From contig NZ_LR656173.1 in NCBI RefSeq assembly GCF_902168435.1, positions 1 to 64,000 on the forward strand: a DNA stretch of 64,000 nt. Reading direction: 5' to 3'. Position numbers and translations under genes: made by a program. The notes under the pieces were generated by a model. The model saw only the letters and a list, made by a program, of their open reading frames with translations. It did not search any database and was not told the origin of the DNA. Positions 1 to 64,000 of this stretch are shown in pieces; within the stretch, counting starts at the first letter, position 1, and each line of letters starts with the position of its first letter. The stretch comes from Bacillus marasmi (GTDB taxonomy: Bacteria; Bacillota; Bacilli; Bacillales; Cytobacillaceae).

Positions 1-563
<563 letters not shown>

Positions 564-575
564 CTGTTACATAAT

Positions 576-651
576 GGAGGATTAGCTCAGCTGGGAGAGC
601 ATCTGCCTTACAAGCAGAGGGTCGGCGGTTCGAGCCCGTCATCCTCCACCA
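576..651 (+). tRNA. tRNA-Val (TAC)
   Basis: A 76-nt cloverleaf starting GGAGGATTAGCTC. The anticodon loop CTTACAA gives anticodon TAC, the T-loop is GGTTCGAGCC and CCA is encoded. It is the first tRNA after 5S, as in the Bacillus trn cluster downstream of an rrn operon. Confidence 0.97.
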
Positions 652-652
652 T

Positions 653-728
<76 letters not shown>

Positions 729-734
729 TTTTTT

Positions 735-810
735 AAGTCAATAACTCATTTATTGTAACCTATTACTTTTAATCAGAGGCTCAAAGGTTCGAGTTATTCA
801 AGGCTTACTA
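735..810 (+). pseudogene. Decayed tRNA-Lys (TTT) pseudogene
   Basis: These 76 bases align without gaps to a Bacillus tRNA-Lys: intact anticodon loop CTTTTAA followed by TCAGAGG, intact T-loop region GGTTCGAGT, and a 3' end GGCTTACTA in place of GGCTCACCA. By my hand count about 56 of 76 positions match the B. subtilis sequence as I remember it. The acceptor stem has two mismatches, the D-stem pairs at one position only, and the anticodon and T stems each have two mismatches. It occupies the slot (after Val-Thr) where Bacillus clusters carry tRNA-Lys. The decay is visible; the Lys identity rests on the anticodon and the conserved order. Confidence 0.75.
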
Positions 811-811
811 T

Positions 812-910
812 TCTAGAAGTGAGAACTCAGAAGAATGAAGTTAGAATATATGTTTTGCTTCAAAGCACAACTAAGATTCTGACATCCCACATCTGACCTC
901 TGACATCTAA
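812..910. repeat. Hairpin repeat, copy 1 (within tRNA cluster)
   Basis: About 95 bp shared with 1188-1282. The left arm (AAGTGAGAAnTCAGAAG...) is roughly complementary to the right arm (...TCTGACATC...CTGACCTCTGACA), so the element can fold into one long imperfect hairpin. Copy 1 begins one base after the decayed tRNA-Lys and ends just before tRNA-Leu(TAG). No coding potential is seen. Confidence 0.7.
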
Positions 911-915
911 CACTT

Positions 916-1000
916 GCGGGTGTGGCGGAATTGGCAGACGCACTAGACTTAGGATCTAGCGCCGCAAGGCGTGGGGGTTCGACTCCCTTCACCCGCACTA
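916..1000 (+). tRNA. tRNA-Leu (TAG), CCA not encoded
   Basis: A class II tRNA with a long variable arm (GCCGCAAGGCGT). It starts GCGGGTGTGGCGG and the anticodon loop ACTTAGGA gives TAG. The acceptor closes CCCGC-A and is followed by CTA rather than CCA, so the terminus must be added or repaired by a CCA-adding enzyme. Confidence 0.95.
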
Positions 1001-1007
1001 TCAACTA

Positions 1008-1096
1008 GCCGGGGTGGCGGAACTGGCAGACGCACAGGACTTAAAATCCTGCGGTAGGTGACTACCGTACCGGTTCGATTCCGGTCCTCGGCACCA
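1008..1096 (+). tRNA. tRNA-Leu (TAA)
   Basis: A class II tRNA starting GCCGGGGTGGCGG. The anticodon loop ACTTAAAA gives TAA, the variable arm is CGGTAGGTGACTACCG and CCA is encoded. It directly follows Leu(TAG); in the B. subtilis cluster a tRNA-Gly lies between the two, and it is absent here. Confidence 0.96.
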
Positions 1097-1108
1097 TCTT
1101 TAATAAAT

Positions 1109-1185
<77 letters not shown>

Positions 1186-1187
1186 TT

Positions 1188-1282
1188 TCTATAAGTGAGA
1201 AATCAGAAGTAAGAAGTCAGATTGAAAGAAAAGCTTCGATGCAATTCTAAGATTCTGACATCTAACGCCTGACCTCTGACAA
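1188..1282. repeat. Hairpin repeat, copy 2 (within tRNA cluster)
   Basis: Second copy of the element at 812-910, placed between tRNA-Arg and tRNA-Pro. Its arms are better matched than in copy 1: the left arm AGAAATCAGAAGTAAGAAG pairs with the right arm TTCTGACATC...CCTGACCTCT. Both ends are shared with copy 1, while the loop region differs. Confidence 0.7.
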
Positions 1283-1288
1283 CTATAT

Positions 1289-1365
1289 CGGGAAGTAGCT
1301 CAGCTTGGTAGAGCACTTGGTTTGGGACCAAGGGGTCGCAGGTTCGAATCCTGTCTTCCCGACCA
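1289..1365 (+). tRNA. tRNA-Pro (TGG)
   Basis: A 77-nt cloverleaf starting CGGGAAGTAGCTC. The anticodon loop TTTGGGA gives TGG. The acceptor ends CTTCCCGA with CCA encoded. Confidence 0.96.
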
Positions 1366-1380
1366 TTATTACTTCATTAT

Positions 1381-1456
1381 GGGGCCTTAGCTCAGCTGGG
1401 AGAGCGCCTGCTTTGCACGCAGGAGGTCAGCGGTTCGATCCCGCTAGGCTCCACCA
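1381..1456 (+). tRNA. tRNA-Ala (TGC)
   Basis: A 76-nt cloverleaf starting GGGGCCTTAGCTC. The anticodon loop TTTGCAC gives TGC. The acceptor pairs with GGCTCCA and CCA is encoded. Confidence 0.97.
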
Positions 1457-1478
1457 ATTTAAAGTTTAATATCATTAT

Positions 1479-1555
1479 GGCGGTGTAGCTCAGCTGGCTA
1501 GAGCGTACGGTTCATACCCGTAAGGTCGGGGGTTCGATCCCCTCCGCCGCTACTA
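1479..1555 (+). tRNA. tRNA-Met (CAT), elongator type; CCA not encoded
   Basis: A 77-nt cloverleaf starting GGCGGTGTAGCTC. The anticodon loop TTCATAC gives CAT. The body matches the Bacillus elongator tRNA-Met in the same cluster position, not the initiator (no run of three G:C pairs in the anticodon stem) and not the tRNA-Ile(CAT). The 3' terminus reads CTA instead of CCA. Confidence 0.92.
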
Positions 1556-1615
1556 AAATAATAATAAATATTTATTGAAAAATAGTATTTATTTTTATAT
1601 TAATTCATTTAATAC

Positions 1616-1708
1616 GGAGGAATACCCAAGTCCGGCTGAAGGGATCGGTCTTGAAAACCGACAGGCGGGTTAAACCGCGCGGGGGGTCGAATCCCTCTTC
1701 CTCCGCCA
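1616..1708 (+). tRNA. tRNA-Ser (TGA)
   Basis: A 93-nt class II tRNA starting GGAGGAATACCCAAG. The anticodon loop TCTTGAAAA gives TGA, the long variable arm is GGCGGGTTAAACCGCGC and CCA is encoded. In B. subtilis a tRNA-Ile(CAT) sits between Met and Ser; here that slot is a 60-bp AT-rich gap. Confidence 0.96.
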
Positions 1709-1718
1709 TTTTCCATCT

Positions 1719-1792
1719 GCGGGTGTAGTTTAGTGGTAAAACCACAGCCTTCCAAGCTGTTGTTGTGGGTTCGATTCCCATCACCCGCTCCA
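1719..1792 (+). tRNA. tRNA-Gly (TCC)
   Basis: A 74-nt cloverleaf starting GCGGGTGTAGTTTAG. The anticodon loop CTTCCAA gives TCC and CCA is encoded. The fMet-Asp-Phe-His block that precedes this tRNA in B. subtilis is missing. Confidence 0.96.
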
Positions 1793-1798
1793 TTTTAT

Positions 1799-1875
<77 letters not shown>

Positions 1876-1881
1876 TTTAAA

Positions 1882-1906
1882 AACAGTCGTTTTGGCTGTT
1901 TTTTTT
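1882..1906 (+). terminator. Intrinsic terminator of the rrn-tRNA operon
   Basis: A 7-bp stem AACAGTC/GGCTGTT around the loop GTTTT, followed by a run of Ts. It lies 6 bp after tRNA-Ile and ends the stable-RNA transcript. Confidence 0.85.
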
Positions 1907-2137
1907 GTTATGGAAAGAAAAATAATGTTTTTAACCGGGGATCAAAGGATAATTATTAAATGTTTGGTTTTGAAAAGCTTGCTTTAATTGATTGTAAATT
2001 CAAAATTGTCATGGCAATGTCAGTCTTTCCAAAATTTTTATGCAGGAATCTTCTGCTCGATATAGAAAGAGGTTTAATAAGATTAGTATTTTAATAAAAG
2101 GTATGGTTGGTTTAGGGGTTTGAAGGGGGCTACTAAG

Positions 2138-2862
2138 ATGGAATTAAGAAGAAGAAGGAAAATAGATTTCAAGAGGGTAATCGGGGCTTTTTTATTTATA
2201 ACTTTAATTCTATCAATTATTTACATAATTTTTCGGATGAGTATGGCTCCTTCCGAAACTTCAGATCTAGTTACGACTAAGGTGAAAAGCGATTATGCGC
2301 TCATGCTATTGCAATGTGTCCTGGGAATTTTTGTGATGATGATCCCTTCAATTGTTGAAAAGAAAAAATCAATTGATATACCTGATCCTATTGAAATCAT
2401 CTACTTCATATTTTTATATTGTGCAATTTATTTAGGAGAGGTTCATAATTTTTATTATTTGATACCATATTGGGATAGTATTTTACATGCGTTTAGTGGT
2501 GCGGTGCTGGGGGTTTTTTAGGGATTATTTTAGTCCGATTTTTGAATGAGGAGGAACTAGTAAGTATTCAATTAAACCCATTTTTCATTTCATTCTTTGC
2601 GTTTTGTTTCGCGGTTGCAGCGGGTACAATTTGGGAGATTTATGAATTCTTCGCAGATGGTGTATTTTCGTTAAATATGCAAAAATTTATCTTAGTGGAC
2701 GGTACACAATTAATAGGTAGGGAAGCTTTATATGATACGATGATGGATCTTATTTTGGATACGGTAAGTGCATTATTTATTTCCATTATTGCTTATCCAA
2801 TTCTAAAAAGACAACATGAACGTCGTAAAACAGGTGTTTCTATTCATAATCGGAGGATGTGA
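2138..2862 (+). pseudogene. DUF2238-type membrane protein, split by a frameshift
   Basis: Two overlapping frames look like one multi-TM protein of about 241 aa. Frame 2 (2138-2521) encodes 3-4 membrane segments and ends HAFSGAVLGVF-stop. Frame 1 continues with GIILVRFLN, then WEIYEFFADG and a C-terminal TM, the pattern of the DUF2238/YjdF-like family (recognised by eye). The break is in a GGGGGTTTTTT run at 2509-2519, directly before TAG. One added T, or a -1 slip, would give GVFLGIILVRFLN and restore the frame. The start is ATG 2138, with GAAGGGGG 8 bases upstream. It could be a sequencing error in a homopolymer, a true pseudogene, or recoding. Confidence 0.7.
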
Positions 2863-2868
2863 ATTCAC

Positions 2869-3624
2869 TTGGAAATGTATCAATCGGAAGAAAAGGTGGT
2901 CGAACTTGCACAGAACACGATAAAATCAGAAGTGTTTCGTATTGATTATCCACTTTCATCGAAACTTAAAGAGATACTAGTGGGTGATGTATTCAGTGAT
3001 TTTATGAAATATGCCTATCAACGATATTATCATGAGTATCACACAATCTTGAAGGAATTCAGTGTTAGCCACGAAGTGCAAGAAGATAAACGAAAAGTTT
3101 TGGAGGAAAATGTATTTTGGTGGCGACTATTTTATGATATCAGCCTTCAGTTAGATAGAAATGTTGTAGAGGAATATATATCAGATCATTATGCAAGGCT
3201 GTCGAGAATGCCATTAGCTATCTCTTGGCTACGGGCTTGCGCAACGGTAGTACCAAAATTTTATCTTATCGGCTATATTTATGATGATAGGATAATCATT
3301 GTTACGGACATTCTCACCCTTGAAACTCAGAATGTATTCATCTATGATCCACTAGCAAGCCCTCCAAAAACAGATGAAATAGTCGCAGGTACATTATTGC
3401 CATTGGGAGGCGGGCTGTCTTTTCCGGTTATTGATTTTTATCACTTTGAAAATGATGCAAGACTAGAAATATTAAGACATATTCATTACTACCACGATAT
3501 TTTTTCAGAAGGTTCCACACTGCATGAAGCATTCATCCACGTGTTCTCCTCAATGCTGCAAATTGAAAACATGATCCATCAAGATAATCTTCATAGTATC
3601 AATATACAATCTCGCATTCAATGA
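2869..3624 (+). CDS. Hypothetical protein, 251 aa
   Basis: I do not recognise a family. The product is soluble, with no signal peptide or membrane segment, and rich in aromatic residues (FWWRLFYD, HIHYYHD, YQRYYHEYH). The middle reads like alternating strands (KFYLIGYIYDDRIIIVTDIL) followed by a glycine-rich turn (LLPLGGGLSFPV), and the C-terminal third is helical. It begins seven bases after the DUF2238 frame, with GGAGG at 2852-2856, so the TTG at 2869 is favoured over the ATG at 2875. The two are probably co-transcribed. A conserved Bacillaceae protein of unknown function is the most that can be said. Confidence 0.75.
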   Translation: MEMYQSEEKVVELAQNTIKSEVFRIDYPLSSKLKEILVGDVFSDFMKYAYQRYYHEYHTILKEFSVSHEVQEDKRKVLEENVFWWRLFYDISLQLDRNVVEEYISDHYARLSRMPLAISWLRACATVVPKFYLIGYIYDDRIIIVTDILTLETQNVFIYDPLASPPKTDEIVAGTLLPLGGGLSFPVIDFYHFENDARLEILRHIHYYHDIFSEGSTLHEAFIHVFSSMLQIENMIHQDNLHSINIQSRIQ

Positions 3625-3660
3625 TACTTACATAATATGGTTGATTATTTGTCTGTTTTA

Positions 3661-4419
3661 TCAACTAAAGTCATCAAGATTGTTGTGCATGTGCTCCTGT
3701 TTTAAGAACGCAGGATTTTTATTGTTTTTTTTTCGAAAAATTAACCAAACTATCAAACTTAAACCTATGAGTAAGCCTTCAAGGGATAGAATATACCAAG
3801 GATAAGGTCCAAGTACATCCATTAAGCTTGGGCCTTTTGGCTTTTTACTAAGAAAAAGGTAGTTACCATTTACTTGTTTATTAATGATTAAAATGATTGG
3901 TAATAATACGTTTAAAAAGATAAATAGTTTTAGGACTGACCAAATTGTTGGTGAATAACCTTTTACCCAAGTAAAATAAAGTGCAACCCAAATTGTCATT
4001 AAGTGGGTATAGAAAAAGTGAAAGAAGCGAAAATGTGGGAAATCGTAATTAACGATTGGTGTGAAAATAGCTTGTGAAGCACCTAGGAGCGCTGTAAATA
4101 TTAGGATTTCATATACTATTCGTTTTCCTGTCAAAAGGAGAAGGACTGTTAACATTAAGCTGATGCTACACAATTCTAAAGGAAGTGCATGGCTGATATT
4201 CCAACTTCCATTTATATACATCCAATAATGATAGATTGATTCAATTAATATTAATGAAACGGCAATGAATATTTCACCAATCCGAAACTCCTTACGAAAA
4301 TTGTTCCGGAAAACATATAGCAAGAATCCACCTAGAAATAACAATGCAATAATAACGAAATGACTTATAGAAAACAATTCAAATTCAAACTCTTTAAAGC
4401 TTCTACCAAACAATTCCAT
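3661..4419 (-). CDS. YwaF-type (TIGR02206) integral membrane protein
   Basis: A 252-aa protein with about seven hydrophobic segments. Hallmarks of the YwaF/TIGR02206 family are HYWMYINGSW, ALPLELCSIS after TM3, and the signature NYLFLSKKPKGPSLMDVLGP followed by YPWYILSLEG before the last TM. The function of the family is not established. It is convergent with the upstream orphan gene and divergent from hemAT. The last ~17 residues are polar and asparagine-rich. The start ATG at 4419 has a purine-rich GGGGTGG just upstream. Confidence 0.85.
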   Translation of the reverse strand: MELFGRSFKEFEFELFSISHFVIIALLFLGGFLLYVFRNNFRKEFRIGEIFIAVSLILIESIYHYWMYINGSWNISHALPLELCSISLMLTVLLLLTGKRIVYEILIFTALLGASQAIFTPIVNYDFPHFRFFHFFYTHLMTIWVALYFTWVKGYSPTIWSVLKLFIFLNVLLPIILIINKQVNGNYLFLSKKPKGPSLMDVLGPYPWYILSLEGLLIGLSLIVWLIFRKKNNKNPAFLKQEHMHNNLDDFS

Positions 4420-4594
4420 TATTTACCACCCCTAATTATCATAACATTATTAATAGGCTAAACCAATCCTAGTAAACCAGCTTTTTTAATGGAAATCATA
4501 GCCAAAAAGCGCAAATTATTATTCTAATATATGTAAATACGTATATAATAGAGATTGAAATGGAATGTTTTACTATTCCAACTAAGGGGGATGT

Positions 4595-5878
4595 ATGATG
4601 ATTTATCCTGTAAAGTTAACATCTTCAAGTGCACTTACTCAGGACGGATTACCATTAATTAATCGAAATGATATTGAAAAGCAAATGAGGATGATAGAAT
4701 TAACAACTGAAGATTTAAAGCTAATACATAAGCTTCAGCCCTATGTTATAGAAAAGGCTGAGAAAACTGTTGATGACTTTTATAAAAATCTTGAAGTTCA
4801 ACCAAGCTTACTTGAGATTATAAACAAACATAGTAGTATTATGAGATTAAAAAAAACGTTAAAACTACATCTTATTGAGATGTTTAATGGTGAAATTGAT
4901 GAAATATTCCTAGCTAAAAGAATAAAAATCGCAAAAATGCATGTGATGATTGGATTAGAAACAAAGTGGTATATTTGTTCATTTCAAAATATGTTTTCCT
5001 CTTTGCTAACCTTAATAGATCAGCATTTTCATGATAAACATGAGGCTATGTCTGTCATTAAAGCGGTCTCAAAACTTATCAATTTGGAGCAGCAATTGGT
5101 GTTGGAGGCTTATGACGCAGAAACAAATCGTATCAAAATGGAATCCGAAGAGCAAAAAAAATCGGTTCGTGATCATGTTGCGAATGCAGCACAAAATTTA
5201 GCCTCTATTTCAGAGCAAACGAATGTGAATTTCCATCAATTGATTAAGCAATCAAATGAAATGGTTGTTCTTGCCAACACAGGAACAGATTTAGCTCTTT
5301 TAGCACAGGAACGGGCTGAAAAGGGAAAGGAACAATTAAAAAATCAAACGACAAATATGACCAATATTTACCAATCTGTAGATGATATTTCACATGATGT
5401 TGGGGTACTGCTGGATATTTCTAAACAAATGGAGGAAATAGTAAGTATTGTTAAGGGGATTGCGGATCAGACAAACTTATTATCCTTAAATGCGGCAATT
5501 GAAGCAGCGAGAGCTGGGGACGCAGGACTAGGTTTTGCTGTTGTAGCAGGGGAGGTAAGAAAACTATCGGAGAAAACTAAAAACTCCGTGAAGGATGTAT
5601 CAAATCTTATAAAAAACACAAATAAGCAAGTTCAGGATTTAACCAGTTCCTTAGAGCAAATTAGGCTTGAGGTTCAAAGAGGTACTGACAACATGCATGA
5701 AACTGAAAAGCATTTTGAGCAAATATTACATACGATGGGTGAAACGATGACACAACATCATAATATTAAAGATGAGCTAGAGTGTTTGGGAAATGTTGTC
5801 AACGAGATGGGTGAGGCTTTTGATCAGGTGGCAACTTCAGCAGAACAGCTTACCACAATTACTCAAGATCTTGTTTAA
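4595..5878 (+). CDS. hemAT: Heme-based aerotactic transducer HemAT
   Basis: A soluble 427-aa globin-coupled sensor. Residues ~30-170 form a protoglobin-type heme domain; the proximal histidine is most likely H116 in [19 protein letters not shown], which matches the HemAT pattern. Residues ~200-427 form a methyl-accepting chemotaxis signalling domain whose hairpin tip reads [18 protein letters not shown] (~290-308). There is no TM segment, as expected for HemAT. It binds O2 and signals to CheA to steer motility; no che genes are nearby, which is usual. AAGGGGG precedes the ATG-ATG start by about 6 bases, and a TATAAT hexamer lies at 4544-4549. Confidence 0.93.
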
Positions 5879-5954
5879 GGATATTTAATTTTCCTTTTAA
5901 AATAAACTGTGGGATTATATGAGTAATTAACTTTTGAAAAAGTCAAAAAAGTTA

Positions 5955-5983
5955 TTGACACATTTATCCAACTTCATTATGAT
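5955..5983 (+). promoter_or_regulatory. Consensus sigma-A promoter of the ssu leader
   Basis: TTGACA (5955-5960), a 17-bp spacer, then TATGAT (5978-5983). This is nearly perfect sigma-A spacing and sequence. The predicted start near 5990 lies only ~30 bp before a strong terminator hairpin. Confidence 0.7.
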
Positions 5984-6011
5984 TATTAACAAGAAAATAT
6001 TCTGACCGATC

Positions 6012-6066
6012 GGACATCCGAAGGTCCTTAACTTTACGCGTAAAGTAAAGTTAGGGACCTTTTTTA
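6012..6066 (+). terminator. Leader terminator / possible attenuator before ssuA
   Basis: A long hairpin: AAGGTCC-T-TAACTTTAC (6021-6039) pairs with GTAAAGTTA-G-GGACCTT (6045-6062), followed by a T-rich tract. It is a strong intrinsic terminator located 130 bp before the ssuA start. The GGTCC of its left arm can also pair with GGAC just upstream (6012-6015), giving a possible alternative fold. The remaining leader (6067-6196) has no S-box or T-box signature that I can recognise. Confidence 0.65.
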
Positions 6067-6196
6067 TTTTCTTAATTCCTAGTTATCCAATACATTTAAT
6101 TGCATTGGGTTGCGCATATGACCACCAGATGACTGGAGTTGTTGGAAGGCAAGTCACACTAATTTATTAATGTTATCGCAACAGGAGGAAAGTTTA

Positions 6197-7180
6197 ATGG
6201 CAAGTAAAACTGCAAAACTGACTATTGTTACCATTTCGATATTATTCTTAGTTTTATTAAGTGCGTGCAGTAGTGAAAAGCAATCTACAGAAAAAACACA
6301 GACTGAAAAGGCAGCAAATACTATTCGGATTGGCTATCAAAAATTCGGCACACTTAATTTTTTAAAAGCACAAGGGACACTAGAAAAAGAATTAAAGTCA
6401 TTAGGGGTTAAAGTAGAATGGACTGAGTTCCCTGGTGGCCCCCAACTCCTTGAAGCTTTAAATGTGGGCAGTCTTGATTTCGGTCATACAGGTGAAGCGC
6501 CTCCTATATTTGCACAGGCTGCAGGAGCACCTTTAGTGTACTTTGCGAACGAACCAGAAAATCCAAAGGGTGAGGCACTTGTTGTCCCCAAGGATTCACC
6601 AATTAAGAGCATAAAAGATTTAAAAGGGAAAAAAATCGCTTTAAATAAAGGTTCAAACGTTCACTACTTACTTGTAAAAGCATTAGAGAAAAATGGTTTA
6701 AAGTATGAAGATGTTGAAACAGCATTTTTACCTCCTTCAGATGCTAGAGCTGCATTTGAAAAAGGTGTTGTGGACGCTTGGGTAATCTGGGACCCTTTTT
6801 TAGCTGAGGCTGAACGGAAAATAGGTGCAAGGATCCTTTTTGACGGCACAGATCTAGTTAAGAATCGCGAGTTTTTCCTAGCAACAGTGTCTTTTGCGAA
6901 TGAAAATCAAGAAGTACTTGAGGTTTTATATGAGGAAATTGCTAAAGCAGAACAATGGGTTGAAGGCAATAAAAAGGAAGCAGCAGAATTTTTAGCACCA
7001 CAAATTGGGATGGAAAAAGAAACATTAGATGTTGTTCTAAGCCGGAGATCATATGGAATTCAAAACATTACCGAAAGAGAAATTTTGGACCAACAGCTAA
7101 TTGCAAATAAATTTTTCGAGTTAAAGTTGATTCCTAAGAAAATAGATACCTCTGAAGCGAAAATACAATCAAAAGAATAA
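6197..7180 (+). CDS. ssuA: Aliphatic sulfonate ABC transporter, substrate-binding lipoprotein SsuA
   Basis: A 327-aa lipoprotein with an N-terminal signal peptide ending in the lipobox LLSAC. The mature protein is a periplasmic-binding-protein type II fold of the SsuA/NMT1 family: IRIGYQKFGTLNFLKAQG, FPGGPQLLEALNVGSLDFG, GEAPPIFAQAAGAP, then IKDLKGKKIALNKGS and VDAWVIWDPFLA. It captures alkanesulfonates outside the membrane for the SsuBC transporter. The ATG at 6197 is preferred because AGGAGG at 6182-6187 precedes it; a longer frame from 6170 would bury that site. First gene of ssuA-C-B-D. Confidence 0.93.
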   Translation: MASKTAKLTIVTISILFLVLLSACSSEKQSTEKTQTEKAANTIRIGYQKFGTLNFLKAQGTLEKELKSLGVKVEWTEFPGGPQLLEALNVGSLDFGHTGEAPPIFAQAAGAPLVYFANEPENPKGEALVVPKDSPIKSIKDLKGKKIALNKGSNVHYLLVKALEKNGLKYEDVETAFLPPSDARAAFEKGVVDAWVIWDPFLAEAERKIGARILFDGTDLVKNREFFLATVSFANENQEVLEVLYEEIAKAEQWVEGNKKEAAEFLAPQIGMEKETLDVVLSRRSYGIQNITEREILDQQLIANKFFELKLIPKKIDTSEAKIQSKE

Positions 7181-7194
7181 AGGTGGGAAGTGCG

Positions 7195-7953
7195 ATGAAA
7201 TGGAAACAGTTGCTGCCATGGATTCTCCCCGTAATGTTAATTAGTGTTTGGCAATTATGTTCATCATTAGGAGTGTTATCTGCAAGGATATTACCAAATC
7301 CAGTTGATATTGTATCTGCAGCAGTGGAGTTGACGATAAGTGGACAGTTATATACAGACGTTTGGACTAGTACGAAACGGGCCATTTTTGGATTTATCAT
7401 TGGTGGGGGAATTGGCTTTATTTTAGGCTTGGTTAATGGAATTTCAAAAATCTCAGAGAGCATTCTGGACTCTTCAATTCAAATGATACGTAATATTCCG
7501 CATCTAGCCTTAATCCCGATTGTCATTCTCTGGTTCGGAATTGGTGAAGAGGCGAAGCTGTTTCTTGTCGCACTCGGGACATTCTTTCCGATTTATTTAA
7601 ATACGTACCATGGAATACGGTCAATAGATCGTTCACTTATTGAAATGGCGTATATATATGATCTAAAGGGTTTTTCCTTGTTTTGGCATATTATATTTCC
7701 AGCGGCATTACCTTCAATCTTAGTAGGAGCACGTTTTGCGCTTGGAATTACATGGGTTACACTCATCGTCGCTGAAACAATTGCAGCGGATTCCGGGATA
7801 GGTTATATGGCCATGAATGCAAGGGAGTTTATGCAGCTTGATGTTGTTGTTCTAAGTATCATTTTGTATGCAGTGCTAGGTAAGCTGTCTGATGTAGCAG
7901 CAAAGATGGCTGAAAATAGATTTTTAAAATGGCATCCAAGTCATCAGAAATGA
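7195..7953 (+). CDS. ssuC: Aliphatic sulfonate ABC transporter permease SsuC
   Basis: A 252-aa BPD_transp_1 permease with about six membrane segments. Family marks are LPNPVDIVSAA after TM1, SIQMIRNIPHLALIPIVILW, and the EAA-type cytoplasmic loop near FWHIIFPAALPSILVGAR that contacts the ATPase. ATG 7195 is preferred over GTG 7183 because the intervening GGTGGGA can serve as the ribosome binding site. It starts 14 bp after ssuA and ends 15 bp before ssuB, so the operon is tight. Confidence 0.93.
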   Translation: MKWKQLLPWILPVMLISVWQLCSSLGVLSARILPNPVDIVSAAVELTISGQLYTDVWTSTKRAIFGFIIGGGIGFILGLVNGISKISESILDSSIQMIRNIPHLALIPIVILWFGIGEEAKLFLVALGTFFPIYLNTYHGIRSIDRSLIEMAYIYDLKGFSLFWHIIFPAALPSILVGARFALGITWVTLIVAETIAADSGIGYMAMNAREFMQLDVVVLSIILYAVLGKLSDVAAKMAENRFLKWHPSHQK

Positions 7954-7968
7954 TCGGAGGTTAGTAGG

Positions 7969-8733
7969 ATGGCTAAACAAGAAACAATTCTTGAGCTTAC
8001 AAACGTCGCGAAACAGTTTGATGGAAAAGAAGTATTAAAAGGAATTAATTTAAAAGTAAACCAGGGTGATTTTATTGCTATTGTAGGAAAAAGTGGTTGC
8101 GGAAAAAGCACCTTATTAAGGCTGATGGCTGGCTTAGATTTAGTCAGCTCAGGCAACTTAGTTATAAATGGGAAGGATTTGAAAGGAATAAATCCATTAG
8201 CAAAAATCATGTTCCAGGATGGACGGCTACTGCCGTGGAAAAAGGTATTTGACAATGTGGCGCTCGGATTAAAAAGTGATGAGCAGAAAGCTCTAATACC
8301 AAAATTGCTAGAACAGGTCGGGTTGTCAGATAAAACTAATGCCTGGCCAGCACAGTTGTCAGGTGGACAAAAGCAAAGAGTGGCACTGGCCAGAGCGCTA
8401 ATACATCAACCGGAATTATTGCTATTAGACGAACCACTTGGGGCACTTGATGCGTTAACTAGGTTAGAAATGCATGATTTAATTGTAAACCTATGGAGAG
8501 ATCAACAATTAACAGCATTATTAGTGACACATGATGTAGAGGAGGCTGTGGCGCTAGCAACTCGGGTAATTTTAATAGAAGAAGGCAAGATTGAGTTGGA
8601 TTTACCAATTCGATTACCGTATCCTCGTCGTCGTGAAAACCCACAGTTCACAAAGCTAGTCAGTCAAATTTTGAATAAAATAATGGGGAAATCTTGGTCA
8701 CAGGCTTATGAATTAGAAGCTAGTATTCAATAA
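7969..8733 (+). CDS. ssuB: Aliphatic sulfonate ABC transporter ATP-binding protein SsuB
   Basis: A 254-aa ABC ATPase with all motifs in place: Walker [10 protein letters not shown] (~44-52), Q-loop [10 protein letters not shown], signature [15 protein letters not shown], Walker [13 protein letters not shown], and H-loop [10 protein letters not shown]. The [11 protein letters not shown]-loop is typical of the nitrate/sulfonate/taurine (SsuB/TauB) branch. It powers import with SsuC. An AGGTTAG box 5' of ATG 7969 gives a plausible ribosome binding site. Confidence 0.94.
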
Positions 8734-8802
8734 AACAAAGTAGTTCTTTGTGTAACAATTATATGAATATGGGATAAATATAAATTGAAGGGAAAGATAG
8801 CA

Positions 8803-9930
8803 ATGGAGATTTTTTGGTTTATTCCTACACATGGAGATGGAAGATATTTAGGAACTAGTAAGGGAGCAAGACCTGTCAATTATTCATACTGCAAACAAAT
8901 CGCGCAGGCAGTCGATGAACTAGGTTATAGTGGAGTGTTAATCCCAACTGGAAAGTCGTGCGAGGATTCATGGATTGTGGCTTCTACATTATTATCAGTA
9001 ACCGAAAAGCTCAAATTCCTTGTTGCAGTACGTCCAGGTTTGATGGCACCAAGCTTCGCCGCTAGAATGGCTGCAACATTAGATCGATTTTCAAATGGCA
9101 GATTGCTCATTAATGTTGTTGCTGGTGGAGATCCAGTTGAATTAGCAGGGGATGGTCAATTTCTAGATCATGATGCTCGTTATGATCAAACAGATGAATT
9201 TCTAACGATTTGGAAGCAGCTTTTTGAAGGTGGTGAGGTTGACTTTCATGGAGAGCATTTAAGTGTTGAAGGAGGTCAACTGCTATATCCGTCTGTTCAA
9301 GAGCCACATCCTCCATTATATTTTGGCGGCTCATCAAAATCAGCATTAGACGTAGTTGCCGAGCATATTGATGTGTATTTAACCTGGGGTGAACCACCTG
9401 CACAGGTTGCTGAGAAAATTAATAAAATTAAGAAGCTTGCTAAAGAGAAAGGACGGACTGTTCGGTTTGGTTTACGTGTTCATGTCATTGTTCGTGAAAC
9501 TGAGGAAGAGGCTTGGCAGGCAGCAGATGAATTAATTCAATTTGTTGATGAGGAGTCTATCGAGGCTGCCCAAAAAATCTTTGCTAGGATGGATTCTGAA
9601 AGTCAAAAATTAATGACGAAACTGAACAATGGAGATCGTTCCAATCTAGAAGTAAGCCCAAATCTATGGGCTGGAGTTGGCCTAGTTCGCGGCGGAGCTG
9701 GTACTGCATTAGTGGGAAACCCAGATCAAGTGGCAGCTAGAATGAAGGAATATGCAGATATTGGAATAGAAACTTTTGTTCTATCAGGGTATCCACATTT
9801 AGAGGAAGCTTACCGAACAGCTGAATTACTATTTCCAAAACTTCCACTAAACCGTGAAACAAAGTCAACAGAACGAGCTTTTGTAAGCCCATTTGGAGAA
9901 CTAATCGCAAATCAACATGCACCAAAATAA
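8803..9930 (+). CDS. ssuD: FMNH2-dependent alkanesulfonate monooxygenase SsuD
   Basis: A 375-aa bacterial luciferase-like TIM barrel. It desulfonates C1 and longer alkanesulfonates to aldehyde plus sulfite using FMNH2 and O2. SsuD signatures are [17 protein letters not shown] at the N-terminus, [48 protein letters not shown] and [12 protein letters not shown]. The length fits the family (~375-380 aa). Start ATG 8803 has GAAGGGAAAG upstream; an earlier in-frame TTG at 8785 would add MKGKIA and is less likely. No dedicated FMN reductase (SsuE) is adjacent, so reduced flavin must come from elsewhere. Confidence 0.94.
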
Positions 9931-9939
9931 ATAATTTCA

Positions 9940-9976
9940 AAAAGGAGGGCAATCTGAAGAGATTGTCCTCCTTTTC
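9940..9976 (+). terminator. Terminator of the ssu operon
   Basis: A long stem AAAGGAGGGCAATCT / AGATTGTCCTCCTTTT with a GAAG loop and a T-rich 3' side, 10 bp after the ssuD stop. It can also serve the convergent DUF4173 gene in part. Confidence 0.85.
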
Positions 9977-9996
9977 TTATGAACATGTATAAGTGC

Positions 9997-11457
9997 TTAT
10001 TCCTTAATATTTATTGTCTTTAGCCTATCTAACACATACTCCCTTTTTAGGTTATAGGATTGCCAGCTAAAGTCATCATTGCTAAACTGCTCTTTTCTTT
10101 CAAGAAGTATTTGTTTTACTTCGGGGATATTACTGTTTTTCTCATGAAGCTCAATCAATCCCAATATTCCGGAATAGGATAAGCTGTTTAAGTAAATATG
10201 ATCAATTTTCCCCGTTTGGTCGTAACGATTTAAGTTTTTTTCAACAACAAATTTTTCCACATCAATCAAGTTCATGCCCGTGTAATAAAGCAGAGAACTA
10301 ATAAAGTAAAAGTGAAATAGAGATAGCTTTTCAATCCAGATTTTAAACAATGTATACAAATAAATTAATACTAGAAAAATCATAAACGAATGAGCTAATA
10401 CTCTTATCAAAGTAAACCCATAGGCTTCCTCGTACAGATTTAGACGTATAAAAGCGGAAACAAGCATAACACCACTAGAAAGGATCAGCGTTGTTAATAA
10501 GACCTGGATGAATCTCTTAATGAATAATGAAGCTGGTTTCACGAATTGAAGGATTAACACAGTAATAGATAAATTGATTAATGTTGCAAAAAGCAGTTCG
10601 AAAAAGCCCTTTCGAGCATATTCAGCATAAGTTAAATCTCCTTGTAAGGAGCCACTGAAAAAATATTTAAATTGAACAATCGTAAACAATATATACACAA
10701 TATTGATTAATATCAATACTGTGATACTAATAACTGCGTCAATGTTTAGCGTTGTTTTTTTGTCGTTGATGATAGCACTAATTTGCTTCTGGAAAATTAC
10801 CTGAAGTAATCCAAAAAACACAAAAGTATAAATGAGCACAATGACAAATCTCATAAAATCTTCCATATTAATGATTTCGAACAGTTTTGGGATGTCCCCC
10901 ATCATTCGTTCAAATTGTGAATCAGCGGACATGAGTAAACTGATGATGACAAATAAGACTGGCGCAGAGATAATCAAACCGATGGCGATTTTTTTCCATA
11001 AAACATATTTATCCTCGTTTACACTCTGTTTTATTATTTTCGATAAAGTCGAGGCGAATCGTAGATTATATTTTATCGATTGAACGAGTCTTGAAAAAAT
11101 GTATAGGAGAAAGGTCGCCTTGTTCCATTTAATAGTTTTTTGGCTCGTCATAAGGATAAGCTGAAAAATGACCAAGGAAGGAATCACTAATACATTCAAA
11201 ACATTAAAAAATTGATTATCATGAATAAAAAAACTAATGCCTAGAATCCATATGCATATCAGCAACAGGTATCCAAAGCGTTGGTGTGAAAAAGGGAATC
11301 CACGAAATCGCCAGAAGAACACTCCATAAAATACAGCCGTAAAGACAATATAGGAAATACCTACTTCACCACGAAAAAAGCTTTCCTCAGCTGTGACTCC
11401 TAGCAACAAACATAAAATAAAAAATATCCAATCAGTTTTTGTTAACTTAAGCTCCAT
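9997..11457 (-). CDS. DUF4173 family multi-spanning membrane protein
   Basis: A 486-aa protein with about ten or more hydrophobic segments, starting LKLTKTDWIFFILCLLLG, with the amphipathic stretch FSRLVQSIKYNLRFASTLSK and a TYAEYARKGFFELL motif that I associate with DUF4173. The C-terminal ~70 residues are soluble and helical. Biochemical function is unknown; members cluster with DUF1700/HAAS proteins and PadR regulators, as here. GGGGTGAATAATTATG gives the start. The promoter region carries a palindrome also found in front of the neighbouring padR gene, suggesting common control. Confidence 0.8.
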   Translation of the reverse strand: MELKLTKTDWIFFILCLLLGVTAEESFFRGEVGISYIVFTAVFYGVFFWRFRGFPFSHQRFGYLLLICIWILGISFFIHDNQFFNVLNVLVIPSLVIFQLILMTSQKTIKWNKATFLLYIFSRLVQSIKYNLRFASTLSKIIKQSVNEDKYVLWKKIAIGLIISAPVLFVIISLLMSADSQFERMMGDIPKLFEIINMEDFMRFVIVLIYTFVFFGLLQVIFQKQISAIINDKKTTLNIDAVISITVLILINIVYILFTIVQFKYFFSGSLQGDLTYAEYARKGFFELLFATLINLSITVLILQFVKPASLFIKRFIQVLLTTLILSSGVMLVSAFIRLNLYEEAYGFTLIRVLAHSFMIFLVLIYLYTLFKIWIEKLSLFHFYFISSLLYYTGMNLIDVEKFVVEKNLNRYDQTGKIDHIYLNSLSYSGILGLIELHEKNSNIPEVKQILLERKEQFSNDDFSWQSYNLKREYVLDRLKTINIKE

Positions 11458-11474
11458 AATTATTCACCCCATAA

Positions 11475-11508
11475 TAGAAATTCTATGTATATAGTTACTC
11501 TAGGTATA
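11475..11508 (-). promoter_or_regulatory. Putative PadR operator upstream of the DUF4173 gene
   Basis: TAGAAATTCTATGTA at 11475-11489 is, read on the minus strand, TACATAGAATTTCTA. It differs by one base from TACATAGAAATTCTA at 12520-12534 in the padR promoter region. A second half-site-like CTAGGTATA follows at 11500-11508. The position is just 5' of the gene starting at 11457. Confidence 0.55.
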
Positions 11509-11525
11509 TGATTAAAAAAAGTCGC

Positions 11526-12164
11526 TTATACCGAAGCTTTTTTTCCCCATAGATAAGCAAACCACGTTAATGGATAAAGGATCATGGTTAAAACGATGCA
11601 TAAAATAATAAAGCTTTTAGATAGTAATGGTTCAAACCAGGAATGAGGAATAATCTTCAAAAGTGTTAGGATCATGAGACAGAGATTTGGGATTAAAGCA
11701 GCAAAGAAAGTCTTGTTTAATAGTTTTCTCCCACCATGGCCAAAGCCTTTACCAATTTCATAGCCTAATAACGCCCAAAAAAACATATATACAATAGCGA
11801 TAATTACAGGAACTGCCGTCAATCTGCTCCAAACAACCGAAAGCCAATTCCATTCATATAAATTATGGGCAATGGTCAATAAACTCCCCCCACCAAAGAA
11901 TAAAATATTCATGGCGACAAATAACCATTTCATGCTACTTGGGGTAACTGTGAGTTCATCACGCCATGCTTTTGCAATTTCCTCAGGAGTACCGAGACGT
12001 GAGGTAATCACTTCCATTATCTCTACCTCGGTACTTTTGTTATTAGTTTCAAGAAGGATTTCGTCGATATGTGTCTCGTATTCAAGTAATATTGATTCAC
12101 AATCCTGATGATTTGTTAGTTCCTTACGAAGCTTGGCTATAAATTCATTCTTTGACTGCACCAT
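11526..12164 (-). CDS. DUF1700 (HAAS-type) membrane protein
   Basis: A 212-aa protein. Residues 1-75 are a charged helical domain ([32 protein letters not shown]) of the HAAS/DUF1700 type; residues ~78-210 hold four membrane helices. Such proteins are commonly encoded right after a PadR repressor. The ATG at 12164 lies inside the end of padR (20-bp overlap), so translation is probably coupled. Function unknown; a membrane sensor or transport partner is a guess. Confidence 0.82.
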
Positions 12165-12501
12165 GATTCGGTCTCCCTATCACCTTGTTCATAACTTTAA
12201 CAAATTCCTGCCATTCTTTGGTTTTTTCATTAAGAAGTTCTTTTCCAGCTGCAGTGATTCGATAATACTTTCGCGCGGGACCTTTTTCCTGTTCTTGCCA
12301 ATAACATTCTATATATTCCTGTTTTTCAAGCTTATGAAGGGCAGGATATAATGTTCCTTCCTTGACACTTAAACCATTTTCGCTACGATGTTCTAGTTCC
12401 TTTACTAATTCATAGCCGTACATATCCCGCTCGTTTAATAATTGCAATAGGATAAGGGACGTACTTCCTTTCACTAATTCTCGATTAAACAATGATTTCA
12501 C
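12145..12501 (-). CDS. PadR family transcriptional regulator
   Basis: A 118-aa winged-helix regulator. Family marks are [38 protein letters not shown] (recognition helix and wing) and [13 protein letters not shown]. Length is that of the short PadR subfamily (~105-120 aa), which binds palindromes in its own promoter. It overlaps the DUF1700 gene and is transcribed first, so autoregulation of the two-gene unit is likely. The palindromes at 12503-12534 are the probable operator. Confidence 0.92.
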
Positions 12502-12502
12502 C

Positions 12503-12534
12503 TACCTAGAAATTTTAGGTACATAGAAATTCTA
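12503..12534 (-). promoter_or_regulatory. Putative PadR operator at the padR promoter
   Basis: TACCTA-N7-TAGGTA (12503-12521) is a perfect dyad, immediately followed by TACATAGAAATTCTA (12520-12534), whose core TAGAAATTCTA is a near-perfect palindrome. The second motif recurs upstream of the DUF4173 gene. Confidence 0.6.
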
Positions 12535-12630
12535 CTGCTGGAAAATATGGATGTCAAGTAACTAAACGCTCAGAAGCAGTAGTTGTCTTATTGAGTTTAC
12601 AATTTGTTCAAATAATTTACCAAAGAAGAA

Positions 12631-12692
12631 TTGACATTGATAATCATTATCAATTAAAATATAAACATCAAATGAAAACGATTATCAATTGA
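12631..12692 (+). promoter_or_regulatory. Sigma-A promoter overlapped by two Fur boxes
   Basis: TTGACA (12631-12636), 18 bp, TAAAAT (12655-12660). The spacer is filled by ATTGATAATCATTATCAAT (12636-12654), a perfect 19-bp Fur box. A second box, TGAAAACGATTATCA (12673-12687), sits just downstream of the -10. This arrangement predicts tight iron-dependent repression of the following gene. Confidence 0.85.
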
Positions 12693-12781
12693 GAAATTCA
12701 TAAGTTCAAATTAACGGCTTGTTGGATGCAACTAGCTGGAGCAAACATAAATAAAACTATATATCTTGGAGGGTACTAGGA

Positions 12782-13063
12782 ATGAGATCATTATTAATCG
12801 TAGGAGCAGATAACTTGGGTGGTATTCCAGAAAAATTAACAACGGTTGGCTTTAATGAAGTTTTACATATTGATGGAAGAAAGGTACAAATGGTTAAAAA
12901 GGAGCTTCCTGAAAAGGTTAGTTGTATTTTAGTTTTAACTGATTTCGTCAATCATAATTTAACCTCAGTAATTAAGAAACGTGCTAAAAGTCAGTCAATT
13001 CCTGTTTACTATGCAAAGCGTTCATGGTGTTCAATTTATAACGCTATTAAAGGGGTAGTGTAA
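12782..13063 (+). CDS. DUF2325 domain protein, Fur-regulated
   Basis: A 93-aa protein with the DUF2325 pattern: N-terminal strand SLLIVGADNLGGIPEKL, central HIDGRKVQ, CILVLTDFVNHNL (a proposed metal/nucleotide-binding stretch), and the C-terminal AKRSWCSIYNAIKG. The fold is Rossmann-like; biochemical role unknown. GGAGGGTACTAGGA precedes ATG 12782. It is a single-gene unit behind a promoter with two Fur boxes, so it should be induced by iron limitation. It ends just before a 480-bp palindromic repeat, where transcription probably stops. Confidence 0.85.
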   Translation: MRSLLIVGADNLGGIPEKLTTVGFNEVLHIDGRKVQMVKKELPEKVSCILVLTDFVNHNLTSVIKKRAKSQSIPVYYAKRSWCSIYNAIKGVV

Positions 13064-13090
13064 CGTGCTGTACCCTCTAATGATAATAAT

Positions 13091-13574
13091 GAGGCTGGGA
13101 CATAAGTATTTCAGCTAAACAAAAAACCGAACTATCATGCGAAATTCTAACTTAGAATTTCCTAATAGTTCGATTTTTTAATTCCCTTTTACTATAGAGC
13201 TACCCTGAAATAAATGTGGATTGGATCACACATTAAGTGCAGTTTTTTTGCTTGAAGGTTTCTTAACCCGAATGTTGATTTCCTTGTGTTTGAAAATAAG
13301 CGGAAGAATTACGCTTATTTTGGAAAAGACCCATATTTCCATTATAATAACGGGAGTTTTTCCAATCAGTTGATTTTGTCTTTTGGGTAGTAGTTAAGCG
13401 GAAATTCTACTCTTATTTCAGCTCATTTAGACCCACTTACATACAATAAGGGGAAATTCTACTCTTATTTAGATTCTCATACCTACATGAAAATCAACAC
13501 TGAACTTTAATATATTCCTCCATAAAAATCATTCGGTTTTAATAGCGAACGATTTAGTTCTGTCCTAGGTTCCT
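13091..13574. repeat. ~480-bp dispersed palindromic repeat, copy 1
   Basis: Homologous over its length to 57404-57863. It begins GAGGCTGGGACATA and its other end is a degenerate inverted version (TCTGTCCTAGGTTCC). Inside are a hairpin (CGAACTAT...ATAGTTCG enclosing GAAATTCTAA/TTAGAATTTC) and four spaced units related to AATAAGCGGAA..TTCCGCTTATT. It lies between convergent genes (DUF2325 and GGDEF-EAL), has no ORF with a ribosome binding site, and fills this 540-bp gap. Confidence 0.8.
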
Positions 13575-13606
13575 TTTTTGTTCGAGGAATCAAGGTAATT
13601 ATTTTC

Positions 13607-16264
13607 TTATACCGTAGCAATTACTGGCTTCCTTAATGTTTTTGTCTGTAAAAATGTCTCCATTTTACTTGTACTGAGTGGTTTGCTAAACAAGTAGCCT
13701 TGTAACTCGTCACAACCTAGAATCATTAGCATCTCACGTTCGCAGTTTGTTTCTATTCCTTCTGCAACAATATTTAACTGTAAGCCATGAGCTAACTCAA
13801 TTAAAGACATGACAAGCAATTTCTTTTTTTCATCCTGGTCAATATCTTTTATGAATTGTCTGTCAATTTTAATTTCGTCTATCGGTAATTTGAGTAAATG
13901 AATAAATGCAGAATACCCTTTACCGAAATCATCAATAGAGATCATGACCCCAAGACTTTTTATTTGTCTAATGATGTTTGCAACATAATCTGTATTTTTA
14001 ATAAAAACGCTCTCAGTAATTTCGAGCTTTAAATATTTTGCTTCTAGGCCTGATAAAAATAATGCTTTTTTTATGATGGTTATTAAATGATCATTTTGAA
14101 AGTTTTTGGCTGAAATATTAACTGAAACAGGAACAAAAATATGGTATTGATCCTGCCAATGTTTTATTTGCTTACAAGCTTCCAATAACGACCATTCATC
14201 AATTTTTGAGATTAGTCCAATTTCCTCGGCTAATGGTATGAATGTCGAAGGTGGAACATTACCTAAATTCGCATCCTCCCAACGCAATAATGCTTCGAGA
14301 CTAGTTATCATCTTCCCTTTGAATTTCGGCTGAAAATACAATTTTAGTCCTCGTGATGCAATCACAGCTCGTAAAGAGTTTTCAAGGTATAAACGTTCAT
14401 GAAACTTATCTTTCATTGATTCGTGGAAATATTGCGCACTATGACTACCGTTTTCTTTACAGACGTACATGGCAATATCAGCACATTTAACCAATGTATC
14501 CAGGTCACAACCATCTTCAGGAAATACACTTACACCGACACTAGCTGAAATATAAAGTACGTGTCCGTTAATTTGGAACGGTAAAGAAAATTCCGTTTTG
14601 ATTTTCGTTAATGTTAAATCGATATCTTTTCGGTTGCAAACTTTATCTACGACAACAAATTCATCACCGCTTAGACGAAACACCATTCTGTCTTCTTCTA
14701 TTAAATTACATAATCGCGCAGCTGTTAGTTGCAGCAAAGTATCGCCTGCATCATGACCTAGTGTATCATTAACCTGTTTAAACTGATTCAAATCGATAAA
14801 AATGATTGCCAGCCTTTCACAATCTTTTAACGTGCCAGAAATATGATCTTTAACATAATTCTGAAAGTGAAGTCGGTTTGGTAGGTTGGTTAATACATCA
14901 TAAAAAGCTAATTGGTGTAGCTTTTGCTCCGAAGTTTTTAATTTTTTCGTTTGTATGGTCAGGATTCGATTCATTTCAATACTTTCATGAAATAGTTCAT
15001 TAAGCTTTTGAGTCATTGCTTTTAGATTTGTTGTTAACAGTCGTATTTCAGAAATAATACTTTGCGGCCATTCAATTTTTTCTAATTTGAACAATTTTTT
15101 AGGCAGACCTGTTGTGACTGTTGTTAATTGTTCGATGTTTTTTAAAAATATATGACTTATCACTTGAACAAAAATAATTGTAAATAAAGAAAAAAGAATG
15201 GAAACTTTTAGATTAATTAAGAAGTCTTGAAAAATTAAATTCTGATATTGTGCTATTGGGAATTGAATATAAATGTTTAAGGGTAATGTATCATTGGAAT
15301 CAATGTATACTAAATGACCACTACGCCATTTCAATAGTGGGAAATCATTATTCTGCTCCCTTGGCAGTACCTCATAAAAGGTAGGCGTGATTTTCTTTAC
15401 TTCTGACATATTGTTCCAATTATAGTATTTCTCGTTATTAGGAGTCATATTGGTACTATGAGTTAGAATTTTATTATGATTATCGGTAAGAACAATAGAA
15501 AAATCATCCGATTGGTAATGTTTAATAATCTTGTTTAGCCAAGTAGTTTGGAGTTCATCAGTGATAGAGTCAGTTTTTTTCAAAAGGTATAATTCGTTTC
15601 GAATTTGAGTTGAAATGAGTTCTGCTTTTTGATTAGTAGTAATGATAATTTCCTCATGCGTTTCCCATGTCTTGAAAAATGTACTCAAGAAGAGTGGTAC
15701 AAGAATAAACACGATTGACATGTGAATTAAAAACTGATGGACGGAAACGTTATTTTTATTAATTTTTTTAAATTTGATTATTTTATAAAAGGGAAAATAA
15801 GCTAACAGCATGTCAGCAATTAACACATTAAATAAACTATTAAGAATGTCCTTACACATTTGAAAATAAAGCGCATCTCCAGCAAGATAGGTTTTATTTA
15901 GCGCAAATAATGTTACTAGTCCAATCGTTAACCAAAAGAATGAATCAATAATGATCATTTTTCCTTTTTTCTTGTAATGGAAATATGCACCAACAAAGAT
16001 CATTTCTCCAATTAAAATGATGTTGTAGGATATATAAATTGATTCGAGAGGGATAAATAAAAAAGTTAACATTGTCGTAAGTAATGCGGATGGTAATCCA
16101 TATAGACGTAGTATTAGAAAAATAAAAATACTAGTAAAATTAAAAGATAATCCATAGACAATATTTAGATTTAAGGATGAAATCAAAAGGGTAAGTGTAA
16201 CTAATATTATAAAAAGTATGATGTCTTTGTTAATAAAAGGGATGACGTTTTTCTTTAAGGACAT
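13607..16264 (-). CDS. Membrane-bound GGDEF-EAL c-di-GMP enzyme
   Basis: An 885-aa protein. Residues ~1-170 form a multi-TM module; ~215-340 is an extracytoplasmic sensor-like region, closed by a TM at ~345-370. A HAMP-like/coiled linker leads to a GGDEF domain (~450-610) and an EAL domain (~625-870). The cyclase loop reads LSGDEF (SGDEF variant) with DLNQFKQVNDTLGHDAGD; no RxxD inhibitory site is seen where expected. The EAL side keeps EALLRW, NISAKNF, EITES, DDFGKGYS and EGIET, so phosphodiesterase activity is plausible. Net direction cannot be read from sequence. It starts 232 bp from, and divergent to, the SPFH gene. Confidence 0.9.
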   Translation of the reverse strand: MSLKKNVIPFINKDIILFIILVTLTLLISSLNLNIVYGLSFNFTSIFIFLILRLYGLPSALLTTMLTFLFIPLESIYISYNIILIGEMIFVGAYFHYKKKGKMIIIDSFFWLTIGLVTLFALNKTYLAGDALYFQMCKDILNSLFNVLIADMLLAYFPFYKIIKFKKINKNNVSVHQFLIHMSIVFILVPLFLSTFFKTWETHEEIIITTNQKAELISTQIRNELYLLKKTDSITDELQTTWLNKIIKHYQSDDFSIVLTDNHNKILTHSTNMTPNNEKYYNWNNMSEVKKITPTFYEVLPREQNNDFPLLKWRSGHLVYIDSNDTLPLNIYIQFPIAQYQNLIFQDFLINLKVSILFSLFTIIFVQVISHIFLKNIEQLTTVTTGLPKKLFKLEKIEWPQSIISEIRLLTTNLKAMTQKLNELFHESIEMNRILTIQTKKLKTSEQKLHQLAFYDVLTNLPNRLHFQNYVKDHISGTLKDCERLAIIFIDLNQFKQVNDTLGHDAGDTLLQLTAARLCNLIEEDRMVFRLSGDEFVVVDKVCNRKDIDLTLTKIKTEFSLPFQINGHVLYISASVGVSVFPEDGCDLDTLVKCADIAMYVCKENGSHSAQYFHESMKDKFHERLYLENSLRAVIASRGLKLYFQPKFKGKMITSLEALLRWEDANLGNVPPSTFIPLAEEIGLISKIDEWSLLEACKQIKHWQDQYHIFVPVSVNISAKNFQNDHLITIIKKALFLSGLEAKYLKLEITESVFIKNTDYVANIIRQIKSLGVMISIDDFGKGYSAFIHLLKLPIDEIKIDRQFIKDIDQDEKKKLLVMSLIELAHGLQLNIVAEGIETNCEREMLMILGCDELQGYLFSKPLSTSKMETFLQTKTLRKPVIATV

Positions 16265-16496
16265 ACATATCTCCCTATCTAAATTAAGTTAAACGACTTA
16301 AAAATATATCAAAATATCATTATGTAGTTTTCTGTATGGTACTATCTTATCAAAACCGATAGAATTTGCGGAAAACGTAGATAACCTTTCACAAAGCAGA
16401 CAAATATTTCTGTTAAATATTTTGTAATATTTTTAACCTAAAAATGAATTGTTTATCATAGAGTGGTATAGTAATAGATAATGAAAGGAGGAGCAT

Positions 16497-17303
16497 ATGA
16501 ATAAAAAAAATCTGATTTCACTAGGCGTTGCAGGTGTAATAGTTGTCATTCTATTAGCCTTTTCTGTTACCACTGTTGAATCCGGTCATCGAGGTGTCCT
16601 CTTACAGTTAGGAGAAGTAAAGTCAAAAGTACTTGATGAAGGACTCCATTTTAAACTTCCATTTATTCAATCTGTACAAGTTATTGAGGTGCGTGTTCAA
16701 AAAGAAGAAAGTTCACAAACCGCTGCGTCAAAAGACCTCCAAACTGTAACAGCAACAGTTGCTGTTAACTATTCAGTTGATCCAAATGCTGTGAACAAAC
16801 TCTATCAAGAGTTAGGGATGGATTATAAAGGAAGAATTATCGATCCCGCAATTGCAGAGGCTTTAAAAGCTGTAACCGCACAATATACTGCAGAAGAACT
16901 TATTTCCAAAAGACCGGAAGTTTCTGCAAAAGTGAAAGATATGCTAGAGGAAAAGCTAACGAAATATTTCATGAAATTAGAAGAAATAAATATTAAAGAA
17001 TTCGCTTTTAGTGAGGAATTTAATAAAGCTATCGAACAAAAACAAACTGCGGAACAAAATGCACTGAAAGCATCTCGTGATTTAGAAAGAATTAAAATTG
17101 AGGCGGAGCAGCAGATTACACAAGCACAAGCCGAAGCTGAAAGTTTAAGGCTAAAGAAAGCAGAAGTAACTCCAGAACTTATTCAATTAAAACAAATTGA
17201 AGTGCAAGAAAAAGCATTACAGAAATGGGATGGAAAACTACCTAGTGTTACAGGTGGAGCTACACCATTCATTGATATCAACGGATTAACTGGAAATCAA
17301 TAA
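16497..17303 (+). CDS. Prohibitin/SPFH-domain membrane protein
   Basis: A 268-aa protein with an N-terminal membrane anchor (residues ~6-25), then an SPFH/band-7 domain (VESGHRGVLLQLGEVKSKVL, GLHFKLPFIQSV, TVTATVAVNYSVDPN) and a long charged coiled coil (~170-235, QAQAEAESLRLKKAEV). It belongs to the prohibitin/HflC-like group, which forms membrane-associated rings linked to proteases or lipid microdomains; a precise partner is not evident. GAAAGGAGG lies 5 bases before ATG 16497. Single gene with its own terminator. No FtsH or NfeD gene is adjacent. Confidence 0.88.
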   Translation: MNKKNLISLGVAGVIVVILLAFSVTTVESGHRGVLLQLGEVKSKVLDEGLHFKLPFIQSVQVIEVRVQKEESSQTAASKDLQTVTATVAVNYSVDPNAVNKLYQELGMDYKGRIIDPAIAEALKAVTAQYTAEELISKRPEVSAKVKDMLEEKLTKYFMKLEEINIKEFAFSEEFNKAIEQKQTAEQNALKASRDLERIKIEAEQQITQAQAEAESLRLKKAEVTPELIQLKQIEVQEKALQKWDGKLPSVTGGATPFIDINGLTGNQ

Positions 17304-17500
17304 TAATGAACCATACAAAAATGCCAGATCAAAAGATTCTGGCATTTTTTCATATATGAATCTACTGATGAAAAAAACTGAAATAGTGAATGCTTATCAT
17401 TATTCACTACTTCATCTGCATTTTTAAATAATCCTCTGATGTTTCCAAGGTCTATAATCTCGCTTGGAGTTAATCCTAATAAATGATTTGATTCGTCCAT
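17297..17500 (-). CDS. Possible small acidic protein, 67 aa
   Basis: This short frame begins ATG 17500 with AAAGGTGG five bases upstream. The product starts MDESNHLLGLTPSEIIDLGN and looks helical and acidic; its last ~15 residues are encoded within the terminator hairpin of the SPFH gene. The good ribosome binding site and non-random N-terminal half argue for a real gene; the odd C-terminus argues against the full length. No family recognised. If it is not a gene, the 460 bp between 17304 and 17766 hold only terminators. Confidence 0.4.
   Translation of the reverse strand: MDESNHLLGLTPSEIIDLGNIRGLFKNADEVVNNDKHSLFQFFSSVDSYMKKCQNLLIWHFCMVHYY
17317..17350 (+). terminator. Terminator of the SPFH gene
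   Basis: AAAATGCCAGA / TTCTGGCATTTTTT hairpin with a T tract. It overlaps the 3' end of the small opposite-strand ORF at 17297-17500. Confidence 0.85.
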
Positions 17501-17704
17501 TTCATCCACCTTTCTGCAGGAATATTTTTTGCGTTAAAGGAGACTATCGAAAAAAACTACACAATCATTGTTATTCCAATGTTTAAAACGTATTAATTCA
17601 TAAAATCAATCATTCTGCATTTCATTTAACGGATATTTCAATCTCATTTATTATTATTTTTAGAATAATTTCTTCGTACAAAGAATAATAGTGCCAAAAA
17701 AATT

Positions 17705-17746
17705 TACAAAAAAGGCGATGAAATCTTGAACGATTCCATCGCCTTA
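17705..17746 (-). terminator. Terminator of the SagB-type gene
   Basis: On the minus strand, TAAGGCGATGGAATC / GATTTCATCGCCTTTTTT with a six-base loop and T tract, 20 bp after the stop of the nitroreductase gene. Confidence 0.85.
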
Positions 17747-17766
17747 ATAAATATGTTAGGAAAGGA

Positions 17767-18540
17767 CTAAGAGGGGAATTTATTCCGTTTTTTACCAACT
17801 GCACCTAAGTAGAGAACAAACTCATCTTCACCGTCTAATTCTAGGACTTCATCAATTAATTTTTGATCATAAATCCCAATCGCACAGGCTCCAGCACCAA
17901 TTGATTCACTCGTTAAATAAAGATTTTGGCATACATGGCCGACGTCTATTAAGATTTTTTTATGTGCAGTCGTATCATATTTCCATTCAGAGCGATACGG
18001 AATGGTGCTCCAGGCAAAGAGAACCGCTGCTTTCTTGGCGAAATTAGGTACAAAGGGTTGTTCTAACGTGATTGCATCAATTTTTTGTTCAATATTTTCG
18101 AGTTCATTCATAAATAGCAGCTTGTGTTCAATAGGAAGATAACGATAAATTCCTGATTGTAATCCCTCAACACGCATGATGAATAAATAGGTTTCAAATG
18201 TATGGGTAGCTCCACTGCAGGGCACTGTTCTAAGGGTAAGACCAGCTTTATTTGTTCCGGTGATTCCTTGCGTTGCCCATAGTAAATAGGATAATTCGTC
18301 TATACTTAAACATTCCTCGGAATAAAACCTTGTACTTCTTCTTTCTTCAATACAGTTGAATATATTTTCTTGCGTGATTACTTGGCTGCATGGTTTTGGT
18401 AGAGTAACAATTTTGGAATCCAAATAATATTCCTTAACAATTGGAGGTTTTAGAAGGCCAATTTGTTTGTCGGTTTTCATTTTCTTAAATTCATGAAAGT
18501 TTGATTTTAAGAAACTTCGCTGCTGTTCATATTTTTTCAT
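17767..18540 (-). CDS. SagB-type flavin dehydrogenase (nitroreductase fold)
   Basis: A 257-aa SagB/nitroreductase-like oxidoreductase. Visible marks: IEERRSTRFYSEECLSIDEL (flavin phosphate-binding arginines), LLWATQGITG, RTVPCSGATHTFETYLFI, HVCQNLYLTSESIGAGACAI and EFVLYLGAVGKK. SagB proteins oxidise azolines in peptide natural products, but this gene has no precursor peptide, YcaO cyclodehydratase or exporter nearby, so it is a stand-alone member with unknown substrate. ATG 18540 with CGAGGTG upstream is preferred to the longer frame from 18654. Divergent from the TubZ-like gene, sharing a 147-bp promoter region. Confidence 0.85.
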   Translation of the reverse strand: MKKYEQQRSFLKSNFHEFKKMKTDKQIGLLKPPIVKEYYLDSKIVTLPKPCSQVITQENIFNCIEERRSTRFYSEECLSIDELSYLLWATQGITGTNKAGLTLRTVPCSGATHTFETYLFIMRVEGLQSGIYRYLPIEHKLLFMNELENIEQKIDAITLEQPFVPNFAKKAAVLFAWSTIPYRSEWKYDTTAHKKILIDVGHVCQNLYLTSESIGAGACAIGIYDQKLIDEVLELDGEDEFVLYLGAVGKKRNKFPS

Positions 18541-18687
18541 CTTGCTAACACCTCGATGGTAATTGTTTTTTCTTTTTATCATATCCAATTTTAAATAAAT
18601 TTCTGTGATGTAGTTGTCAGGATGTATCTTCTTTATTCTAATTTCATAAATCATGAGTAATATTTAATAAGATAAGGAGGGGATAAA

Positions 18688-19797
18688 ATGAAGTCAATAG
18701 GAATCTTAGGCGTTGGTCAGGCAGGTGGAAATATTGCGGAAATCGCATCAGCCTTAGGTTTTCAAAGCGCCCTTATCAATACGAATAAGCGTGATGGTGC
18801 AGTCAATACAAAGGTAGATAAGAAGTTTTTTGTACCAGGTTATAATGGGGCTGGGCAGGATCGTGCTTTAGCATTAAGAGCAGTTCACGACCATCATCAG
18901 GAAATGATTGAATTTGTAAAGAGGTCATTTAAAAATATTAAGTCGTTATTCGTTGCCTTTTCTACAGATGGCGGGACCGGCTCGGGGATGAGTCCAATTT
19001 TGATTGATATACTAGCAGATCAGATCCCCGGCATAAAAATTGGTGCAATTGCGGTAATTCCAGAACGTAATGTATTAGCTGGAAACCGTATTAATACAGC
19101 AGAGTGTATTGAGGAGCTATCGAGAATAGAAAATTTAGCCTCTGTGTTTTTGGTTGACAATGATCAAGTAAGAAAAATGAACCCACAATCCAGTAAACAG
19201 GAAATTTATATGGCTGCAAATCAGCAAGTAATGGAAGCTATTAATCATATCATTAAAGTAACACAAAAAAGTTCCTATTTCGGTAACTTTGATGAAACGG
19301 ATCTCTTGAATATTCTCGACACGAGAGGTGTCACGATTATTGCATCGACTCCGATTACAGGTGAGAAGACAACTGCAGAGGTTACCAATAGTGTCCAGAA
19401 ATCATGGGCACATTCAATCTTTTGTCCCGTTGAAGCGATGGGAGTGATTCGTGCAGGACTGATATATGATGGACCTGAGCGCATTTCTAAGTTAATAAAT
19501 GCACCGGCCATCTTTGAAAAAATCGGTGAACCCGTCCAGTTATTTGAAGGAACATATCTTTCAGATGGCGATCCAACAATCACCACAATCTTAGCAGGTT
19601 TGTCCTTCCCAACTCGTCGTCTCCTATCATTAGAAGAATCGTTAGAGAAAAATCGAGAGCGTTTACAATCATTGGTGAATAAAGAATACAGTCAGAAATA
19701 TAAATCACGGGTGTCCTGGGCTTCAAACTTAAAAACAAGAAGACCTGATAAACCAGCAGGACCGCTAACTGAAAAATTATCAAAATATCAAAAATAA
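18688..19797 (+). CDS. TubZ/FtsZ-like GTPase (tubulin superfamily)
   Basis: A 369-aa tubulin-fold GTPase that is not the division FtsZ. The N-terminus GILGVGQAGGNIAEIASALG and INTNKRD correspond to loops T1/T2. The G-box is DGGTGSGMSP (~residues 95-104). The T7 loop GNFDETDLLNIL keeps the N-x-D-x-x-D pattern that completes the GTPase site of the next subunit. The C-terminal ~40 residues are basic, like TubZ tails. The layout resembles plasmid/phage TubZ (Clostridium phage c-st type, from memory). No TubR/TubY-like gene or iterated centromere is visible. AAGGAGGGG lies 6 bases before ATG 18688. It ends in its own terminator, so it is monocistronic. Confidence 0.82.
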   Translation: MKSIGILGVGQAGGNIAEIASALGFQSALINTNKRDGAVNTKVDKKFFVPGYNGAGQDRALALRAVHDHHQEMIEFVKRSFKNIKSLFVAFSTDGGTGSGMSPILIDILADQIPGIKIGAIAVIPERNVLAGNRINTAECIEELSRIENLASVFLVDNDQVRKMNPQSSKQEIYMAANQQVMEAINHIIKVTQKSSYFGNFDETDLLNILDTRGVTIIASTPITGEKTTAEVTNSVQKSWAHSIFCPVEAMGVIRAGLIYDGPERISKLINAPAIFEKIGEPVQLFEGTYLSDGDPTITTILAGLSFPTRRLLSLEESLEKNRERLQSLVNKEYSQKYKSRVSWASNLKTRRPDKPAGPLTEKLSKYQK

Positions 19798-19825
19798 AAG
19801 ACCGCTTTAGTATTATGTATTAATC

Positions 19826-19855
19826 GGCTGACTCCAATCGAGTCAGCCTTCTTTT
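19826..19855 (+). terminator. Terminator of the TubZ-like gene
   Basis: A perfect 9-bp stem GGCTGACTC / GAGTCAGCC, loop CAATC, followed by TTCTTTT. Confidence 0.87.
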
Positions 19856-20013
19856 GTGTACAAAATGGTAATAATTATATTAAAAGCAGAGCATATAGGG
19901 AATTGTCATTGTTATATCACAAAAATAAATATGGTTTAATTTATAATAGCGATTGGGGTAATTTTTTTTCGAATAGTTTGTGAAATGCCATGCAAACTTA
20001 GAGGAGGATTATA

Positions 20014-21993
20014 ATGAACTATCGTTATTTATTTGAAAAAGGAAAAATTGGTCAAGTAACCTTAAGAAACAGACTTATTATGCCAGCAATGGGTACAGGC
20101 TTGGCGGGCCCAGATGGTGAAATGACCGATCATGTTATTGCGTATTATGAAGAAAGAGCCAAAGGCGGAACGGGGTTAATTATTACCGAGTATACTTCTG
20201 TTGATTATAAATTAGGCCGCGCAAATTTTAATCAGCTTCGTATTGATGAAGATCGTTTCTTACCTGGATTTTATCGCTTAGCGAACGCGGTTCATAAATA
20301 CGGTGCTAAAATTTTTGTGCAATTACAGCATCCTGGCCGTGAAACAACTTCTTATACATTGAATGGTCAGCAAATTGTTGCTCCAAGTCCAGTTGCCTGT
20401 GCTGCAATCGGTGAGGTACCTCGTGAATTAACGACTGAAGAGGTAAAAGGAATTGTAAACCAGTTTGTGATGGGAGCGCTTCGCTGTAAAATGGCTGGCG
20501 TTGATGGAGTCGAGCTTCATGGTGCTCACGGCTATTTAATTAATCAATTTATGAGTCCTGGTACTAATCTGCGTACCGATGAGTACGGTGGCAGTTTTAA
20601 AAATAGAATGAGGTTTTCTAAGGAAATAGTCGAAGGGATTAAGGCTAAATGTGGCCAAGACTTCCCGGTTTCGATTCGAATAAGTGTAGATGAGTATGAA
20701 AAAGAAGGCGGACTTACAATCGAACTAAGTCAGAAAGTAGCCCGTTATCTAGAAGAAGTTGGTTATGATGCGATTCACGCAAGCTGTGGAAACTATAATT
20801 CTATGGATAAAATGGTAGAATCAATGATGTTTGAGCAAGGCTGGCGCGTTCCGCTTGCCGAAGCGGTAAAGCAAGTGGTAAGTATCCCAGTAGTGGCGGT
20901 AGGGACTATTCGTGAACCAGAATTTGCTGAAGGAATTTTAGCAGCAGGGAAAGCTGATTTCATTGCGATGGGCCGTGGACATATTGCTGACCCCGAATGG
21001 GCGAAGAAAGCCTTAGAGGGGCGCGAATCAGAAATTAGAAAATGTATTAACTGTCTCAACTGTACTAGAAATCCAGGTCATATTAAGTGCTCGTTAAATA
21101 TTAGAGCTGGCCGAGAGTTAGAGTTTAAAGAGATTCACAAAATTGAAGAAAAACGTCATGTCGCAATTGTTGGCGGTGGACCAGGTGGAATGGAAACTGC
21201 CCGTGTTCTTCGCTTAAAAGGCTATGATGTAACAATTTTTGAAAAGGATTCAAAACTAGGCGGACAATTGAACCTCGTAAAACATCCTACAGCAAAAGAA
21301 AAAATGAATTGGATGATTGATTACCATTGTAATGAAATGAAGCGCTTGAACGTAGATGTTCGCTTTAATACTGAAGCATCTTTTGAAGCGATAAATGACC
21401 TAAAACCATATGCGGTATTTATTGCAACGGGTGCAAAGCCAATCATTCCGAACATCATCGGTCATAACCTTCCAAATGTTTGTGATTACGAAGATGTATT
21501 GTTAGAAAGAAAAGAATTTGTGAACAAAAAAATGGTTGTCATGGGTAGCGGTATGGTTTGCTACAGTATAACAGGACAGCTTGCTAAACAAGGAAACGAT
21601 GTGACTTTAATTGAAGTACCTACTGAAACAGGAAGTAAGGTTACTCCACATACAAGAGCGATGCTTTTAAATCGATTGAAGAATGAAAACGTAAATATCA
21701 TTGAAGGTAAAGAAGTTGTTGAGATTCATCCTCAGTCTGTCATCGTAAGTGATGAAAATGGCCAACATTCAGAAATCAATCTTGATTATTTCGTTTTTTC
21801 TATGGGAACAGAATCCTATAATCCATTAGAAGAATTATATAAACAGCATTTTGAAAATGTTTTTGTCATTGGTGATGCGATTAATCCAGGCTCCATTACA
21901 AATGCGATTAAAGACGGTTTTGAACATGCTTATGTCTTGGAATCTATTGTGACGAATAAGGTGGATAAAGAGGTTCAGAAAGTATTAGTTTAA
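20014..21993 (+). CDS. NADH:flavin oxidoreductase / 2,4-dienoyl-CoA reductase family (first paralogue)
   Basis: A 659-aa enzyme. Residues ~1-330 form an Old-Yellow-Enzyme TIM barrel (HGAHGYLINQFMSPGTNLRT, DEYGGSFKNR). A cysteine motif at ~343-358, CINCLNCTRNPGHIKC, should hold a 4Fe-4S cluster. From ~385 there is a FAD/NAD(P)-binding module (VAIVGGGPGGMETARVLR, then MGSGMVCYSITGQLA). Members reduce enoates or dienoyl-CoA; the substrate is unknown. The cysteine spacing (x2, x2, x8) is tighter than the x2-x3-x11 of E. coli FadH and of the second paralogue at 34675. GAGGAGG precedes ATG 20014. Confidence 0.88.
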   Translation: MNYRYLFEKGKIGQVTLRNRLIMPAMGTGLAGPDGEMTDHVIAYYEERAKGGTGLIITEYTSVDYKLGRANFNQLRIDEDRFLPGFYRLANAVHKYGAKIFVQLQHPGRETTSYTLNGQQIVAPSPVACAAIGEVPRELTTEEVKGIVNQFVMGALRCKMAGVDGVELHGAHGYLINQFMSPGTNLRTDEYGGSFKNRMRFSKEIVEGIKAKCGQDFPVSIRISVDEYEKEGGLTIELSQKVARYLEEVGYDAIHASCGNYNSMDKMVESMMFEQGWRVPLAEAVKQVVSIPVVAVGTIREPEFAEGILAAGKADFIAMGRGHIADPEWAKKALEGRESEIRKCINCLNCTRNPGHIKCSLNIRAGRELEFKEIHKIEEKRHVAIVGGGPGGMETARVLRLKGYDVTIFEKDSKLGGQLNLVKHPTAKEKMNWMIDYHCNEMKRLNVDVRFNTEASFEAINDLKPYAVFIATGAKPIIPNIIGHNLPNVCDYEDVLLERKEFVNKKMVVMGSGMVCYSITGQLAKQGNDVTLIEVPTETGSKVTPHTRAMLLNRLKNENVNIIEGKEVVEIHPQSVIVSDENGQHSEINLDYFVFSMGTESYNPLEELYKQHFENVFVIGDAINPGSITNAIKDGFEHAYVLESIVTNKVDKEVQKVLV

Positions 21994-22069
21994 CAGTTAG
22001 ATGATGAATAAAAAGTGGCATGTTTCACCTATATTTTGTAATATGATAAAAATATAGGTAAGGACATCT

Positions 22070-22113
22070 AAGGCTCTTTGTTGCATTCACTTGCATTCAA
22101 AGAGCCTTTTTTA
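22070..22113 (+). terminator. Terminator after the first dienoyl-CoA-reductase-type gene
   Basis: AAGGCTCTTTG / CAAAGAGCCTTTTTT, 11-bp stem with a long loop that itself contains a repeated TTGCATTCA. Confidence 0.85.
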
Positions 22114-22192
22114 GTATATCGAAAAGTGAGGAAAAATAATATTGACAACATTCTTGTGTAAGGGGGTGAAAGATATGGACAAGGATGCTTAA

Positions 22193-22837
22193 GTGAGCCG
22201 ATTTTCGCATGGATTTGTTGCTGCACATGCCGTAAATGCCATTTCCTTTATCACCTTGTACATTACAGCATTACCAATGTATACCGAGTTTTTTGATTGG
22301 CTCTACCCTGTGTTCGGCGGTCCGGAAATAGCTCGTTTGTTGCACCGAGTGTTTGCAGTTGCTTTTATGACTCCAACTTTAATATGGTTGATTTTTGACC
22401 CTAAAGGTTTTTTTCGATGGCTTAAAGAAATGGTGACTTGGAAAAAAAGGGATTTCGAATTTTTGAAGAAGACAGGAAAAGAATTAATTGGATTGAAATA
22501 CAGGCATATACCACAAACATTTTTCAATGCAGGAGAAAAAATCAATTCGATGATTCAGATTGTCTGTGCGATAATTATTATTGGTTCTGGAATCGTTATG
22601 TGGAATCCACAGAACTATCCGAAGGAAGTTGTACAATGGGGCTATTTTCTCCATAATGTTGGCTATGGTATTGCAGCAGCAATTGTTGTGGGTCATATTT
22701 ATTTGGGAGTCGTGAACAAAAATATGAGACCAAGTATTACCGGAATCATAACAGGAATTGTACCAGCCTGGTGGGCGAAAAATCATCATACAGAGTGGTA
22801 CAATGAGGAAGTTAAGAAAGGTAATTTTCCGGGATAA
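22193..22837 (+). CDS. Cytochrome b (formate dehydrogenase gamma-like)
   Basis: A 214-aa four-helix membrane cytochrome of the FdnI/FdoI type: SRFSHGFVAAHAVNAISF (heme-ligand histidines), FGGPEIARLLHR, FNAGEKINSMIQI, a GHIYLG motif and a C-terminal WAKNHHTEWYNEE. It should carry two b hemes and pass electrons to menaquinone. No dehydrogenase subunit is encoded beside it. An upstream ATG (22175) with a strong AGGGGGTG site is in frame but meets TAA after five codons; GTG 22193 follows that stop immediately and would rely on re-initiation. The original start was probably 22175. Confidence 0.82.
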   Translation: MSRFSHGFVAAHAVNAISFITLYITALPMYTEFFDWLYPVFGGPEIARLLHRVFAVAFMTPTLIWLIFDPKGFFRWLKEMVTWKKRDFEFLKKTGKELIGLKYRHIPQTFFNAGEKINSMIQIVCAIIIIGSGIVMWNPQNYPKEVVQWGYFLHNVGYGIAAAIVVGHIYLGVVNKNMRPSITGIITGIVPAWWAKNHHTEWYNEEVKKGNFPG

Positions 22838-22863
22838 CGATTTTAGGTTTTTATAGAAAAAAC

Positions 22864-22900
22864 AAGAATGACTGTTTTTATGACAGTCATTCTTCTGTGT
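22864..22900 (+). terminator. Terminator of the cytochrome b gene
   Basis: AAGAATGACTG / CAGTCATTCTT stem 25 bp after the stop; the 3' side is TCTGTGTT rather than a pure T run, so efficiency is uncertain. Confidence 0.7.
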
Positions 22901-22992
22901 TACAATATAAAAGCATTGTGTATAATTAATATTATTATGATTTTAATATTTGTTACTAACGGGCGAATATTTTATTGAAAGGAAGTTACAAT

Positions 22993-23628
22993 TTGGCCGA
23001 TACTCATAGCTTTTCAAAAGCAGAAGAAATATCAAATGCAATTACTCATGGATTAGGGGCACTTTTAAGCGTGGCAGCACTTGTTATTTTAATTGTTTTT
23101 GCCTCACTTTATGGAAACGCTTGGCATGTTGTAAGTTTTACTTTGTTTGGCGTTACAATGGTCCTATTATATACCTCATCAACACTTGTTCATTCGCTTC
23201 GACCAGGCAGGGCAAAGGATTTTTTTGAAATCATGGATCATTCGGCAATTTATTTCTTCATTGCCGGAACATATACGCCGTTTATGTTTATTGCTGTAAA
23301 AGGCTGGCTCGGTTGGACTTTGTTTGGTATTGTGTGGGGGTTAGCTGTTGGTGGTACTATCTTTAAATCTTTCTTTGTTAAAAAATATTTGTTTACCTCA
23401 ACAGGTCTCTACGTCCTTATGGGCTGGTTAATCGTGTTTGCCTGGAATGAATTAGTAACTAACCTTCATCCATCCGCATTTTGGTTATTGGTAAGTGGTG
23501 GATTGTGTTATACAATTGGGGCAGTTTTTTATATGTGGAAGCTTTTTACTCACCATCACGCTGTTTGGCATATATTTGTTTTAGCAGGTACAGCTTGTCA
23601 CTTTTTTGCGGTATTGAATCTACTTTAA
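22993..23628 (+). CDS. Hemolysin III / PAQR-type membrane protein (YplQ-like)
   Basis: A 211-aa protein with seven TM helices. HlyIII marks: EEISNAITHGLGALLS at the N-terminus, SSTLVHSLRPGRAKDFFEIM, DHSAIYFFIAGTYTPF, and the C-terminal HHHAVWHIFVLAGTACHF, which together supply the predicted zinc-binding histidines. Despite the name, a lipid-related hydrolase or receptor-like role is assumed for the family. TTG 22993 is chosen because AAAGGAAG lies 8 bases upstream; the longer frame from 22975 would use that site as coding sequence. Single gene. Confidence 0.9.
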   Translation: MADTHSFSKAEEISNAITHGLGALLSVAALVILIVFASLYGNAWHVVSFTLFGVTMVLLYTSSTLVHSLRPGRAKDFFEIMDHSAIYFFIAGTYTPFMFIAVKGWLGWTLFGIVWGLAVGGTIFKSFFVKKYLFTSTGLYVLMGWLIVFAWNELVTNLHPSAFWLLVSGGLCYTIGAVFYMWKLFTHHHAVWHIFVLAGTACHFFAVLNLL

Positions 23629-23729
23629 TCTGTAATGTCTCTGTCATTTAAATTATGATGAACATTTTGTCAAGGACTATCAATCCTTGGCAATTTTTTT
23701 TGAAATAACAACTGGAGTTTTCGGAGCAA

Positions 23730-23740
23730 TGTGTTATACT
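23730..23740 (+). promoter_or_regulatory. CcpN operator overlapping the SR1-like -10 box
   Basis: TGTGTTATACT matches at every position the CcpN consensus TRTGHYATAYW as I recall it. It overlaps the -10 hexamer TATACT (23735-23740), where CcpN acts on B. subtilis SR1. Confidence 0.6.
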
Positions 23741-23746
23741 AAAGTA

Positions 23747-24052
23747 GAAATAAGACATACTTTATAAAATATTAACTCAAATGTGTTACTCTATTAAAAC
23801 GAAAATAGGACGGTTTTTGTGGAATGTTGTAAAAACACTAGTTTAATAAGGAGTGAGATGGGTGAGTACTCAAACAATCGTAAAGCAAGGAACAATTATT
23901 TGCCAAGAGTGCGGTAAGGAAATTGCGGCTGTTGGAAATGTTAATGGTGTAAAAACTTGGTATGGAGTTTGTACTGATTGCAACTCAGAAAAAAAGAAGT
24001 AAGTCTAATAATAAGTTCAATTAACATGGCCCTTCATTAAGGGTCTTTTCTA
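23747..24052 (+). ncRNA. SR1-like dual-function RNA
   Basis: The predicted transcript runs from the TATACT promoter to the terminator GGCCCTT-CATTA-AAGGGTC-TTTT at 24028-24050. It is ~305 nt and encodes the SR1P-like peptide at 23862-24002. In B. subtilis, SR1 is a CcpN-repressed small RNA that base-pairs with ahrC mRNA and also encodes SR1P. The base-pairing role cannot be judged here. Confidence 0.5.
23862..24002 (+). CDS. SR1P-like GapA-binding peptide, 46 aa
   Basis: A 46-codon frame starting GTG 23862 with AAGGAGTGAG eight bases upstream. The product has the SR1P pattern GTIICQECGKEI...VKTWYGVCTDC: two CxxC pairs, a conserved GTI(V/I)CQ start and a YGxC turn. SR1P in B. subtilis binds GapA and promotes its association with RNase J1. 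The N-terminal extension (MSTQTIVKQ) and lysine tail differ from the ~39-aa peptide I remember. The CcpN-type operator in the promoter supports the assignment. Confidence 0.68.
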   Translation: MSTQTIVKQGTIICQECGKEIAAVGNVNGVKTWYGVCTDCNSEKKK

Positions 24053-24067
24053 TTTTTATAGATAATT

Positions 24068-24110
24068 GAGCCTCCTATTGCTAAATAATAGCAATAGGAG
24101 GCTCTTTTTG
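24068..24110 (+). terminator. Second, strong terminator after the SR1-like gene
   Basis: A perfect 16-bp stem GAGCCTCCTATTGCTA / TAGCAATAGGAGGCTC with a 5-base loop and T5. It insulates the cysteine desulfurase gene from upstream transcription. Confidence 0.88.
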
Positions 24111-24194
24111 TTTAAGTATTTTACTTGATTATGACATTAGGTTCTTTCAAAATGAATGTATTGAATATTAACTCTGCTAAAGGTGGGACGATAC

Positions 24195-25313
24195 TTGGAA
24201 AAACATATCTATTTAGACTACAACGCTAGTACACCGATTGCTCACGAAGTGATTGATGTTATGACACCACTATTGTCAGATTATTTCGGTAACCCATCTG
24301 CAATCCATTGGGCTGGTACACCGCTAAAAAAATTGCTGAATCAAGCCAGAGAACAGGTGGCTGACTTGTTATCCTGTAACCCGCATGAAATTATTTTTAC
24401 GAGCGGTGGAAGTGAGTCGAATAATTTCGCATTAAAAGGAATCTATTTTAAGCAACAAAATAAAGGAAAGCACATCATTACCTCCAAAATAGAACATCCT
24501 GCCATTCTTAATCCCTGTAAATTTCTTGAAGGTATTGGAGCTAACATAACATATGTTGATGTAGATCAATATGGGAGAGTTTCACCGGAGGAAATTGAAA
24601 AAGCCATTACAAAAGAGACCATTTTGATATCTATTATGCATTCAAATAATGAGGTCGGTACACTTCAACCAATAAAAGAGATTGGGAAAATCGCCAAGCG
24701 CTATGGTATTCCATTTCACACTGATGCTTCACAATCAGTTGGAAAGGTTCCGGTTAATGTTGAAGACCTTGGTGTCGACTTATTAACGGTTGCTGGACAC
24801 AAACTCTATGCACCAAAAGGTATTGGTGCCTTATATATTCGCGATGGGCTTGAGATTGAACCGTTGATTCATGGTGCTGGACATGAATTCGCAAAAAGGG
24901 CTGGAACGGAAAGTACGATATTGGCCGTGGGTTTAGGCAAGGCGTGTGAACTAGCTCAAAGAAACCTGGCAAACAGTCAAATAAATGAATTATCGGATTA
25001 TTTTTGGCTGGAATTAAAGAATATCCTAGGTGATCAAGTGGTATTAAATGGACATCCGAAATTAAAGCTGCCCAATACATTAAATGTTAGTTTTGTTCAT
25101 AAATCAGGTCAAGCGATACTTGATTCCATGCCTGAAATTGCAGCATCAACTGGATCAGCCTGTCATTCAGGACATATTGATTTATCGTTAGTTTTGAAGG
25201 AAATGAAAGTGCCAGAGCATATTGGAATGGGAACCATTCGTTTTAGTCTAGGAATATATTCAACAAGAGCTGAAATTGATTATGTACTAAATAAACTCCA
25301 AGCTATACTTTGA
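24195..25313 (+). CDS. Cysteine desulfurase (NifS/IscS family)
   Basis: A 372-aa PLP enzyme that moves sulfur from cysteine to a carrier as persulfide. Marks: IYLDYNASTP at the N-terminus, FTSGGSESNNFALKG, HTDASQSVGK, the PLP lysine in VAGHKLYAPKG, the arginine-bearing RAGTEST, and the catalytic cysteine loop STGSACHSGH. The SACHSG loop is typical of the group II-like NifS paralogues used for dedicated pathways. TTG 24195 is favoured, with AAAGGTGGGA upstream (the GTG at 24183 is part of that site). No thiI, mnmA or nadB is adjacent, so its partner is unknown. Confidence 0.9.
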   Translation: MEKHIYLDYNASTPIAHEVIDVMTPLLSDYFGNPSAIHWAGTPLKKLLNQAREQVADLLSCNPHEIIFTSGGSESNNFALKGIYFKQQNKGKHIITSKIEHPAILNPCKFLEGIGANITYVDVDQYGRVSPEEIEKAITKETILISIMHSNNEVGTLQPIKEIGKIAKRYGIPFHTDASQSVGKVPVNVEDLGVDLLTVAGHKLYAPKGIGALYIRDGLEIEPLIHGAGHEFAKRAGTESTILAVGLGKACELAQRNLANSQINELSDYFWLELKNILGDQVVLNGHPKLKLPNTLNVSFVHKSGQAILDSMPEIAASTGSACHSGHIDLSLVLKEMKVPEHIGMGTIRFSLGIYSTRAEIDYVLNKLQAIL

Positions 25314-25433
25314 TATATTGTTAATAACAATTACCAATTATATCCTATTCCAAAAATTTCACTTTAAGTAATAGTTAAAACGAAGTATTATTAGAGAGGA
25401 AGTTTATTAGTATAAGAAGTTAGAGGTAAATAT

Positions 25434-26714
25434 ATGGTGTTACAGATTGAAAATATCTTAATACAAATGCTTGTAGTGTTATTCCCGATCATATTGTATC
25501 AAGCGTTAATTAATAATCGAAAACCTAAGAGGAAATTGAAATTTTATGGAATCACTGTTTTTTCAGCCACGATGCTGTTATGTCTTATGTTTGCGTTTGA
25601 AATCGACGATGGAATAATATTAGATTTACGGATGGTACCGTGGTTTTTAGCGTTTATTTATGGCGGGAATACGGTCGGGTTTGTTGTTACAATTTTTTAT
25701 GTAATCATTCGCTTTATCGTTGGTGGACATGGCATGTATGCGGCATATATAGTGCTATTGTTAGGTACTATGCTTTTATGGAGATTCCCTCGATATTATT
25801 TTAGTTGGGACCGAAAACATAAGATAACCTTTTCTGTCTTTTTCATCAGTATATTATCGTTCCTATTGCCTATTATTGGCACTTTCCTATTTAACATGGA
25901 GATGACTAAAAGCTATTTAACAATTAATACCGGTTTTGTATTAGTTAATGCGATTACTGTATGGCTAGCCGTTCATTTAATTGAGTCATATCTTGAAAAA
26001 GAACAATTAATAAAGGAAGTTCAAAAGAATGAGAAGCTTCAAGTTGTCGGTCAGGTAGCTGCAAGTGTAGCGCATGAAATTAGAAATCCGATGACAAGTG
26101 TTCGTGGGTTTATTCAAATGCTTACTAAATCCAAAACAATTAGTCAAGAAGAGAAAGCTTTTATGCAAATATGTTTAGATGAGCTAGATCGGGCAAATGA
26201 AATTATTTCCGATTATTTAAGTCTTGGGAAAAATAACGATCTTGAACAGCCGAGACTTATAGATGTTTCACATTTAGCAACAAAGTCTGTAAATACATTA
26301 ATCTCGTATGCCAACATAAATAATGTTCAAATTAACTTTCAATCAAGTCATTCTGCATTTGTAATGGGAAATCCAAGTCGACTTCAACAATTGTTAATTA
26401 ATATCATTAAAAATTCAATTGAAGCGGCTCGTCCAGACGGAAAAGTCAGTATTACCGTTAAATCAAAAAATCAAGAAGTTGAAATTATCGTCATAGATGA
26501 TGGTGTAGGAATGAGTGCAGCTCAGATTGAAAATATTGGACTGCCGTATTATTCGACAAAGGAAAAAGGAACAGGACTAGGCTTAATGGTTACACTTCAG
26601 ATTATTAAGGAAATGAACGGGCGTTGGAATGTAAAGAGCGAGTTGAATAAAGGTACATGTTTTAAAATTAATTTACCAACAGTTTCAGTAAATGAGGATA
26701 CTGATGAATGTTAA
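25434..26714 (+). CDS. Orphan sensor histidine kinase, KinB-like
   Basis: A 426-aa kinase. Residues ~1-195 form a six-helix membrane module of the 5TMR-LYT type (LRMVPWFLAFIYGG). The HisKA domain follows with the phospho-acceptor in ASVAHEIRNPMTSVRGF (H ~213), then the HATPase_c N-box NIIKNSIEAARPDG, G1 DDGVGM and G2 GTGLGL. Architecture and length agree with B. subtilis KinB (428 aa), which feeds the Spo0F/Spo0A phosphorelay, and no response regulator is adjacent, as for KinB. GAGGTA lies upstream of ATG 25434. It could be another Spo0F kinase such as KinD, but that has a different sensor. Confidence 0.85.
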   Translation: MVLQIENILIQMLVVLFPIILYQALINNRKPKRKLKFYGITVFSATMLLCLMFAFEIDDGIILDLRMVPWFLAFIYGGNTVGFVVTIFYVIIRFIVGGHGMYAAYIVLLLGTMLLWRFPRYYFSWDRKHKITFSVFFISILSFLLPIIGTFLFNMEMTKSYLTINTGFVLVNAITVWLAVHLIESYLEKEQLIKEVQKNEKLQVVGQVAASVAHEIRNPMTSVRGFIQMLTKSKTISQEEKAFMQICLDELDRANEIISDYLSLGKNNDLEQPRLIDVSHLATKSVNTLISYANINNVQINFQSSHSAFVMGNPSRLQQLLINIIKNSIEAARPDGKVSITVKSKNQEVEIIVIDDGVGMSAAQIENIGLPYYSTKEKGTGLGLMVTLQIIKEMNGRWNVKSELNKGTCFKINLPTVSVNEDTDEC

Positions 26715-26744
26715 CCACACTACATATTACAGTGTGGTTTTTTA
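26713..26744 (+). terminator. Terminator of the kinase gene
   Basis: AACCACACT / AGTGTGGTT stem with TTTTTT, directly at the stop codon. Confidence 0.85.
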
Positions 26745-26838
26745 TATTAACATCTTCATGAAGAATTCAGATTTTGATTGGTTACATTTAACATCCTTAT
26801 AATATAATTATTTAAAATAAATACTGAGGTGGATATTT

Positions 26839-28989
26839 GTGAACGAACAGTGGAACCAGCATAATAATGACAATATCGAGTTACTGCGCTCACAAATAGA
26901 AAGATTAAAGCAAAAAAATCTTGAATTAGAAAAGCAAATTCGCATTAAGGAATCTTTGTATCTTAGTGTATTAGATGCTTTACCTATCAATATATTTCTA
27001 GAAGACCCAGAAGGACGCACCATTTTTGCCAATCGAAATGCCTGTGAAATACATGGTTTAAAGACGGATGATTTAATTGGAAAAACAGTTTTTGATTTTT
27101 TTCCGCAGCATATAGCTGAAATCAACCGCGCTTATGATATGGAAGTTTGGAAACAAAGGAAATTAATCACTAAAGAAGTACCAGCTGGTTTTAAAGGTGA
27201 AACACACCATATGTTCACTGGTAAAACAATCCTTCACATAAATGAATCAAATCAGGACTTTTTGCTTGGATTTGGTTTAGATATTACTGATCGTGTTAGA
27301 GTTGAAGACAAATTAAAGGAAAGTGAAGAAAAATTCCGAAACGTGATTGAGCAAGCGGCTGACAGTATCTTCTTAATTGGAACGAATGGAATGCTGATTG
27401 ATCTCAATCCTATTGCATGTGAGGTTCTAGGTTATTCTAAAAATGAATTGCTTCAAATGAATATTGACTCACTTTTTAAAAGCTTAGCTATGGAATTAAA
27501 TAGTTTAGTATTGAATGATGAAAACCATTCAATTGCAAATTTGGAAGATTATTTGATTAGCAAAGGACAAGTATATGTCCCAGTCGATATAAACATCCGT
27601 CTTATCAAAATTGGTGATAAGAAAGTGTACGTAGCATTATGCCGGGATATTCGCGAGAAAAAGCGTGCAGAAGCGCAAATTGAGCATATGGCCTTTCACG
27701 ATGCTTTAACAGATTTGCCTAATCGATGGTATATTCAATCCTATATCAATCACTATATTTCAAATCAAAATAATACTAAGGAACGTCTTGGTTTTATATT
27801 ACTTGACCTTGATTATTTTAAAGTAATTAATGACAGTTTAGGTCATGACGCAGGTGACATGTTATTAATGGAAGTTGCCCACCGTCTACAAATGACGATA
27901 AATAACACGAAAAATATCCTTGCCCGCTTTGGTGGAGATGAGTTTATTATTCTTCTTCCACATATTACTAATGAACAAGAAGTACTCTCACTTAGTGATA
28001 ACATAAATAGTCAGCTTTCCAAGCCATTTATCATTTTGGGAGATAAATTTAATATTTCAGCTAGTATTGGGATAAGTCTATATCCAACAGATGGTGAGGA
28101 TTTAAATAGTTTAATAAAAAATGCTGATTTAGCGATGTACCATTCGAAAGAAAAAGGACGAGGCTGCTTTAGTTTGTATAATCCAATTATGAAAATGAAA
28201 GCCATTGAAAGAATGGACTTAGATATCCAACTAAGAGAGGCTTTAAAATCCACCGATTTTTTCCTGCATTATCAACCTAAACTTAACCTCAAAACAGGCC
28301 AAGTTAATGGGATGGAAGCATTGATTAGATGGAAAAACCAACATAATCGTATTCTTTATCCTGATTCATTTATCCAAATTGCAGAAGAAACCGGCTTAAT
28401 TAATCAACTAGGTGAATGGGTTTTACGTGAAGCATGCTTTCAGTGTAAAGAATGGCACGATAGAGGGTACAATGATTTAACGATCAGTGTAAATATATCT
28501 CCAAAGCAGTTTCAGCAAAATAATCTAGAAGAGTTGATAATTTCAGTATTAGATGAAACAGGTTTGCCACCTTGGTCCTTAGAATTGGAATTAACCGAAG
28601 GAATAGTTATGAAGGATCCAGAAGCAGCTGTACATGTCCTAACAAAATTAAAAGACTTAGGAATTAAAATATCGATTGATGATTTTGGGACAGGCTTCTC
28701 TTCTTTGAGTTATTTAAAATTATTCCCAATCGATACACTTAAAATAGATAAGTCGTTCATAATGAATCTGGGTGAGGATATGCCGTCTTCCAAGATTGTT
28801 TTGGCCATTATTTCATTAGCACATAGTTTGAATTTAGATGTGGTAGCAGAGGGAGTTGAAAATCTTGAGCAATTCGACTTTCTGATGGAAAGTGACTGTG
28901 ATGTTGCCCAAGGCTATTTTATTAGTAAACCTCAACTACCAGAGGACATCATTAACAATATGGATGATTTTCAATTAATAAAAAAATAA
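26839..28989 (+). CDS. PAS-PAS-GGDEF-EAL c-di-GMP enzyme
   Basis: A 716-aa soluble protein: coiled coil (~10-40), PAS (~40-150, DALPINIFLEDPEGRTIFAN), a second PAS (~165-275, NVIEQAADSIFLIGTNGML), GGDEF (~285-450) and EAL (~460-700). The cyclase motif is an intact GGDEF (ARFGGDEFIILL). The EAL motifs MEALIRW, NISPKQF, ELTEG, DDFGTGFSS and AEGVEN are complete. Position -9 to -6 before GGDEF lacks the RxxD inhibitory site. GTG 26839 is preceded by GAGGTGG. Single gene, cytoplasmic. Either activity may dominate; PAS domains suggest redox or ligand control. Confidence 0.9.
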   Translation: MNEQWNQHNNDNIELLRSQIERLKQKNLELEKQIRIKESLYLSVLDALPINIFLEDPEGRTIFANRNACEIHGLKTDDLIGKTVFDFFPQHIAEINRAYDMEVWKQRKLITKEVPAGFKGETHHMFTGKTILHINESNQDFLLGFGLDITDRVRVEDKLKESEEKFRNVIEQAADSIFLIGTNGMLIDLNPIACEVLGYSKNELLQMNIDSLFKSLAMELNSLVLNDENHSIANLEDYLISKGQVYVPVDINIRLIKIGDKKVYVALCRDIREKKRAEAQIEHMAFHDALTDLPNRWYIQSYINHYISNQNNTKERLGFILLDLDYFKVINDSLGHDAGDMLLMEVAHRLQMTINNTKNILARFGGDEFIILLPHITNEQEVLSLSDNINSQLSKPFIILGDKFNISASIGISLYPTDGEDLNSLIKNADLAMYHSKEKGRGCFSLYNPIMKMKAIERMDLDIQLREALKSTDFFLHYQPKLNLKTGQVNGMEALIRWKNQHNRILYPDSFIQIAEETGLINQLGEWVLREACFQCKEWHDRGYNDLTISVNISPKQFQQNNLEELIISVLDETGLPPWSLELELTEGIVMKDPEAAVHVLTKLKDLGIKISIDDFGTGFSSLSYLKLFPIDTLKIDKSFIMNLGEDMPSSKIVLAIISLAHSLNLDVVAEGVENLEQFDFLMESDCDVAQGYFISKPQLPEDIINNMDDFQLIKK

Positions 28990-28998
28990 TTCGATTTG

Positions 28999-29036
28999 CC
29001 TATTTGTCATTATTTTTGGCAAATAGGTTTTTTTTT
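28999..29036 (+). terminator. Terminator of the PAS-GGDEF-EAL gene
   Basis: CCTATTTG / CAAATAGG stem followed by T9. Confidence 0.83.
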
Positions 29037-29107
29037 ATTATTTTAGGACAAAATAACCACTATGGCAAAATATGCTAATGAGTTTATGTATGAGGAGGTA
29101 ATGAAGG

Positions 29108-29317
29108 ATGCCAAATGTTGAAGTATCCTGTGCCATTTCAAACTGTACATTTTATGGTAAAGGAAATGTTTGCACAGCAGATAAGATCATGGTTGAATTA
29201 GATCAGCATGCTAACTATGACACAGAGTTTTCTTCTGAATTGGGAGAAAAGAACCATATTGATAAAGCTAATTCATCTACACAGACCTGTTGTAAAACTT
29301 TTAAGCCGAAAAAATAA
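29108..29317 (+). CDS. DUF1540 small cysteine-rich protein
   Basis: A 69-aa protein with the DUF1540 pattern: VEVSCAISNCTFYGKGNVC, CTADKIMVELD, then a polar insert and the closing TCCKTFKP. Conserved cysteines probably bind a metal. Such proteins occur in spore formers; some are expressed late in sporulation, but nothing in the sequence proves that here. ATG 29108 has GAGGAGGTAATGAAGG upstream. Single gene ended by a terminator. Confidence 0.85.
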   Translation: MPNVEVSCAISNCTFYGKGNVCTADKIMVELDQHANYDTEFSSELGEKNHIDKANSSTQTCCKTFKPKK

Positions 29318-29333
29318 AAATGAATTTATGAAG

Positions 29334-29375
29334 AAGCATTGATGAGCAAGAAGATTTATTCATCAATGCTTTTTC
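29334..29375 (+). terminator. Terminator of the DUF1540 gene
   Basis: AAGCATTGATGA / TCATCAATGCTT stem, 14-base loop, then TTTTCTTT. Confidence 0.85.
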
Positions 29376-29517
29376 TTTGTTAATTTTCTGACAATGAGAC
29401 GCTATTATCACTAGATTTCGAGATATACTAAAACCAACAACATATATTATGACAAAGGGCTTGTACTGAGATATCGTTTTTTATACACTCACAAAATTAA
29501 TAAAGGGGGTATGGACT

Positions 29518-30648
29518 GTGAAAAAGTCAATAGTTGTATTCTTGGTCATTCTTCTTACAGGAATGCTAGTTGGATGTAATCTTGGTCAAGATAAGGAGCA
29601 ATCAAAAGATGGGGAGAATAACCAAAGTTCAACCAATACAAGCAACAATAAACCAAAAACAAATAGCAGCGAACAAAATCACGATAAGGATGAAACAAAA
29701 AACAGTTTGCCAAAAATTGAAGACTACTATCCATTGAAAAAAAATACAAGCTATATTTATGAAGGGATAGGTAACGAATTTGCTTCCTATCAAACATATA
29801 ACGATTATGTAGAAGGAAAAAAACTTCAACAACGAGTTAATAATGGTGGGACAGAGTTGGCTAATGTCATTGAGATAAGGAACGGTCAGGTAGTAAAGCT
29901 TTATTCTAGAGGAGAAGCTTATTATCGAGAAAATCTGTTAAAAGAAAATGGTAATGGTAGTCCTGAAATTCTCTTGAAAGAGCCTTTAAGAAAAGGTACC
30001 CAATGGATATTAGCCGATTCAAGAGTCCGGACTATCACCGAATTAGAAGCGTCTATCACCACCCCAACTGGAACCTATAAGGCTATCGAGGTTACAACGG
30101 AAGGTGACCACGGAAAAACACTGGATTACTATGCAAAAAATGTTGGATTAGTAAAATCAATATTTACTAGTGACGGAGCGGAGATTATATCATCTTTGGC
30201 AAAAATTGAAGAAAATGTCCCGCACGTTCAAGAAATCCAGTTTTATTATCCAAATATAGATGACAGTAAGCTTTATTATAAAAATAGAGAGGTTCATTTT
30301 TATACAAACGATATTACACGCAAGGTTCTTGCAGAGGAATACAAAAAATTGGAAAATGACAAAGTTGGAATTGTTTTTTCAAAAAATACAGCCATTAATA
30401 GCTTGTATTTAAATAAAGATTCACACGTGTATATTGATTTAAATAAAGAATTCATTAATGAAATGAGTGCAGGTGCAGCCTTTGAGACAATGATTTTACA
30501 ATCAATAGTCAATACGTTTGGGGTTTATTATCAAAGTGATAGAGTATACCTAACAATAAATAATGCTCCATATGAATCAGGTCACATTACGAAACAAAAG
30601 GGAGAATACTTCTTAGTCGATGTAGAGGGAGCTGTGAAATTACGATAA
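29518..30648 (+). CDS. Lipoprotein with C-terminal GerMN-type domain
   Basis: A 376-aa lipoprotein. The signal peptide ends in the lipobox LVGC (~residues 17-20), followed by a disordered Asn/Ser/Lys linker to ~60. A beta-rich middle (~65-225, DYYPLKKNTSYIYEG) resembles domains found before GerM modules. The last ~140 residues (IQFYYPNIDDSKLYY...VYIDLNKEF...MILQSIVNTF...VYLTINNAPYESG) match the GerMN/sporulation-germination domain, one copy only. It sits on the outer face of the membrane; a role in spore envelope assembly or germination is inferred from the domain. GTG 29518, with AAAGGGGGT upstream. Confidence 0.82.
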   Translation: MKKSIVVFLVILLTGMLVGCNLGQDKEQSKDGENNQSSTNTSNNKPKTNSSEQNHDKDETKNSLPKIEDYYPLKKNTSYIYEGIGNEFASYQTYNDYVEGKKLQQRVNNGGTELANVIEIRNGQVVKLYSRGEAYYRENLLKENGNGSPEILLKEPLRKGTQWILADSRVRTITELEASITTPTGTYKAIEVTTEGDHGKTLDYYAKNVGLVKSIFTSDGAEIISSLAKIEENVPHVQEIQFYYPNIDDSKLYYKNREVHFYTNDITRKVLAEEYKKLENDKVGIVFSKNTAINSLYLNKDSHVYIDLNKEFINEMSAGAAFETMILQSIVNTFGVYYQSDRVYLTINNAPYESGHITKQKGEYFLVDVEGAVKLR

Positions 30649-30668
30649 TATTTTATAGTATTAACAAT

Positions 30669-30709
30669 AAAAACGAGTCATCCAAGTCTAAGTTGGATGA
30701 CTCGTTTTT
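30669..30709. terminator. Bidirectional terminator between convergent genes
   Basis: A perfect 17-bp stem AAAAACGAGTCATCCAA / TTGGATGACTCGTTTTT with a 7-base loop; works for the lipoprotein gene and for the minus-strand repeat protein. Confidence 0.9.
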
Positions 30710-30721
30710 GTTAATCTTTAC

Positions 30722-30919
30722 TTAGAACCATAAACCACGGTTATTATCTCGTCTATCGCGACGGTCACGATCTCTATCTCGATCGCGATCTCTGTCTCGA
30801 TCTCTATTATCCTCTTCAAGTTCAATGTTTTCGGCGTTGATAATTACGTTTTCGGCGTTGATAATTACTTCATCGACATCAAATTCAATTCTTGATCTGT
30901 TTCTGTTGTTTCTTGACAT
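30722..30919 (-). CDS. Small Arg-Asp repeat protein, 65 aa
   Basis: A real short gene: GAAAGGGGGG lies 8 bases before ATG 30919. The product has three parts: a basic N-terminus MSRNNRNRSRIEFDVDEV, a 7-residue tandem (IINAENV IINAENI, mirrored by a 21-bp DNA repeat at ~30828-30868), and a stretch of seven Arg-Asp dipeptides followed by RRDRRDNNRGLWF. The RD block derives from tandem 6/12-bp repeats. It should be disordered and polyampholytic. Small repeat proteins of this kind in Bacillaceae are often spore-coat associated, but that is a guess. Confidence 0.72.
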   Translation of the reverse strand: MSRNNRNRSRIEFDVDEVIINAENVIINAENIELEEDNRDRDRDRDRDRDRDRRDRRDNNRGLWF

Positions 30920-31087
30920 AATTCATCCCCCCTTTCAATTGTTTACTTCAGCATATGCTTGTCTCAAACGGATGTTTGGGCAATGGGGTAATTAACAATA
31001 AAAAGGCTACAACCAAACGAGATAAACAATAATAATAAATAAATGATATAATTATTCTAGAACAAGATTGGGATAAAAGAGGGGAAA

Positions 31088-33196
31088 ATGATGCTAACGG
31101 TCAATAAAAAAAGTGATGAACTAAATCGATCAAAATATTATATTAACCGAGAACTAAGCTGGCTTTCATTTAACAAACGTGTATTAGAAGAAGCAATTGA
31201 TACACGCAATCCCTTATTAGAAAGATGTAAGTTCATTGCGGTGTTCAGTTCAAATCTTGATGAGTTTTTTATGGTCCGAGTCGCAGGTCTAAAAGACCAA
31301 GTGAAGGCAGGATATAATAAACCTGAAAAGAAAGCGGGTTTGACACCTAAACAACAATTAGAAAAAATTTCGATTAAAACTCATAATCTTGTCATTAAGC
31401 AATATGAAACACTTAATCAAGTATTAGTTCCAATGCTTAAAGAACAAGAAATATCTCTTCTTCAAATAAATCAATTAACTGACTCTCAATTAATCGAAAT
31501 CGAGGACTACTTTGATAAACAAATTTTCCCTGTGTTAACACCTATGGCAATTGATGCTTATCATCCATTCCCGATTGTTTTAAATAACAGCTTAAATATA
31601 GCGGTTGTTATTGAAGACGATAATAATGAGGGAAAACAACCGTTGAAAATCGCAATCGTTCAGGTCCCAAAGGTATTAAATCGCTTTGTGCAGCTACATT
31701 CTGCCGATAATGAGCAGCTAATACTATTAGAAGACATCATATGTCATTTTATTGATAAATTATTCGTTGGATATCAGGTACATTCCTTGACGGTATTTCG
31801 TATTACACGTAATGCTGATTTAACTATCCAAGAGGAAGGTGCAAGCGATCTTCTGAAAGAGATTGAAAAGGAACTTAAAAAACGCAAATGGGGTGCAGCA
31901 GTCAGATTAGAAATCCAAAAGCAAAGATTTGATCGTAAGGTTCTTAAATATCTTTCTGAAGAATTAGAGCTCAAGGAACAGGATGTTTATGAAATAGATG
32001 GTCCACTTGATTTAACGATGTTTTTTCAACTATATAAAAAGCTGGAATTCTCACATTCTCAGTTGATGTTTAACCGGCTTATCCCGCAGTCACCACAGAG
32101 TTTACTTGACCAGCTCTTTGAAGCAATTTCGACTCGGGATATATTATTACATCATCCCTACGAATCTTTTGAGCCTGTTGTCGAGTTTGTCTCAAAGGCA
32201 GCCACTGACCCCAACGTATTGGCAATCAAACAAACACTTTACCGAGTTAGTGGGGATTCGCCCATTATTCATGCATTAAAGCGAGCTGCTGAGAATGGGA
32301 AACAAGTAACCGTGTTGGTAGAGCTACGCGCCCGTTTTGATGAGAAAAATAATGTCCATTGGGCAAAGGAGCTTGAGAAGGCTGGCTGTCACGTAATCTA
32401 TGGAAAGCACTATTTAAAAACGCATAGTAAAATTACGCTTGTGGTTAGGAGAAAGTCTGGACAAATTGAGCGGCTTGTACACTTGGGAACCGGTAACTAT
32501 AATGATCAAACAGCAAAACTATATACTGATTTCGGCCTGTTCACAGCAAACCCGAAAATTGGTGTTGATGCAACCAATTTTTTTAATTATTTAAGTGGAT
32601 ATTCCGAAAAACCAGCATTTCATTATTTGTCCATATCACCCACCGATATTCGGAAGGAGCTTAATTCGTTAATCGAAAAAGAAATTGAATTTCATCGCAA
32701 ATATTCCAACGGAAGAATTATTGCAAAAATGAATTCTTTAACAGATAAAGATATCATAATGAAGTTGTATGAGGCCTCAATTGCTGGAGTTCAAATAGAT
32801 TTGATTGTTAGAGGTGTTTGTTGCTTGCGTCCAGGTATTACTGGGATAAGTGACAATATTAGGGTACGAAGCATCGTCGGCAGATTTTTAGAACACAGTC
32901 GCATATATTATTTTCACCATAATGGGGATGAAAAAACGTATTTATCATCCGCAGATTTAATGAAAAGGAATTTAGACAAGCGGGTAGAAATAATGTTCCC
33001 GATTTTGGTAACAGATTTAAAAGAAAGGGTCAACCAAGTCTTATCCTTGGCCCTAGTAGACAATGTCAAAGCTCGCGAAATGGATTGCGACGGCCTTTAT
33101 GATTACGTTTCAAAGCGGGAATGGGAGACCGAGGTTGAAAGTCAATTAGAATTGTTTCATATGGCTAATCCGGATATAGAAATGGTGGAAGCATAA
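31088..33196 (+). CDS. ppk1: Polyphosphate kinase 1
   Basis: A 702-aa PPK1, which polymerises the gamma-phosphate of ATP into polyphosphate. Marks: YINRELSWLSFNKRVLEEA, VFSSNLDEFFMVRVAG, then SGDSPIIHALKRAAENGKQV and VELRARFDEKNN. The phospho-histidine lies in KTHSKITLVVRR, the second conserved histidine in LEHSRIYYFHH, and LVHLGTGNYNDQTAKLY is present. Length is normal (690-720). GAGGGGAAA precedes ATG 31088/31091. No exopolyphosphatase (ppx) gene is adjacent. Confidence 0.95.
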   Translation: MMLTVNKKSDELNRSKYYINRELSWLSFNKRVLEEAIDTRNPLLERCKFIAVFSSNLDEFFMVRVAGLKDQVKAGYNKPEKKAGLTPKQQLEKISIKTHNLVIKQYETLNQVLVPMLKEQEISLLQINQLTDSQLIEIEDYFDKQIFPVLTPMAIDAYHPFPIVLNNSLNIAVVIEDDNNEGKQPLKIAIVQVPKVLNRFVQLHSADNEQLILLEDIICHFIDKLFVGYQVHSLTVFRITRNADLTIQEEGASDLLKEIEKELKKRKWGAAVRLEIQKQRFDRKVLKYLSEELELKEQDVYEIDGPLDLTMFFQLYKKLEFSHSQLMFNRLIPQSPQSLLDQLFEAISTRDILLHHPYESFEPVVEFVSKAATDPNVLAIKQTLYRVSGDSPIIHALKRAAENGKQVTVLVELRARFDEKNNVHWAKELEKAGCHVIYGKHYLKTHSKITLVVRRKSGQIERLVHLGTGNYNDQTAKLYTDFGLFTANPKIGVDATNFFNYLSGYSEKPAFHYLSISPTDIRKELNSLIEKEIEFHRKYSNGRIIAKMNSLTDKDIIMKLYEASIAGVQIDLIVRGVCCLRPGITGISDNIRVRSIVGRFLEHSRIYYFHHNGDEKTYLSSADLMKRNLDKRVEIMFPILVTDLKERVNQVLSLALVDNVKAREMDCDGLYDYVSKREWETEVESQLELFHMANPDIEMVEA

Positions 33197-33239
33197 GAAA
33201 AAAGCAGATCTCTGATGATGTGAAGGAGTTCTGCTTTTT
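33197..33239. terminator. Terminator between ppk1 and the CDF gene
   Basis: AAAAAGCAGA / TTCTGCTTTTT stem-loop with A and T tracts on both sides, usable in both directions. Confidence 0.8.
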
Positions 33240-33246
33240 CCCTATA

Positions 33247-34170
33247 TTACATAAATTTGTTTCCATAGGAACCATGGTCATTAATCGTAGGATGTTCAAT
33301 TTGAATCGTTGAATGTGTAAGCCCATGTTTTTCTTTTAATAGTTTACTAATCACTGAAACAGCCTTTAATGGTTCACTATTTACATTCAAGAAAACATGT
33401 GCTGTGAATGAATAATGATTTGTCGTGACGGTCCATAAATGCATTTCATGCACATCCTCAACGCCTTCGACTGCTGTAATATCTTTACGAATAGCTTCCA
33501 AATCGTATTGTTGAGGCACTGTTTCCATTAATATATAATAGCTTTCGCGAATGATTCTAAACCCGCCAACGAGAATGACGATTCCAATAACCATACTTAC
33601 GATTGGATCAAGGATATGAAGTCCAGTAAAATGGATGATGAGTGCGGAAACGATAACGCCAACTGAGTTAAGTAAGTCCCCGATAAAATGCCAAAGGGCA
33701 CTTTTTATGTTTAGATTTTCTTCTTGTTTAGTGCTTCTAGTTAGGACAATGGTTAAAACGATATTAACAATCAAACCTATTATCGCAACAATAAGCATGA
33801 GGCCGAGTTCAATTTCCCTCGGTGTGATAAGTCGTTGAATTCCTTCTATAAAAATTCCAATCGCAATAATCATTAAGGCTAGTCCATTGATAAATGACGC
33901 AATGATTTCAAAACGTAAATAGCCAAAGGTGTAACGTTGATTGGGTTTTTTCGTAGCCAAATAGATTGCTGTCATACTAAAGCCTAGGGCGATTACATCG
34001 GAGGCCATGTGGGCAGAATCTGATAATAAGGCGAGGGAATCGGATAATATGCCTCCAATCACTTCAACAATCATAAAAAATAATGTCAGAATTAATGTAA
34101 TCCATAATGTATTTTTCGATCTTTGTTGGTTTTTAACATGATTTAAATGATGAAAATCAAAATCTCTCAT
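33247..34170 (-). CDS. Cation diffusion facilitator (CzcD/ZitB-like metal exporter)
   Basis: A 307-aa CDF antiporter with six TM helices. The transport-site motifs are SDSLALLSDSAHMASD (TM2, HxxxD) and WHFIGDLLNSVGV (TM5, HxxxD), the pattern of Zn2+-selective members. The C-terminal ~85 residues form the cytoplasmic ferredoxin-like domain (VEGVEDVHEMHLWTVT). The histidine-rich N-terminus is DFDFHHLNH. ATG 34170 is chosen because GAGGGAT lies 8 bases upstream. The upstream region carries AT-rich metalloregulator-like boxes (34297-34345). Confidence 0.9.
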   Translation of the reverse strand: MRDFDFHHLNHVKNQQRSKNTLWITLILTLFFMIVEVIGGILSDSLALLSDSAHMASDVIALGFSMTAIYLATKKPNQRYTFGYLRFEIIASFINGLALMIIAIGIFIEGIQRLITPREIELGLMLIVAIIGLIVNIVLTIVLTRSTKQEENLNIKSALWHFIGDLLNSVGVIVSALIIHFTGLHILDPIVSMVIGIVILVGGFRIIRESYYILMETVPQQYDLEAIRKDITAVEGVEDVHEMHLWTVTTNHYSFTAHVFLNVNSEPLKAVSVISKLLKEKHGLTHSTIQIEHPTINDHGSYGNKFM

Positions 34171-34296
34171 AATATTATCCCTCATTTTATTATTAAACTA
34201 TTTCTACTCGATTATAAGCCATAATAGGGAAATGTCAATTTAATTGAGAATAAATAATTATAATTGAGAATGTGTGTCAAAATCAATCTATAATAA

Positions 34297-34345
34297 TAGT
34301 AATGATTATAATTAAATCTTTATTAATTATTAATAATGATTATTA
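34297..34345. promoter_or_regulatory. Two Fur/PerR/Zur-like boxes
   Basis: TAATAATGATTATTA (34331-34345) is a 7-1-7 dyad that differs from the Fur box TGATAATNATTATCA at two positions. TAGTAATGATTATAA (34297-34311) resembles a PerR/Fur-type 7-1-7 site with one good half. They sit in the 500-bp gap between the divergent CDF and flavoenzyme genes; the AT-rich setting makes chance matches possible. Confidence 0.4.
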
Positions 34346-34447
34346 TTAAAAATAATTTAGAGGGAAATTCCATTGACTCTGATTGGAGAATATTGATTAA
34401 TTGTTTTAAAATGATATTGACAACTTCAGATTCTCTTTTTTTTTGTA

Positions 34448-34611
34448 GACTGTGTTAAAGCTCAATGTTGATTATTAACACTTGTTGATTGGAGCGTAAG
34501 GCACGAAGACTCCTACGGGATACGCGAGACAGGTGAGACTACAGGCTCAGCGCACGCCCCGTGGAAAGCGAAGTGCCTGGAGCGGAAATCAACAATCACG
34601 TTTAACAGGGC
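34448..34611. repeat. Bacillaceae-type interspersed palindromic element
   Basis: TTGATTGGAGCG (34484-34495) ... GAGCGGAAATCAACAA (34579-34594) form an outer inverted repeat around a GC-rich core with GAAGACTCCTACGGGA and GGTGAGACTACAGGCTCAGC. Further out, CTGTGTTAAAG pairs with GTTTAACAG. I recall close relatives in many Bacillaceae intergenic regions. Its GC content contrasts sharply with the AT-rich flanks; no ORF. With the boxes above, it accounts for the 34171-34674 gap. Confidence 0.65.
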
Positions 34612-34674
34612 CTTTTTAAAAAAAGGGGTAAGCTCGTAGATTCCTATAATTTCATAAAATAGGAGGATGTTGTG

Positions 34675-36654
34675 ATGAGCAAGTGGAAGTTCGAAAAGAT
34701 TCTGGAGCCAATGAAGATTGGAACGATGGAAGTTAGGAACAGATTTGTCATGCCTCCAATGGTGACGAATTATGCAGCTGAGGATGGTTCAGTGACAGAT
34801 AGAATCATTGATTATCATGTTGCAAGGGCAAAGGGCGGAGTAGGTTTAATCATTGTTGAAGCGATTTATGTTCACCAAACAGGCAAGGGTTTCTCAAATG
34901 AATTGGGAATCAATCGTGACGAACTTGTCCCAGGTTTACGAAAGCTAGTGGAAGCGGTTCACCACCATGGAGCAAAGATAGCTTGTCAGCTATATCATGC
35001 AGGCCGACAAACATCTTCAGATGTAACTGGTGCGAGACTTGTCGCTCCATCACCGATTCCTTGTCCTGTAAAGCAAGAGGTGCCTAAACAATTAACGACT
35101 CTGGAAATTAGAGGGTTGGTTGAGGAATTTCGGCAAGCTGCACGGCGGGCCAAACAAGCAGGATTTGATGCTGTTGAAATACATGGTGCTCATGGCTATT
35201 TATTAAATCAATTTCTCTCACCATACAGTAATAAGCGGGAAGATGAATACGGAGGCTCATTTGAAAATCGAATGAGATTTCCTTTAGAAGTGGTAAACAG
35301 TGTTAGGGAAGAAGTCGGAATTGATTTTCCTATTATTTACCGTTTAAGTGCGGAAGAATATGTTGATGGCGGGCTTACAATTGATGATACTAGTTGGTTT
35401 GCGGTGAAGCTAGTTGAAGCAGGGGTAAACGCTGTTCATGTATCCGGTGGTGTGTATGCATCCGCTGCTATGATTATTCAGCCATCTGCCATTCCTCAAG
35501 GTTTGTACATAGAGAATGCAACAGCCATCAAAAGAGCCATTGAGGATGCCGTTCCTGTGATTGTTGTTGGAAGAATCAAAAATCCAGAGATGGCAGAAGC
35601 AATTATTCGCGGTGGAAATGCTGATTTTGTAGCTATGGGCAGAGCGTTATTGAGTGATCCAGACCTGCCAAATAAGGTGAGAAATGGACAATCTGCCAAT
35701 ATTAGGAATTGTCTGGGCTGTAATCAAGGTTGCATTGATCGTTTGTTTGAAGATATTGACATCGCGTGTATGATCAATCCTTTAACAGGCCACGAAGGTG
35801 AATTCGACTTGACTGCACCTGTTGAAAAGAAGAAGGTATTAATTATCGGTGGGGGTCCTGCTGGTCTTGAGGCAACACGAGTCGCTGCGTTACGTGGTCA
35901 CGAAACGATTTTGTTTGAAAAAGAAGATGAATTAGGTGGGCAATTGAGACTTGCAGCTAAGCCTCCATTTAAATCTGAGCTTTATGATTTGCTTCACTAT
36001 CAAATTAAACAGGTTGAAAACTCTAACGCAGAAGTTGTAAAGGGCTGGAAAGCAGATATTAGTGCCATTAAAGAATTAAACCCTGATGTAGTCATTTTAG
36101 CAACCGGATCAGAACCTGTGATTCCAAATTTACCAGGTATTTTTCAAAGCAATGTCGTAACTGGACATGATGTTTTAAAGGATAGCGTTCCGGTAGGCAA
36201 TAATGTCGTGGTTTTAGGTGGCGGGATGGTGGGCTGTGAAACAGCCGAGTATCTTGCGGAACAAGGAAAACAGGTGACATTAGTTGAAGTTATGGCTGAT
36301 ATTGCTGTCGATGTTGGCATGTTAAACCGTTCACTTATGTTTAAACGGATGGCAGAAAAGAATATCACCGTGTTATCTGACTGTCAGGTTCATGAAATTG
36401 ACGGAAATACTGTTAAAGTTACTAATAAAGATGGACATGGCTTTATGACAGGAATTGATACTGTTGTAATCGCAGTTGGCTCAAGATCATTGAATGAAAT
36501 GGCCGAATTAATTAAGCGAGAAGGTTTTCCTGTTTATACAATTGGAGATGCGAAGAAGCCTCGGAAAATCCTTGAAGCAGTTCATGAAGGATTTAGAGTT
36601 GCCTACAATATTGATAACATTGCATCTTCAAATCGGAATTTTGTAATCTCCTAG
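34675..36654 (+). CDS. NADH:flavin oxidoreductase / 2,4-dienoyl-CoA reductase family (second paralogue)
   Basis: A 659-aa enzyme with the same layout as the gene at 20014. An OYE barrel (NRFVMPPMVTNYAAEDG, HGAHGYLLNQFLSPYSNKR, DEYGGSFENRMRF) is followed by the 4Fe-4S motif CLGCNQGCIDRLFEDIDIAC and then FAD/NAD(P) modules (VLIIGGGPAGLEATRVAA, VVVLGGGMVGCETAEYLA). The cysteine spacing x2-x3-x11 is canonical for FadH. Likely NAD(P)H-dependent reduction of an enoyl/dienoyl substrate. AGGAGG at 34660-34665 fits the GTG-ATG pair at 34672/34675. Single gene with its own terminator. Confidence 0.9.
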   Translation: MSKWKFEKILEPMKIGTMEVRNRFVMPPMVTNYAAEDGSVTDRIIDYHVARAKGGVGLIIVEAIYVHQTGKGFSNELGINRDELVPGLRKLVEAVHHHGAKIACQLYHAGRQTSSDVTGARLVAPSPIPCPVKQEVPKQLTTLEIRGLVEEFRQAARRAKQAGFDAVEIHGAHGYLLNQFLSPYSNKREDEYGGSFENRMRFPLEVVNSVREEVGIDFPIIYRLSAEEYVDGGLTIDDTSWFAVKLVEAGVNAVHVSGGVYASAAMIIQPSAIPQGLYIENATAIKRAIEDAVPVIVVGRIKNPEMAEAIIRGGNADFVAMGRALLSDPDLPNKVRNGQSANIRNCLGCNQGCIDRLFEDIDIACMINPLTGHEGEFDLTAPVEKKKVLIIGGGPAGLEATRVAALRGHETILFEKEDELGGQLRLAAKPPFKSELYDLLHYQIKQVENSNAEVVKGWKADISAIKELNPDVVILATGSEPVIPNLPGIFQSNVVTGHDVLKDSVPVGNNVVVLGGGMVGCETAEYLAEQGKQVTLVEVMADIAVDVGMLNRSLMFKRMAEKNITVLSDCQVHEIDGNTVKVTNKDGHGFMTGIDTVVIAVGSRSLNEMAELIKREGFPVYTIGDAKKPRKILEAVHEGFRVAYNIDNIASSNRNFVIS

Positions 36655-36676
36655 GGATTTCCTATGGAATTTAGGT

Positions 36677-36706
36677 AAGGAAGGCTTATGCGCCTTCCTT
36701 TTTTCT
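36677..36706 (+). terminator. Terminator of the second flavoenzyme gene
   Basis: AAGGAAGGC / GCCTTCCTT perfect 9-bp stem, loop TTATGC, then TTTT. Confidence 0.87.
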
Positions 36707-36776
36707 ATTCAATCTTTGATGGTGAAGTTATAATAAAATAATTATGAAGTTTATTAATAGTTTAGGGAGGTTAACA

Positions 36777-37670
36777 GTGAAAGGTCAAACAAAACTAATC
36801 TTCGCGATGCTTATTTTTGGCAGCATTGGCTTGTTTGTAAAAAATATCGAGCTCGCTTCAAGTGAAATTGCATTATTGAGAGGAATTATTGGTTGTATCT
36901 TTTTATTAGTTGCTAGTTTTGTTGTAAAGCAAACAATTTCATTATCCACAATCAAACGAAATATTCTTTTACTCAGCTTATCAGGTGGTGCTATTGGCTT
37001 TAATTGGATATTTTTATTTGAGGCATATCGTTATACGACAATAGCTAATGCAACAATTAGCTATTATTTTGCCCCCATTTTTGTGATGATTCTCGCACCG
37101 ATTGTGCTAAAGGAAAAGTTAACATTAGTCAAAATAAGCAGTATTCTTACTGCAATGTTTGGCTTACTTTTAATTGTCCAAAATGGTGGAACCACAGTAA
37201 GTTCTTTTAACCATCCTGTTGGTATTTTTTATGGACTTGTGGCAGCGGTATTGTATGCAAGTGTTATATTAATGAATAAATTCATTAAAGGTCTATCCGG
37301 ATTTGAGACAACATTGATTCAATTAGGTGCTGCTTCTGTGGTGTTACTTCCATATGTTTACATAAAAGAAGAAATAAATTTTGCTGTTTTAGATGGACAA
37401 TCTTTTATATTCGTTACAATATTAGGAATCGTTCATACTGGTTTTGCTTACTATCTATATTTTAGTGCCATAAAAGCATTAAAGGGTCAAACCATTGCAG
37501 TATTAAGTTATATTGATCTTATATTTGCGATGGTGATTTCTGGAGTATTTTTACAAGAAAACATCAGCATGATACAAATTCTGGGTGGCATCCTGGTATT
37601 AGGAGCAACCTTTATGAGTGAAAAAATAGGGAAGAATAAAACAGTGGAGGGAAATACAATTGGAAATTAA
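36777..37670 (+). CDS. EamA/DMT family transporter (first)
   Basis: A 297-aa drug/metabolite transporter with ten predicted TM helices in two EamA repeats (IFGSIGLFVKNIELASSEI; YGLVAAVLYASVILMNKFI). The substrate is unknown. GTG 36777, with GGGAGGTT 5 bases upstream, is preferred over the ATG at 36744. Its 3' end overlaps the next gene by 11 bp and carries that gene's ribosome binding site, so the pair is probably coupled. Confidence 0.88.
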   Translation: MKGQTKLIFAMLIFGSIGLFVKNIELASSEIALLRGIIGCIFLLVASFVVKQTISLSTIKRNILLLSLSGGAIGFNWIFLFEAYRYTTIANATISYYFAPIFVMILAPIVLKEKLTLVKISSILTAMFGLLLIVQNGGTTVSSFNHPVGIFYGLVAAVLYASVILMNKFIKGLSGFETTLIQLGAASVVLLPYVYIKEEINFAVLDGQSFIFVTILGIVHTGFAYYLYFSAIKALKGQTIAVLSYIDLIFAMVISGVFLQENISMIQILGGILVLGATFMSEKIGKNKTVEGNTIGN

Positions 37671-38592
37671 TAATATTTTAGTGGTTAGCCCAATGTTTAA
37701 ACAACTTCAGCAATTAATTGAAGCAGAGAAGCTTCAAAAGCAATTCCGTTATTCATCTGAACAGGATTTTAATAAGGAGGCATTAGCCTGGGCAGATGCA
37801 TTGGTAGCATTTAATCTTAAAGATAATTTTGATTACTCACACGTGAAATGGGTGCACTCACTTGGGGCTGGTGTAGATCGCTTTCTTTATCAAAAAAAAT
37901 GGGATGAAAATGTCCTCTTAACTAGAACCATTTGTTCATTTGGACAGCGAATTGCTCAATATTGCTTAAGTTATATATTGAAGGATATACAACTCCATGA
38001 TACGTTCCATAAAAATCAACTACAAAAAAGGTGGGAACCAAAAACACCTAAGCTATTACAGGAACATAAGGTGATGATCTTTGGCACTGGAGAGATAGGT
38101 CAAACTGTGGCAAAAATATTTTCAGAGTTAGGTATGACTGTGTATGGCGTATCATTGAGTGGGGCTCAAAAAGTATCCTTTCATGAAGTCTTGACGATGG
38201 AGAATTTTCATTCTCACCTAAGTGATGTCAACTATATTATCAACACCATGCCTTTAACTGAAAAAACAAGCGGCTTTTTCAATGAGGACTTCTTTAAATG
38301 TGTTCATGAGGCAGGCTTCATTAATGTTGGAAGAGGTGCATCTGTAAATGAGCGAGCTTTGCTTGAGGCCATCGGACAGAAAAGAATTAAATTTGCTGTT
38401 CTTGATGTTTTTTCTGTGGAGCCTTTATCTATCGAAAGCTTGCTTTGGGAGCAAGATAATGTTTATATCACGCCACATATTTCTGCTGTGACCACTCCAG
38501 AGGAAGGTTTTGCTTGTTTTATCCAGACGTTAAATAATATTGAAAACAACCTGCCATTAAACAATCAAGTCGATGTAAAAAAAGGATACTAA
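37660..38592 (+). CDS. D-2-hydroxyacid dehydrogenase family protein
   Basis: A 310-aa NAD-dependent dehydrogenase. The Rossmann motif is VMIFGTGEIGQTVAKIF (~145-160); the catalytic Arg is in NVGRGASVNE, Glu in DVFSVEPLS and His in ITPHISAVT. The N-terminal substrate domain (KWVHSLGAGVDRFL) is of the YP-type found in many Firmicutes proteins with undefined 2-hydroxyacid/2-ketoacid substrates. TTG 37660, with GTGGAGGGAAA upstream. Co-transcribed with the EamA transporter, which may move a related compound. Confidence 0.88.
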   Translation: MEINNILVVSPMFKQLQQLIEAEKLQKQFRYSSEQDFNKEALAWADALVAFNLKDNFDYSHVKWVHSLGAGVDRFLYQKKWDENVLLTRTICSFGQRIAQYCLSYILKDIQLHDTFHKNQLQKRWEPKTPKLLQEHKVMIFGTGEIGQTVAKIFSELGMTVYGVSLSGAQKVSFHEVLTMENFHSHLSDVNYIINTMPLTEKTSGFFNEDFFKCVHEAGFINVGRGASVNERALLEAIGQKRIKFAVLDVFSVEPLSIESLLWEQDNVYITPHISAVTTPEEGFACFIQTLNNIENNLPLNNQVDVKKGY

Positions 38593-38670
38593 TTAAGAAG
38601 AAAATTAACATGATCATTAACACAAGCATAAATAATTCGTGTATATTGTACCTGTGGAAGGAGTTTAATT

Positions 38671-39168
38671 ATGGTACAAATAAAAGAAATCAAAATAGAT
38701 GGGGAACCAATTCATTTTTTTAATAGCGCAATCTATATTTTTGAATCTAGTGCAGGTTCCTCACTCGAATTAACGATGGTTGTGAGTGAAATTGTAGAGG
38801 CAAAATACAAAGAGATAGAAAATCTTTTCCTCGAAATAGAATTAATTGATAAGAGGGTTTTTAGTTTTATAATGCATCCGCAAAGAGTAACTGGAGGATT
38901 ACCGAAATTAAATTTCTTTTGTGATATTGATAGTATTGAAGATTATCAAGGTTTTCCGATTGTTCAAGAAAGCAATCCTATTTTTCCAGATATTGAAGCA
39001 GGTATTACATTAGAGGAAATTAGAAAACATGAAATGCCTTTCGTAAAAGTAAACTTAAAATTAACATTACCTATTGATCAAACCGAATGGTTGGCTAAGC
39101 AAAAGAAAAAGAATTTGGAGCAATTCATCCAAGAGGCGATTTATGATAATTGGAAAAAACAAAAATAA
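38671..39168 (+). CDS. Hypothetical protein, 165 aa
   Basis: A soluble acidic protein with no recognised domain. It looks beta-rich in the first two thirds (PIHFFNSAIYIFESSAGSS, SFIMHPQRVTGGLPKLNFF) and ends in a basic helix (WLAKQKKKNLEQFIQEAI). GGAAGGAGTTT precedes ATG 38671. It stands alone between the dehydrogenase and desaturase genes and is followed by a terminator. Looks like a conserved Bacillaceae protein; function not inferred. Confidence 0.75.
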   Translation: MVQIKEIKIDGEPIHFFNSAIYIFESSAGSSLELTMVVSEIVEAKYKEIENLFLEIELIDKRVFSFIMHPQRVTGGLPKLNFFCDIDSIEDYQGFPIVQESNPIFPDIEAGITLEEIRKHEMPFVKVNLKLTLPIDQTEWLAKQKKKNLEQFIQEAIYDNWKKQK

Positions 39169-39185
39169 ATCATTATCTTTACAAA

Positions 39186-39222
39186 CAGAGTATATCTTAT
39201 AAAAAGATACTCTTTTTTTTAT
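39186..39222 (+). terminator. Terminator of the 165-aa hypothetical gene
   Basis: AGAGTATATCTT / AAGATACTCT stem with a two-base bulge and T8. Confidence 0.75.
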
Positions 39223-39404
39223 TTTTCGGATTAAAAATAGTGAATGTTTGCAAGAATGATGATAAGAAAAATAGGAGTCAATATTTATTTGAAATAATTG
39301 AACTAAAAAATGAGACATTTCTAGTTATTTGAAGTAAAATGGAGAAAGAATTATCTAACTAACGTTAAAACAATGAATATAGTGATAAATTCAGGAGGTA
39401 AGCA

Positions 39405-40301
39405 TTGTTAACCAATCATTTAGATTTTAGATTAGAACCTAAATTAAGAGAACTGTATGAAGAACATAAGAAAAGGTCAGAAAAAATTGACTGGGGCTAT
39501 CATGAATTTCTGCCATGGGATAAAGCTCAAGATTTTAGAAGGGTTCCTTGGGATCCAAGTCAGGTAACACTTCCACCAGCAGTGGTTACAGCAGTAGAAA
39601 CCGCATTATTAACAGAAGTAAATTTACCTTGGTTCACCTCTCATCTGGATCAAACCTTCAAAGGATCACTTTCAGTTATTAAGGATTTTGTTCATACATG
39701 GACGGCTGAGGAAGATCAGCATTCAAGTTTACTTGAAACCTACCTGCTCATTACCAGAAACGCTGATCCTAAACGGATTCACCAATTGCAAAAGCAAACG
39801 ATAGAAGGCGGATGGTCGCCAAATTTTCATACTCCATTTGAAACAATGGTCTATACGTCACTTCAAGAATTAGCAACAATGGTATTCTATAATAATGTAG
39901 CAAAGGTTGCTGGAAAACATGATCCAGAATTGGAAACATTATTACGGAGATTGGCCAAGGACGAGATATTGCATTACGCCTTTTATCGTGATGTGATTAA
40001 ATATCACCTGCAGCTTGAACCGAATTACTGTTACTATTTAGGATACGTCATTCAAAACTTCCAAATGCCAGGCACCGTTATGCCAGATTTCGAAGATCGC
40101 ATGTCGATTATTGCTAAAGAAGCGAACTATGGTCCGTTAGAATATTTTGATCAGGTCTTAGATGTCATCGTGGATTACTGGGAAATAGAAAAGCTTCGAC
40201 CGATTGCGCCTGAAGCAGAAAAAGCGCGTTTAGATATTCTAAAGTACCATGCAAGATTAAAACGAGTTAGAGATCGTTTTTACGGAACTAAGCGTTCATA
40301 A
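39405..40301 (+). CDS. Acyl-ACP desaturase-like di-iron protein
   Basis: A 298-aa member of the ferritin-like acyl-ACP desaturase family. Di-iron ligands are visible: E in AVETALLTEVNLPWF, the ExxH in WTAEEDQHSSLLETYL, E in SLQELATMVFYNN, and a second ExxH in AKDEILHYAFYRD. Plant and actinobacterial relatives introduce double bonds into acyl-ACP; the substrate here is unproven. No ferredoxin or reductase gene is adjacent. TTG 39405, with AGGAGGTAAGCA upstream. Bacilli more commonly use the membrane Des enzyme, so a soluble desaturase type is of interest. Confidence 0.82.
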   Translation: MLTNHLDFRLEPKLRELYEEHKKRSEKIDWGYHEFLPWDKAQDFRRVPWDPSQVTLPPAVVTAVETALLTEVNLPWFTSHLDQTFKGSLSVIKDFVHTWTAEEDQHSSLLETYLLITRNADPKRIHQLQKQTIEGGWSPNFHTPFETMVYTSLQELATMVFYNNVAKVAGKHDPELETLLRRLAKDEILHYAFYRDVIKYHLQLEPNYCYYLGYVIQNFQMPGTVMPDFEDRMSIIAKEANYGPLEYFDQVLDVIVDYWEIEKLRPIAPEAEKARLDILKYHARLKRVRDRFYGTKRS

Positions 40302-40315
40302 AAGGTAAGTATAAA

Positions 40316-40346
40316 AAATGGCTTGGTTCTCGGAACCAAGCCATTT
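40316..40346. terminator. Bidirectional terminator
   Basis: A perfect 14-bp stem AAATGGCTTGGTTC / GAACCAAGCCATTT with a TCG loop, between the convergent desaturase and peptidase genes. Confidence 0.85.
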
Positions 40347-40350
40347 AATA

Positions 40351-41400
40351 TTAGCGTATCATTTTCGACTGAACATAGTGGTATAGAAGCTTTGCGGTAT
40401 TCTCAATGGAATCACGATGTGTCCTTTCAAAGGCATGCGAAGCATCAATCCCAGGACCGATGAGTCCATGAATAATATCATGTCCTGAACGAATCGCTGC
40501 TGATGCATCTGAACCGTAATATGGATATATATCGAGTTTGAAGGATATGTTGTTTGCACTTGCTAACTCAACGAGTCGTTTTCTTAGTTCATAATGATAA
40601 GGTCCACTAGCATCTTTTGCGCAAATTGAAACTGTATATTCATCTGTGGCTTGTCCATCTCCAATAGCTCCCATATCAACAGCTAAATATTCAACCGTTT
40701 CTGGTGGAATATTAGAATTCCCACCGTAACCGATTTCTTCATTATTTGAAATAAGAAAATGTGTCGTATAGGGTAGCTGTATCCTTTCTGTTGTAATTTG
40801 TTTGATTAATTCTAGCAGAATGGCAACACTTGCTTTATCATCAAGATGGCGCGATTTGATATAGCCAGAAGGTGTTATTTCTACCCTAGGGTTGAAGGAA
40901 ACAAAATCTCCCACCTCAATTCCCAATGCCCTAACATCCTGGGGGTTATGTACCTTTTCATCCAGTCGTACTTCCATGTTTTCCTGATTCCGTTCTTTTT
41001 TACCGGCATCTTTATATACATGAACAGAGGTTTGGTGCATCAGAATGGTTCCGGAATAAATTTTTCCTGTGGAGGTTTCAACTTGGCAATATTCGCCTTC
41101 GATGGAATTATATTTAAACCCGCCGATTAAATCTAACTTAAGACGGCCGCTCGATTTAATTTCTTTAACAATCGCACCAAGTGTATCAACGTGAGCTGTA
41201 AGCATGCGATGATTTTGTTGATCAGTTCCTGGTATAGTTGCAATAAGTCCACCTTTACGATTTCTTCTTGTTTCCACATTCAGGTCGTTAAGATAGGCTT
41301 CAACGAAGGTAATGACTTCACTCGTGTTACCTGAAGGACTTGGGATTTCTACTAATTGCTTGATTAATTTTATCGTATGATCAATGTTTTGATATGCCAA
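40351..41400 (-). CDS. M42 family metallopeptidase
   Basis: A 349-aa M42 aminopeptidase-like enzyme. Metal ligands: TAHVDTLGA (first His/Asp), SRHLDDKASVAILLEL (bridging Asp), NNEEIGYGGNS (catalytic Glu-Glu), AVDMGAIGDGQ (Asp) and GIDASHAFERTH (His). The region near residue 90-130 is the domain dividing the catalytic core. Co-catalytic two-metal peptidase, cytoplasmic. TTG 41400, with GAGAGGAGCAG upstream, is preferred to the 382-aa frame from 41499, which would overlap the divergent gene. Confidence 0.9.
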   Translation of the reverse strand: MAYQNIDHTIKLIKQLVEIPSPSGNTSEVITFVEAYLNDLNVETRRNRKGGLIATIPGTDQQNHRMLTAHVDTLGAIVKEIKSSGRLKLDLIGGFKYNSIEGEYCQVETSTGKIYSGTILMHQTSVHVYKDAGKKERNQENMEVRLDEKVHNPQDVRALGIEVGDFVSFNPRVEITPSGYIKSRHLDDKASVAILLELIKQITTERIQLPYTTHFLISNNEEIGYGGNSNIPPETVEYLAVDMGAIGDGQATDEYTVSICAKDASGPYHYELRKRLVELASANNISFKLDIYPYYGSDASAAIRSGHDIIHGLIGPGIDASHAFERTHRDSIENTAKLLYHYVQSKMIR

Positions 41401-41491
41401 AATACTGCTCCTCTCTCGCGAAAAACGATTATTATTACTATTATAATGCTTTCTTTTGTAGATAAACATAAATATATTTGGAGGTAGATGT

Positions 41492-42061
41492 ATGTCCATA
41501 AAGGAAAATCAAAGGAAAATCATATTAGATTTGGCTGTAACATTAGACGGTTTTATCGAAGGGAAAAACGGTGAAGTTGATTGGTGCATAATGGATTCAG
41601 AGATGGGATTTATTCATTTTTTAAATGAAATCGATACCATTTTATATGGGAGAAAGAGTTATGATTTGTGGGGGCAATATTCTCCGACAATTGATGTTAG
41701 TGATACGGAAAAACAGCTTTGGGAAGCTGTCCATAGTAAACAAAAATATGTATTTTCTAAAACGCAAACAGGGACAGGCAAACAAGCGATATTTATACGT
41801 GATCATATTTATGAGGAAGTCATGAAACTAAAGAATAAACCAGGGAAAGACATATGGTTATACGGTGGTGCGAGTCTAATAACAAGTTTCATTAACATGG
41901 GGCTCGTTGATGAATTTAGACTATCTATACATCCTGTTATTTTGGGACAAGGTAAACCGTTGTTTGCCGACCTACAAGATAGAACCAACTTGAATTTGGT
42001 TCATACAAAATCATATTCCTCGGGTGTTGTTCAATTGATCTATCAACTGAGGCAGGATTGA
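41492..42061 (+). CDS. Dihydrofolate-reductase-like protein (RibD C-terminal family)
   Basis: A 189-aa protein of the RibD_C/YwjB-type: LDLAVTLDGFIEGKNGEVDW at the N-terminus, TILYGRKSYDLWGQYSP, IWLYGGASLITSFINMGLVDEF and HPVILGQGKPLF. The family binds NADPH; it is not a true DHFR and the substrate is unknown. GGAGGTAGATGT precedes ATG 41492. Divergent from the M42 gene and convergent with the MFS gene. Confidence 0.88.
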   Translation: MSIKENQRKIILDLAVTLDGFIEGKNGEVDWCIMDSEMGFIHFLNEIDTILYGRKSYDLWGQYSPTIDVSDTEKQLWEAVHSKQKYVFSKTQTGTGKQAIFIRDHIYEEVMKLKNKPGKDIWLYGGASLITSFINMGLVDEFRLSIHPVILGQGKPLFADLQDRTNLNLVHTKSYSSGVVQLIYQLRQD

Positions 42062-42102
42062 TAGAAATGGTAGCATAGAAAAATTTGAATGCACAGTCAA
42101 AG

Positions 42103-42122
42103 AGCACTGCTTTTGCAGTGCT
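42103..42122. terminator. Short hairpin between convergent genes
   Basis: AGCACTGC-TTTT-GCAGTGCT, an 8-bp perfect stem. It has no long T tract on either side, so it may be a weak terminator for both neighbours. Confidence 0.55.
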
Positions 42123-43315
42123 TATGAATTGTTTAGTTGTTTTATTTTTGTGGATGTAATATAGAACAACAGTGTTGTTGTAATGGCAAGCATACCAAAT
42201 AATACGCACATTTGCTGTAAGCCCATAATGTCCAAAAGTAAACCGGTTAATAACAACACTATCTGAAAGGTTACACGGTCCAACATATTTCTGAACGAGA
42301 AAAATCGACCATGGTAATCCTTTGGTATTTTTGTTTGGAAAATCGTAGCAACTGTTGGGAAGAAACAGCCAACAGAAAAACCAAATATTAAAAATGTAAG
42401 AATAGTAATCGCTGGGCTATTCGCAAAATAAAGCATAACCTGAGAAAATCCAATAAAAAAGGAGGTTACAAAAAGTATTGTAAATGCTGACATTTTCTCA
42501 GTTAACCGATTTATTAAAAACGCACCAAGCATAAAGGAAACACCTTCAGTAGTATAAATCAAACCTTTTATCATGGAACTCTCTTGTAATTCACTAATAT
42601 TAATGACAATTAAATTAAAGCCACCTAAAAAGAGCGTTGGAATCAGTGTCATGAGCAGCGTCATATATACAATCGGGAGCTTTTTAATAACCGGAAATAC
42701 ATCTTTAAAGCTAGTGCTAGAATCAGATTTTTCCATCACTGGTCTGATGTGATGATCTTCATTGATATTTATAAACATCGTTAAAATAAAGAGAATTATA
42801 TAGCCCACAAAAGAAGCAGCGTAGACAATATATAAAGGAACTAATACGAGTAATAGACCAGCCAGTGCGGTTCCCGCAATTCTTGAAAGGGTGGAAACAT
42901 TCATATGAATCCCATTCAATTTTAGTAAATCCTTTTCAGCGACTATAAGAGGGATAGCTGCTTGCAACGCTGGAAAATAGAATGCTGCTGATATTTGGAT
43001 TAAGATAAGGAATCCTATCATCCACCAAATCGACCCAGTTGATAAGGCAATGAACATAAAGAGAACACTGACCACACGGATAAATCCTGCAATGAGCATT
43101 ATTTTTTTCTTGCTATAGCGATCGGTTAGCTTTCCTGCCAGTGGTCCAACGGCAATACCTGCTAGCAAACCTGTTGCTAATAGGAGAGATTTAAGGAAAT
43201 CTGAAGGAATCTTCTCCTGTAAAAACTCCAAGTTACCAATGATACCAAGCCATAATCCAATACCCGCAATAAATTCACCCGATAAAATAATCCAAACATT
43301 TTTGTCTTTTAACAT
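42122..43315 (-). CDS. MFS transporter
   Basis: A 397-aa major facilitator protein with about twelve TM helices. The loop 2-3 motif is GPLAGKLTDRYSKKKIMLI and the equivalent in the C-half is FLINRLTEKMSAF. It belongs to the MFS_3-like group that includes macrolide/multidrug exporters; no substrate can be inferred. ATG 43315 is preferred over 43330 because GCGAGG precedes it. Single gene. Confidence 0.87.
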   Translation of the reverse strand: MLKDKNVWIILSGEFIAGIGLWLGIIGNLEFLQEKIPSDFLKSLLLATGLLAGIAVGPLAGKLTDRYSKKKIMLIAGFIRVVSVLFMFIALSTGSIWWMIGFLILIQISAAFYFPALQAAIPLIVAEKDLLKLNGIHMNVSTLSRIAGTALAGLLLVLVPLYIVYAASFVGYIILFILTMFININEDHHIRPVMEKSDSSTSFKDVFPVIKKLPIVYMTLLMTLIPTLFLGGFNLIVINISELQESSMIKGLIYTTEGVSFMLGAFLINRLTEKMSAFTILFVTSFFIGFSQVMLYFANSPAITILTFLIFGFSVGCFFPTVATIFQTKIPKDYHGRFFSFRNMLDRVTFQIVLLLTGLLLDIMGLQQMCVLFGMLAITTTLLFYITSTKIKQLNNS

Positions 43316-43495
43316 GATGTTGCCTCGCATTCCTTAAATCTAACACTTAATAATAATACTATATTGTAAAAATGTTTGTTATATATTTGTTTGCATTCTG
43401 ATATTTTTGTTAAATTGCTTGAAGTTTCACTTTATAATGAGATATAAGAAATGGATTAAATGAAAGAATAAACGTTTAGATTGGGAGGGAATAAG

Positions 43496-44044
43496 ATGAA
43501 GAGGGCATTAATAAATATTGATTATACTGTTGATTTTGTTGGGGATCATGGTGCATTAACCTGCGGAAAACCTGGTCAGCACATTCAATCAGAAATTGTG
43601 AAAATTACCTCGGATTTTATCCAAAATAACGATTTTGTAGTATTTGCTATTGATGCACATGAAGAAAATGATTCTTTTCATCCAGAAGTAAAATTGTTTC
43701 CACCTCACAACATTATCGGCTCAGAAGGGCGATTATTATACGGTGGATTACATACGCTGTACTTAGACTATCAGGGCAGGGAAAATGTTTTCTGGATAGA
43801 CAAAACAAGATATTCTGCTTTTGCAGGAACTGACTTGGAACTAAAGCTGCGTGAGCGGGGGATATCTGAAATCCATTTAGTAGGAGTTTGCACAGATATA
43901 TGCATCCTTCATACTGCGGTGGATGCCTATAACAAAGGTTTTAAAATCGTTGTACACAAGCGTGCAGTGGCAAGCTTCAATCAATTAGGTCATGAGTGGG
44001 CGTTGCAACATTTCGCCCAAACACTAGGGGCAGAAGTTATATAG
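43496..44044 (+). CDS. pncA: Nicotinamidase / isochorismatase-family hydrolase
   Basis: A 182-aa cysteine hydrolase, the length of B. subtilis PncA (YueJ). The catalytic triad is visible: Asp in NIDYTVDFVGD, Lys in IDKTRYSAFAGTDLE and Cys in VGVCTDICILHTA. Metal-binding residues fit AIDAHEENDSFHPE. It deamidates nicotinamide to nicotinate for NAD salvage. GGGAGGG at 43482-43488 leads to ATG 43496. Confidence 0.88.
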   Translation: MKRALINIDYTVDFVGDHGALTCGKPGQHIQSEIVKITSDFIQNNDFVVFAIDAHEENDSFHPEVKLFPPHNIIGSEGRLLYGGLHTLYLDYQGRENVFWIDKTRYSAFAGTDLELKLRERGISEIHLVGVCTDICILHTAVDAYNKGFKIVVHKRAVASFNQLGHEWALQHFAQTLGAEVI

Positions 44045-44248
44045 TCATTCTTTTGTCAAAACAAATAAAGGGCACCTTCTATATTCAGAAGGTGCCATCA
44101 GATAGAGGATTAGGTATATACCCAAAACCTAATAGAAAAAGTAAATGAAACAATTAGATTGTAACTAGTCTTTTTCTTTAGCATCAGCCCCACCTACGCT
44201 GAATACCATGATGACCACGTATGTCATCCCACCCAATATCATTATAAT

Positions 44249-44262
44249 TGAAAACGCTTTCA
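44249..44262. promoter_or_regulatory. Catabolite-responsive element (cre)
   Basis: TGAAAACGCTTTCA fits the CcpA consensus TGWAANCGNTNWCA at every fixed position on both strands. No annotated promoter is adjacent on the plus strand; on the minus strand it overlaps the start of a small hydrophobic frame. Confidence 0.6.
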
Positions 44263-44524
44263 AAATTCAACGTTTTTTCAGAAAATTTAATAAAAAGCTT
44301 CAAAAGTCCTAGAATATTGATTTTGGGTTCACTTACATATATTACTGTGCTAAAGTTTTTATTAATTTTAAAATATTTTTACTTTCGACAAATTATTATG
44401 TTGATATAAAATAATCAAGGAATGAATAACTTAAAAAACCTTTAGTTAACAATATTTGTGTTTTATAAAGATATTTTAAAATTATTTGTTAATTATCATA
44501 ATATTTCTAATTTTTCCGGACTCA

Positions 44525-44553
44525 TTCACACGGAATAATGTCTATGCTAATAT
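44525..44553 (+). promoter_or_regulatory. Sigma-A-like promoter of the Spo0E-like gene
   Basis: TTCACA (44525-44530), 17-bp spacer, TAATAT (44548-44553), ~100 bp before the gene at 44653. Confidence 0.4.
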
Positions 44554-44652
44554 GAGACTATCTTGGGGACAGGTAAGATGGGAGTTTAACCATTGGGGGT
44601 TAAGTTTAAGTGATCACGCACTGAAAATTAACATAAAAAAGGTGGTCATTCT

Positions 44653-44856
44653 ATGCATTGTATGAATTTGGAAAAAGAACCGCTGTTAAATGAGAACATT
44701 GGCCTATTGTTGGAAATCCCGGAGTTGAAAAGGCAATTACGTGAATTATACCGTCAAAGCGGCCCGGGAAGTTCAGATTATATTTCGATTTCTATAAAAC
44801 TCGATTTATTAATTCAAGAGTATTTTGAAGAAAAGGCGCGGGTCCTACAGTATTAG
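44653..44856 (+). CDS. Spo0E-like small protein
   Basis: A 67-aa protein that looks like two helices joined by a short loop. The helices are IPELKRQLRELYRQSG and ISIKLDLLIQEYFEEK, with the S-x-x-L-D arrangement (SIKLD) found in Spo0E-type aspartyl-phosphate phosphatases, which dephosphorylate Spo0A~P. The family is small and divergent, so the call is tentative. AAAAAAGGTGG precedes ATG 44653. It has its own promoter and terminator. It may counteract the KinB-like kinase encoded at 25434. Confidence 0.55.
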   Translation: MHCMNLEKEPLLNENIGLLLEIPELKRQLRELYRQSGPGSSDYISISIKLDLLIQEYFEEKARVLQY

Positions 44857-44867
44857 GAACGTGATAT

Positions 44868-44902
44868 AGCACTCTACCTAAATCGGTAAGAGTGCTTTTA
44901 TT
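44868..44902 (+). terminator. Terminator of the Spo0E-like gene
   Basis: AGCACTCTACC / GGTAAGAGTGCT stem followed by TTTTATTT. Confidence 0.82.
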
Positions 44903-44918
44903 TCTCTCTACATTTGAA

Positions 44919-46676
44919 TTATTGTACAACCTCAACTTCTAGCCATTTACGGACACTGTTGATAAACCAAACTTTTTGGCAGTTTTGTAAATCTTCAAGG
45001 GTAAGGACTTTCTCGTAAACTTGTCCAGATTGGATCAGGGATTGTCGATATGTTCCATTCAGTAGTCCACATTCAACCGGAGGAGTCCAAAGCTTACCAT
45101 CTTGCTCAACCACGATATTTCCATTTGTATACTCCGTTAATTCTTCCGATTCATTCCATAATAATACATCAAAAATGTATGGTGGTTTAGCTAACTGAAA
45201 TGGTGTGTAAGCATCTCGATTAGTTGTTTTATGGTAAAGAAATCGATTGTTTCGACTAGTTGGCTTATCAGCAAGCATAATCTTAATTGGTGAAGTAATG
45301 GATTCGATTGTTTGCGCTTCCACGGTGATGACACCACTCTTTTCTAAAATCATGCGCACCTTAAAGCGACCATGTTGATTTTGCTTGGCTAAGGAAAGGA
45401 GGGCATTTTGTAATTCTTCTTTATGGTATGGAAAATTAAAATAGTGCGCTGAGCTTTTAAGCCGTTTCAGATGTTCATTTAATAAAAAATAACTGCCATC
45501 CTCTAATAGAAGGCTTTCAAGCAGTTGAAATTCAGGTGGATGTTCCTCTAACAAACGCGCTTTCGTGAGAATTTCATCATATTCATCTTCAACTGTTGAA
45601 TCCCAAGTAATTCCACCACCCACTCCATAAGTGGCCTTACCCATTTTTTTATCGATTAACACAGTTCTGATTGGAACATTAAAAATCGCTTCCTGTTTTG
45701 GTGTGATATAACCGATAGCTCCGCAATATACTTCGCGCGGTAAGTCCTCCAGTTTGGAGATCATTTCCATTGTAGTAAGCTTTGGTGCTCCTGTAATTGA
45801 TCCACAAGGAAAAATCGCCTTGAAAATATCTAAGAGAGTACGATTTTTAGCAACAGTTGCAGTAACCGTCGATGTCATTTGGTGGAGAGTAGGAAAAGTT
45901 TCAATACTAAATAGCTTGTCGACTTTCACAGTTCCCGTCTCAGCAACCATTCCTAGGTCATTTCGCAGTAAATCAACAATCATAACATTTTCAGCTCGAT
46001 TTTTTTCAGAATGGTACAAATGGTTTATATATTGTAAATCCTCCTCTAAAGTATTACCTCGCTTAATCGTTCCTTTCATTGGTCTAGTGGTGAGAGTGTT
46101 ACCTTTTAGATGGAAAAATAATTCCGGTGATGCTGATAGAATTCGATAGTTGTCGATGTTCAGATAAGCACAATAGCTTGACGATTGCCCGTTTTTTATT
46201 TTTTGAAAAAACGAGAGCTCATCACCTTTAAAATCGGCCTCAAGACGAATTGTATAGTTCGTTTGGTAAGTTAGTCCTTGCTCAATCGCATTTTTAATTG
46301 ATTTTATGGAAGAACGATATTGCATCTTATTGACTGTAGGCTTCCAATCAGAAATTGCATATGGACCGTCACTGTGGACTGTGTCTTGTACTGGTTCCAA
46401 AAAAATCCCAAACCAAAGGAGTGGGATTGTATGACCTTCTTTGACTGTCATCTCAGGTTGAAAGGCTGGAGCAGATTCATAGGATAAATAACCGGCAGCA
46501 TAATAGCCCTTTTCAATTTCAGCTTGAACTTCTGTTAGACAGGGGAGTACCTTCTCAACTGTTTCAGCCTTAATTATTTTTATTGGATTGATAAAAGTAA
46601 GTGGTTGAATCTGTCCGGATGATGAAGCAAATTCAAACGATAATAAAGGAGGCTGATCTGTAATTGTTTTTTGCAT
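44919..46676 (-). CDS. Aminodeoxychorismate synthase component I fused to aminodeoxychorismate lyase
   Basis: A 585-aa fusion for p-aminobenzoate synthesis. Residues ~1-375 are PabB-like (TYQTNYTIRL, ASPELFFH, TRPMKGTIKRG, IVDLLRNDLG, PCGSITGAPKLTTMEMI, YGVGGGITWDS). Residues ~385-585 are a class IV aminotransferase/PabC domain, with PLP-type marks LYHKTTNRDAY and a C-terminal VECGLLNGTYRQSL. The first part makes 4-amino-4-deoxychorismate from chorismate with a PabA amidotransferase (not nearby); the second releases PABA and pyruvate. Single gene. Confidence 0.9.
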   Translation of the reverse strand: MQKTITDQPPLLSFEFASSSGQIQPLTFINPIKIIKAETVEKVLPCLTEVQAEIEKGYYAAGYLSYESAPAFQPEMTVKEGHTIPLLWFGIFLEPVQDTVHSDGPYAISDWKPTVNKMQYRSSIKSIKNAIEQGLTYQTNYTIRLEADFKGDELSFFQKIKNGQSSSYCAYLNIDNYRILSASPELFFHLKGNTLTTRPMKGTIKRGNTLEEDLQYINHLYHSEKNRAENVMIVDLLRNDLGMVAETGTVKVDKLFSIETFPTLHQMTSTVTATVAKNRTLLDIFKAIFPCGSITGAPKLTTMEMISKLEDLPREVYCGAIGYITPKQEAIFNVPIRTVLIDKKMGKATYGVGGGITWDSTVEDEYDEILTKARLLEEHPPEFQLLESLLLEDGSYFLLNEHLKRLKSSAHYFNFPYHKEELQNALLSLAKQNQHGRFKVRMILEKSGVITVEAQTIESITSPIKIMLADKPTSRNNRFLYHKTTNRDAYTPFQLAKPPYIFDVLLWNESEELTEYTNGNIVVEQDGKLWTPPVECGLLNGTYRQSLIQSGQVYEKVLTLEDLQNCQKVWFINSVRKWLEVEVVQ

Positions 46677-46806
46677 AGTTCATTTCCTTTTCTTTTCTAA
46701 TAAAATTTTCATTTCTCTTGATTTAACCAAATTTTTTGTCGGAGTTCAATTGCGGGGTTTGTTTTTGATAAAATTTAGATAAAAACAATTAAAGGGGTGT
46801 AAAGCT

Positions 46807-47346
46807 TTGAATGTAATTAATAGAGCACTTGAGGTGGCAAGTATCGCACACGAACATCAGTATCGAAAAGGGACAACTATTCCATATATTACACATCCTG
46901 TTGCTGTAGGGATGCTGTTATTAAAAGCAGGATATGGTGATGAAATTGTTGCAGCAGGAATACTTCACGATACACTCGAGGATACCGACATTACCCTTGC
47001 AAAATTAGAAAGTCAATTCGGGAAAGAGATAGCAAATATCGTGATAGGTTGTTCTGAACCCAATAAATCGCTTCCGTGGAAGGAAAGGAAGGAGCACACC
47101 ATTTATTTTCTAAAAACAGCTCCAATGGAGGTACGTGCAGTTGCTTGTGCGGACAAACTGCACAATGTTCGTTCGATAATCAACGACTTAGAGCTTGAAG
47201 GAGAAACAGTGTGGAAGCGATTTAATGCCAATAAAGAAAACCAAGCATGGTATTATCATAACCTGCTTGAAAGTATTGGTTATAGGACAACCATTCCGTT
47301 ATTGAATGATTTGCAAGAAGCCGTTTATCAGCTTTTTCCGAGGTAA
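46807..47346 (+). CDS. MESH1-like HD hydrolase (putative ppGpp hydrolase)
   Basis: A 179-aa HD protein matching the N-terminal hydrolase half of RelA/SpoT. Visible are the first His in YITHPVAVG, the HD pair and ED in GILHDTLEDTD, and the later Asp in ACADKLHNVRSI. RKGTTIPY is the nucleotide-proximal loop. No synthetase or TGS/ACT domain is present. Stand-alone enzymes of this size (MESH1/small alarmone hydrolases) cleave ppGpp to GDP and PPi or act on NADPH. TTG 46807, with AAAGGGGTG upstream. Confidence 0.82.
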   Translation: MNVINRALEVASIAHEHQYRKGTTIPYITHPVAVGMLLLKAGYGDEIVAAGILHDTLEDTDITLAKLESQFGKEIANIVIGCSEPNKSLPWKERKEHTIYFLKTAPMEVRAVACADKLHNVRSIINDLELEGETVWKRFNANKENQAWYYHNLLESIGYRTTIPLLNDLQEAVYQLFPR

Positions 47347-47563
47347 GGAATTGATTTTGCAAGCTAATGATAACTATAATTATATTATGTAAATATCAGG
47401 CTTTCAAAACCGATATTGTATATAAACACAGATACTAAAATTAAAAACAATTTAAGAACACAGACATCGATTTGGATATTTCGACACTAATTTAATGTAT
47501 AATAGTAGAAATAAACAACCAAATAATGTGCTATGGAAATAGAGCTATAAAGGAAGGTAACGA

Positions 47564-48739
47564 ATGTCTGTAGAAAACGAAAACATAACAAGAATCCACC
47601 TGGATGGCAAGGAATTAATATTAATCGGGACTGCCCATGTATCAAAAAATAGTGCTGATCTCGTGAAAGAAGTGATTGAAGCAGAACAACCTGACTCTGT
47701 TTGCGTGGAATTGGATGAACAGCGTTATCAGTCGATTGTAGACGGAAACAAATGGAAGGAAACCGATATATTTAAAGTCATCAAGGAAAAGAAAGCTCCA
47801 TTACTATTAATGAATCTTGCATTATCTTCCTTTCAAAAACGGATTGCAAATCAGTTCGGGATTAACGCTGGTCAAGAAATGATTCAAGGAATTCAATCAG
47901 CAAAAGATACTGGCGCAGAGCTAGTATTAGCTGATAGAAATATTCAAACAACCTTTTCAAGGATTTGGAGAAATGTCGGCTTTAGAGGAAAGATGTTGCT
48001 CTTAGCTCAGGTGATAGCCAGTGTTTTCACTAATGAGGAGATAACAGAAGAAGAACTAGAAAAGATGAAAAACCAAGATACAATAAATGCAGTATTAAAT
48101 GATTTTACCGAAGCATTTCCAAAATTAAAGAAACCACTAATTGACGAACGGGATCAATACTTATCTCAAAAAATTAAAGAGGCGAAGGGTCCAAAGGTCG
48201 TAGCAGTCCTTGGAGCAGCTCACGTGCCAGGTATTAAAGAGGAGATTAAACGCGATCATGATTTAAATCGCCTGAATGAGCTACCACCGAAATCAAATGC
48301 ACCAAAAATAATTGGATGGATCATTCCGATACTTATCATTTCGATGATTGCATACACCTTTTACAATAATCCCGAAGTAGGGGTTCAGCAAACAATGAGC
48401 TGGGTGCTTTTCCATGGTACGTTTTCCGCGTTAGGAACAGCGCTGGCTTTCGGACATCCTTTGGCGATATTAACCGCTTTTGTAGCTGCGCCTATCACTG
48501 CGCTCGACCCGATTACAGCGGCAGGATGGTTTGCTGGATTTGTTCAAGCCTACTTTAGTCGCCCTAGTGTTCGAGATTTTGAAAATTTAGCAGAGGATGT
48601 CTTTAGTTTCAAAGGATTTTGGCATAATAAGGTAACTCGGGTTTTATTAGTTGTCGTATTTGCAAATTTAGGGAGTTCATTAGGAACCTTTATTGGTGCA
48701 GCAGATGTAGTAAGGTTATTTTTGAAAAATTTTATGTGA
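47564..48739 (+). CDS. TraB family protein
   Basis: A 391-aa TraB/PrgY protein. The N-terminal ~240 residues carry the conserved ELILIGTAHVSKNSADLV, SVCVELDEQRY and AVLGAAHVPGI motifs of the family (also related to Tiki/GumN-type metallo-proteases). The C-terminal ~140 residues form about four TM helices. In enterococci TraB shuts down pheromone; chromosomal homologues in Bacillaceae have no known role. GGAAGGTAACG precedes ATG 47564. Single gene. Confidence 0.87.
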   Translation: MSVENENITRIHLDGKELILIGTAHVSKNSADLVKEVIEAEQPDSVCVELDEQRYQSIVDGNKWKETDIFKVIKEKKAPLLLMNLALSSFQKRIANQFGINAGQEMIQGIQSAKDTGAELVLADRNIQTTFSRIWRNVGFRGKMLLLAQVIASVFTNEEITEEELEKMKNQDTINAVLNDFTEAFPKLKKPLIDERDQYLSQKIKEAKGPKVVAVLGAAHVPGIKEEIKRDHDLNRLNELPPKSNAPKIIGWIIPILIISMIAYTFYNNPEVGVQQTMSWVLFHGTFSALGTALAFGHPLAILTAFVAAPITALDPITAAGWFAGFVQAYFSRPSVRDFENLAEDVFSFKGFWHNKVTRVLLVVVFANLGSSLGTFIGAADVVRLFLKNFM

Positions 48740-48896
48740 TAATATCGATGGAAAAGGAGTGGTTTTACCGCTCCTTTTTTCTTATAATGGAAATATATAG
48801 AAATTTTATAAGACCAATCATAACCATACGAAAGGAGAATGAACAATTTTTTTAAATGCATCCTTTATTATATTATTTATTCTAGGAATTTATTAT

Positions 48897-49466
48897 TTGA
48901 TTTGGTATCGATACAATCTTAAAAAAGCAGTAGAGCTTTCGAAAGATGCGATTTTTCCTCAAGAAAAAGAAGACTTTACGAAATTACTAATACCAGCTGA
49001 ATGGAAGGAAATGCAGCCACTTACAACGAACTCTAAGCCATATCAATCAGTTAAATGGGGTACGGTTGCCGTTATCATATTATCAGCTATTTTACTCTGG
49101 TATGTGTTGACAACAAATTGGTTGGAAACAGCCTTTTTAAATATCATTTACCTATTTAGCATTGGAATTCGGTTTATTCATCATCCTGGCAATTTTTATA
49201 TATTACAAAATGGTATTGTTTTAAATGGAAGATATTACTCTTTTAATCAAGTGAAAAATTATCAAGTCGAAAAAATTATTCGCTGGCATGAGTTGTACGG
49301 ATTAAGTTCACGTGTTGATAATGCCTATAAATTGACTCTTGGTGTTCAAACTTTTACTAGGCAACCCCATTACATTGTTGTTGAAAATGAAGAAATGTTG
49401 AAACGAATCACTTCACTATTACAACATAAAAACGTTCCTTCTAAAGAGCCAATTCAAAACAAATAA
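48897..49466 (+). CDS. Membrane protein of unknown function, probably frameshifted at its 5' end
   Basis: The open frame gives 189 aa with two further TM helices (~residues 55-90) and a soluble C-terminus (FYILQNGIVLNGRYYSFNQV) reminiscent of a PH-like domain. Upstream in the same frame lies a hydrophobic stretch (LNASFIILFILGIYYLIW) without a normal start. ATG 48839, preceded by AAAGGAGA, encodes MNNF and would join that stretch if the T7 run at 48847-48853 were one base shorter. So the true protein is probably ~208 aa with an N-terminal TM anchor. Alternatives are a start at ATT 48846 or the internal TTG 48897. Family not recognised. Confidence 0.6.
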   Translation: MIWYRYNLKKAVELSKDAIFPQEKEDFTKLLIPAEWKEMQPLTTNSKPYQSVKWGTVAVIILSAILLWYVLTTNWLETAFLNIIYLFSIGIRFIHHPGNFYILQNGIVLNGRYYSFNQVKNYQVEKIIRWHELYGLSSRVDNAYKLTLGVQTFTRQPHYIVVENEEMLKRITSLLQHKNVPSKEPIQNK

Positions 49467-49505
49467 GAGGGTGAGGAAATGATGTTAATCATCTCCTCAC
49501 CCTCT
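49466..49505. terminator. Bidirectional terminator
   Basis: A 12-bp perfect stem AGAGGGTGAGGA / TCCTCACCCTCT with an inner ATGAT/ATCAT extension, between convergent genes. Confidence 0.85.
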
Positions 49506-49515
49506 GTTATTTAAT

Positions 49516-50766
49516 TTAATTCTGGTATTTCTTATTTGAAATGGCAGTTTTAATCAATTCTTTGTATTTTTTCTTAACCTTGTCAATTGGCAATGATAGT
49601 TGTTTTGAAAGATCAAAAAGGTTGTCATTATCATACCGAAGCCATGAAGCATAATTCCGTTTAATAAAATGTTCTCCATTTTCAAATGAGGTAAAGTTTT
49701 CATCAACCTTTTTACCGTTATGGATGACCTCGAATTCGCGTGGACCAGTAGGGCGAAGATAGGAAATATCTCCACGTCGATTCTCATAAACAGTACCGTA
49801 AGCGGCTTCCTTGACGTTAAGTTCGTTTCGATCTGCATCAATTTTGGCAGGAACAACACCAAACACATTTACGACAAATTTCTCCAGCATTTCACGGCTT
49901 AGATCACAACCTGATGCTTTGGGATGCCCACCACCACCATACTTGCTTGCGAATTCAGCTACATTTACATGGTCATGGATTGTCCGAAATCCCGCCTTTT
50001 TTGTACCAACATTAAGAAGCACAATCATATCTAGATGAGGATTGAGCTTGTTTAATGCATTGCCGAGTTCAGATAAATATTGCTCCGCATGGACTATTCC
50101 AACGCAATAATCATCTATAGTAGCCTGAACCATTTGTCTATTTTTTGAATTGATATAACGATCAATCTTTTTCTCTTCTATGTCGAGAAGCAAGTTTTCT
50201 GTTTCCGTTAAAGAAAAAGATTCAGGTTGTTCGATAATTCGCTTCAGGAGACTTTCCTCGAACTTATCCCGATCGAGAATATAAAATAAGTCGTTAAGCC
50301 GTTTAGCTGCTACATTATTATTAATATCCCATTCCCATGTATCATATTGACGGACTAGCTCGATAAATTCCTCAAGACTTTTTAATCTGCTCATCTTATT
50401 GTTTTTTATGAGGTGATCATAAAATAAGGATGTTGCGCACGTTTTTTTTCCTGATTCATATTCAGGTTGAACTTTCCCCCATGAATATTGATTAAAGTGC
50501 ATTGCCGTAACGTGATGATCAATCATTTGGATATGGTGACCTTCTTTATGACGTTGCTCGAGTTTTTTTTCAACTGCTTCGTTCACAGCAAGATCGGTTA
50601 TATAAGTTTCTGTATTGTAAAAATCAGAGTTATCGATAAAATTTTCGACACGCTGATTCAGGACTCGATAAGTACAATATGATACGTGTGCATCATCGCC
50701 AAAAGCAAGCTTGGCAATAATACCGCAACCAAGACCATCCAAGTCAATATCTGTAAATAGTTTCAT
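49516..50766 (-). CDS. nrnB: DHH-family oligoribonuclease NrnB
   Basis: A 416-aa DHH/DHHA1 phosphoesterase. Catalytic motifs: LFTDIDLDGLGCG (motif I), YITDLAVNE (II), the DHH triad in QMIDHHVTA (III), and the C-terminal GGGGHPKASGCDLSREM DHHA1 substrate-binding loop. It resembles B. subtilis NrnB (YngD, ~400 aa), a nanoRNase that removes short oligonucleotides from the 3' end; such enzymes also degrade pGpG from c-di-GMP breakdown. The C-terminal extension (~110 residues) is usual for NrnB. Confidence 0.87.
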   Translation of the reverse strand: MKLFTDIDLDGLGCGIIAKLAFGDDAHVSYCTYRVLNQRVENFIDNSDFYNTETYITDLAVNEAVEKKLEQRHKEGHHIQMIDHHVTAMHFNQYSWGKVQPEYESGKKTCATSLFYDHLIKNNKMSRLKSLEEFIELVRQYDTWEWDINNNVAAKRLNDLFYILDRDKFEESLLKRIIEQPESFSLTETENLLLDIEEKKIDRYINSKNRQMVQATIDDYCVGIVHAEQYLSELGNALNKLNPHLDMIVLLNVGTKKAGFRTIHDHVNVAEFASKYGGGGHPKASGCDLSREMLEKFVVNVFGVVPAKIDADRNELNVKEAAYGTVYENRRGDISYLRPTGPREFEVIHNGKKVDENFTSFENGEHFIKRNYASWLRYDNDNLFDLSKQLSLPIDKVKKKYKELIKTAISNKKYQN

Positions 50767-50980
50767 TTGTTACGTCTCCATCCTGTAAAATTTTCCATAG
50801 ACTCTATTTTAAACTAGGTGGTCAATCTTATACAGTCATTATTAGAAAAATATAAATAAAAAATGGACAAATCTGTTGTTTTAGAAATATACTTCAATTG
50901 GAACCATTATATGTTCAGTATATATTCAGCTTGGTGATCGCTCACAACCCATTAATACCATGATAATAGGGGGGAGTAGG

Positions 50981-51601
50981 ATGACACCATATGCGATATT
51001 GCTTATTACAATCGTATCATTTCTGTTGAATTTACATGCATCTGATAGGCTAACAAGAATAGCAACAAAATCTTTTGCAGCGAATTTTTCAGGTGATGAA
51101 ATCGCGGAGAAAATATTAAAGGCACAAAAGCATCCTCATATAAAAATTCGCCAAACAGATACAATTGGTGATCATTTGTATGATCCGCTTATTAAGGTAA
51201 TCCAGCTAGGACCTGATGTGTTTGGCTGTAAAACGATTTATTCGGTAGCTGTTGGAAGTCATGAAGCGTGTCATGCTGTAAAATTTCAGTATTTTCGATT
51301 TTTTTCCGTTCCTGTAGCCTTCATCGTGAAATTTGTATTTATCCCATTATTTATACTATCCTTCTTTATTAAAGCACCTTTTCTACATGGAATGGTGTTA
51401 TTTCTGTATGCAAGCTTGTTTTTAATGAAATTATTAATTGAAGTATTAGACGAAGTTCGTATTAATCGACTTTCGATTAAAATTCTCAATCAAAATCATT
51501 TTATTTCGCTGACTGAGCTTTGTGAAACGAAAAAAATTTACAGGTTTTTTAATTATACTTATTTTGCCAGTTTACCATTAAAAATTGTCCTTAATCGTTA
51601 A
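50981..51601 (+). CDS. Membrane zinc metallopeptidase (YugP-like)
   Basis: A 206-aa protein related to the Zn_peptidase_2 family. An N-terminal TM (residues ~3-18), then a metal-binding HExxH variant in VGSHEACHAVKF, two central TM helices (FIVKFVFIPLFILSFF, MVLFLYASLFLM), and the third-ligand region EVLDEVRINRLSIKIL. The family is intramembrane or membrane-bound protease-like, with unknown substrates. ATG 50981, with GGGGGGAGTAGG upstream, is chosen over 50960. Confidence 0.8.
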   Translation: MTPYAILLITIVSFLLNLHASDRLTRIATKSFAANFSGDEIAEKILKAQKHPHIKIRQTDTIGDHLYDPLIKVIQLGPDVFGCKTIYSVAVGSHEACHAVKFQYFRFFSVPVAFIVKFVFIPLFILSFFIKAPFLHGMVLFLYASLFLMKLLIEVLDEVRINRLSIKILNQNHFISLTELCETKKIYRFFNYTYFASLPLKIVLNR

Positions 51602-51683
51602 GCTTGCAGATGTATTCTCCATTCATGATTAACGAACCCCTGTTCAGGAAAATCTAATCTTACATAGAAAATAGAGGGGGATT

Positions 51684-52538
51684 ATGATGACTGCCATTCC
51701 TGAATCTAATCACCATGCCCATTGTGCAAATGAATATGATCCTTTAAAACGTGTCATCCTGTGTCAGCCTAATTATATGTCAATTCGTGAAATGGGCAAT
51801 AAGCCAGTATCGAAAACCACCAAAAAAGGTATAGATTTAGAAAAGGCGATACAACAACATGAACAATTTGTTAAAACTCTTAAAGATAATGGGGTAGAGG
51901 TCAATCTACTTCCGCATCATAAAAAGTATCCAGAGCAAGTTTATACTCGTGACATCGGTTTTACGCTTGGCCAAACGATTTTTGTGGCAAAAATAGCGAG
52001 TCCAAAACGGCGTGGTGAGGAAAATATTCTTAAGCAATGGCTTGATGATGAAGAAATTTCGTATTATGTACTCGCTAAGGACCACATCGAGGGCGGTGAT
52101 GTGCTTATTGATAGGGAAAATATCTTTGTTGGTCTTAGCGGTCGAACTCACCAACAAGCAATCAACCACTTACAAAGCTTGCTTACTCAGTATAAGATTA
52201 AATCAATTCCGTTTCATGAAAGATTTCTACACTTAGATTGCGTTTTAAATATCATTGCAAGGGATGTTGCAATCCTTTATCCTCCAGCACTCACTAAGGA
52301 GGATATCACTTTTCTGTCCACGATGTATAGGTTAATTGAAGTAACTGATGAAGAACAAAGGATGTTGGGAACAAATGTTTTAAACATCGGAAATAACAAA
52401 ATCATTAGTCTACCAGAGAATGAGAATGTTAATAATCTACTTCAGCGGTTTGGATATCAGGTAATAGAAGTGGAGTTTTCAGAGATTGTAAAAGCTGGAG
52501 GATCGTTTAGGTGTTGCACACTGCCGATATTGAGATGA
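51684..52538 (+). CDS. ykgA: DDAH/amidinotransferase-like hydrolase (YkgA-like)
   Basis: A 284-aa guanidino-group-modifying enzyme. Marks: EYDPLKRVILCQP, YTRDIGFTLGQTIF, IEGGDVLI, the catalytic His in FLHLDCVLNIIA, and the catalytic Cys near the C-terminus in KAGGSFRCCTLPI. It resembles B. subtilis YkgA (~286 aa) and dimethylarginine dimethylaminohydrolases; the physiological substrate is unknown. GAGGGGGATT precedes the ATG-ATG start. Single gene. Confidence 0.85.
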   Translation: MMTAIPESNHHAHCANEYDPLKRVILCQPNYMSIREMGNKPVSKTTKKGIDLEKAIQQHEQFVKTLKDNGVEVNLLPHHKKYPEQVYTRDIGFTLGQTIFVAKIASPKRRGEENILKQWLDDEEISYYVLAKDHIEGGDVLIDRENIFVGLSGRTHQQAINHLQSLLTQYKIKSIPFHERFLHLDCVLNIIARDVAILYPPALTKEDITFLSTMYRLIEVTDEEQRMLGTNVLNIGNNKIISLPENENVNNLLQRFGYQVIEVEFSEIVKAGGSFRCCTLPILR

Positions 52539-52623
52539 TTACTCGATACGAAATAGGCAAGATAAGAACGATTTCTACAATTTGCCTACTTCGCTATTTT
52601 TCATGTGTGCTTTTATCCTTGGA

Positions 52624-53400
52624 TTAATATAAATCTGTACGTCGGTCAGTGAAAATAGGGATTGTTTGCCGTACTTTATTAACATCATTCAAGTCAATTT
52701 CTACACAATACAACCCCTCTAAAGTTTGCTTATCCAGCAATATGTCCCCCCATGGACCAATAACCATAGAGTGACCGTTAAATTCATTACTCGGATCACT
52801 ACCGACACGATTCACAGCCACAATATAGCACTGATTTTCAATAGCTCGCGCTTGAAGGAGAACGCGCCAGTGATCAATACGTGACTTTGGCCATTGTGCG
52901 GGGATAAAAACGATTTTAGCACCATCCAGGGTATGTGCCCGTATCCATTCAGGGAACCGCAAGTCATAGCAAATAACCCCAGCGCAAGGAATATTGTCCA
53001 AATCGAAAAGATTTTTTTGATTACCTGGTTTCAGAACAAGATGCTCCTCCATTAGCCTAAATAAATGGACCTTATCATACTCTGAAACAATGGCGCCAGT
53101 TTTATTAGCTACAAACATCGTATTATAGAAGCCGTCAGCTTTTTTTGTAGAAACCGAACCACCAACGATATGTATTTGATAACGATTACTTAGTTTTGAT
53201 AAAAGCAGTTTTGTTTTCTCTCCATTGCGGTCTGCATGAATATCTAACTGACCTAAGGCATATCCGGTGTTCCACATTTCCGGAAAAACGATAATTTCGC
53301 ATCCAGCTTTTGCAGCTTCTGAAACAAAATACTCGATCGTTAGAAAATTCTTTTCGGGTTCTGCAAAGGCAATATTCATTTGTGCACAAGCAACTTTCAA
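52624..53400 (-). CDS. mtnU: Nitrilase-superfamily amidase, MtnU-like
   Basis: A 258-aa carbon-nitrogen hydrolase with the Glu-Lys-Cys triad: FPEMWNTGYALG (Glu), YDKVHLFRLMEEH (Lys) and CYDLRFPEWIRAH (Cys). Length and motifs agree with B. subtilis MtnU (YkrU, 259 aa), the omega-amidase that hydrolyses 2-oxo acid amides in methionine salvage. TTG 53400, with GAGGTG six bases upstream, is preferred over the GTG at 53409, which is part of that site. No other mtn gene or S-box leader is next to it, so the methionine link is by family only. Confidence 0.82.
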   Translation of the reverse strand: MKVACAQMNIAFAEPEKNFLTIEYFVSEAAKAGCEIIVFPEMWNTGYALGQLDIHADRNGEKTKLLLSKLSNRYQIHIVGGSVSTKKADGFYNTMFVANKTGAIVSEYDKVHLFRLMEEHLVLKPGNQKNLFDLDNIPCAGVICYDLRFPEWIRAHTLDGAKIVFIPAQWPKSRIDHWRVLLQARAIENQCYIVAVNRVGSDPSNEFNGHSMVIGPWGDILLDKQTLEGLYCVEIDLNDVNKVRQTIPIFTDRRTDLY

Positions 53401-53497
53401 AACATTCACCTCAACATTTTTATCTTAATGTTATGAGAATTAATCGGATTCTGCAATAAGAATTCCAATAAAGGTTCTCAGTAATCGTAACAAAATA

Positions 53498-53518
53498 GGA
53501 CACCATTTGATGGTGTCC
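53498..53518 (-). terminator. Terminator of the zinc-ribbon membrane gene
   Basis: GGACACCAT-TTG-ATGGTGTCC perfect 9-bp stem, followed on the minus strand by TATTTTG. It lies 14 bp after the gene at 53532. Confidence 0.7.
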
Positions 53519-53531
53519 ATAATTCTTTGGT

Positions 53532-53831
53532 TTAGATAAACATTGTGCCTGAAACAATGAAGCTAAATAAAGTCCCGATAACTGTACTGGCTGCGGCTAG
53601 TACCATTAGTACAATACCTTGTAATTCACTTCTTTCGTGGTAAATCATAAAGCCCATCGCCAAAGCTGCTACACCGAATAGAATTGGCATAAAAATTAAT
53701 GAAATCGCAAGGAATAACCATCCAAATACAACAAATGCAAGCCCGCTTTTTTTCTTTGCAACAACTCCGTCATGCGCTAAAGTAATGTTTCCGCAGTTTT
53801 GACAGTAAGACCCATTTTGAGAATTGTACAT
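53532..53831 (-). CDS. Small zinc-ribbon membrane protein
   Basis: A 99-aa protein. Residues ~8-14 hold a single CxxC knuckle (SYCQNCGN), followed by three hydrophobic helices (GLAFVVFGWLFLAISLIF; LFGVAALAMGFMIYH; GIVLMVLAAASTVIGTLF). The layout is that of DUF4190-like or zinc_ribbon-TM proteins common in Bacillus. Role unknown. Start ATG 53831 with GAGTGG upstream. Confidence 0.78.
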   Translation of the reverse strand: MYNSQNGSYCQNCGNITLAHDGVVAKKKSGLAFVVFGWLFLAISLIFMPILFGVAALAMGFMIYHERSELQGIVLMVLAAASTVIGTLFSFIVSGTMFI

Positions 53832-54052
53832 TTAATCCACTCCATTTATAAATTTTTTTCATTTATATAGAAAAAACTGGATGTCCATAGATTGAAAGTT
53901 TGTTCACAAATTAGACAAATTTTATTAATTTATTCATAGAATAACATAATATTTTGAAAAATCAAGAAAAAAGTTTAATGAAATAATATTGTAATAAAAT
54001 GTAAGCAACGTAATGATGTGGATAATGGAATAATGGTGGTATTTAAAGGGGA

Positions 54053-54076
54053 GAGGATGGAGCGAACTCCTTCCTC
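54053..54076 (-). terminator. Terminator of the BCCT transporter gene
   Basis: Minus-strand GAGGAAGGAG-TTCG-CTCCATCCTC with an internal A/A mismatch and the stable UUCG tetraloop, then TCCCCTTT. Confidence 0.65.
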
Positions 54077-54097
54077 ATTATGTAGGTATTTATAGCG

Positions 54098-55615
54098 CTA
54101 ATCTTGTTTGAATTTCGGTTTTGGTTTGTGATATAAACCGAGTTCTTTTTTCTCCAGTGCCAGTGAGCGATATAGGGACAATAGCATAAGTAGCATAATA
54201 AATGAAAATGGAAAGGCTGCAGCGATTAAAGCATTTTGCAATGCTTGTAACCCTCCGCTATAGAGCAAGATTAGAGCAACCGTTGATTGGGCAATTCCCC
54301 AAGTAAGTTTGACTCGATTTGGTGGGGTTAATGAACCATAGGTGGTTTGCATACCTAATACAAAAGTTGCGGAATCTGCTGATGTAATAAAAAAAGTACT
54401 TACCAGGATAACTGCTACTATAGATAGCATAGTTGACCAAGGATATTGATTAAAAATGGCAAATAGCACTTCCTCAGTCGAAAATTGAGTCAAATCCACT
54501 CCAACAGACTTTTGAACTTCGATTGCAGAAGTTCCAAATACAGTGAACCAAAAAAAGCTAACGAGTGCTGGTAATAATAAAACACCTATAATGAATTCTC
54601 GAATCGTTCTACCTTTTGAAACGCGAGCGATAAAAATTCCAACGAAAGGTGACCAAGAAATCCACCAAGCCCAATAAAAAATCGTCCAATTATTAATCCA
54701 GTCGCGATGATTCGCGTTAAGGGGTGCTATTCGAAAACTCATTTGAATAATATTTTGTACGTATCCTCCAATTGTATCTGTAAACATATTTAAGATATGG
54801 ATTGTTGGTCCCACAAAGAACATTAAAAGAAGGAGAGCGATAGCTAAAAACATATTCGCATTACTTAAATATTTAATACCTTTACCTAGACCAGACCATG
54901 CGGAGATCATAAATAAAATAGTTACAATAAAAATAATGATAAATTGCACCTTGAAATTGTTCGGAACCCCTAAGAGAAAGGACAAACCGCCATTAATTTG
55001 TGCAGCTCCAAAACCTAATGTTGTTGCTACACCTATGACTGTGGCAAAAACAGCCAATACATCTACTAAAGTACCTAGTGGTCCATCCATGCTTTTACCA
55101 AGGATTGGTTTTAAAGTAGCCGAGATTAATCCAGGCTCTCCTTTGCGAAATTGAAAATATGCTAAAGCCAAAGCAACGATTGCATATATTCCCCAAGCGT
55201 GAATTCCCCAATGAAAAAATGTATATCTCATCGCTTCTTTATTCGCTTCATTTGTAGCACCTTCAGCTAAGGGGGGATTAATGTAGTGTGAAAGTGGTTC
55301 TGCTGCACCCCAAAATACTAGTCCAATCCCCATCCCAGCGCTGAAAAGCATGGCAAACCAGGATGCTCTTGAAAACTCAGGCTTCTCATCTTGCTTTCCA
55401 AGTTTAATCAAACCAACAGGACTGAAAATAAGAAAAAGACAAAATAACACGATAATAGATACCAATATTAGATAATACCAACCAAAGGCTGTCGTAAGAA
55501 AGGATTGTAGTCGATTTGTACCTTCTTCAAATATATTCGGAGCTGTTACACCGAAAATAACAGCAGCCAAAACAATGACAACCGAAATGTAAAAAACATT
55601 TGAAATTCTTTTCAT
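54098..55615 (-). CDS. opuD: BCCT-family glycine betaine transporter OpuD
   Basis: A 505-aa betaine/carnitine/choline transporter with twelve TM helices. Signatures: [21 protein letters not shown] (glycine-rich segment of TM3), [19 protein letters not shown], the BCCT box around [24 protein letters not shown] (its WWxxWxPFVG tryptophans bind the ligand), and [15 protein letters not shown]. Length and motifs agree with OpuD (512 aa in B. subtilis), a Na+-coupled betaine importer for osmoprotection. It is divergent from the riboswitch-gltP unit, about 255 bp away. Confidence 0.9.
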
Positions 55616-55872
55616 TGATAAATTCCTTTCTTTTTAAAACTACCTAGAACGTAGTTTGGATAAAAACCTAAAAATTATCCTTTTTGTAAACGTTCTTATA
55701 AATAATTAAAAACTAGTATTTCCTATTTACACTTTTATGAAAATTTTAAACAAAAAAATGTCCGTAATAGGAAAATAAATATCAATTGACAAACGTTATG
55801 ATTTTTGATGTAATTATATTAGAATAGTTTACTGGTATTAATAGCAAACTTATATGAATTGAATAAAACATA

Positions 55873-56000
55873 CGCTTAATCTAGAACAGAGCGGGGGAAC
55901 CATTCGTACATTTTGTACATGGGGTGAATCCTTTTAAAGGTAGGGTACTCTCAAACCCGAACCCGGCAGCTAACCTCGTAAGCGATTGAGGGGAAGTACT
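55873..56000 (+). promoter_or_regulatory. ydaO/yuaA-class c-di-AMP riboswitch
   Basis: The conserved blocks occur in order: CGCTTAATCTAGAAC, GCGGGGGAACC, GGGGTGAATCC, GTAGGGTACTCT, ACCCGAACCCGG, CAGCTAACCTCGTAAGCG. The outer helix P1 is CGCTTA (55873-55878) with TAAGCG (55979-55984). This class senses c-di-AMP and usually turns expression off when the ligand is bound. It lies 5' of the terminator at 56006 and the symporter gene at 56118. Confidence 0.92.
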
Positions 56001-56005
56001 GTAGT

Positions 56006-56037
56006 AAAACACAGAGCTACCTCTGTGTTTTTTTGTT
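56006..56037 (+). terminator. Riboswitch expression-platform terminator
   Basis: AAAACACAGAG-CTAC-CTCTGTGTTTT, followed by more Ts. Directly downstream of the aptamer, so it is the off-state hairpin. Confidence 0.88.
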
Positions 56038-56117
56038 GCCTAAATTTATTGAATGCTCAATGTATTTACAATTTTAGACAACGATAAACTATTTTAATAA
56101 AATAAGGAGGAAGGTTA

Positions 56118-57377
56118 TTGAAACTATCAACGAAAATTATTATTGCTCTCATCGCTGGGGCTGTCACGGGACTTGTAATGAATCTTTATGGTAGCTCATT
56201 ATTTCCGTTACTCGATTCATTTCTGTTTACACCATTAGGGAAGTTGTTTTTGAACCTTATTAATATGCTTGTTGTCCCGATTGTGTTTTTCTCTATTACA
56301 TTGGGCGCAGCAGGATTAGGAGACCCGAAAAAGCTGGGAAGAATAGGTTTAAAAACAATCAGTTACTTTTTGATTACTACTGCCATCGCGATAACGATTG
56401 GTATTAGCTTATCTTATTTTCTCCAACCTGGAACAATTGGCCAATTTGACTTATCCACGGCACAGTACGAAGCGAAGGAAGCTCCTCCGATCGCAGATAC
56501 ACTTCTAAATATAATACCAACAAACCCTGTCAGAGCTTTTACTGAAGGAAATATGTTACAAATTATCGCATTTTCAATCTGTATTGGTTTTGCATTATCG
56601 GCTCTTGGAAATAAAGTTAAAGGTGTTTATCGAATTATCGAGCAAGGGAACGATTTAATGATGTTCCTCGTGAATACCGTGATGAAATTAGCACCTCTTG
56701 GTACCTTCGGCTTAATTGCATCAGCAGTTGGCAAACAGGGTTTTGATGCTATGAAAGCAATGGGTCTTTATATGACCGTCGTACTTTTAGCTTTATTATT
56801 ACATTCGATTTTCACTTATGGTGGCTCAGTTGCTTTATTTGCTAGGAAAAATCCAATTGAGTTTTTTAAAGGGTTCGCCCCGGCAATGGGGGTTGCCTTT
56901 AGTACATCTAGTAGTAACGCGACCTTACCCGTATCAATGAATGTTGCCCAGAAAAACTTAAAAGTACCTGAATCTATAAGTAGTTTTGTCCAACCGCTTG
57001 GAGCAACTATTAATATGGATGGAACAGCAATCATGCAAGGGGTTGCAACGATTTTTATTGCTCAAGTAGTAGGAGCCGATCTTACTTTAACCCAATTAAT
57101 TACTGTTGTATTAACGGCAGTTTTAGCAAGTATTGGTACAGCTGGCGTACCAGGAGTTGGACTGGTTATGCTAGCCATGGTGTTACAGACAGTTAACCTA
57201 CCTGTTGAAGGAATTGCCTTAATCATAGGAGTTGACCGTCTTCTGGATATGACGAGAACAGCAGTCAACATAACAGGAGATGCAGCATGTGCTGTAATCG
57301 TCGCAGAATCTGAGAGGAAACTTGAAGAAAATCAGATTGTCCAACCTAATTTATATGAAGAGGAAACAGCTGTTTAG
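56118..57377 (+). CDS. gltP: Dicarboxylate/glutamate:cation symporter (DAACS, GltP-like)
   Basis: A 419-aa DAACS transporter. The serine-rich reentrant loop is FSTSSSNATLPVSM, the TM7 motif ATINMDGTAIMQG, HP2 has GTAGVPGVGLVM, and the substrate-binding TM8 reads RLLDMTRTAVNITGDA. It imports glutamate (perhaps aspartate) with H+ or Na+. TTG 56118 is preceded by AAGGAGGAAGG. Its control by a c-di-AMP riboswitch links glutamate uptake to potassium/osmotic homeostasis. The gene is followed by the second ~480-bp repeat. Confidence 0.9.
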   Translation: MKLSTKIIIALIAGAVTGLVMNLYGSSLFPLLDSFLFTPLGKLFLNLINMLVVPIVFFSITLGAAGLGDPKKLGRIGLKTISYFLITTAIAITIGISLSYFLQPGTIGQFDLSTAQYEAKEAPPIADTLLNIIPTNPVRAFTEGNMLQIIAFSICIGFALSALGNKVKGVYRIIEQGNDLMMFLVNTVMKLAPLGTFGLIASAVGKQGFDAMKAMGLYMTVVLLALLLHSIFTYGGSVALFARKNPIEFFKGFAPAMGVAFSTSSSNATLPVSMNVAQKNLKVPESISSFVQPLGATINMDGTAIMQGVATIFIAQVVGADLTLTQLITVVLTAVLASIGTAGVPGVGLVMLAMVLQTVNLPVEGIALIIGVDRLLDMTRTAVNITGDAACAVIVAESERKLEENQIVQPNLYEEETAV

Positions 57378-57403
57378 CGCTTTTTCAAAATTAATAATAT
57401 ATA

Positions 57404-57863
57404 AGAGGCTGGGACATAGGTATTTCAGCTAAAAAAAATCGAACTATGATGCGAAATTCTAACTCTGAATTTCGCAATAGGTCGATTTTTTTATTTTTTT
57501 TACAAAAAACACTACCTTAAATATCTGTCCATTACATTGATGTGCAAAATTTTGGCATGTGTGGGTCCGTAAACCCGAATGTTGATTTCCTTGTGATTGA
57601 AAATAAGCGGAAGAATTCCGCTTATTTTGGGAAAAGCCCATATTTCCGTAAGAATAACGGGAGTTTTTCCGCTTATTTCGTAAAAATCACTGGATTTTGT
57701 CTTTTTGGGAGTAGTTAAGCGGAAATTTTACTCTTATTTCAGCTCAATTAGCCCCCCTTACATACAATAACGGGAAATTCTCCGCTTATTTAATCTCATA
57801 CCAATATAAATATCATTTGGTATTAATATCGGGCGGACAATTTAGTTCTATCCCAGCTTCTTA
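57404..57863. repeat. ~480-bp dispersed palindromic repeat, copy 2
   Basis: Homologous to 13091-13574. The ends TAAGAGGCTGGGACA (57402) and TATCCCAGCTTCTTA (57849-57863) are inverted repeats of each other. Inside lie the hairpin around CGAACTATGATGCGAAATTC, and four units spaced 50-60 bp (near 57602, 57652, 57715, 57767) related to AATAAGCGGAAGAATTCCGC. It separates the convergent gltP and DUF2512 genes and contains no plausible ORF. Confidence 0.82.
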
Positions 57864-57900
57864 TCATATTTCAATGGTCTTAGTTGAATTACCAATTGTT

Positions 57901-58362
57901 TTACTGATTACCTTTGTTGTCATTTGTGTTTCTTACATCAGAATGGTTCGGAGCCAATTCCTCTGAAGCTTCGGTTTGATACTGTAAATTTCCAATCCGT
58001 CTGCCAGACTCGTTTTTTGATTCCAAAATATTATTTGCCATGTATCGATGGAATAGTAATTCAAAAAGGGCAACGCTGATTGCAGCAATGAAAGAAGGAT
58101 AGACTGAGTTCTCTCCAGTCGTGACGGATTCAATCAAAGCCCAAATAATGAAAAATGCCAACCCAAAATCTGCAATTGTGGCAATTAAATTATTTGTTCT
58201 AGGTAAAATCAATAAATCACCAATTACATATGCAGCAATCCCCAATATTAACGAAATTAAAAACACGTTTCCAAATGACATATCAAAAATTAAACCAAGT
58301 ATAACGTATAAGACAGCAAGGGTGGAAATGAACTTTATGATCATTGCTTTAACATGTTTCAT
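57901..58362 (-). CDS. DUF2512 membrane protein (YndM-like)
   Basis: A 153-aa protein with four TM helices: KFISTLAVLYVILGLIFD, VFLISLILGIAAYVIGDLLI, TIADFGLAFFIIWALI and SFIAAISVALFELLFHRYM. The LPRTNNLIATIADFG loop is typical of DUF2512/YndM. The C-terminal ~45 residues are polar and disordered. Some homologues belong to the sporulation sigma-E/G regulons, but the role is unknown. ATG 58362, with AGGAGGTGTTAAC upstream, is chosen over the longer frame from 58434. Confidence 0.85.
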   Translation of the reverse strand: MKHVKAMIIKFISTLAVLYVILGLIFDMSFGNVFLISLILGIAAYVIGDLLILPRTNNLIATIADFGLAFFIIWALIESVTTGENSVYPSFIAAISVALFELLFHRYMANNILESKNESGRRIGNLQYQTEASEELAPNHSDVRNTNDNKGNQ

Positions 58363-58623
58363 TGTTAACACCTCCTTTTTTCTATTTTTGTTCAAATAGA
58401 CAATCCTTATGTATTTTTTTATCTGATTCGCCATGAATTATCGTTATTTTCATGACAAGGCACAAGAATAGGACAAAACCATACAAAATCACAAATGATT
58501 CTCCATCCAACATACGGTTTTTGACTAAAAGTATCTCAGTATATGTTGGAGGAATTAACAAATTCTGGTGGAATACCTAAGTTAGATGTTGAGTAAACTG
58601 AAAAGTGGGAATATTCACATCGT

Positions 58624-58652
58624 TTGAAGTGCTTACATAATCGAAGTATAGA
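58624..58652 (+). promoter_or_regulatory. Promoter-like hexamers before the VanW gene
   Basis: TTGAAG (58624-58629), 17 bp, TATAGA (58647-58652), about 33 bp before the start codon. The rest of the 58363-58684 gap shows nothing else I can support. Confidence 0.45.
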
Positions 58653-58684
58653 AAAATATTTGTCAAAGGTCAGGTAGGGGAGAC

Positions 58685-59695
58685 ATGTTAAAACAAAAAT
58701 GGATAATTGCTATAATTTTGGCTGGAAGTTTAATTGGGGTAGCAGGGTGTGCTGAAAATTCAACGAAAGAAGTTGAAGCATACAATCGAACAGAAAAAGG
58801 GAAAAATGAGCAAGTTCAAAGTAAAGAAGAAACAAAGGGGGAGAATAAAAAGGAAGAACCAGAGGAAATCCTCGTTAAGGTGATGGATCCTACTACTAAG
58901 GCAGTGATTAGAACGATCAATCCACAGGAAATGGGATATGGTTTAGACAATCAACTATATCAGGCTGAACTTGAAAAATGGGCGAGAGAGCTTGCTGTCG
59001 GTAATGATACAACACCAGGTTATGACAAAAGAAATACACCTGATCGAATCGGATCGGAGGGCCAAATCATAAAAGGTACTCCCAGGGTTGAGCTTGAAGA
59101 AGCAGAATTAGTAACTCGTATCCTTGAGGCATCTGAAAAAGGAGGAAATGTCGATCTACCGTTAACGATTCAAGAAAGTCAATATCGTCCAGAAGACGTT
59201 CCATTTTTAGGAGAAGTTGTCGTTGCTACTTATACTACAAATTTTAACCCAAGTGTTGTCGGAAGAAATAAAAATATTGAGCTTTCTGCTGCAGCAATCC
59301 ACAATGTAATTGTTGGTGTAAACGATTATTTTTCTTTTAATACGACTGTAGGTCCAAGTGATGAAGCGCATGGGTACCAACCAGCTCAAGAGGCTGTAAA
59401 CGGACAATTAGTAATGGGAATAGGCGGAGGAATTTGCCAAACTTCCTCCACACTTTACAATGCAGTTGATCAAATTGGAGTTGCTTATGTTGAACTTCAC
59501 CACCACTCTGTGACGGTTGGATATGTACCAACTGGGCGTGATGCTACTGTGTCCTATGGCGGAGTCGATTTTCGGTTTCAGAACACAACAGGGGCTCCAT
59601 TTCTAATATCCACCATCTATAATCCTAATGGAACTTTAACAGTGGAAATAAAAACTTCAGCACAGTATGCAGGTGTAGTAAAGCGTGCGGTATAA
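58685..59695 (+). CDS. VanW-family lipoprotein
   Basis: A 336-aa protein. The N-terminal signal peptide ends in a lipobox GVAGC, then a charged Glu/Lys-rich linker to ~60. The VanW domain (~190-330) carries GEVVVATYTTNFNP, GRNKNIELSAAAIHNVIV, and the signature GIGGGICQTSSTLYNAV followed by ELHHHSVTVGYVP. It is anchored on the outer membrane face. VanW accompanies some vancomycin-resistance clusters, but stand-alone homologues (for example B. subtilis YoaR) have no defined activity. AGGTAGGGGAGAC precedes ATG 58685. Confidence 0.87.
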   Translation: MLKQKWIIAIILAGSLIGVAGCAENSTKEVEAYNRTEKGKNEQVQSKEETKGENKKEEPEEILVKVMDPTTKAVIRTINPQEMGYGLDNQLYQAELEKWARELAVGNDTTPGYDKRNTPDRIGSEGQIIKGTPRVELEEAELVTRILEASEKGGNVDLPLTIQESQYRPEDVPFLGEVVVATYTTNFNPSVVGRNKNIELSAAAIHNVIVGVNDYFSFNTTVGPSDEAHGYQPAQEAVNGQLVMGIGGGICQTSSTLYNAVDQIGVAYVELHHHSVTVGYVPTGRDATVSYGGVDFRFQNTTGAPFLISTIYNPNGTLTVEIKTSAQYAGVVKRAV

Positions 59696-59708
59696 TAATA
59701 TGAATGAT

Positions 59709-59745
59709 AAAGCAGCTCTGGACTTATTCCAGAGCTGCTTTTGTT
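59709..59745. terminator. Bidirectional terminator
   Basis: A perfect 14-bp stem AAAGCAGCTCTGGA / TCCAGAGCTGCTTT, loop CTTAT, between the convergent VanW and LtaS-like genes. Confidence 0.87.
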
Positions 59746-59747
59746 TG

Positions 59748-61706
59748 TTATTCTTCTTCAGATGTTTCGACGTTTGGATTATTGTAATTGTACTGAGTGC
59801 GGTCTACTGGGTTAAAATTCTCCGGTTTGTAAAATCTTAATAAGTCTCCGTTTACTACCCGGTCTGATAACTCTAACTTTTGCTCGACACTATCTGAATA
59901 TTTTTTTGCAATCTCAAGCTGTTCCTCATCTTCTATCTGTAGACCAGTTGTTGAATCATAGTATTTTCCATCTATTGAGGTAATCGCGGAACTTACAAAA
60001 TCACCGTTTCTAAATGGAACAATATCATCGTGTTGGTCCGATAATAAATCAGTACCAAATTGAACATATTGTTTAGAATCAATTCCAAGTAAATGAAGTA
60101 GGGTAGGCAGAAGATCAATTTGTCCACCGTACTCATGATTTACTCCGCCATCAATTCCAGGGACGCGAATGAACAATGGCACACGCTGAAGTCCAGTATT
60201 TTCAAAAGTGTTAATTTCTTTACCTAAAATTTGTTCCATTGCTTTATTATGATTTTGCGAAATACCGTAGTGGTCTCCGTACATAATGATAATAGAATTA
60301 TCATATAAACCAGATTCTTTTAAGTAGTTAAAGAATTGCTCTAAAGCCTCATCCGCATATCGAGCTGTTTGGAAGTAATTATCGACTGATTTATCACCAG
60401 TTGTTGCTGGAGCGATGGTCGTTTCTTCCTGTGGCATGTTATACGGATAATGATTTGAAACAGTAATAAATTTTGTATAGAATGGCTGCGGTAATGTATC
60501 TAATAGTGCAGTTGTTTGCTCATAAAAAGGTTTATCCATTAAACCATAGTCAGCCAGGTTTTCAGGTGTCATTTCATAATAATTTTCATCAAAGAAATTT
60601 TGATAGCCAAAAGATTTATAAATTTCATTTCGATTCCAGAAGCTTCCTGAATTCCCGTGGAATACCGCTGATGTATAGCCTTGTTGACCTAGAATTGCTG
60701 GCGCTGCCTGATAAGTATTCAAGCCTTTAGTTGTAAAGGCGGACCCTTGTGGCAAGCCATATAACGAGTTCTCAAGAATAAACTCAGCATCAGCTGTTTT
60801 TCCTTGAGCTGTTTGATGGAAGAAGTTATCAAAATAAAGCGTATTTTGATCTTTAATCATGGAGTTTAAGAATGGTGTAACTTCTTCTCCATGAAGCTTA
60901 TAATCAATGACAAATTCTTGAATAGATTCAAGATGTATATAAATGACATTCATGCCTTTACCTTTACCAAAATATATTGGGTTTGGTTCAGCATTGTTAG
61001 ATTTCGTAAAGTTGATTACTTCAGTAATATCATTACTATCAGCTAAAACTCGCTGCGCGGAGGCTTTCGTACTTTGAACTGCATCATAAATGGTGTAATT
61101 GTACATTCCTAAATACTTAACGATATAATTACGGTCGAAGCCACGTGTTAATAACTGTGGACGATCTGCCTCAGCAAGTCCAAGATTTGCACAAGTAATT
61201 CCAAGCGCTAAAGTGAATAACGCAACGGCTTTGCGTCGAGTTAAATCTTTTGTTTCTACCTTGATAAAACGGAATGATAGCAATACCAAAAGAAATAAAA
61301 AATCTATGAAGAATAAAACATCATATGGCTTTAATAATGAAGTAACACTCGTACTAACATCACCAAAATTTTGCGTTTGGGTCAAAGTAGGCAAGGTAAT
61401 AAAATCATTAAAAAACCGATAATATAGGACATTAGCATATAAAAGAAAACTCATAAGGAAATAATTGATGATTAGGAAGGTGTTTTTCTTCCTTCCTTTA
61501 AATAGTAAAGCCATTCCTAAAAACAATATCGATGATCCTAAAGGATTTATGAACAATAAAAGTTTTTGTATTGTGTTTTCAATACCTAAATCAAACTGTG
61601 TAAGCTGAATTAAATATGTTTTGATCCATAACAGGATTACCGCCATAAAGAAAAAGCCAAAATATTTGTTTAGAATAACTTGACCTTTTTGAACGACGTT
61701 ATTCAT
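59748..61706 (-). CDS. LTA synthase family protein (LtaS/YfnI/YqgS type)
   Basis: A 652-aa polyglycerolphosphate synthase. Five N-terminal TM helices (to ~165), then an extracellular sulfatase-like domain. Visible are NVIYIHLESIQEFVID (metal-binding Glu), the catalytic Thr in HQTAQGKTADAEF, AVFHGNSGSFWNRNEIY, KFITVSNHYPYN, and the Asp-His pair in IIMYGDHYGISQNHN. It transfers glycerolphosphate from phosphatidylglycerol to the lipoteichoic acid anchor. Which of the three Bacillus paralogues it corresponds to cannot be decided from motifs alone. AGAAGGTAGGTG precedes ATG 61706. Confidence 0.92.
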   Translation of the reverse strand: MNNVVQKGQVILNKYFGFFFMAVILLWIKTYLIQLTQFDLGIENTIQKLLLFINPLGSSILFLGMALLFKGRKKNTFLIINYFLMSFLLYANVLYYRFFNDFITLPTLTQTQNFGDVSTSVTSLLKPYDVLFFIDFLFLLVLLSFRFIKVETKDLTRRKAVALFTLALGITCANLGLAEADRPQLLTRGFDRNYIVKYLGMYNYTIYDAVQSTKASAQRVLADSNDITEVINFTKSNNAEPNPIYFGKGKGMNVIYIHLESIQEFVIDYKLHGEEVTPFLNSMIKDQNTLYFDNFFHQTAQGKTADAEFILENSLYGLPQGSAFTTKGLNTYQAAPAILGQQGYTSAVFHGNSGSFWNRNEIYKSFGYQNFFDENYYEMTPENLADYGLMDKPFYEQTTALLDTLPQPFYTKFITVSNHYPYNMPQEETTIAPATTGDKSVDNYFQTARYADEALEQFFNYLKESGLYDNSIIIMYGDHYGISQNHNKAMEQILGKEINTFENTGLQRVPLFIRVPGIDGGVNHEYGGQIDLLPTLLHLLGIDSKQYVQFGTDLLSDQHDDIVPFRNGDFVSSAITSIDGKYYDSTTGLQIEDEEQLEIAKKYSDSVEQKLELSDRVVNGDLLRFYKPENFNPVDRTQYNYNNPNVETSEEE

Positions 61707-61997
61707 GTAAGCACCTACCTTCTAGCAACTAATTATTGCATATTTTTCGCCTTTTTTAAATACGTTATTTGAACTAAATGATGAAGAAAATGGTGATTTT
61801 GGAGTATATTGTGCACATCTTAATTTCGAAAAATAGTACTGGTGCACAAGAGACTATCATACTACTTTTTTATAAAAAGTCAAGGTTTTACCGAAAATGC
61901 TCTAAGTCGAACCATCGCATTTTTTAAGCGAATTGATTATACTAAAATAGTGTTTGGTATAATGCTTATTTCTATTCAATTTGAAAGGAAATCGAAA

Positions 61998-62837
61998 ATG
62001 TGGTTTTTTGGAGCAATATTAACGACGATTTGTTTTGGTGTCAATAATGCAATTTTTAAATGGAGTACTCAAAAAGGTATTTCTAAAATACATGTGCAAT
62101 TTTTCTTTTATATTACCGCTTTTGTGTTAACAATTATATATGCCTTAGGCTCAGGCACATTAAAATTAAATATAACCACAGTATTGCTTGGAGCATCGAT
62201 TGGAATATTAAATGCAAATGGGAATATTCAAATGTCAAAAGCTTATGAAAATGGTCCAGCAAGCATTACTGCCCCTATCATATCTGCAAATGCAATATTC
62301 CCTGTATTAAGTGCAGGGTTAATTTTTCATGAGCAGATTTCAATGGTTCAATGGCTAGGGATTCTTTTAATTTTATCCTCTGTAATCGCAATTCAATATA
62401 CACCAAAACAATTAAAAATAGGTACTAATTATTCAGCTTGGATTTTTAGAATGATTTTAGCATTTTTATCATTTGGTATTTTAGGTGTTTTAATGAAACT
62501 TTCATCCTTCCTTCAGATTAGTTCGCTAAATATACTAATCTCATTATATGGGGGAGGCTCTGCCTATTTGTTAATATTGATGCAAACGAAACGCGAGAAG
62601 ATTCTTTTACCTTCCATTAAAATTGGTAGTTTAGTAGGAATCCTTAGTATCGTAGGTTACAGTAGCTATTTTTTTGCCTTAAAAACCGGCTTGGCAAGCA
62701 TTGTATTTCCACTTGTTAGTTTAAATTGTTTAATCGTTGTAATGGCTGGCTGTTTTATCTATAAAGAAACATTAAAATCCTATCAGGTTGTAGGAATTTT
62801 TTCAGCGGTGCTAGGTATCGTCCTTACAAAATTATAG
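61998..62837 (+). CDS. EamA/DMT family transporter (second)
   Basis: A 279-aa transporter with ten TM helices in two EamA halves (FFGAILTTICFGVNNAIFKW; MILAFLSFGILGVLMKL). It has the GPASITAPIISANAIFPVLS segment of the DMT fold. ATG 61998 is chosen because GAAAGGAAA lies 7 bases upstream; the frame extends back to 61842, but that part is basic and non-membrane. Substrate unknown. It runs into a dense group of hairpins. Confidence 0.85.
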   Translation: MWFFGAILTTICFGVNNAIFKWSTQKGISKIHVQFFFYITAFVLTIIYALGSGTLKLNITTVLLGASIGILNANGNIQMSKAYENGPASITAPIISANAIFPVLSAGLIFHEQISMVQWLGILLILSSVIAIQYTPKQLKIGTNYSAWIFRMILAFLSFGILGVLMKLSSFLQISSLNILISLYGGGSAYLLILMQTKREKILLPSIKIGSLVGILSIVGYSSYFFALKTGLASIVFPLVSLNCLIVVMAGCFIYKETLKSYQVVGIFSAVLGIVLTKL

Positions 62838-62851
62838 TTTATCGCGCCTTA

Positions 62852-62980
62852 ACGGGCAGTAATACCCCCACCTCAAGCTTTTGAGTTTACAAGGAAGATA
62901 GGTGGGGGATCAACTGCCCGTAAAGGTCCGATTGGTTCAACTAACCATCAGTGGGGGATGAAGAAAACCCCCACTGATGG
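62852..62980. repeat. Nested hairpin repeat cluster
   Basis: Hairpin 1 is nested: ACGGGCAGT (62852-62860) pairs with ACTGCCCGT (62913-62921), and inside it CCCCCACCT (62865-62873) pairs with AGGTGGGGG (62900-62908). Hairpin 2 is a perfect 13-bp stem CCATCAGTGGGGG (62945-62957) / CCCCCACTGATGG (62968-62980). I recall related CGGGCAGT...CCCCCACC elements in Bacillaceae intergenic DNA. The high GC content contrasts with the flanks. Confidence 0.7.
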
Positions 62981-63005
62981 AAGGTTCACTTAATGTCAAC
63001 AAAGA

Positions 63006-63034
63006 GCGGTTCCAGCTAAGAACCGTCTTTTTTT
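63006..63034 (+). terminator. Intrinsic terminator
   Basis: CGGTTC / GAACCG stem followed by TCTTTTTTT, after the hairpin cluster; ends the transcript from the DMT transporter gene. Confidence 0.75.
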
Positions 63035-63105
63035 ATTGTCGATTCTATTTGGTCAAACACCCATTTAGGTAAGTGGCATAAGCTATAGAACAGGAGGGAT
63101 GGTTA

Positions 63106-63591
63106 GTGGAGATTATTGATATCATTAACACCCGGCGTATCATAAAAAAGTTCAAATCAGACCCAATAAGTCGTGAAAATATTGTTACCTGGTTATCAGT
63201 AGCATCAATGGCACCCAATCATCGAATGACTGAGCCGTGGGAAATTGTTTTTCTTGGTCCGGAAACGCGTTCGAGGATAAATCACAAGACCAATTTTGGA
63301 GGGGCGCCCATCGTCTTTGCCGTTTTGTCAAAGCATGGCAAAAATGAAGTGGAGCGTGAGGAGAACCGTTCTGCAACCTCATGTTTTATGCAAAACTTTA
63401 TGCTGATAGCGTGGTCGGTAGGCGTGGGAACATTCTGGTCATCCGTGGGTATCACCCAAAAAAATCGTACTGTTTTAAGTGTGAAGGATGATTATGATGT
63501 GATAGGTGTGTTTGGAGTAGGTTATCCAGAGGAAATACCACAAGCAAAAACGAGGACACCTATAATTGAAAAAATCAGAGAGCTTTCTTAA
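63106..63591 (+). CDS. Short nitroreductase-family protein
   Basis: A 161-aa FMN-dependent nitroreductase-like protein: IINTRRIIKKFKSDPISREN (flavin-phosphate arginines), MAPNHRMTEPWEIVFL, CFMQNFMLIAWSVGVGTFWSS and VIGVFGVGYPEEIPQAKTR. It is shorter than typical nitroreductases (~200 aa), lacking the middle insert, and is closer to the YdjA-like compact group. GTG 63106 is preceded by GGAGGGATG. Single gene with terminator. Confidence 0.85.
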   Translation: MEIIDIINTRRIIKKFKSDPISRENIVTWLSVASMAPNHRMTEPWEIVFLGPETRSRINHKTNFGGAPIVFAVLSKHGKNEVEREENRSATSCFMQNFMLIAWSVGVGTFWSSVGITQKNRTVLSVKDDYDVIGVFGVGYPEEIPQAKTRTPIIEKIRELS

Positions 63592-63618
63592 TGGTTTTAA
63601 TTTGAGTAATGATGAGGT

Positions 63619-63655
63619 AAAAACTCGCACAAAGTAGTACTGTGCGAGTTTTTTG
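63619..63655 (+). terminator. Terminator of the nitroreductase gene
   Basis: AAAACTCGCACA / TGTGCGAGTTTTTT, 12-bp stem with a 9-base loop. Confidence 0.88.
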
Positions 63656-63749
63656 TTGGGTTATGAATCCGCAATAACAAGCATATTGATAGATGATTAC
63701 AGACAAAAAGGTTAAAATTTAATCAAAAATATGCTTGATGGAGGCGCTT

Positions 63750-64000
63750 ATGAAAACTTACAGTTCAAGAGCAGAGGTCCCAATCGAGGAAACATGGAAC
63801 TTAGCCGATTTATACTCAGATTTAGAAAGTTGGGAAAAAGATTTTTCAAAAATCGAAAGCATGATACCTAAGTTGAAAGAGTTTGACGGTTGTATCCATA
63901 ATGGAATTAGTCTTTATCAATATTTGAAGTTATCTGAGCAATTATCATATACGTTCAATCATTTATACGCTTATAGCATGTTAAAGGTGGATGAGGATAC
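63750..64000 (+). CDS. pepF: Oligoendopeptidase F (M3 family), 5' end
   Basis: The first 83 codons of a gene that runs off the window. It starts ATG 63750 with TGGAGGCG upstream. The product opens MKTYSSRAEVPIEETWNLAD and continues LYSDLESWEKDF, LKEFDGCIHNG and LSEQLSYTFNHLYAYSMLK, the N-terminal helical region of PepF/M3B oligoendopeptidases. The zinc site (HExxH) would lie far downstream. Truncated only by the window edge. Confidence 0.85.
   Translation, partial: MKTYSSRAEVPIEETWNLADLYSDLESWEKDFSKIESMIPKLKEFDGCIHNGISLYQYLKLSEQLSYTFNHLYAYSMLKVDED

Follow-up and report, generated by a model that had tools for sequence, protein, structure and literature searches.

TubZ is a GTPase of the tubulin/FtsZ superfamily. 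In the portions of five papers considered here (PMC9871819, PMC2875224, PMC5322520, PMC3678025, PMC9178275), TubZ is encoded by plasmids or phages and, in Bacillus, is tied to TubR and a centromere. According to PMC5322520, the tip of the TubZ C-terminal tail modulates subunit binding and binds the TubRC segrosome and TubY. Among the best matches returned by our searches of the TubZ literature, we found no description of a chromosomal TubZ that stands alone.

Here we analysed a 64,000-nucleotide stretch of Bacillus marasmi DNA (contig NZ_LR656173.1, positions 1 to 64,000 of the forward strand; hereafter the window), which carries such a solo TubZ-family gene (Table 1). An earlier sequence-only reading of this DNA had proposed that the gene may be a TubZ domesticated for a new cytoskeletal role.

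Table 1 Positions of the gene, its motifs and other signals in the window
Feature	Position	Strand	Remark
Conserved promoter-like element TTCTAA-N13-GAGTAATAT	18636..18663	+	Window copy; 2 mismatches to the clade form
Ribosome binding site AAGGAGGGG	18674..18682	+	Read from the sequence; AAGGAGG 5' of ATG
Solo TubZ-family GTPase gene	18688..19797	+	Intact ORF; 369 codons/369 aa; ATG start
Tubulin-type G-box DGGTGSG, residues 94-100	18967..18987	+	Sequence
T7 catalytic loop NFDETD, residues 200-205	19285..19302	+	Sequence
C-terminal tip, residues 361-369, ends KLSKYQK	19768..19794	+	Tip pattern
Intrinsic-terminator-like hairpin, strong	19826..19848	+	z -4.1
c-di-AMP riboswitch (ydaO/yuaA leader)	55863..55999		103.9 bits

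A TubZ-type protein with intact catalytic motifs

The window protein scored 48.6 bits against the Pfam Tubulin/FtsZ GTPase model (cut-off 33) and did not reach the FtsZ equivalog TIGR00065 (NCBIfam ftsZ; 51.1 bits against a cut-off of 295.2). The G-box and the intact T7 loop that the sequence-only reading had picked out are both in place. Residues 95-100 of the G-box are invariant in all 18 alignment rows, residues 92-103 have a mean top-residue frequency of 1.00, and D202 and D205 of the T7 loop are invariant in the aligned family members. With these catalytic motifs intact, the protein would, by analogy, be expected to hydrolyse GTP and to polymerise. The same genome also encodes one ordinary FtsZ, on a different contig.

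A sequence search of solved structures returned, in order, phage TubZ and then CetZ and archaeal FtsZ, the top three PDB matches being two phage TubZ entries and one CetZ, and the predicted fold resembled TubZ more closely than it did FtsZ or tubulin. In a tree of 31 rows, all other rows were split from FtsZ at 100/99. The solo clade was supported at 100/100 and the TubRZ plasmid group at 98/99; the branching order of the TubZ lineages was weak (86/77, with long branches), and so was the grouping of phage G and Pontibacillus with the solo clade. Taken together, the sequence comparisons, the tree and the modelled fold assign the window gene, which is chromosomal, to the TubZ branch within the tubulin/FtsZ superfamily. 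The sequence-only reading had named TubZ as the closest look-alike, and the phylogeny and structure prediction that it had proposed as checks both came out in its favour.

Scattered Bacillales genomes also encode a different FtsZ/TubZ-like protein, about 430-460 aa long (L032:1393-2742 and L021:979-2280), with similar-sized matches in genomes G069, G085, G052, G030, G032 and G236-G238. The two members included in the tree lie on its TubZ side on long branches and score far below the FtsZ cut-off.

The window protein might instead be an extra FtsZ-type division protein with a role at the septum or in sporulation, given the shared superfamily, the intact GTPase and T7 motifs and an ordinary FtsZ in the same genome that would be available to assist it. 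We consider this quite unlikely, since the protein groups with TubZ rather than FtsZ, its last residues are unlike the tail of its own FtsZ, and no neighbour is conserved across 62 loci.

No convincing TubR in the solo-clade genomes searched

A TubR-like winged-helix ORF (about 94-105 aa) ends at, or within a few bases of, the TubZ start in pBM400, two Bacillus plasmids, phage G and genomes G057, G062 and G191. In phage G this ORF is gp137, directly upstream of gp138 (L054:3689-5116); a TubR profile built without gp137 scored it at 47.5 bits, and phage G appears on this evidence to carry a TubRZ pair.

Both TubR and an iterated centromere had been noted as missing by the sequence-only reading, and our searches agreed with this. 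No TubR gene lies beside the window gene. A seven-row TubR profile gave a best score of 13.8 bits (E 0.22) in its own genome and a maximum of 23 bits (E 3.3e-4, in G023) across all 22 solo-clade genomes searched, none of these matches being convincing. The same profile scored 130-142 bits in G057, G062 and G191; because these genomes supplied three of its rows, a leave-one-out test serves as the sensitivity check, in which the omitted rows still scored from 47.5 (phage G) to 123.9 bits. Among 2565 ORFs in 62 named solo loci, the best score against the full profile was 8.4 bits, and the TubR of pBM400, as a single query without a positive control, had no match in the window's own genome. In the intergenic regions beside the gene at the window locus, there were no tubC-like iterated repeats. 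The features of type III (TubZRC) partition, namely an operon TubR, an adjacent tubC and a plasmid or phage replicon, were not found for the window gene. The lack of a convincing TubR and of an adjacent centromere array argues that it does not encode a classical plasmid partition motor.

The solo gene is widespread, chromosomal and under purifying selection

In the host's family, 82 of 193 genomes match the window protein at E<=1e-9, and identity to these relatives is sharply two-peaked: 75 genomes (counted by hand from the rows) are 66-100% identical, three (G057, G062 and G191) are 30-34% identical, and four are 29% identical over about 220 residues. The solo gene is carried by 58 of 61 genomes of genus g24, one copy each. 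The match is near-full-length in 57 of these carriers and covers residues 23-369 in the remaining one, and none of the 58 contains an internal stop codon. The window's own genus has the gene in four of five genomes, the window's genome counted. The 62 named solo loci, at 66-89% identity, comprise 33 from Neobacillus, 25 from Bacillus and one each from Paenibacillus, Mesobacillus, Peribacillus and Niallia; a 63rd named locus is a Ruminococcus MAG at 24% identity.

Multi-megabase single-contig assemblies are among the carriers, indicating that the gene is chromosomal, as the sequence-only reading had stated. The viral contigs searched held no relative of the window protein, and no solo-clade member was found among viral contigs, plasmids and phages, which yielded only relatives at <=34.6% identity.

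The dN/dS ratios were 0.02-0.12 in eight of eight pairs (dS is saturated in G000-G004), and the active-site loops are near-invariant, with mean top-residue frequencies of 0.90-1.00 compared with 0.84 overall and 0.70 in the linker. The solo TubZ is under purifying selection. Because an ortholog of >=66% identity occurs in 75 of 193 family genomes and the ratios are low in every pair, the observation reflects more than chance. These data also bear on the idea that the gene is a functionless leftover of integrated TubRZ plasmids or prophages. Such an origin would fit relatives that are plasmid and phage genes and a presence that is patchy beyond the core genera; in view of the selection, the near-invariant loops, the near-full-length, stop-free g24 copies and a promoter-like box kept at most loci, it is very improbable and already disfavoured.

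We then defined a tip pattern, [LIVMF]x[KRQN][YFH] in the last nine residues, which was chosen after the sequences had been seen. The pattern occurs in 50 of 62 solo-clade proteins versus 30 of 578 control ORFs, and in five of eight TubZ relatives (phage G, pBM400, G057, G062 and G191); it is absent from the B. velezensis, B. pumilus and Pontibacillus TubZ proteins and from the window genome's own FtsZ. That the tip is kept although TubR is not suggests that it regulates the filament, binds another partner in place of TubR, or does both.

The gene is probably transcribed alone

The commonest form of the promoter-like element in the clade is GTCTAA-N13-GAGTATTAT, which sits 47-63 nt 5' of the start codon. 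We compared 62 upstream regions (L057 was left out for too little upstream DNA, and the window was added): 45 carry this form within one mismatch at a spacing of 13 or 14, the copies in the window and L056 each have two mismatches, and the upstream DNA is different in 15, including N. niacini strains. In a pattern search of 61 genomes, 30 of 34 matches lay just upstream of the solo gene, whereas the reversed control pattern gave five matches. The other four lay elsewhere, and no regulon sharing the box turned up in these genomes. The element bears what we take to be a slight resemblance to a sigma-B promoter, but its conserved departures argue against that assignment. The solo TubZ probably forms a single-gene transcript driven by this promoter-like element, the transcription start being a prediction from sequence.

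Neighbours are ordinary and not conserved

The six neighbours tested in the window are ordinary chromosomal genes, as the sequence-only reading had described them, and nearby genes at other loci are ordinary too. No neighbour is conserved across the 62 loci, the commonest neighbour family being common to eight. In a survey of two ORFs of >=80 aa per side at 52 of the 62 loci, the 203 nearest neighbours fell into 162 families, the largest of five; 148 representatives of these families were scanned, one per family and none longer than 900 aa. Among the first 25 families listed, the commonest Pfam matches were MFS and ABC transporters, LysR regulators and AMP-ligases (3-6 each), and the defence- or phage-type matches were scattered (mad3, AriA, endolysin-like and single cas genes), with at most three representatives per model except for phrog_2034 (6) and phrog_20458 and phrog_5982 (4 each, of unknown function). 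A plasmid-derived island, which the sequence-only reading had said would count against it, is rejected; the commonest of the Pfam families listed for the 148 representatives are those of transporters, regulators and enzymes.

The locus is syntenic among close relatives only. In 87 of 105 genome pairs (hand count), the solo gene alone is common within about 20 kb per side at >=45% identity. In several pairs, the similar DNA extends only about 30-150 bp upstream of the gene and at most about 30 bp beyond its end, and other pairs share longer flanks. The A3 rows comprise 55 of the 62 solo loci together with P0001 and L118.

A probable history of descent with loss, transfer and local turnover

On an RpoB tree of 57 genomes, from which G005 and G025 (no rpoB match) and G026 (broken rpoB frame) were left out, the presence of the gene needs at least 10 changes. 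The RpoB comparisons exclude G002, whose rpoB frame is interrupted. Across 30 genomes, TubZ identity correlates with RpoB identity (Spearman 0.51; 0 of 2000 permutations as high). Nevertheless, a TubZ clade of three genus g1 and five g24 genomes, a group named after the TubZ tree was seen, is rejected by RpoB (p-AU 0.00016), and a single g24 clade is rejected by TubZ (p-AU 0.031). Despite the correlation, these conflicts and the presence changes contradict purely vertical descent. G023 and G054 are 99.7% identical in RpoB and 88% in TubZ. By these comparisons, the solo TubZ has been exchanged between genera.

Loss in close relatives, another outcome that the sequence-only reading had named as counting against it, does occur. 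Genome G172 lacks the gene and its relative G169 has it: the G169 flanks are collinear in G172, with insertions, and about 6.6 kb of other DNA takes the place of the gene's 2-kb interval. G003 and G154 likewise gave no match to the solo TubZ. A short element just downstream of the gene in G169 (L183:4964-5375) recurs at several other G172 sites. Another repeat of about 200 bp (L184:2230-2450) has dozens of listed matches, 75-93% alike, in each of four related genomes, and matched no Rfam family at threshold.

Part of the left flank in G152 is near the gene in G173 and G169 too, and in G164 it lies 91 kb from the gene in the same orientation; across the four genomes under comparison, distances to right-flank pieces range from tens of kilobases to megabases. 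The flank breaks first suggested a transposing cassette; local turnover, rearrangement and transfer can explain the pattern, and relocation of the gene by some other route may also have played a part. We interpret these alignments and trees as a history in which the gene was inherited but also lost and transferred, amid strong local turnover, rather than as a plasmid island.

In single-contig genomes, the solo gene is often close to the origin, at a distance of about 4-12% of the genome, or close to the terminus, at about 45-50%; one copy sits at about 25%. The distances are hand estimates from rpoB, the positions partly follow clades and some scaffolds are possibly not closed, and the placement may be coincidental.

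A gene that is patchy, solitary, exchanged between genera and dispensable resembles accessory defence genes. An adaptorless TubZ could guard against TubZ-using invaders by co-assembling with, or poisoning, the filaments of TubRZ plasmids or phage-G-like phages, since TubRZ plasmids and a phage-G host are known among related bacilli, and the tip pattern is common to five of eight TubZ relatives, phage G included. We regard such a guard as unlikely: no PADLOC defence family matches the window protein, its commonest neighbour families are those of transporters, regulators and enzymes, no defence model in the families listed has more than three neighbour representatives, its occurrence in 58 of the 61 genomes of a single genus is stable for a defence gene in our judgement, and co-assembly is doubtful given an identity of only about 30% to invader TubZs.

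Discussion

In a group of soil bacilli, TubZ has become a common chromosomal gene, and without a partner tying it to DNA it probably builds filaments for another job. The likeliest reading, which we hold to be probable, is a host-recruited chromosomal TubZ filament with an accessory, non-essential task exerted via an unlinked adaptor. GTP-bound monomers would stack head to tail, as in TubZ, with the T7 loop of one subunit completing the GTPase site of the next, and filament dynamics would come from GTP hydrolysis. These dynamics may be tuned by the C-terminal tail, which is flexible and basic and keeps its tip; the tail may also dock the adaptor, through which the filament would serve its host task. 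The domesticated TubZ of the sequence-only reading fits a chromosomal, selected solo gene, and its new cytoskeletal job is conjecture; that interpretation is only partly supported because the locus is not syntenic beyond close relatives and is sometimes lost.

In a broader claim, on which we are evenly divided, a bacterial lineage took a DNA-pulling tubulin of plasmids or phages into its chromosome as a free-standing, genus-wide cytoskeleton, with catalysis kept under selection, the segrosome dropped and a host adaptor in its stead. With members in 58 of the 61 genomes of a single genus and no TubR that can be recognised, this TubZ clade provides a tractable system in which a DNA-segregation motor has probably become a host cytoskeleton, and makes testable the question of what a TubZ filament does without a centromere to pull.

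Among the known systems, the PhuZ of phiKZ-like phages is linked to the window protein by a PHROG phuZ profile match (2.9e-10), although phiKZ PhuZ itself has no BLASTP match at 1e-3 and a very long branch. Archaeal CetZ and FtsZ rank lower by fold, and FtsZ, separated in the tree, is about 20-26% identical in sequence. A Pontibacillus TubZ-like protein (NZ_CP062975; L055:5001-6080) is 27% identical over 95% of the query, and its gene, like the window gene, has no TubR-like ORF just upstream; unlike the window gene, it lies on an 898-kb plasmid, and its identity is low and its tree placement unsure. Phage G gp138 is 31% identical over 99% of the query and has the best non-solo tblastn score (180 bits versus 163 for the best plasmid), being about level with pBM400 TubZ by BLASTP; in contrast to the window gene, it is phage-borne and next to the TubR-like gp137. 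The plasmid type III (TubZRC) TubZ proteins of P. megaterium pBM400, B. velezensis and B. pumilus have a like fold, about 370 aa, the GTP site and the T7 loop, and are 31-35% identical over 75-96% of the query. Compared with these plasmid systems, the gene at the window locus is chromosomal and alone, without an adjoining TubR or tubC-like array, and the solo clade has its C-terminal tip pattern in common with pBM400 TubZ.
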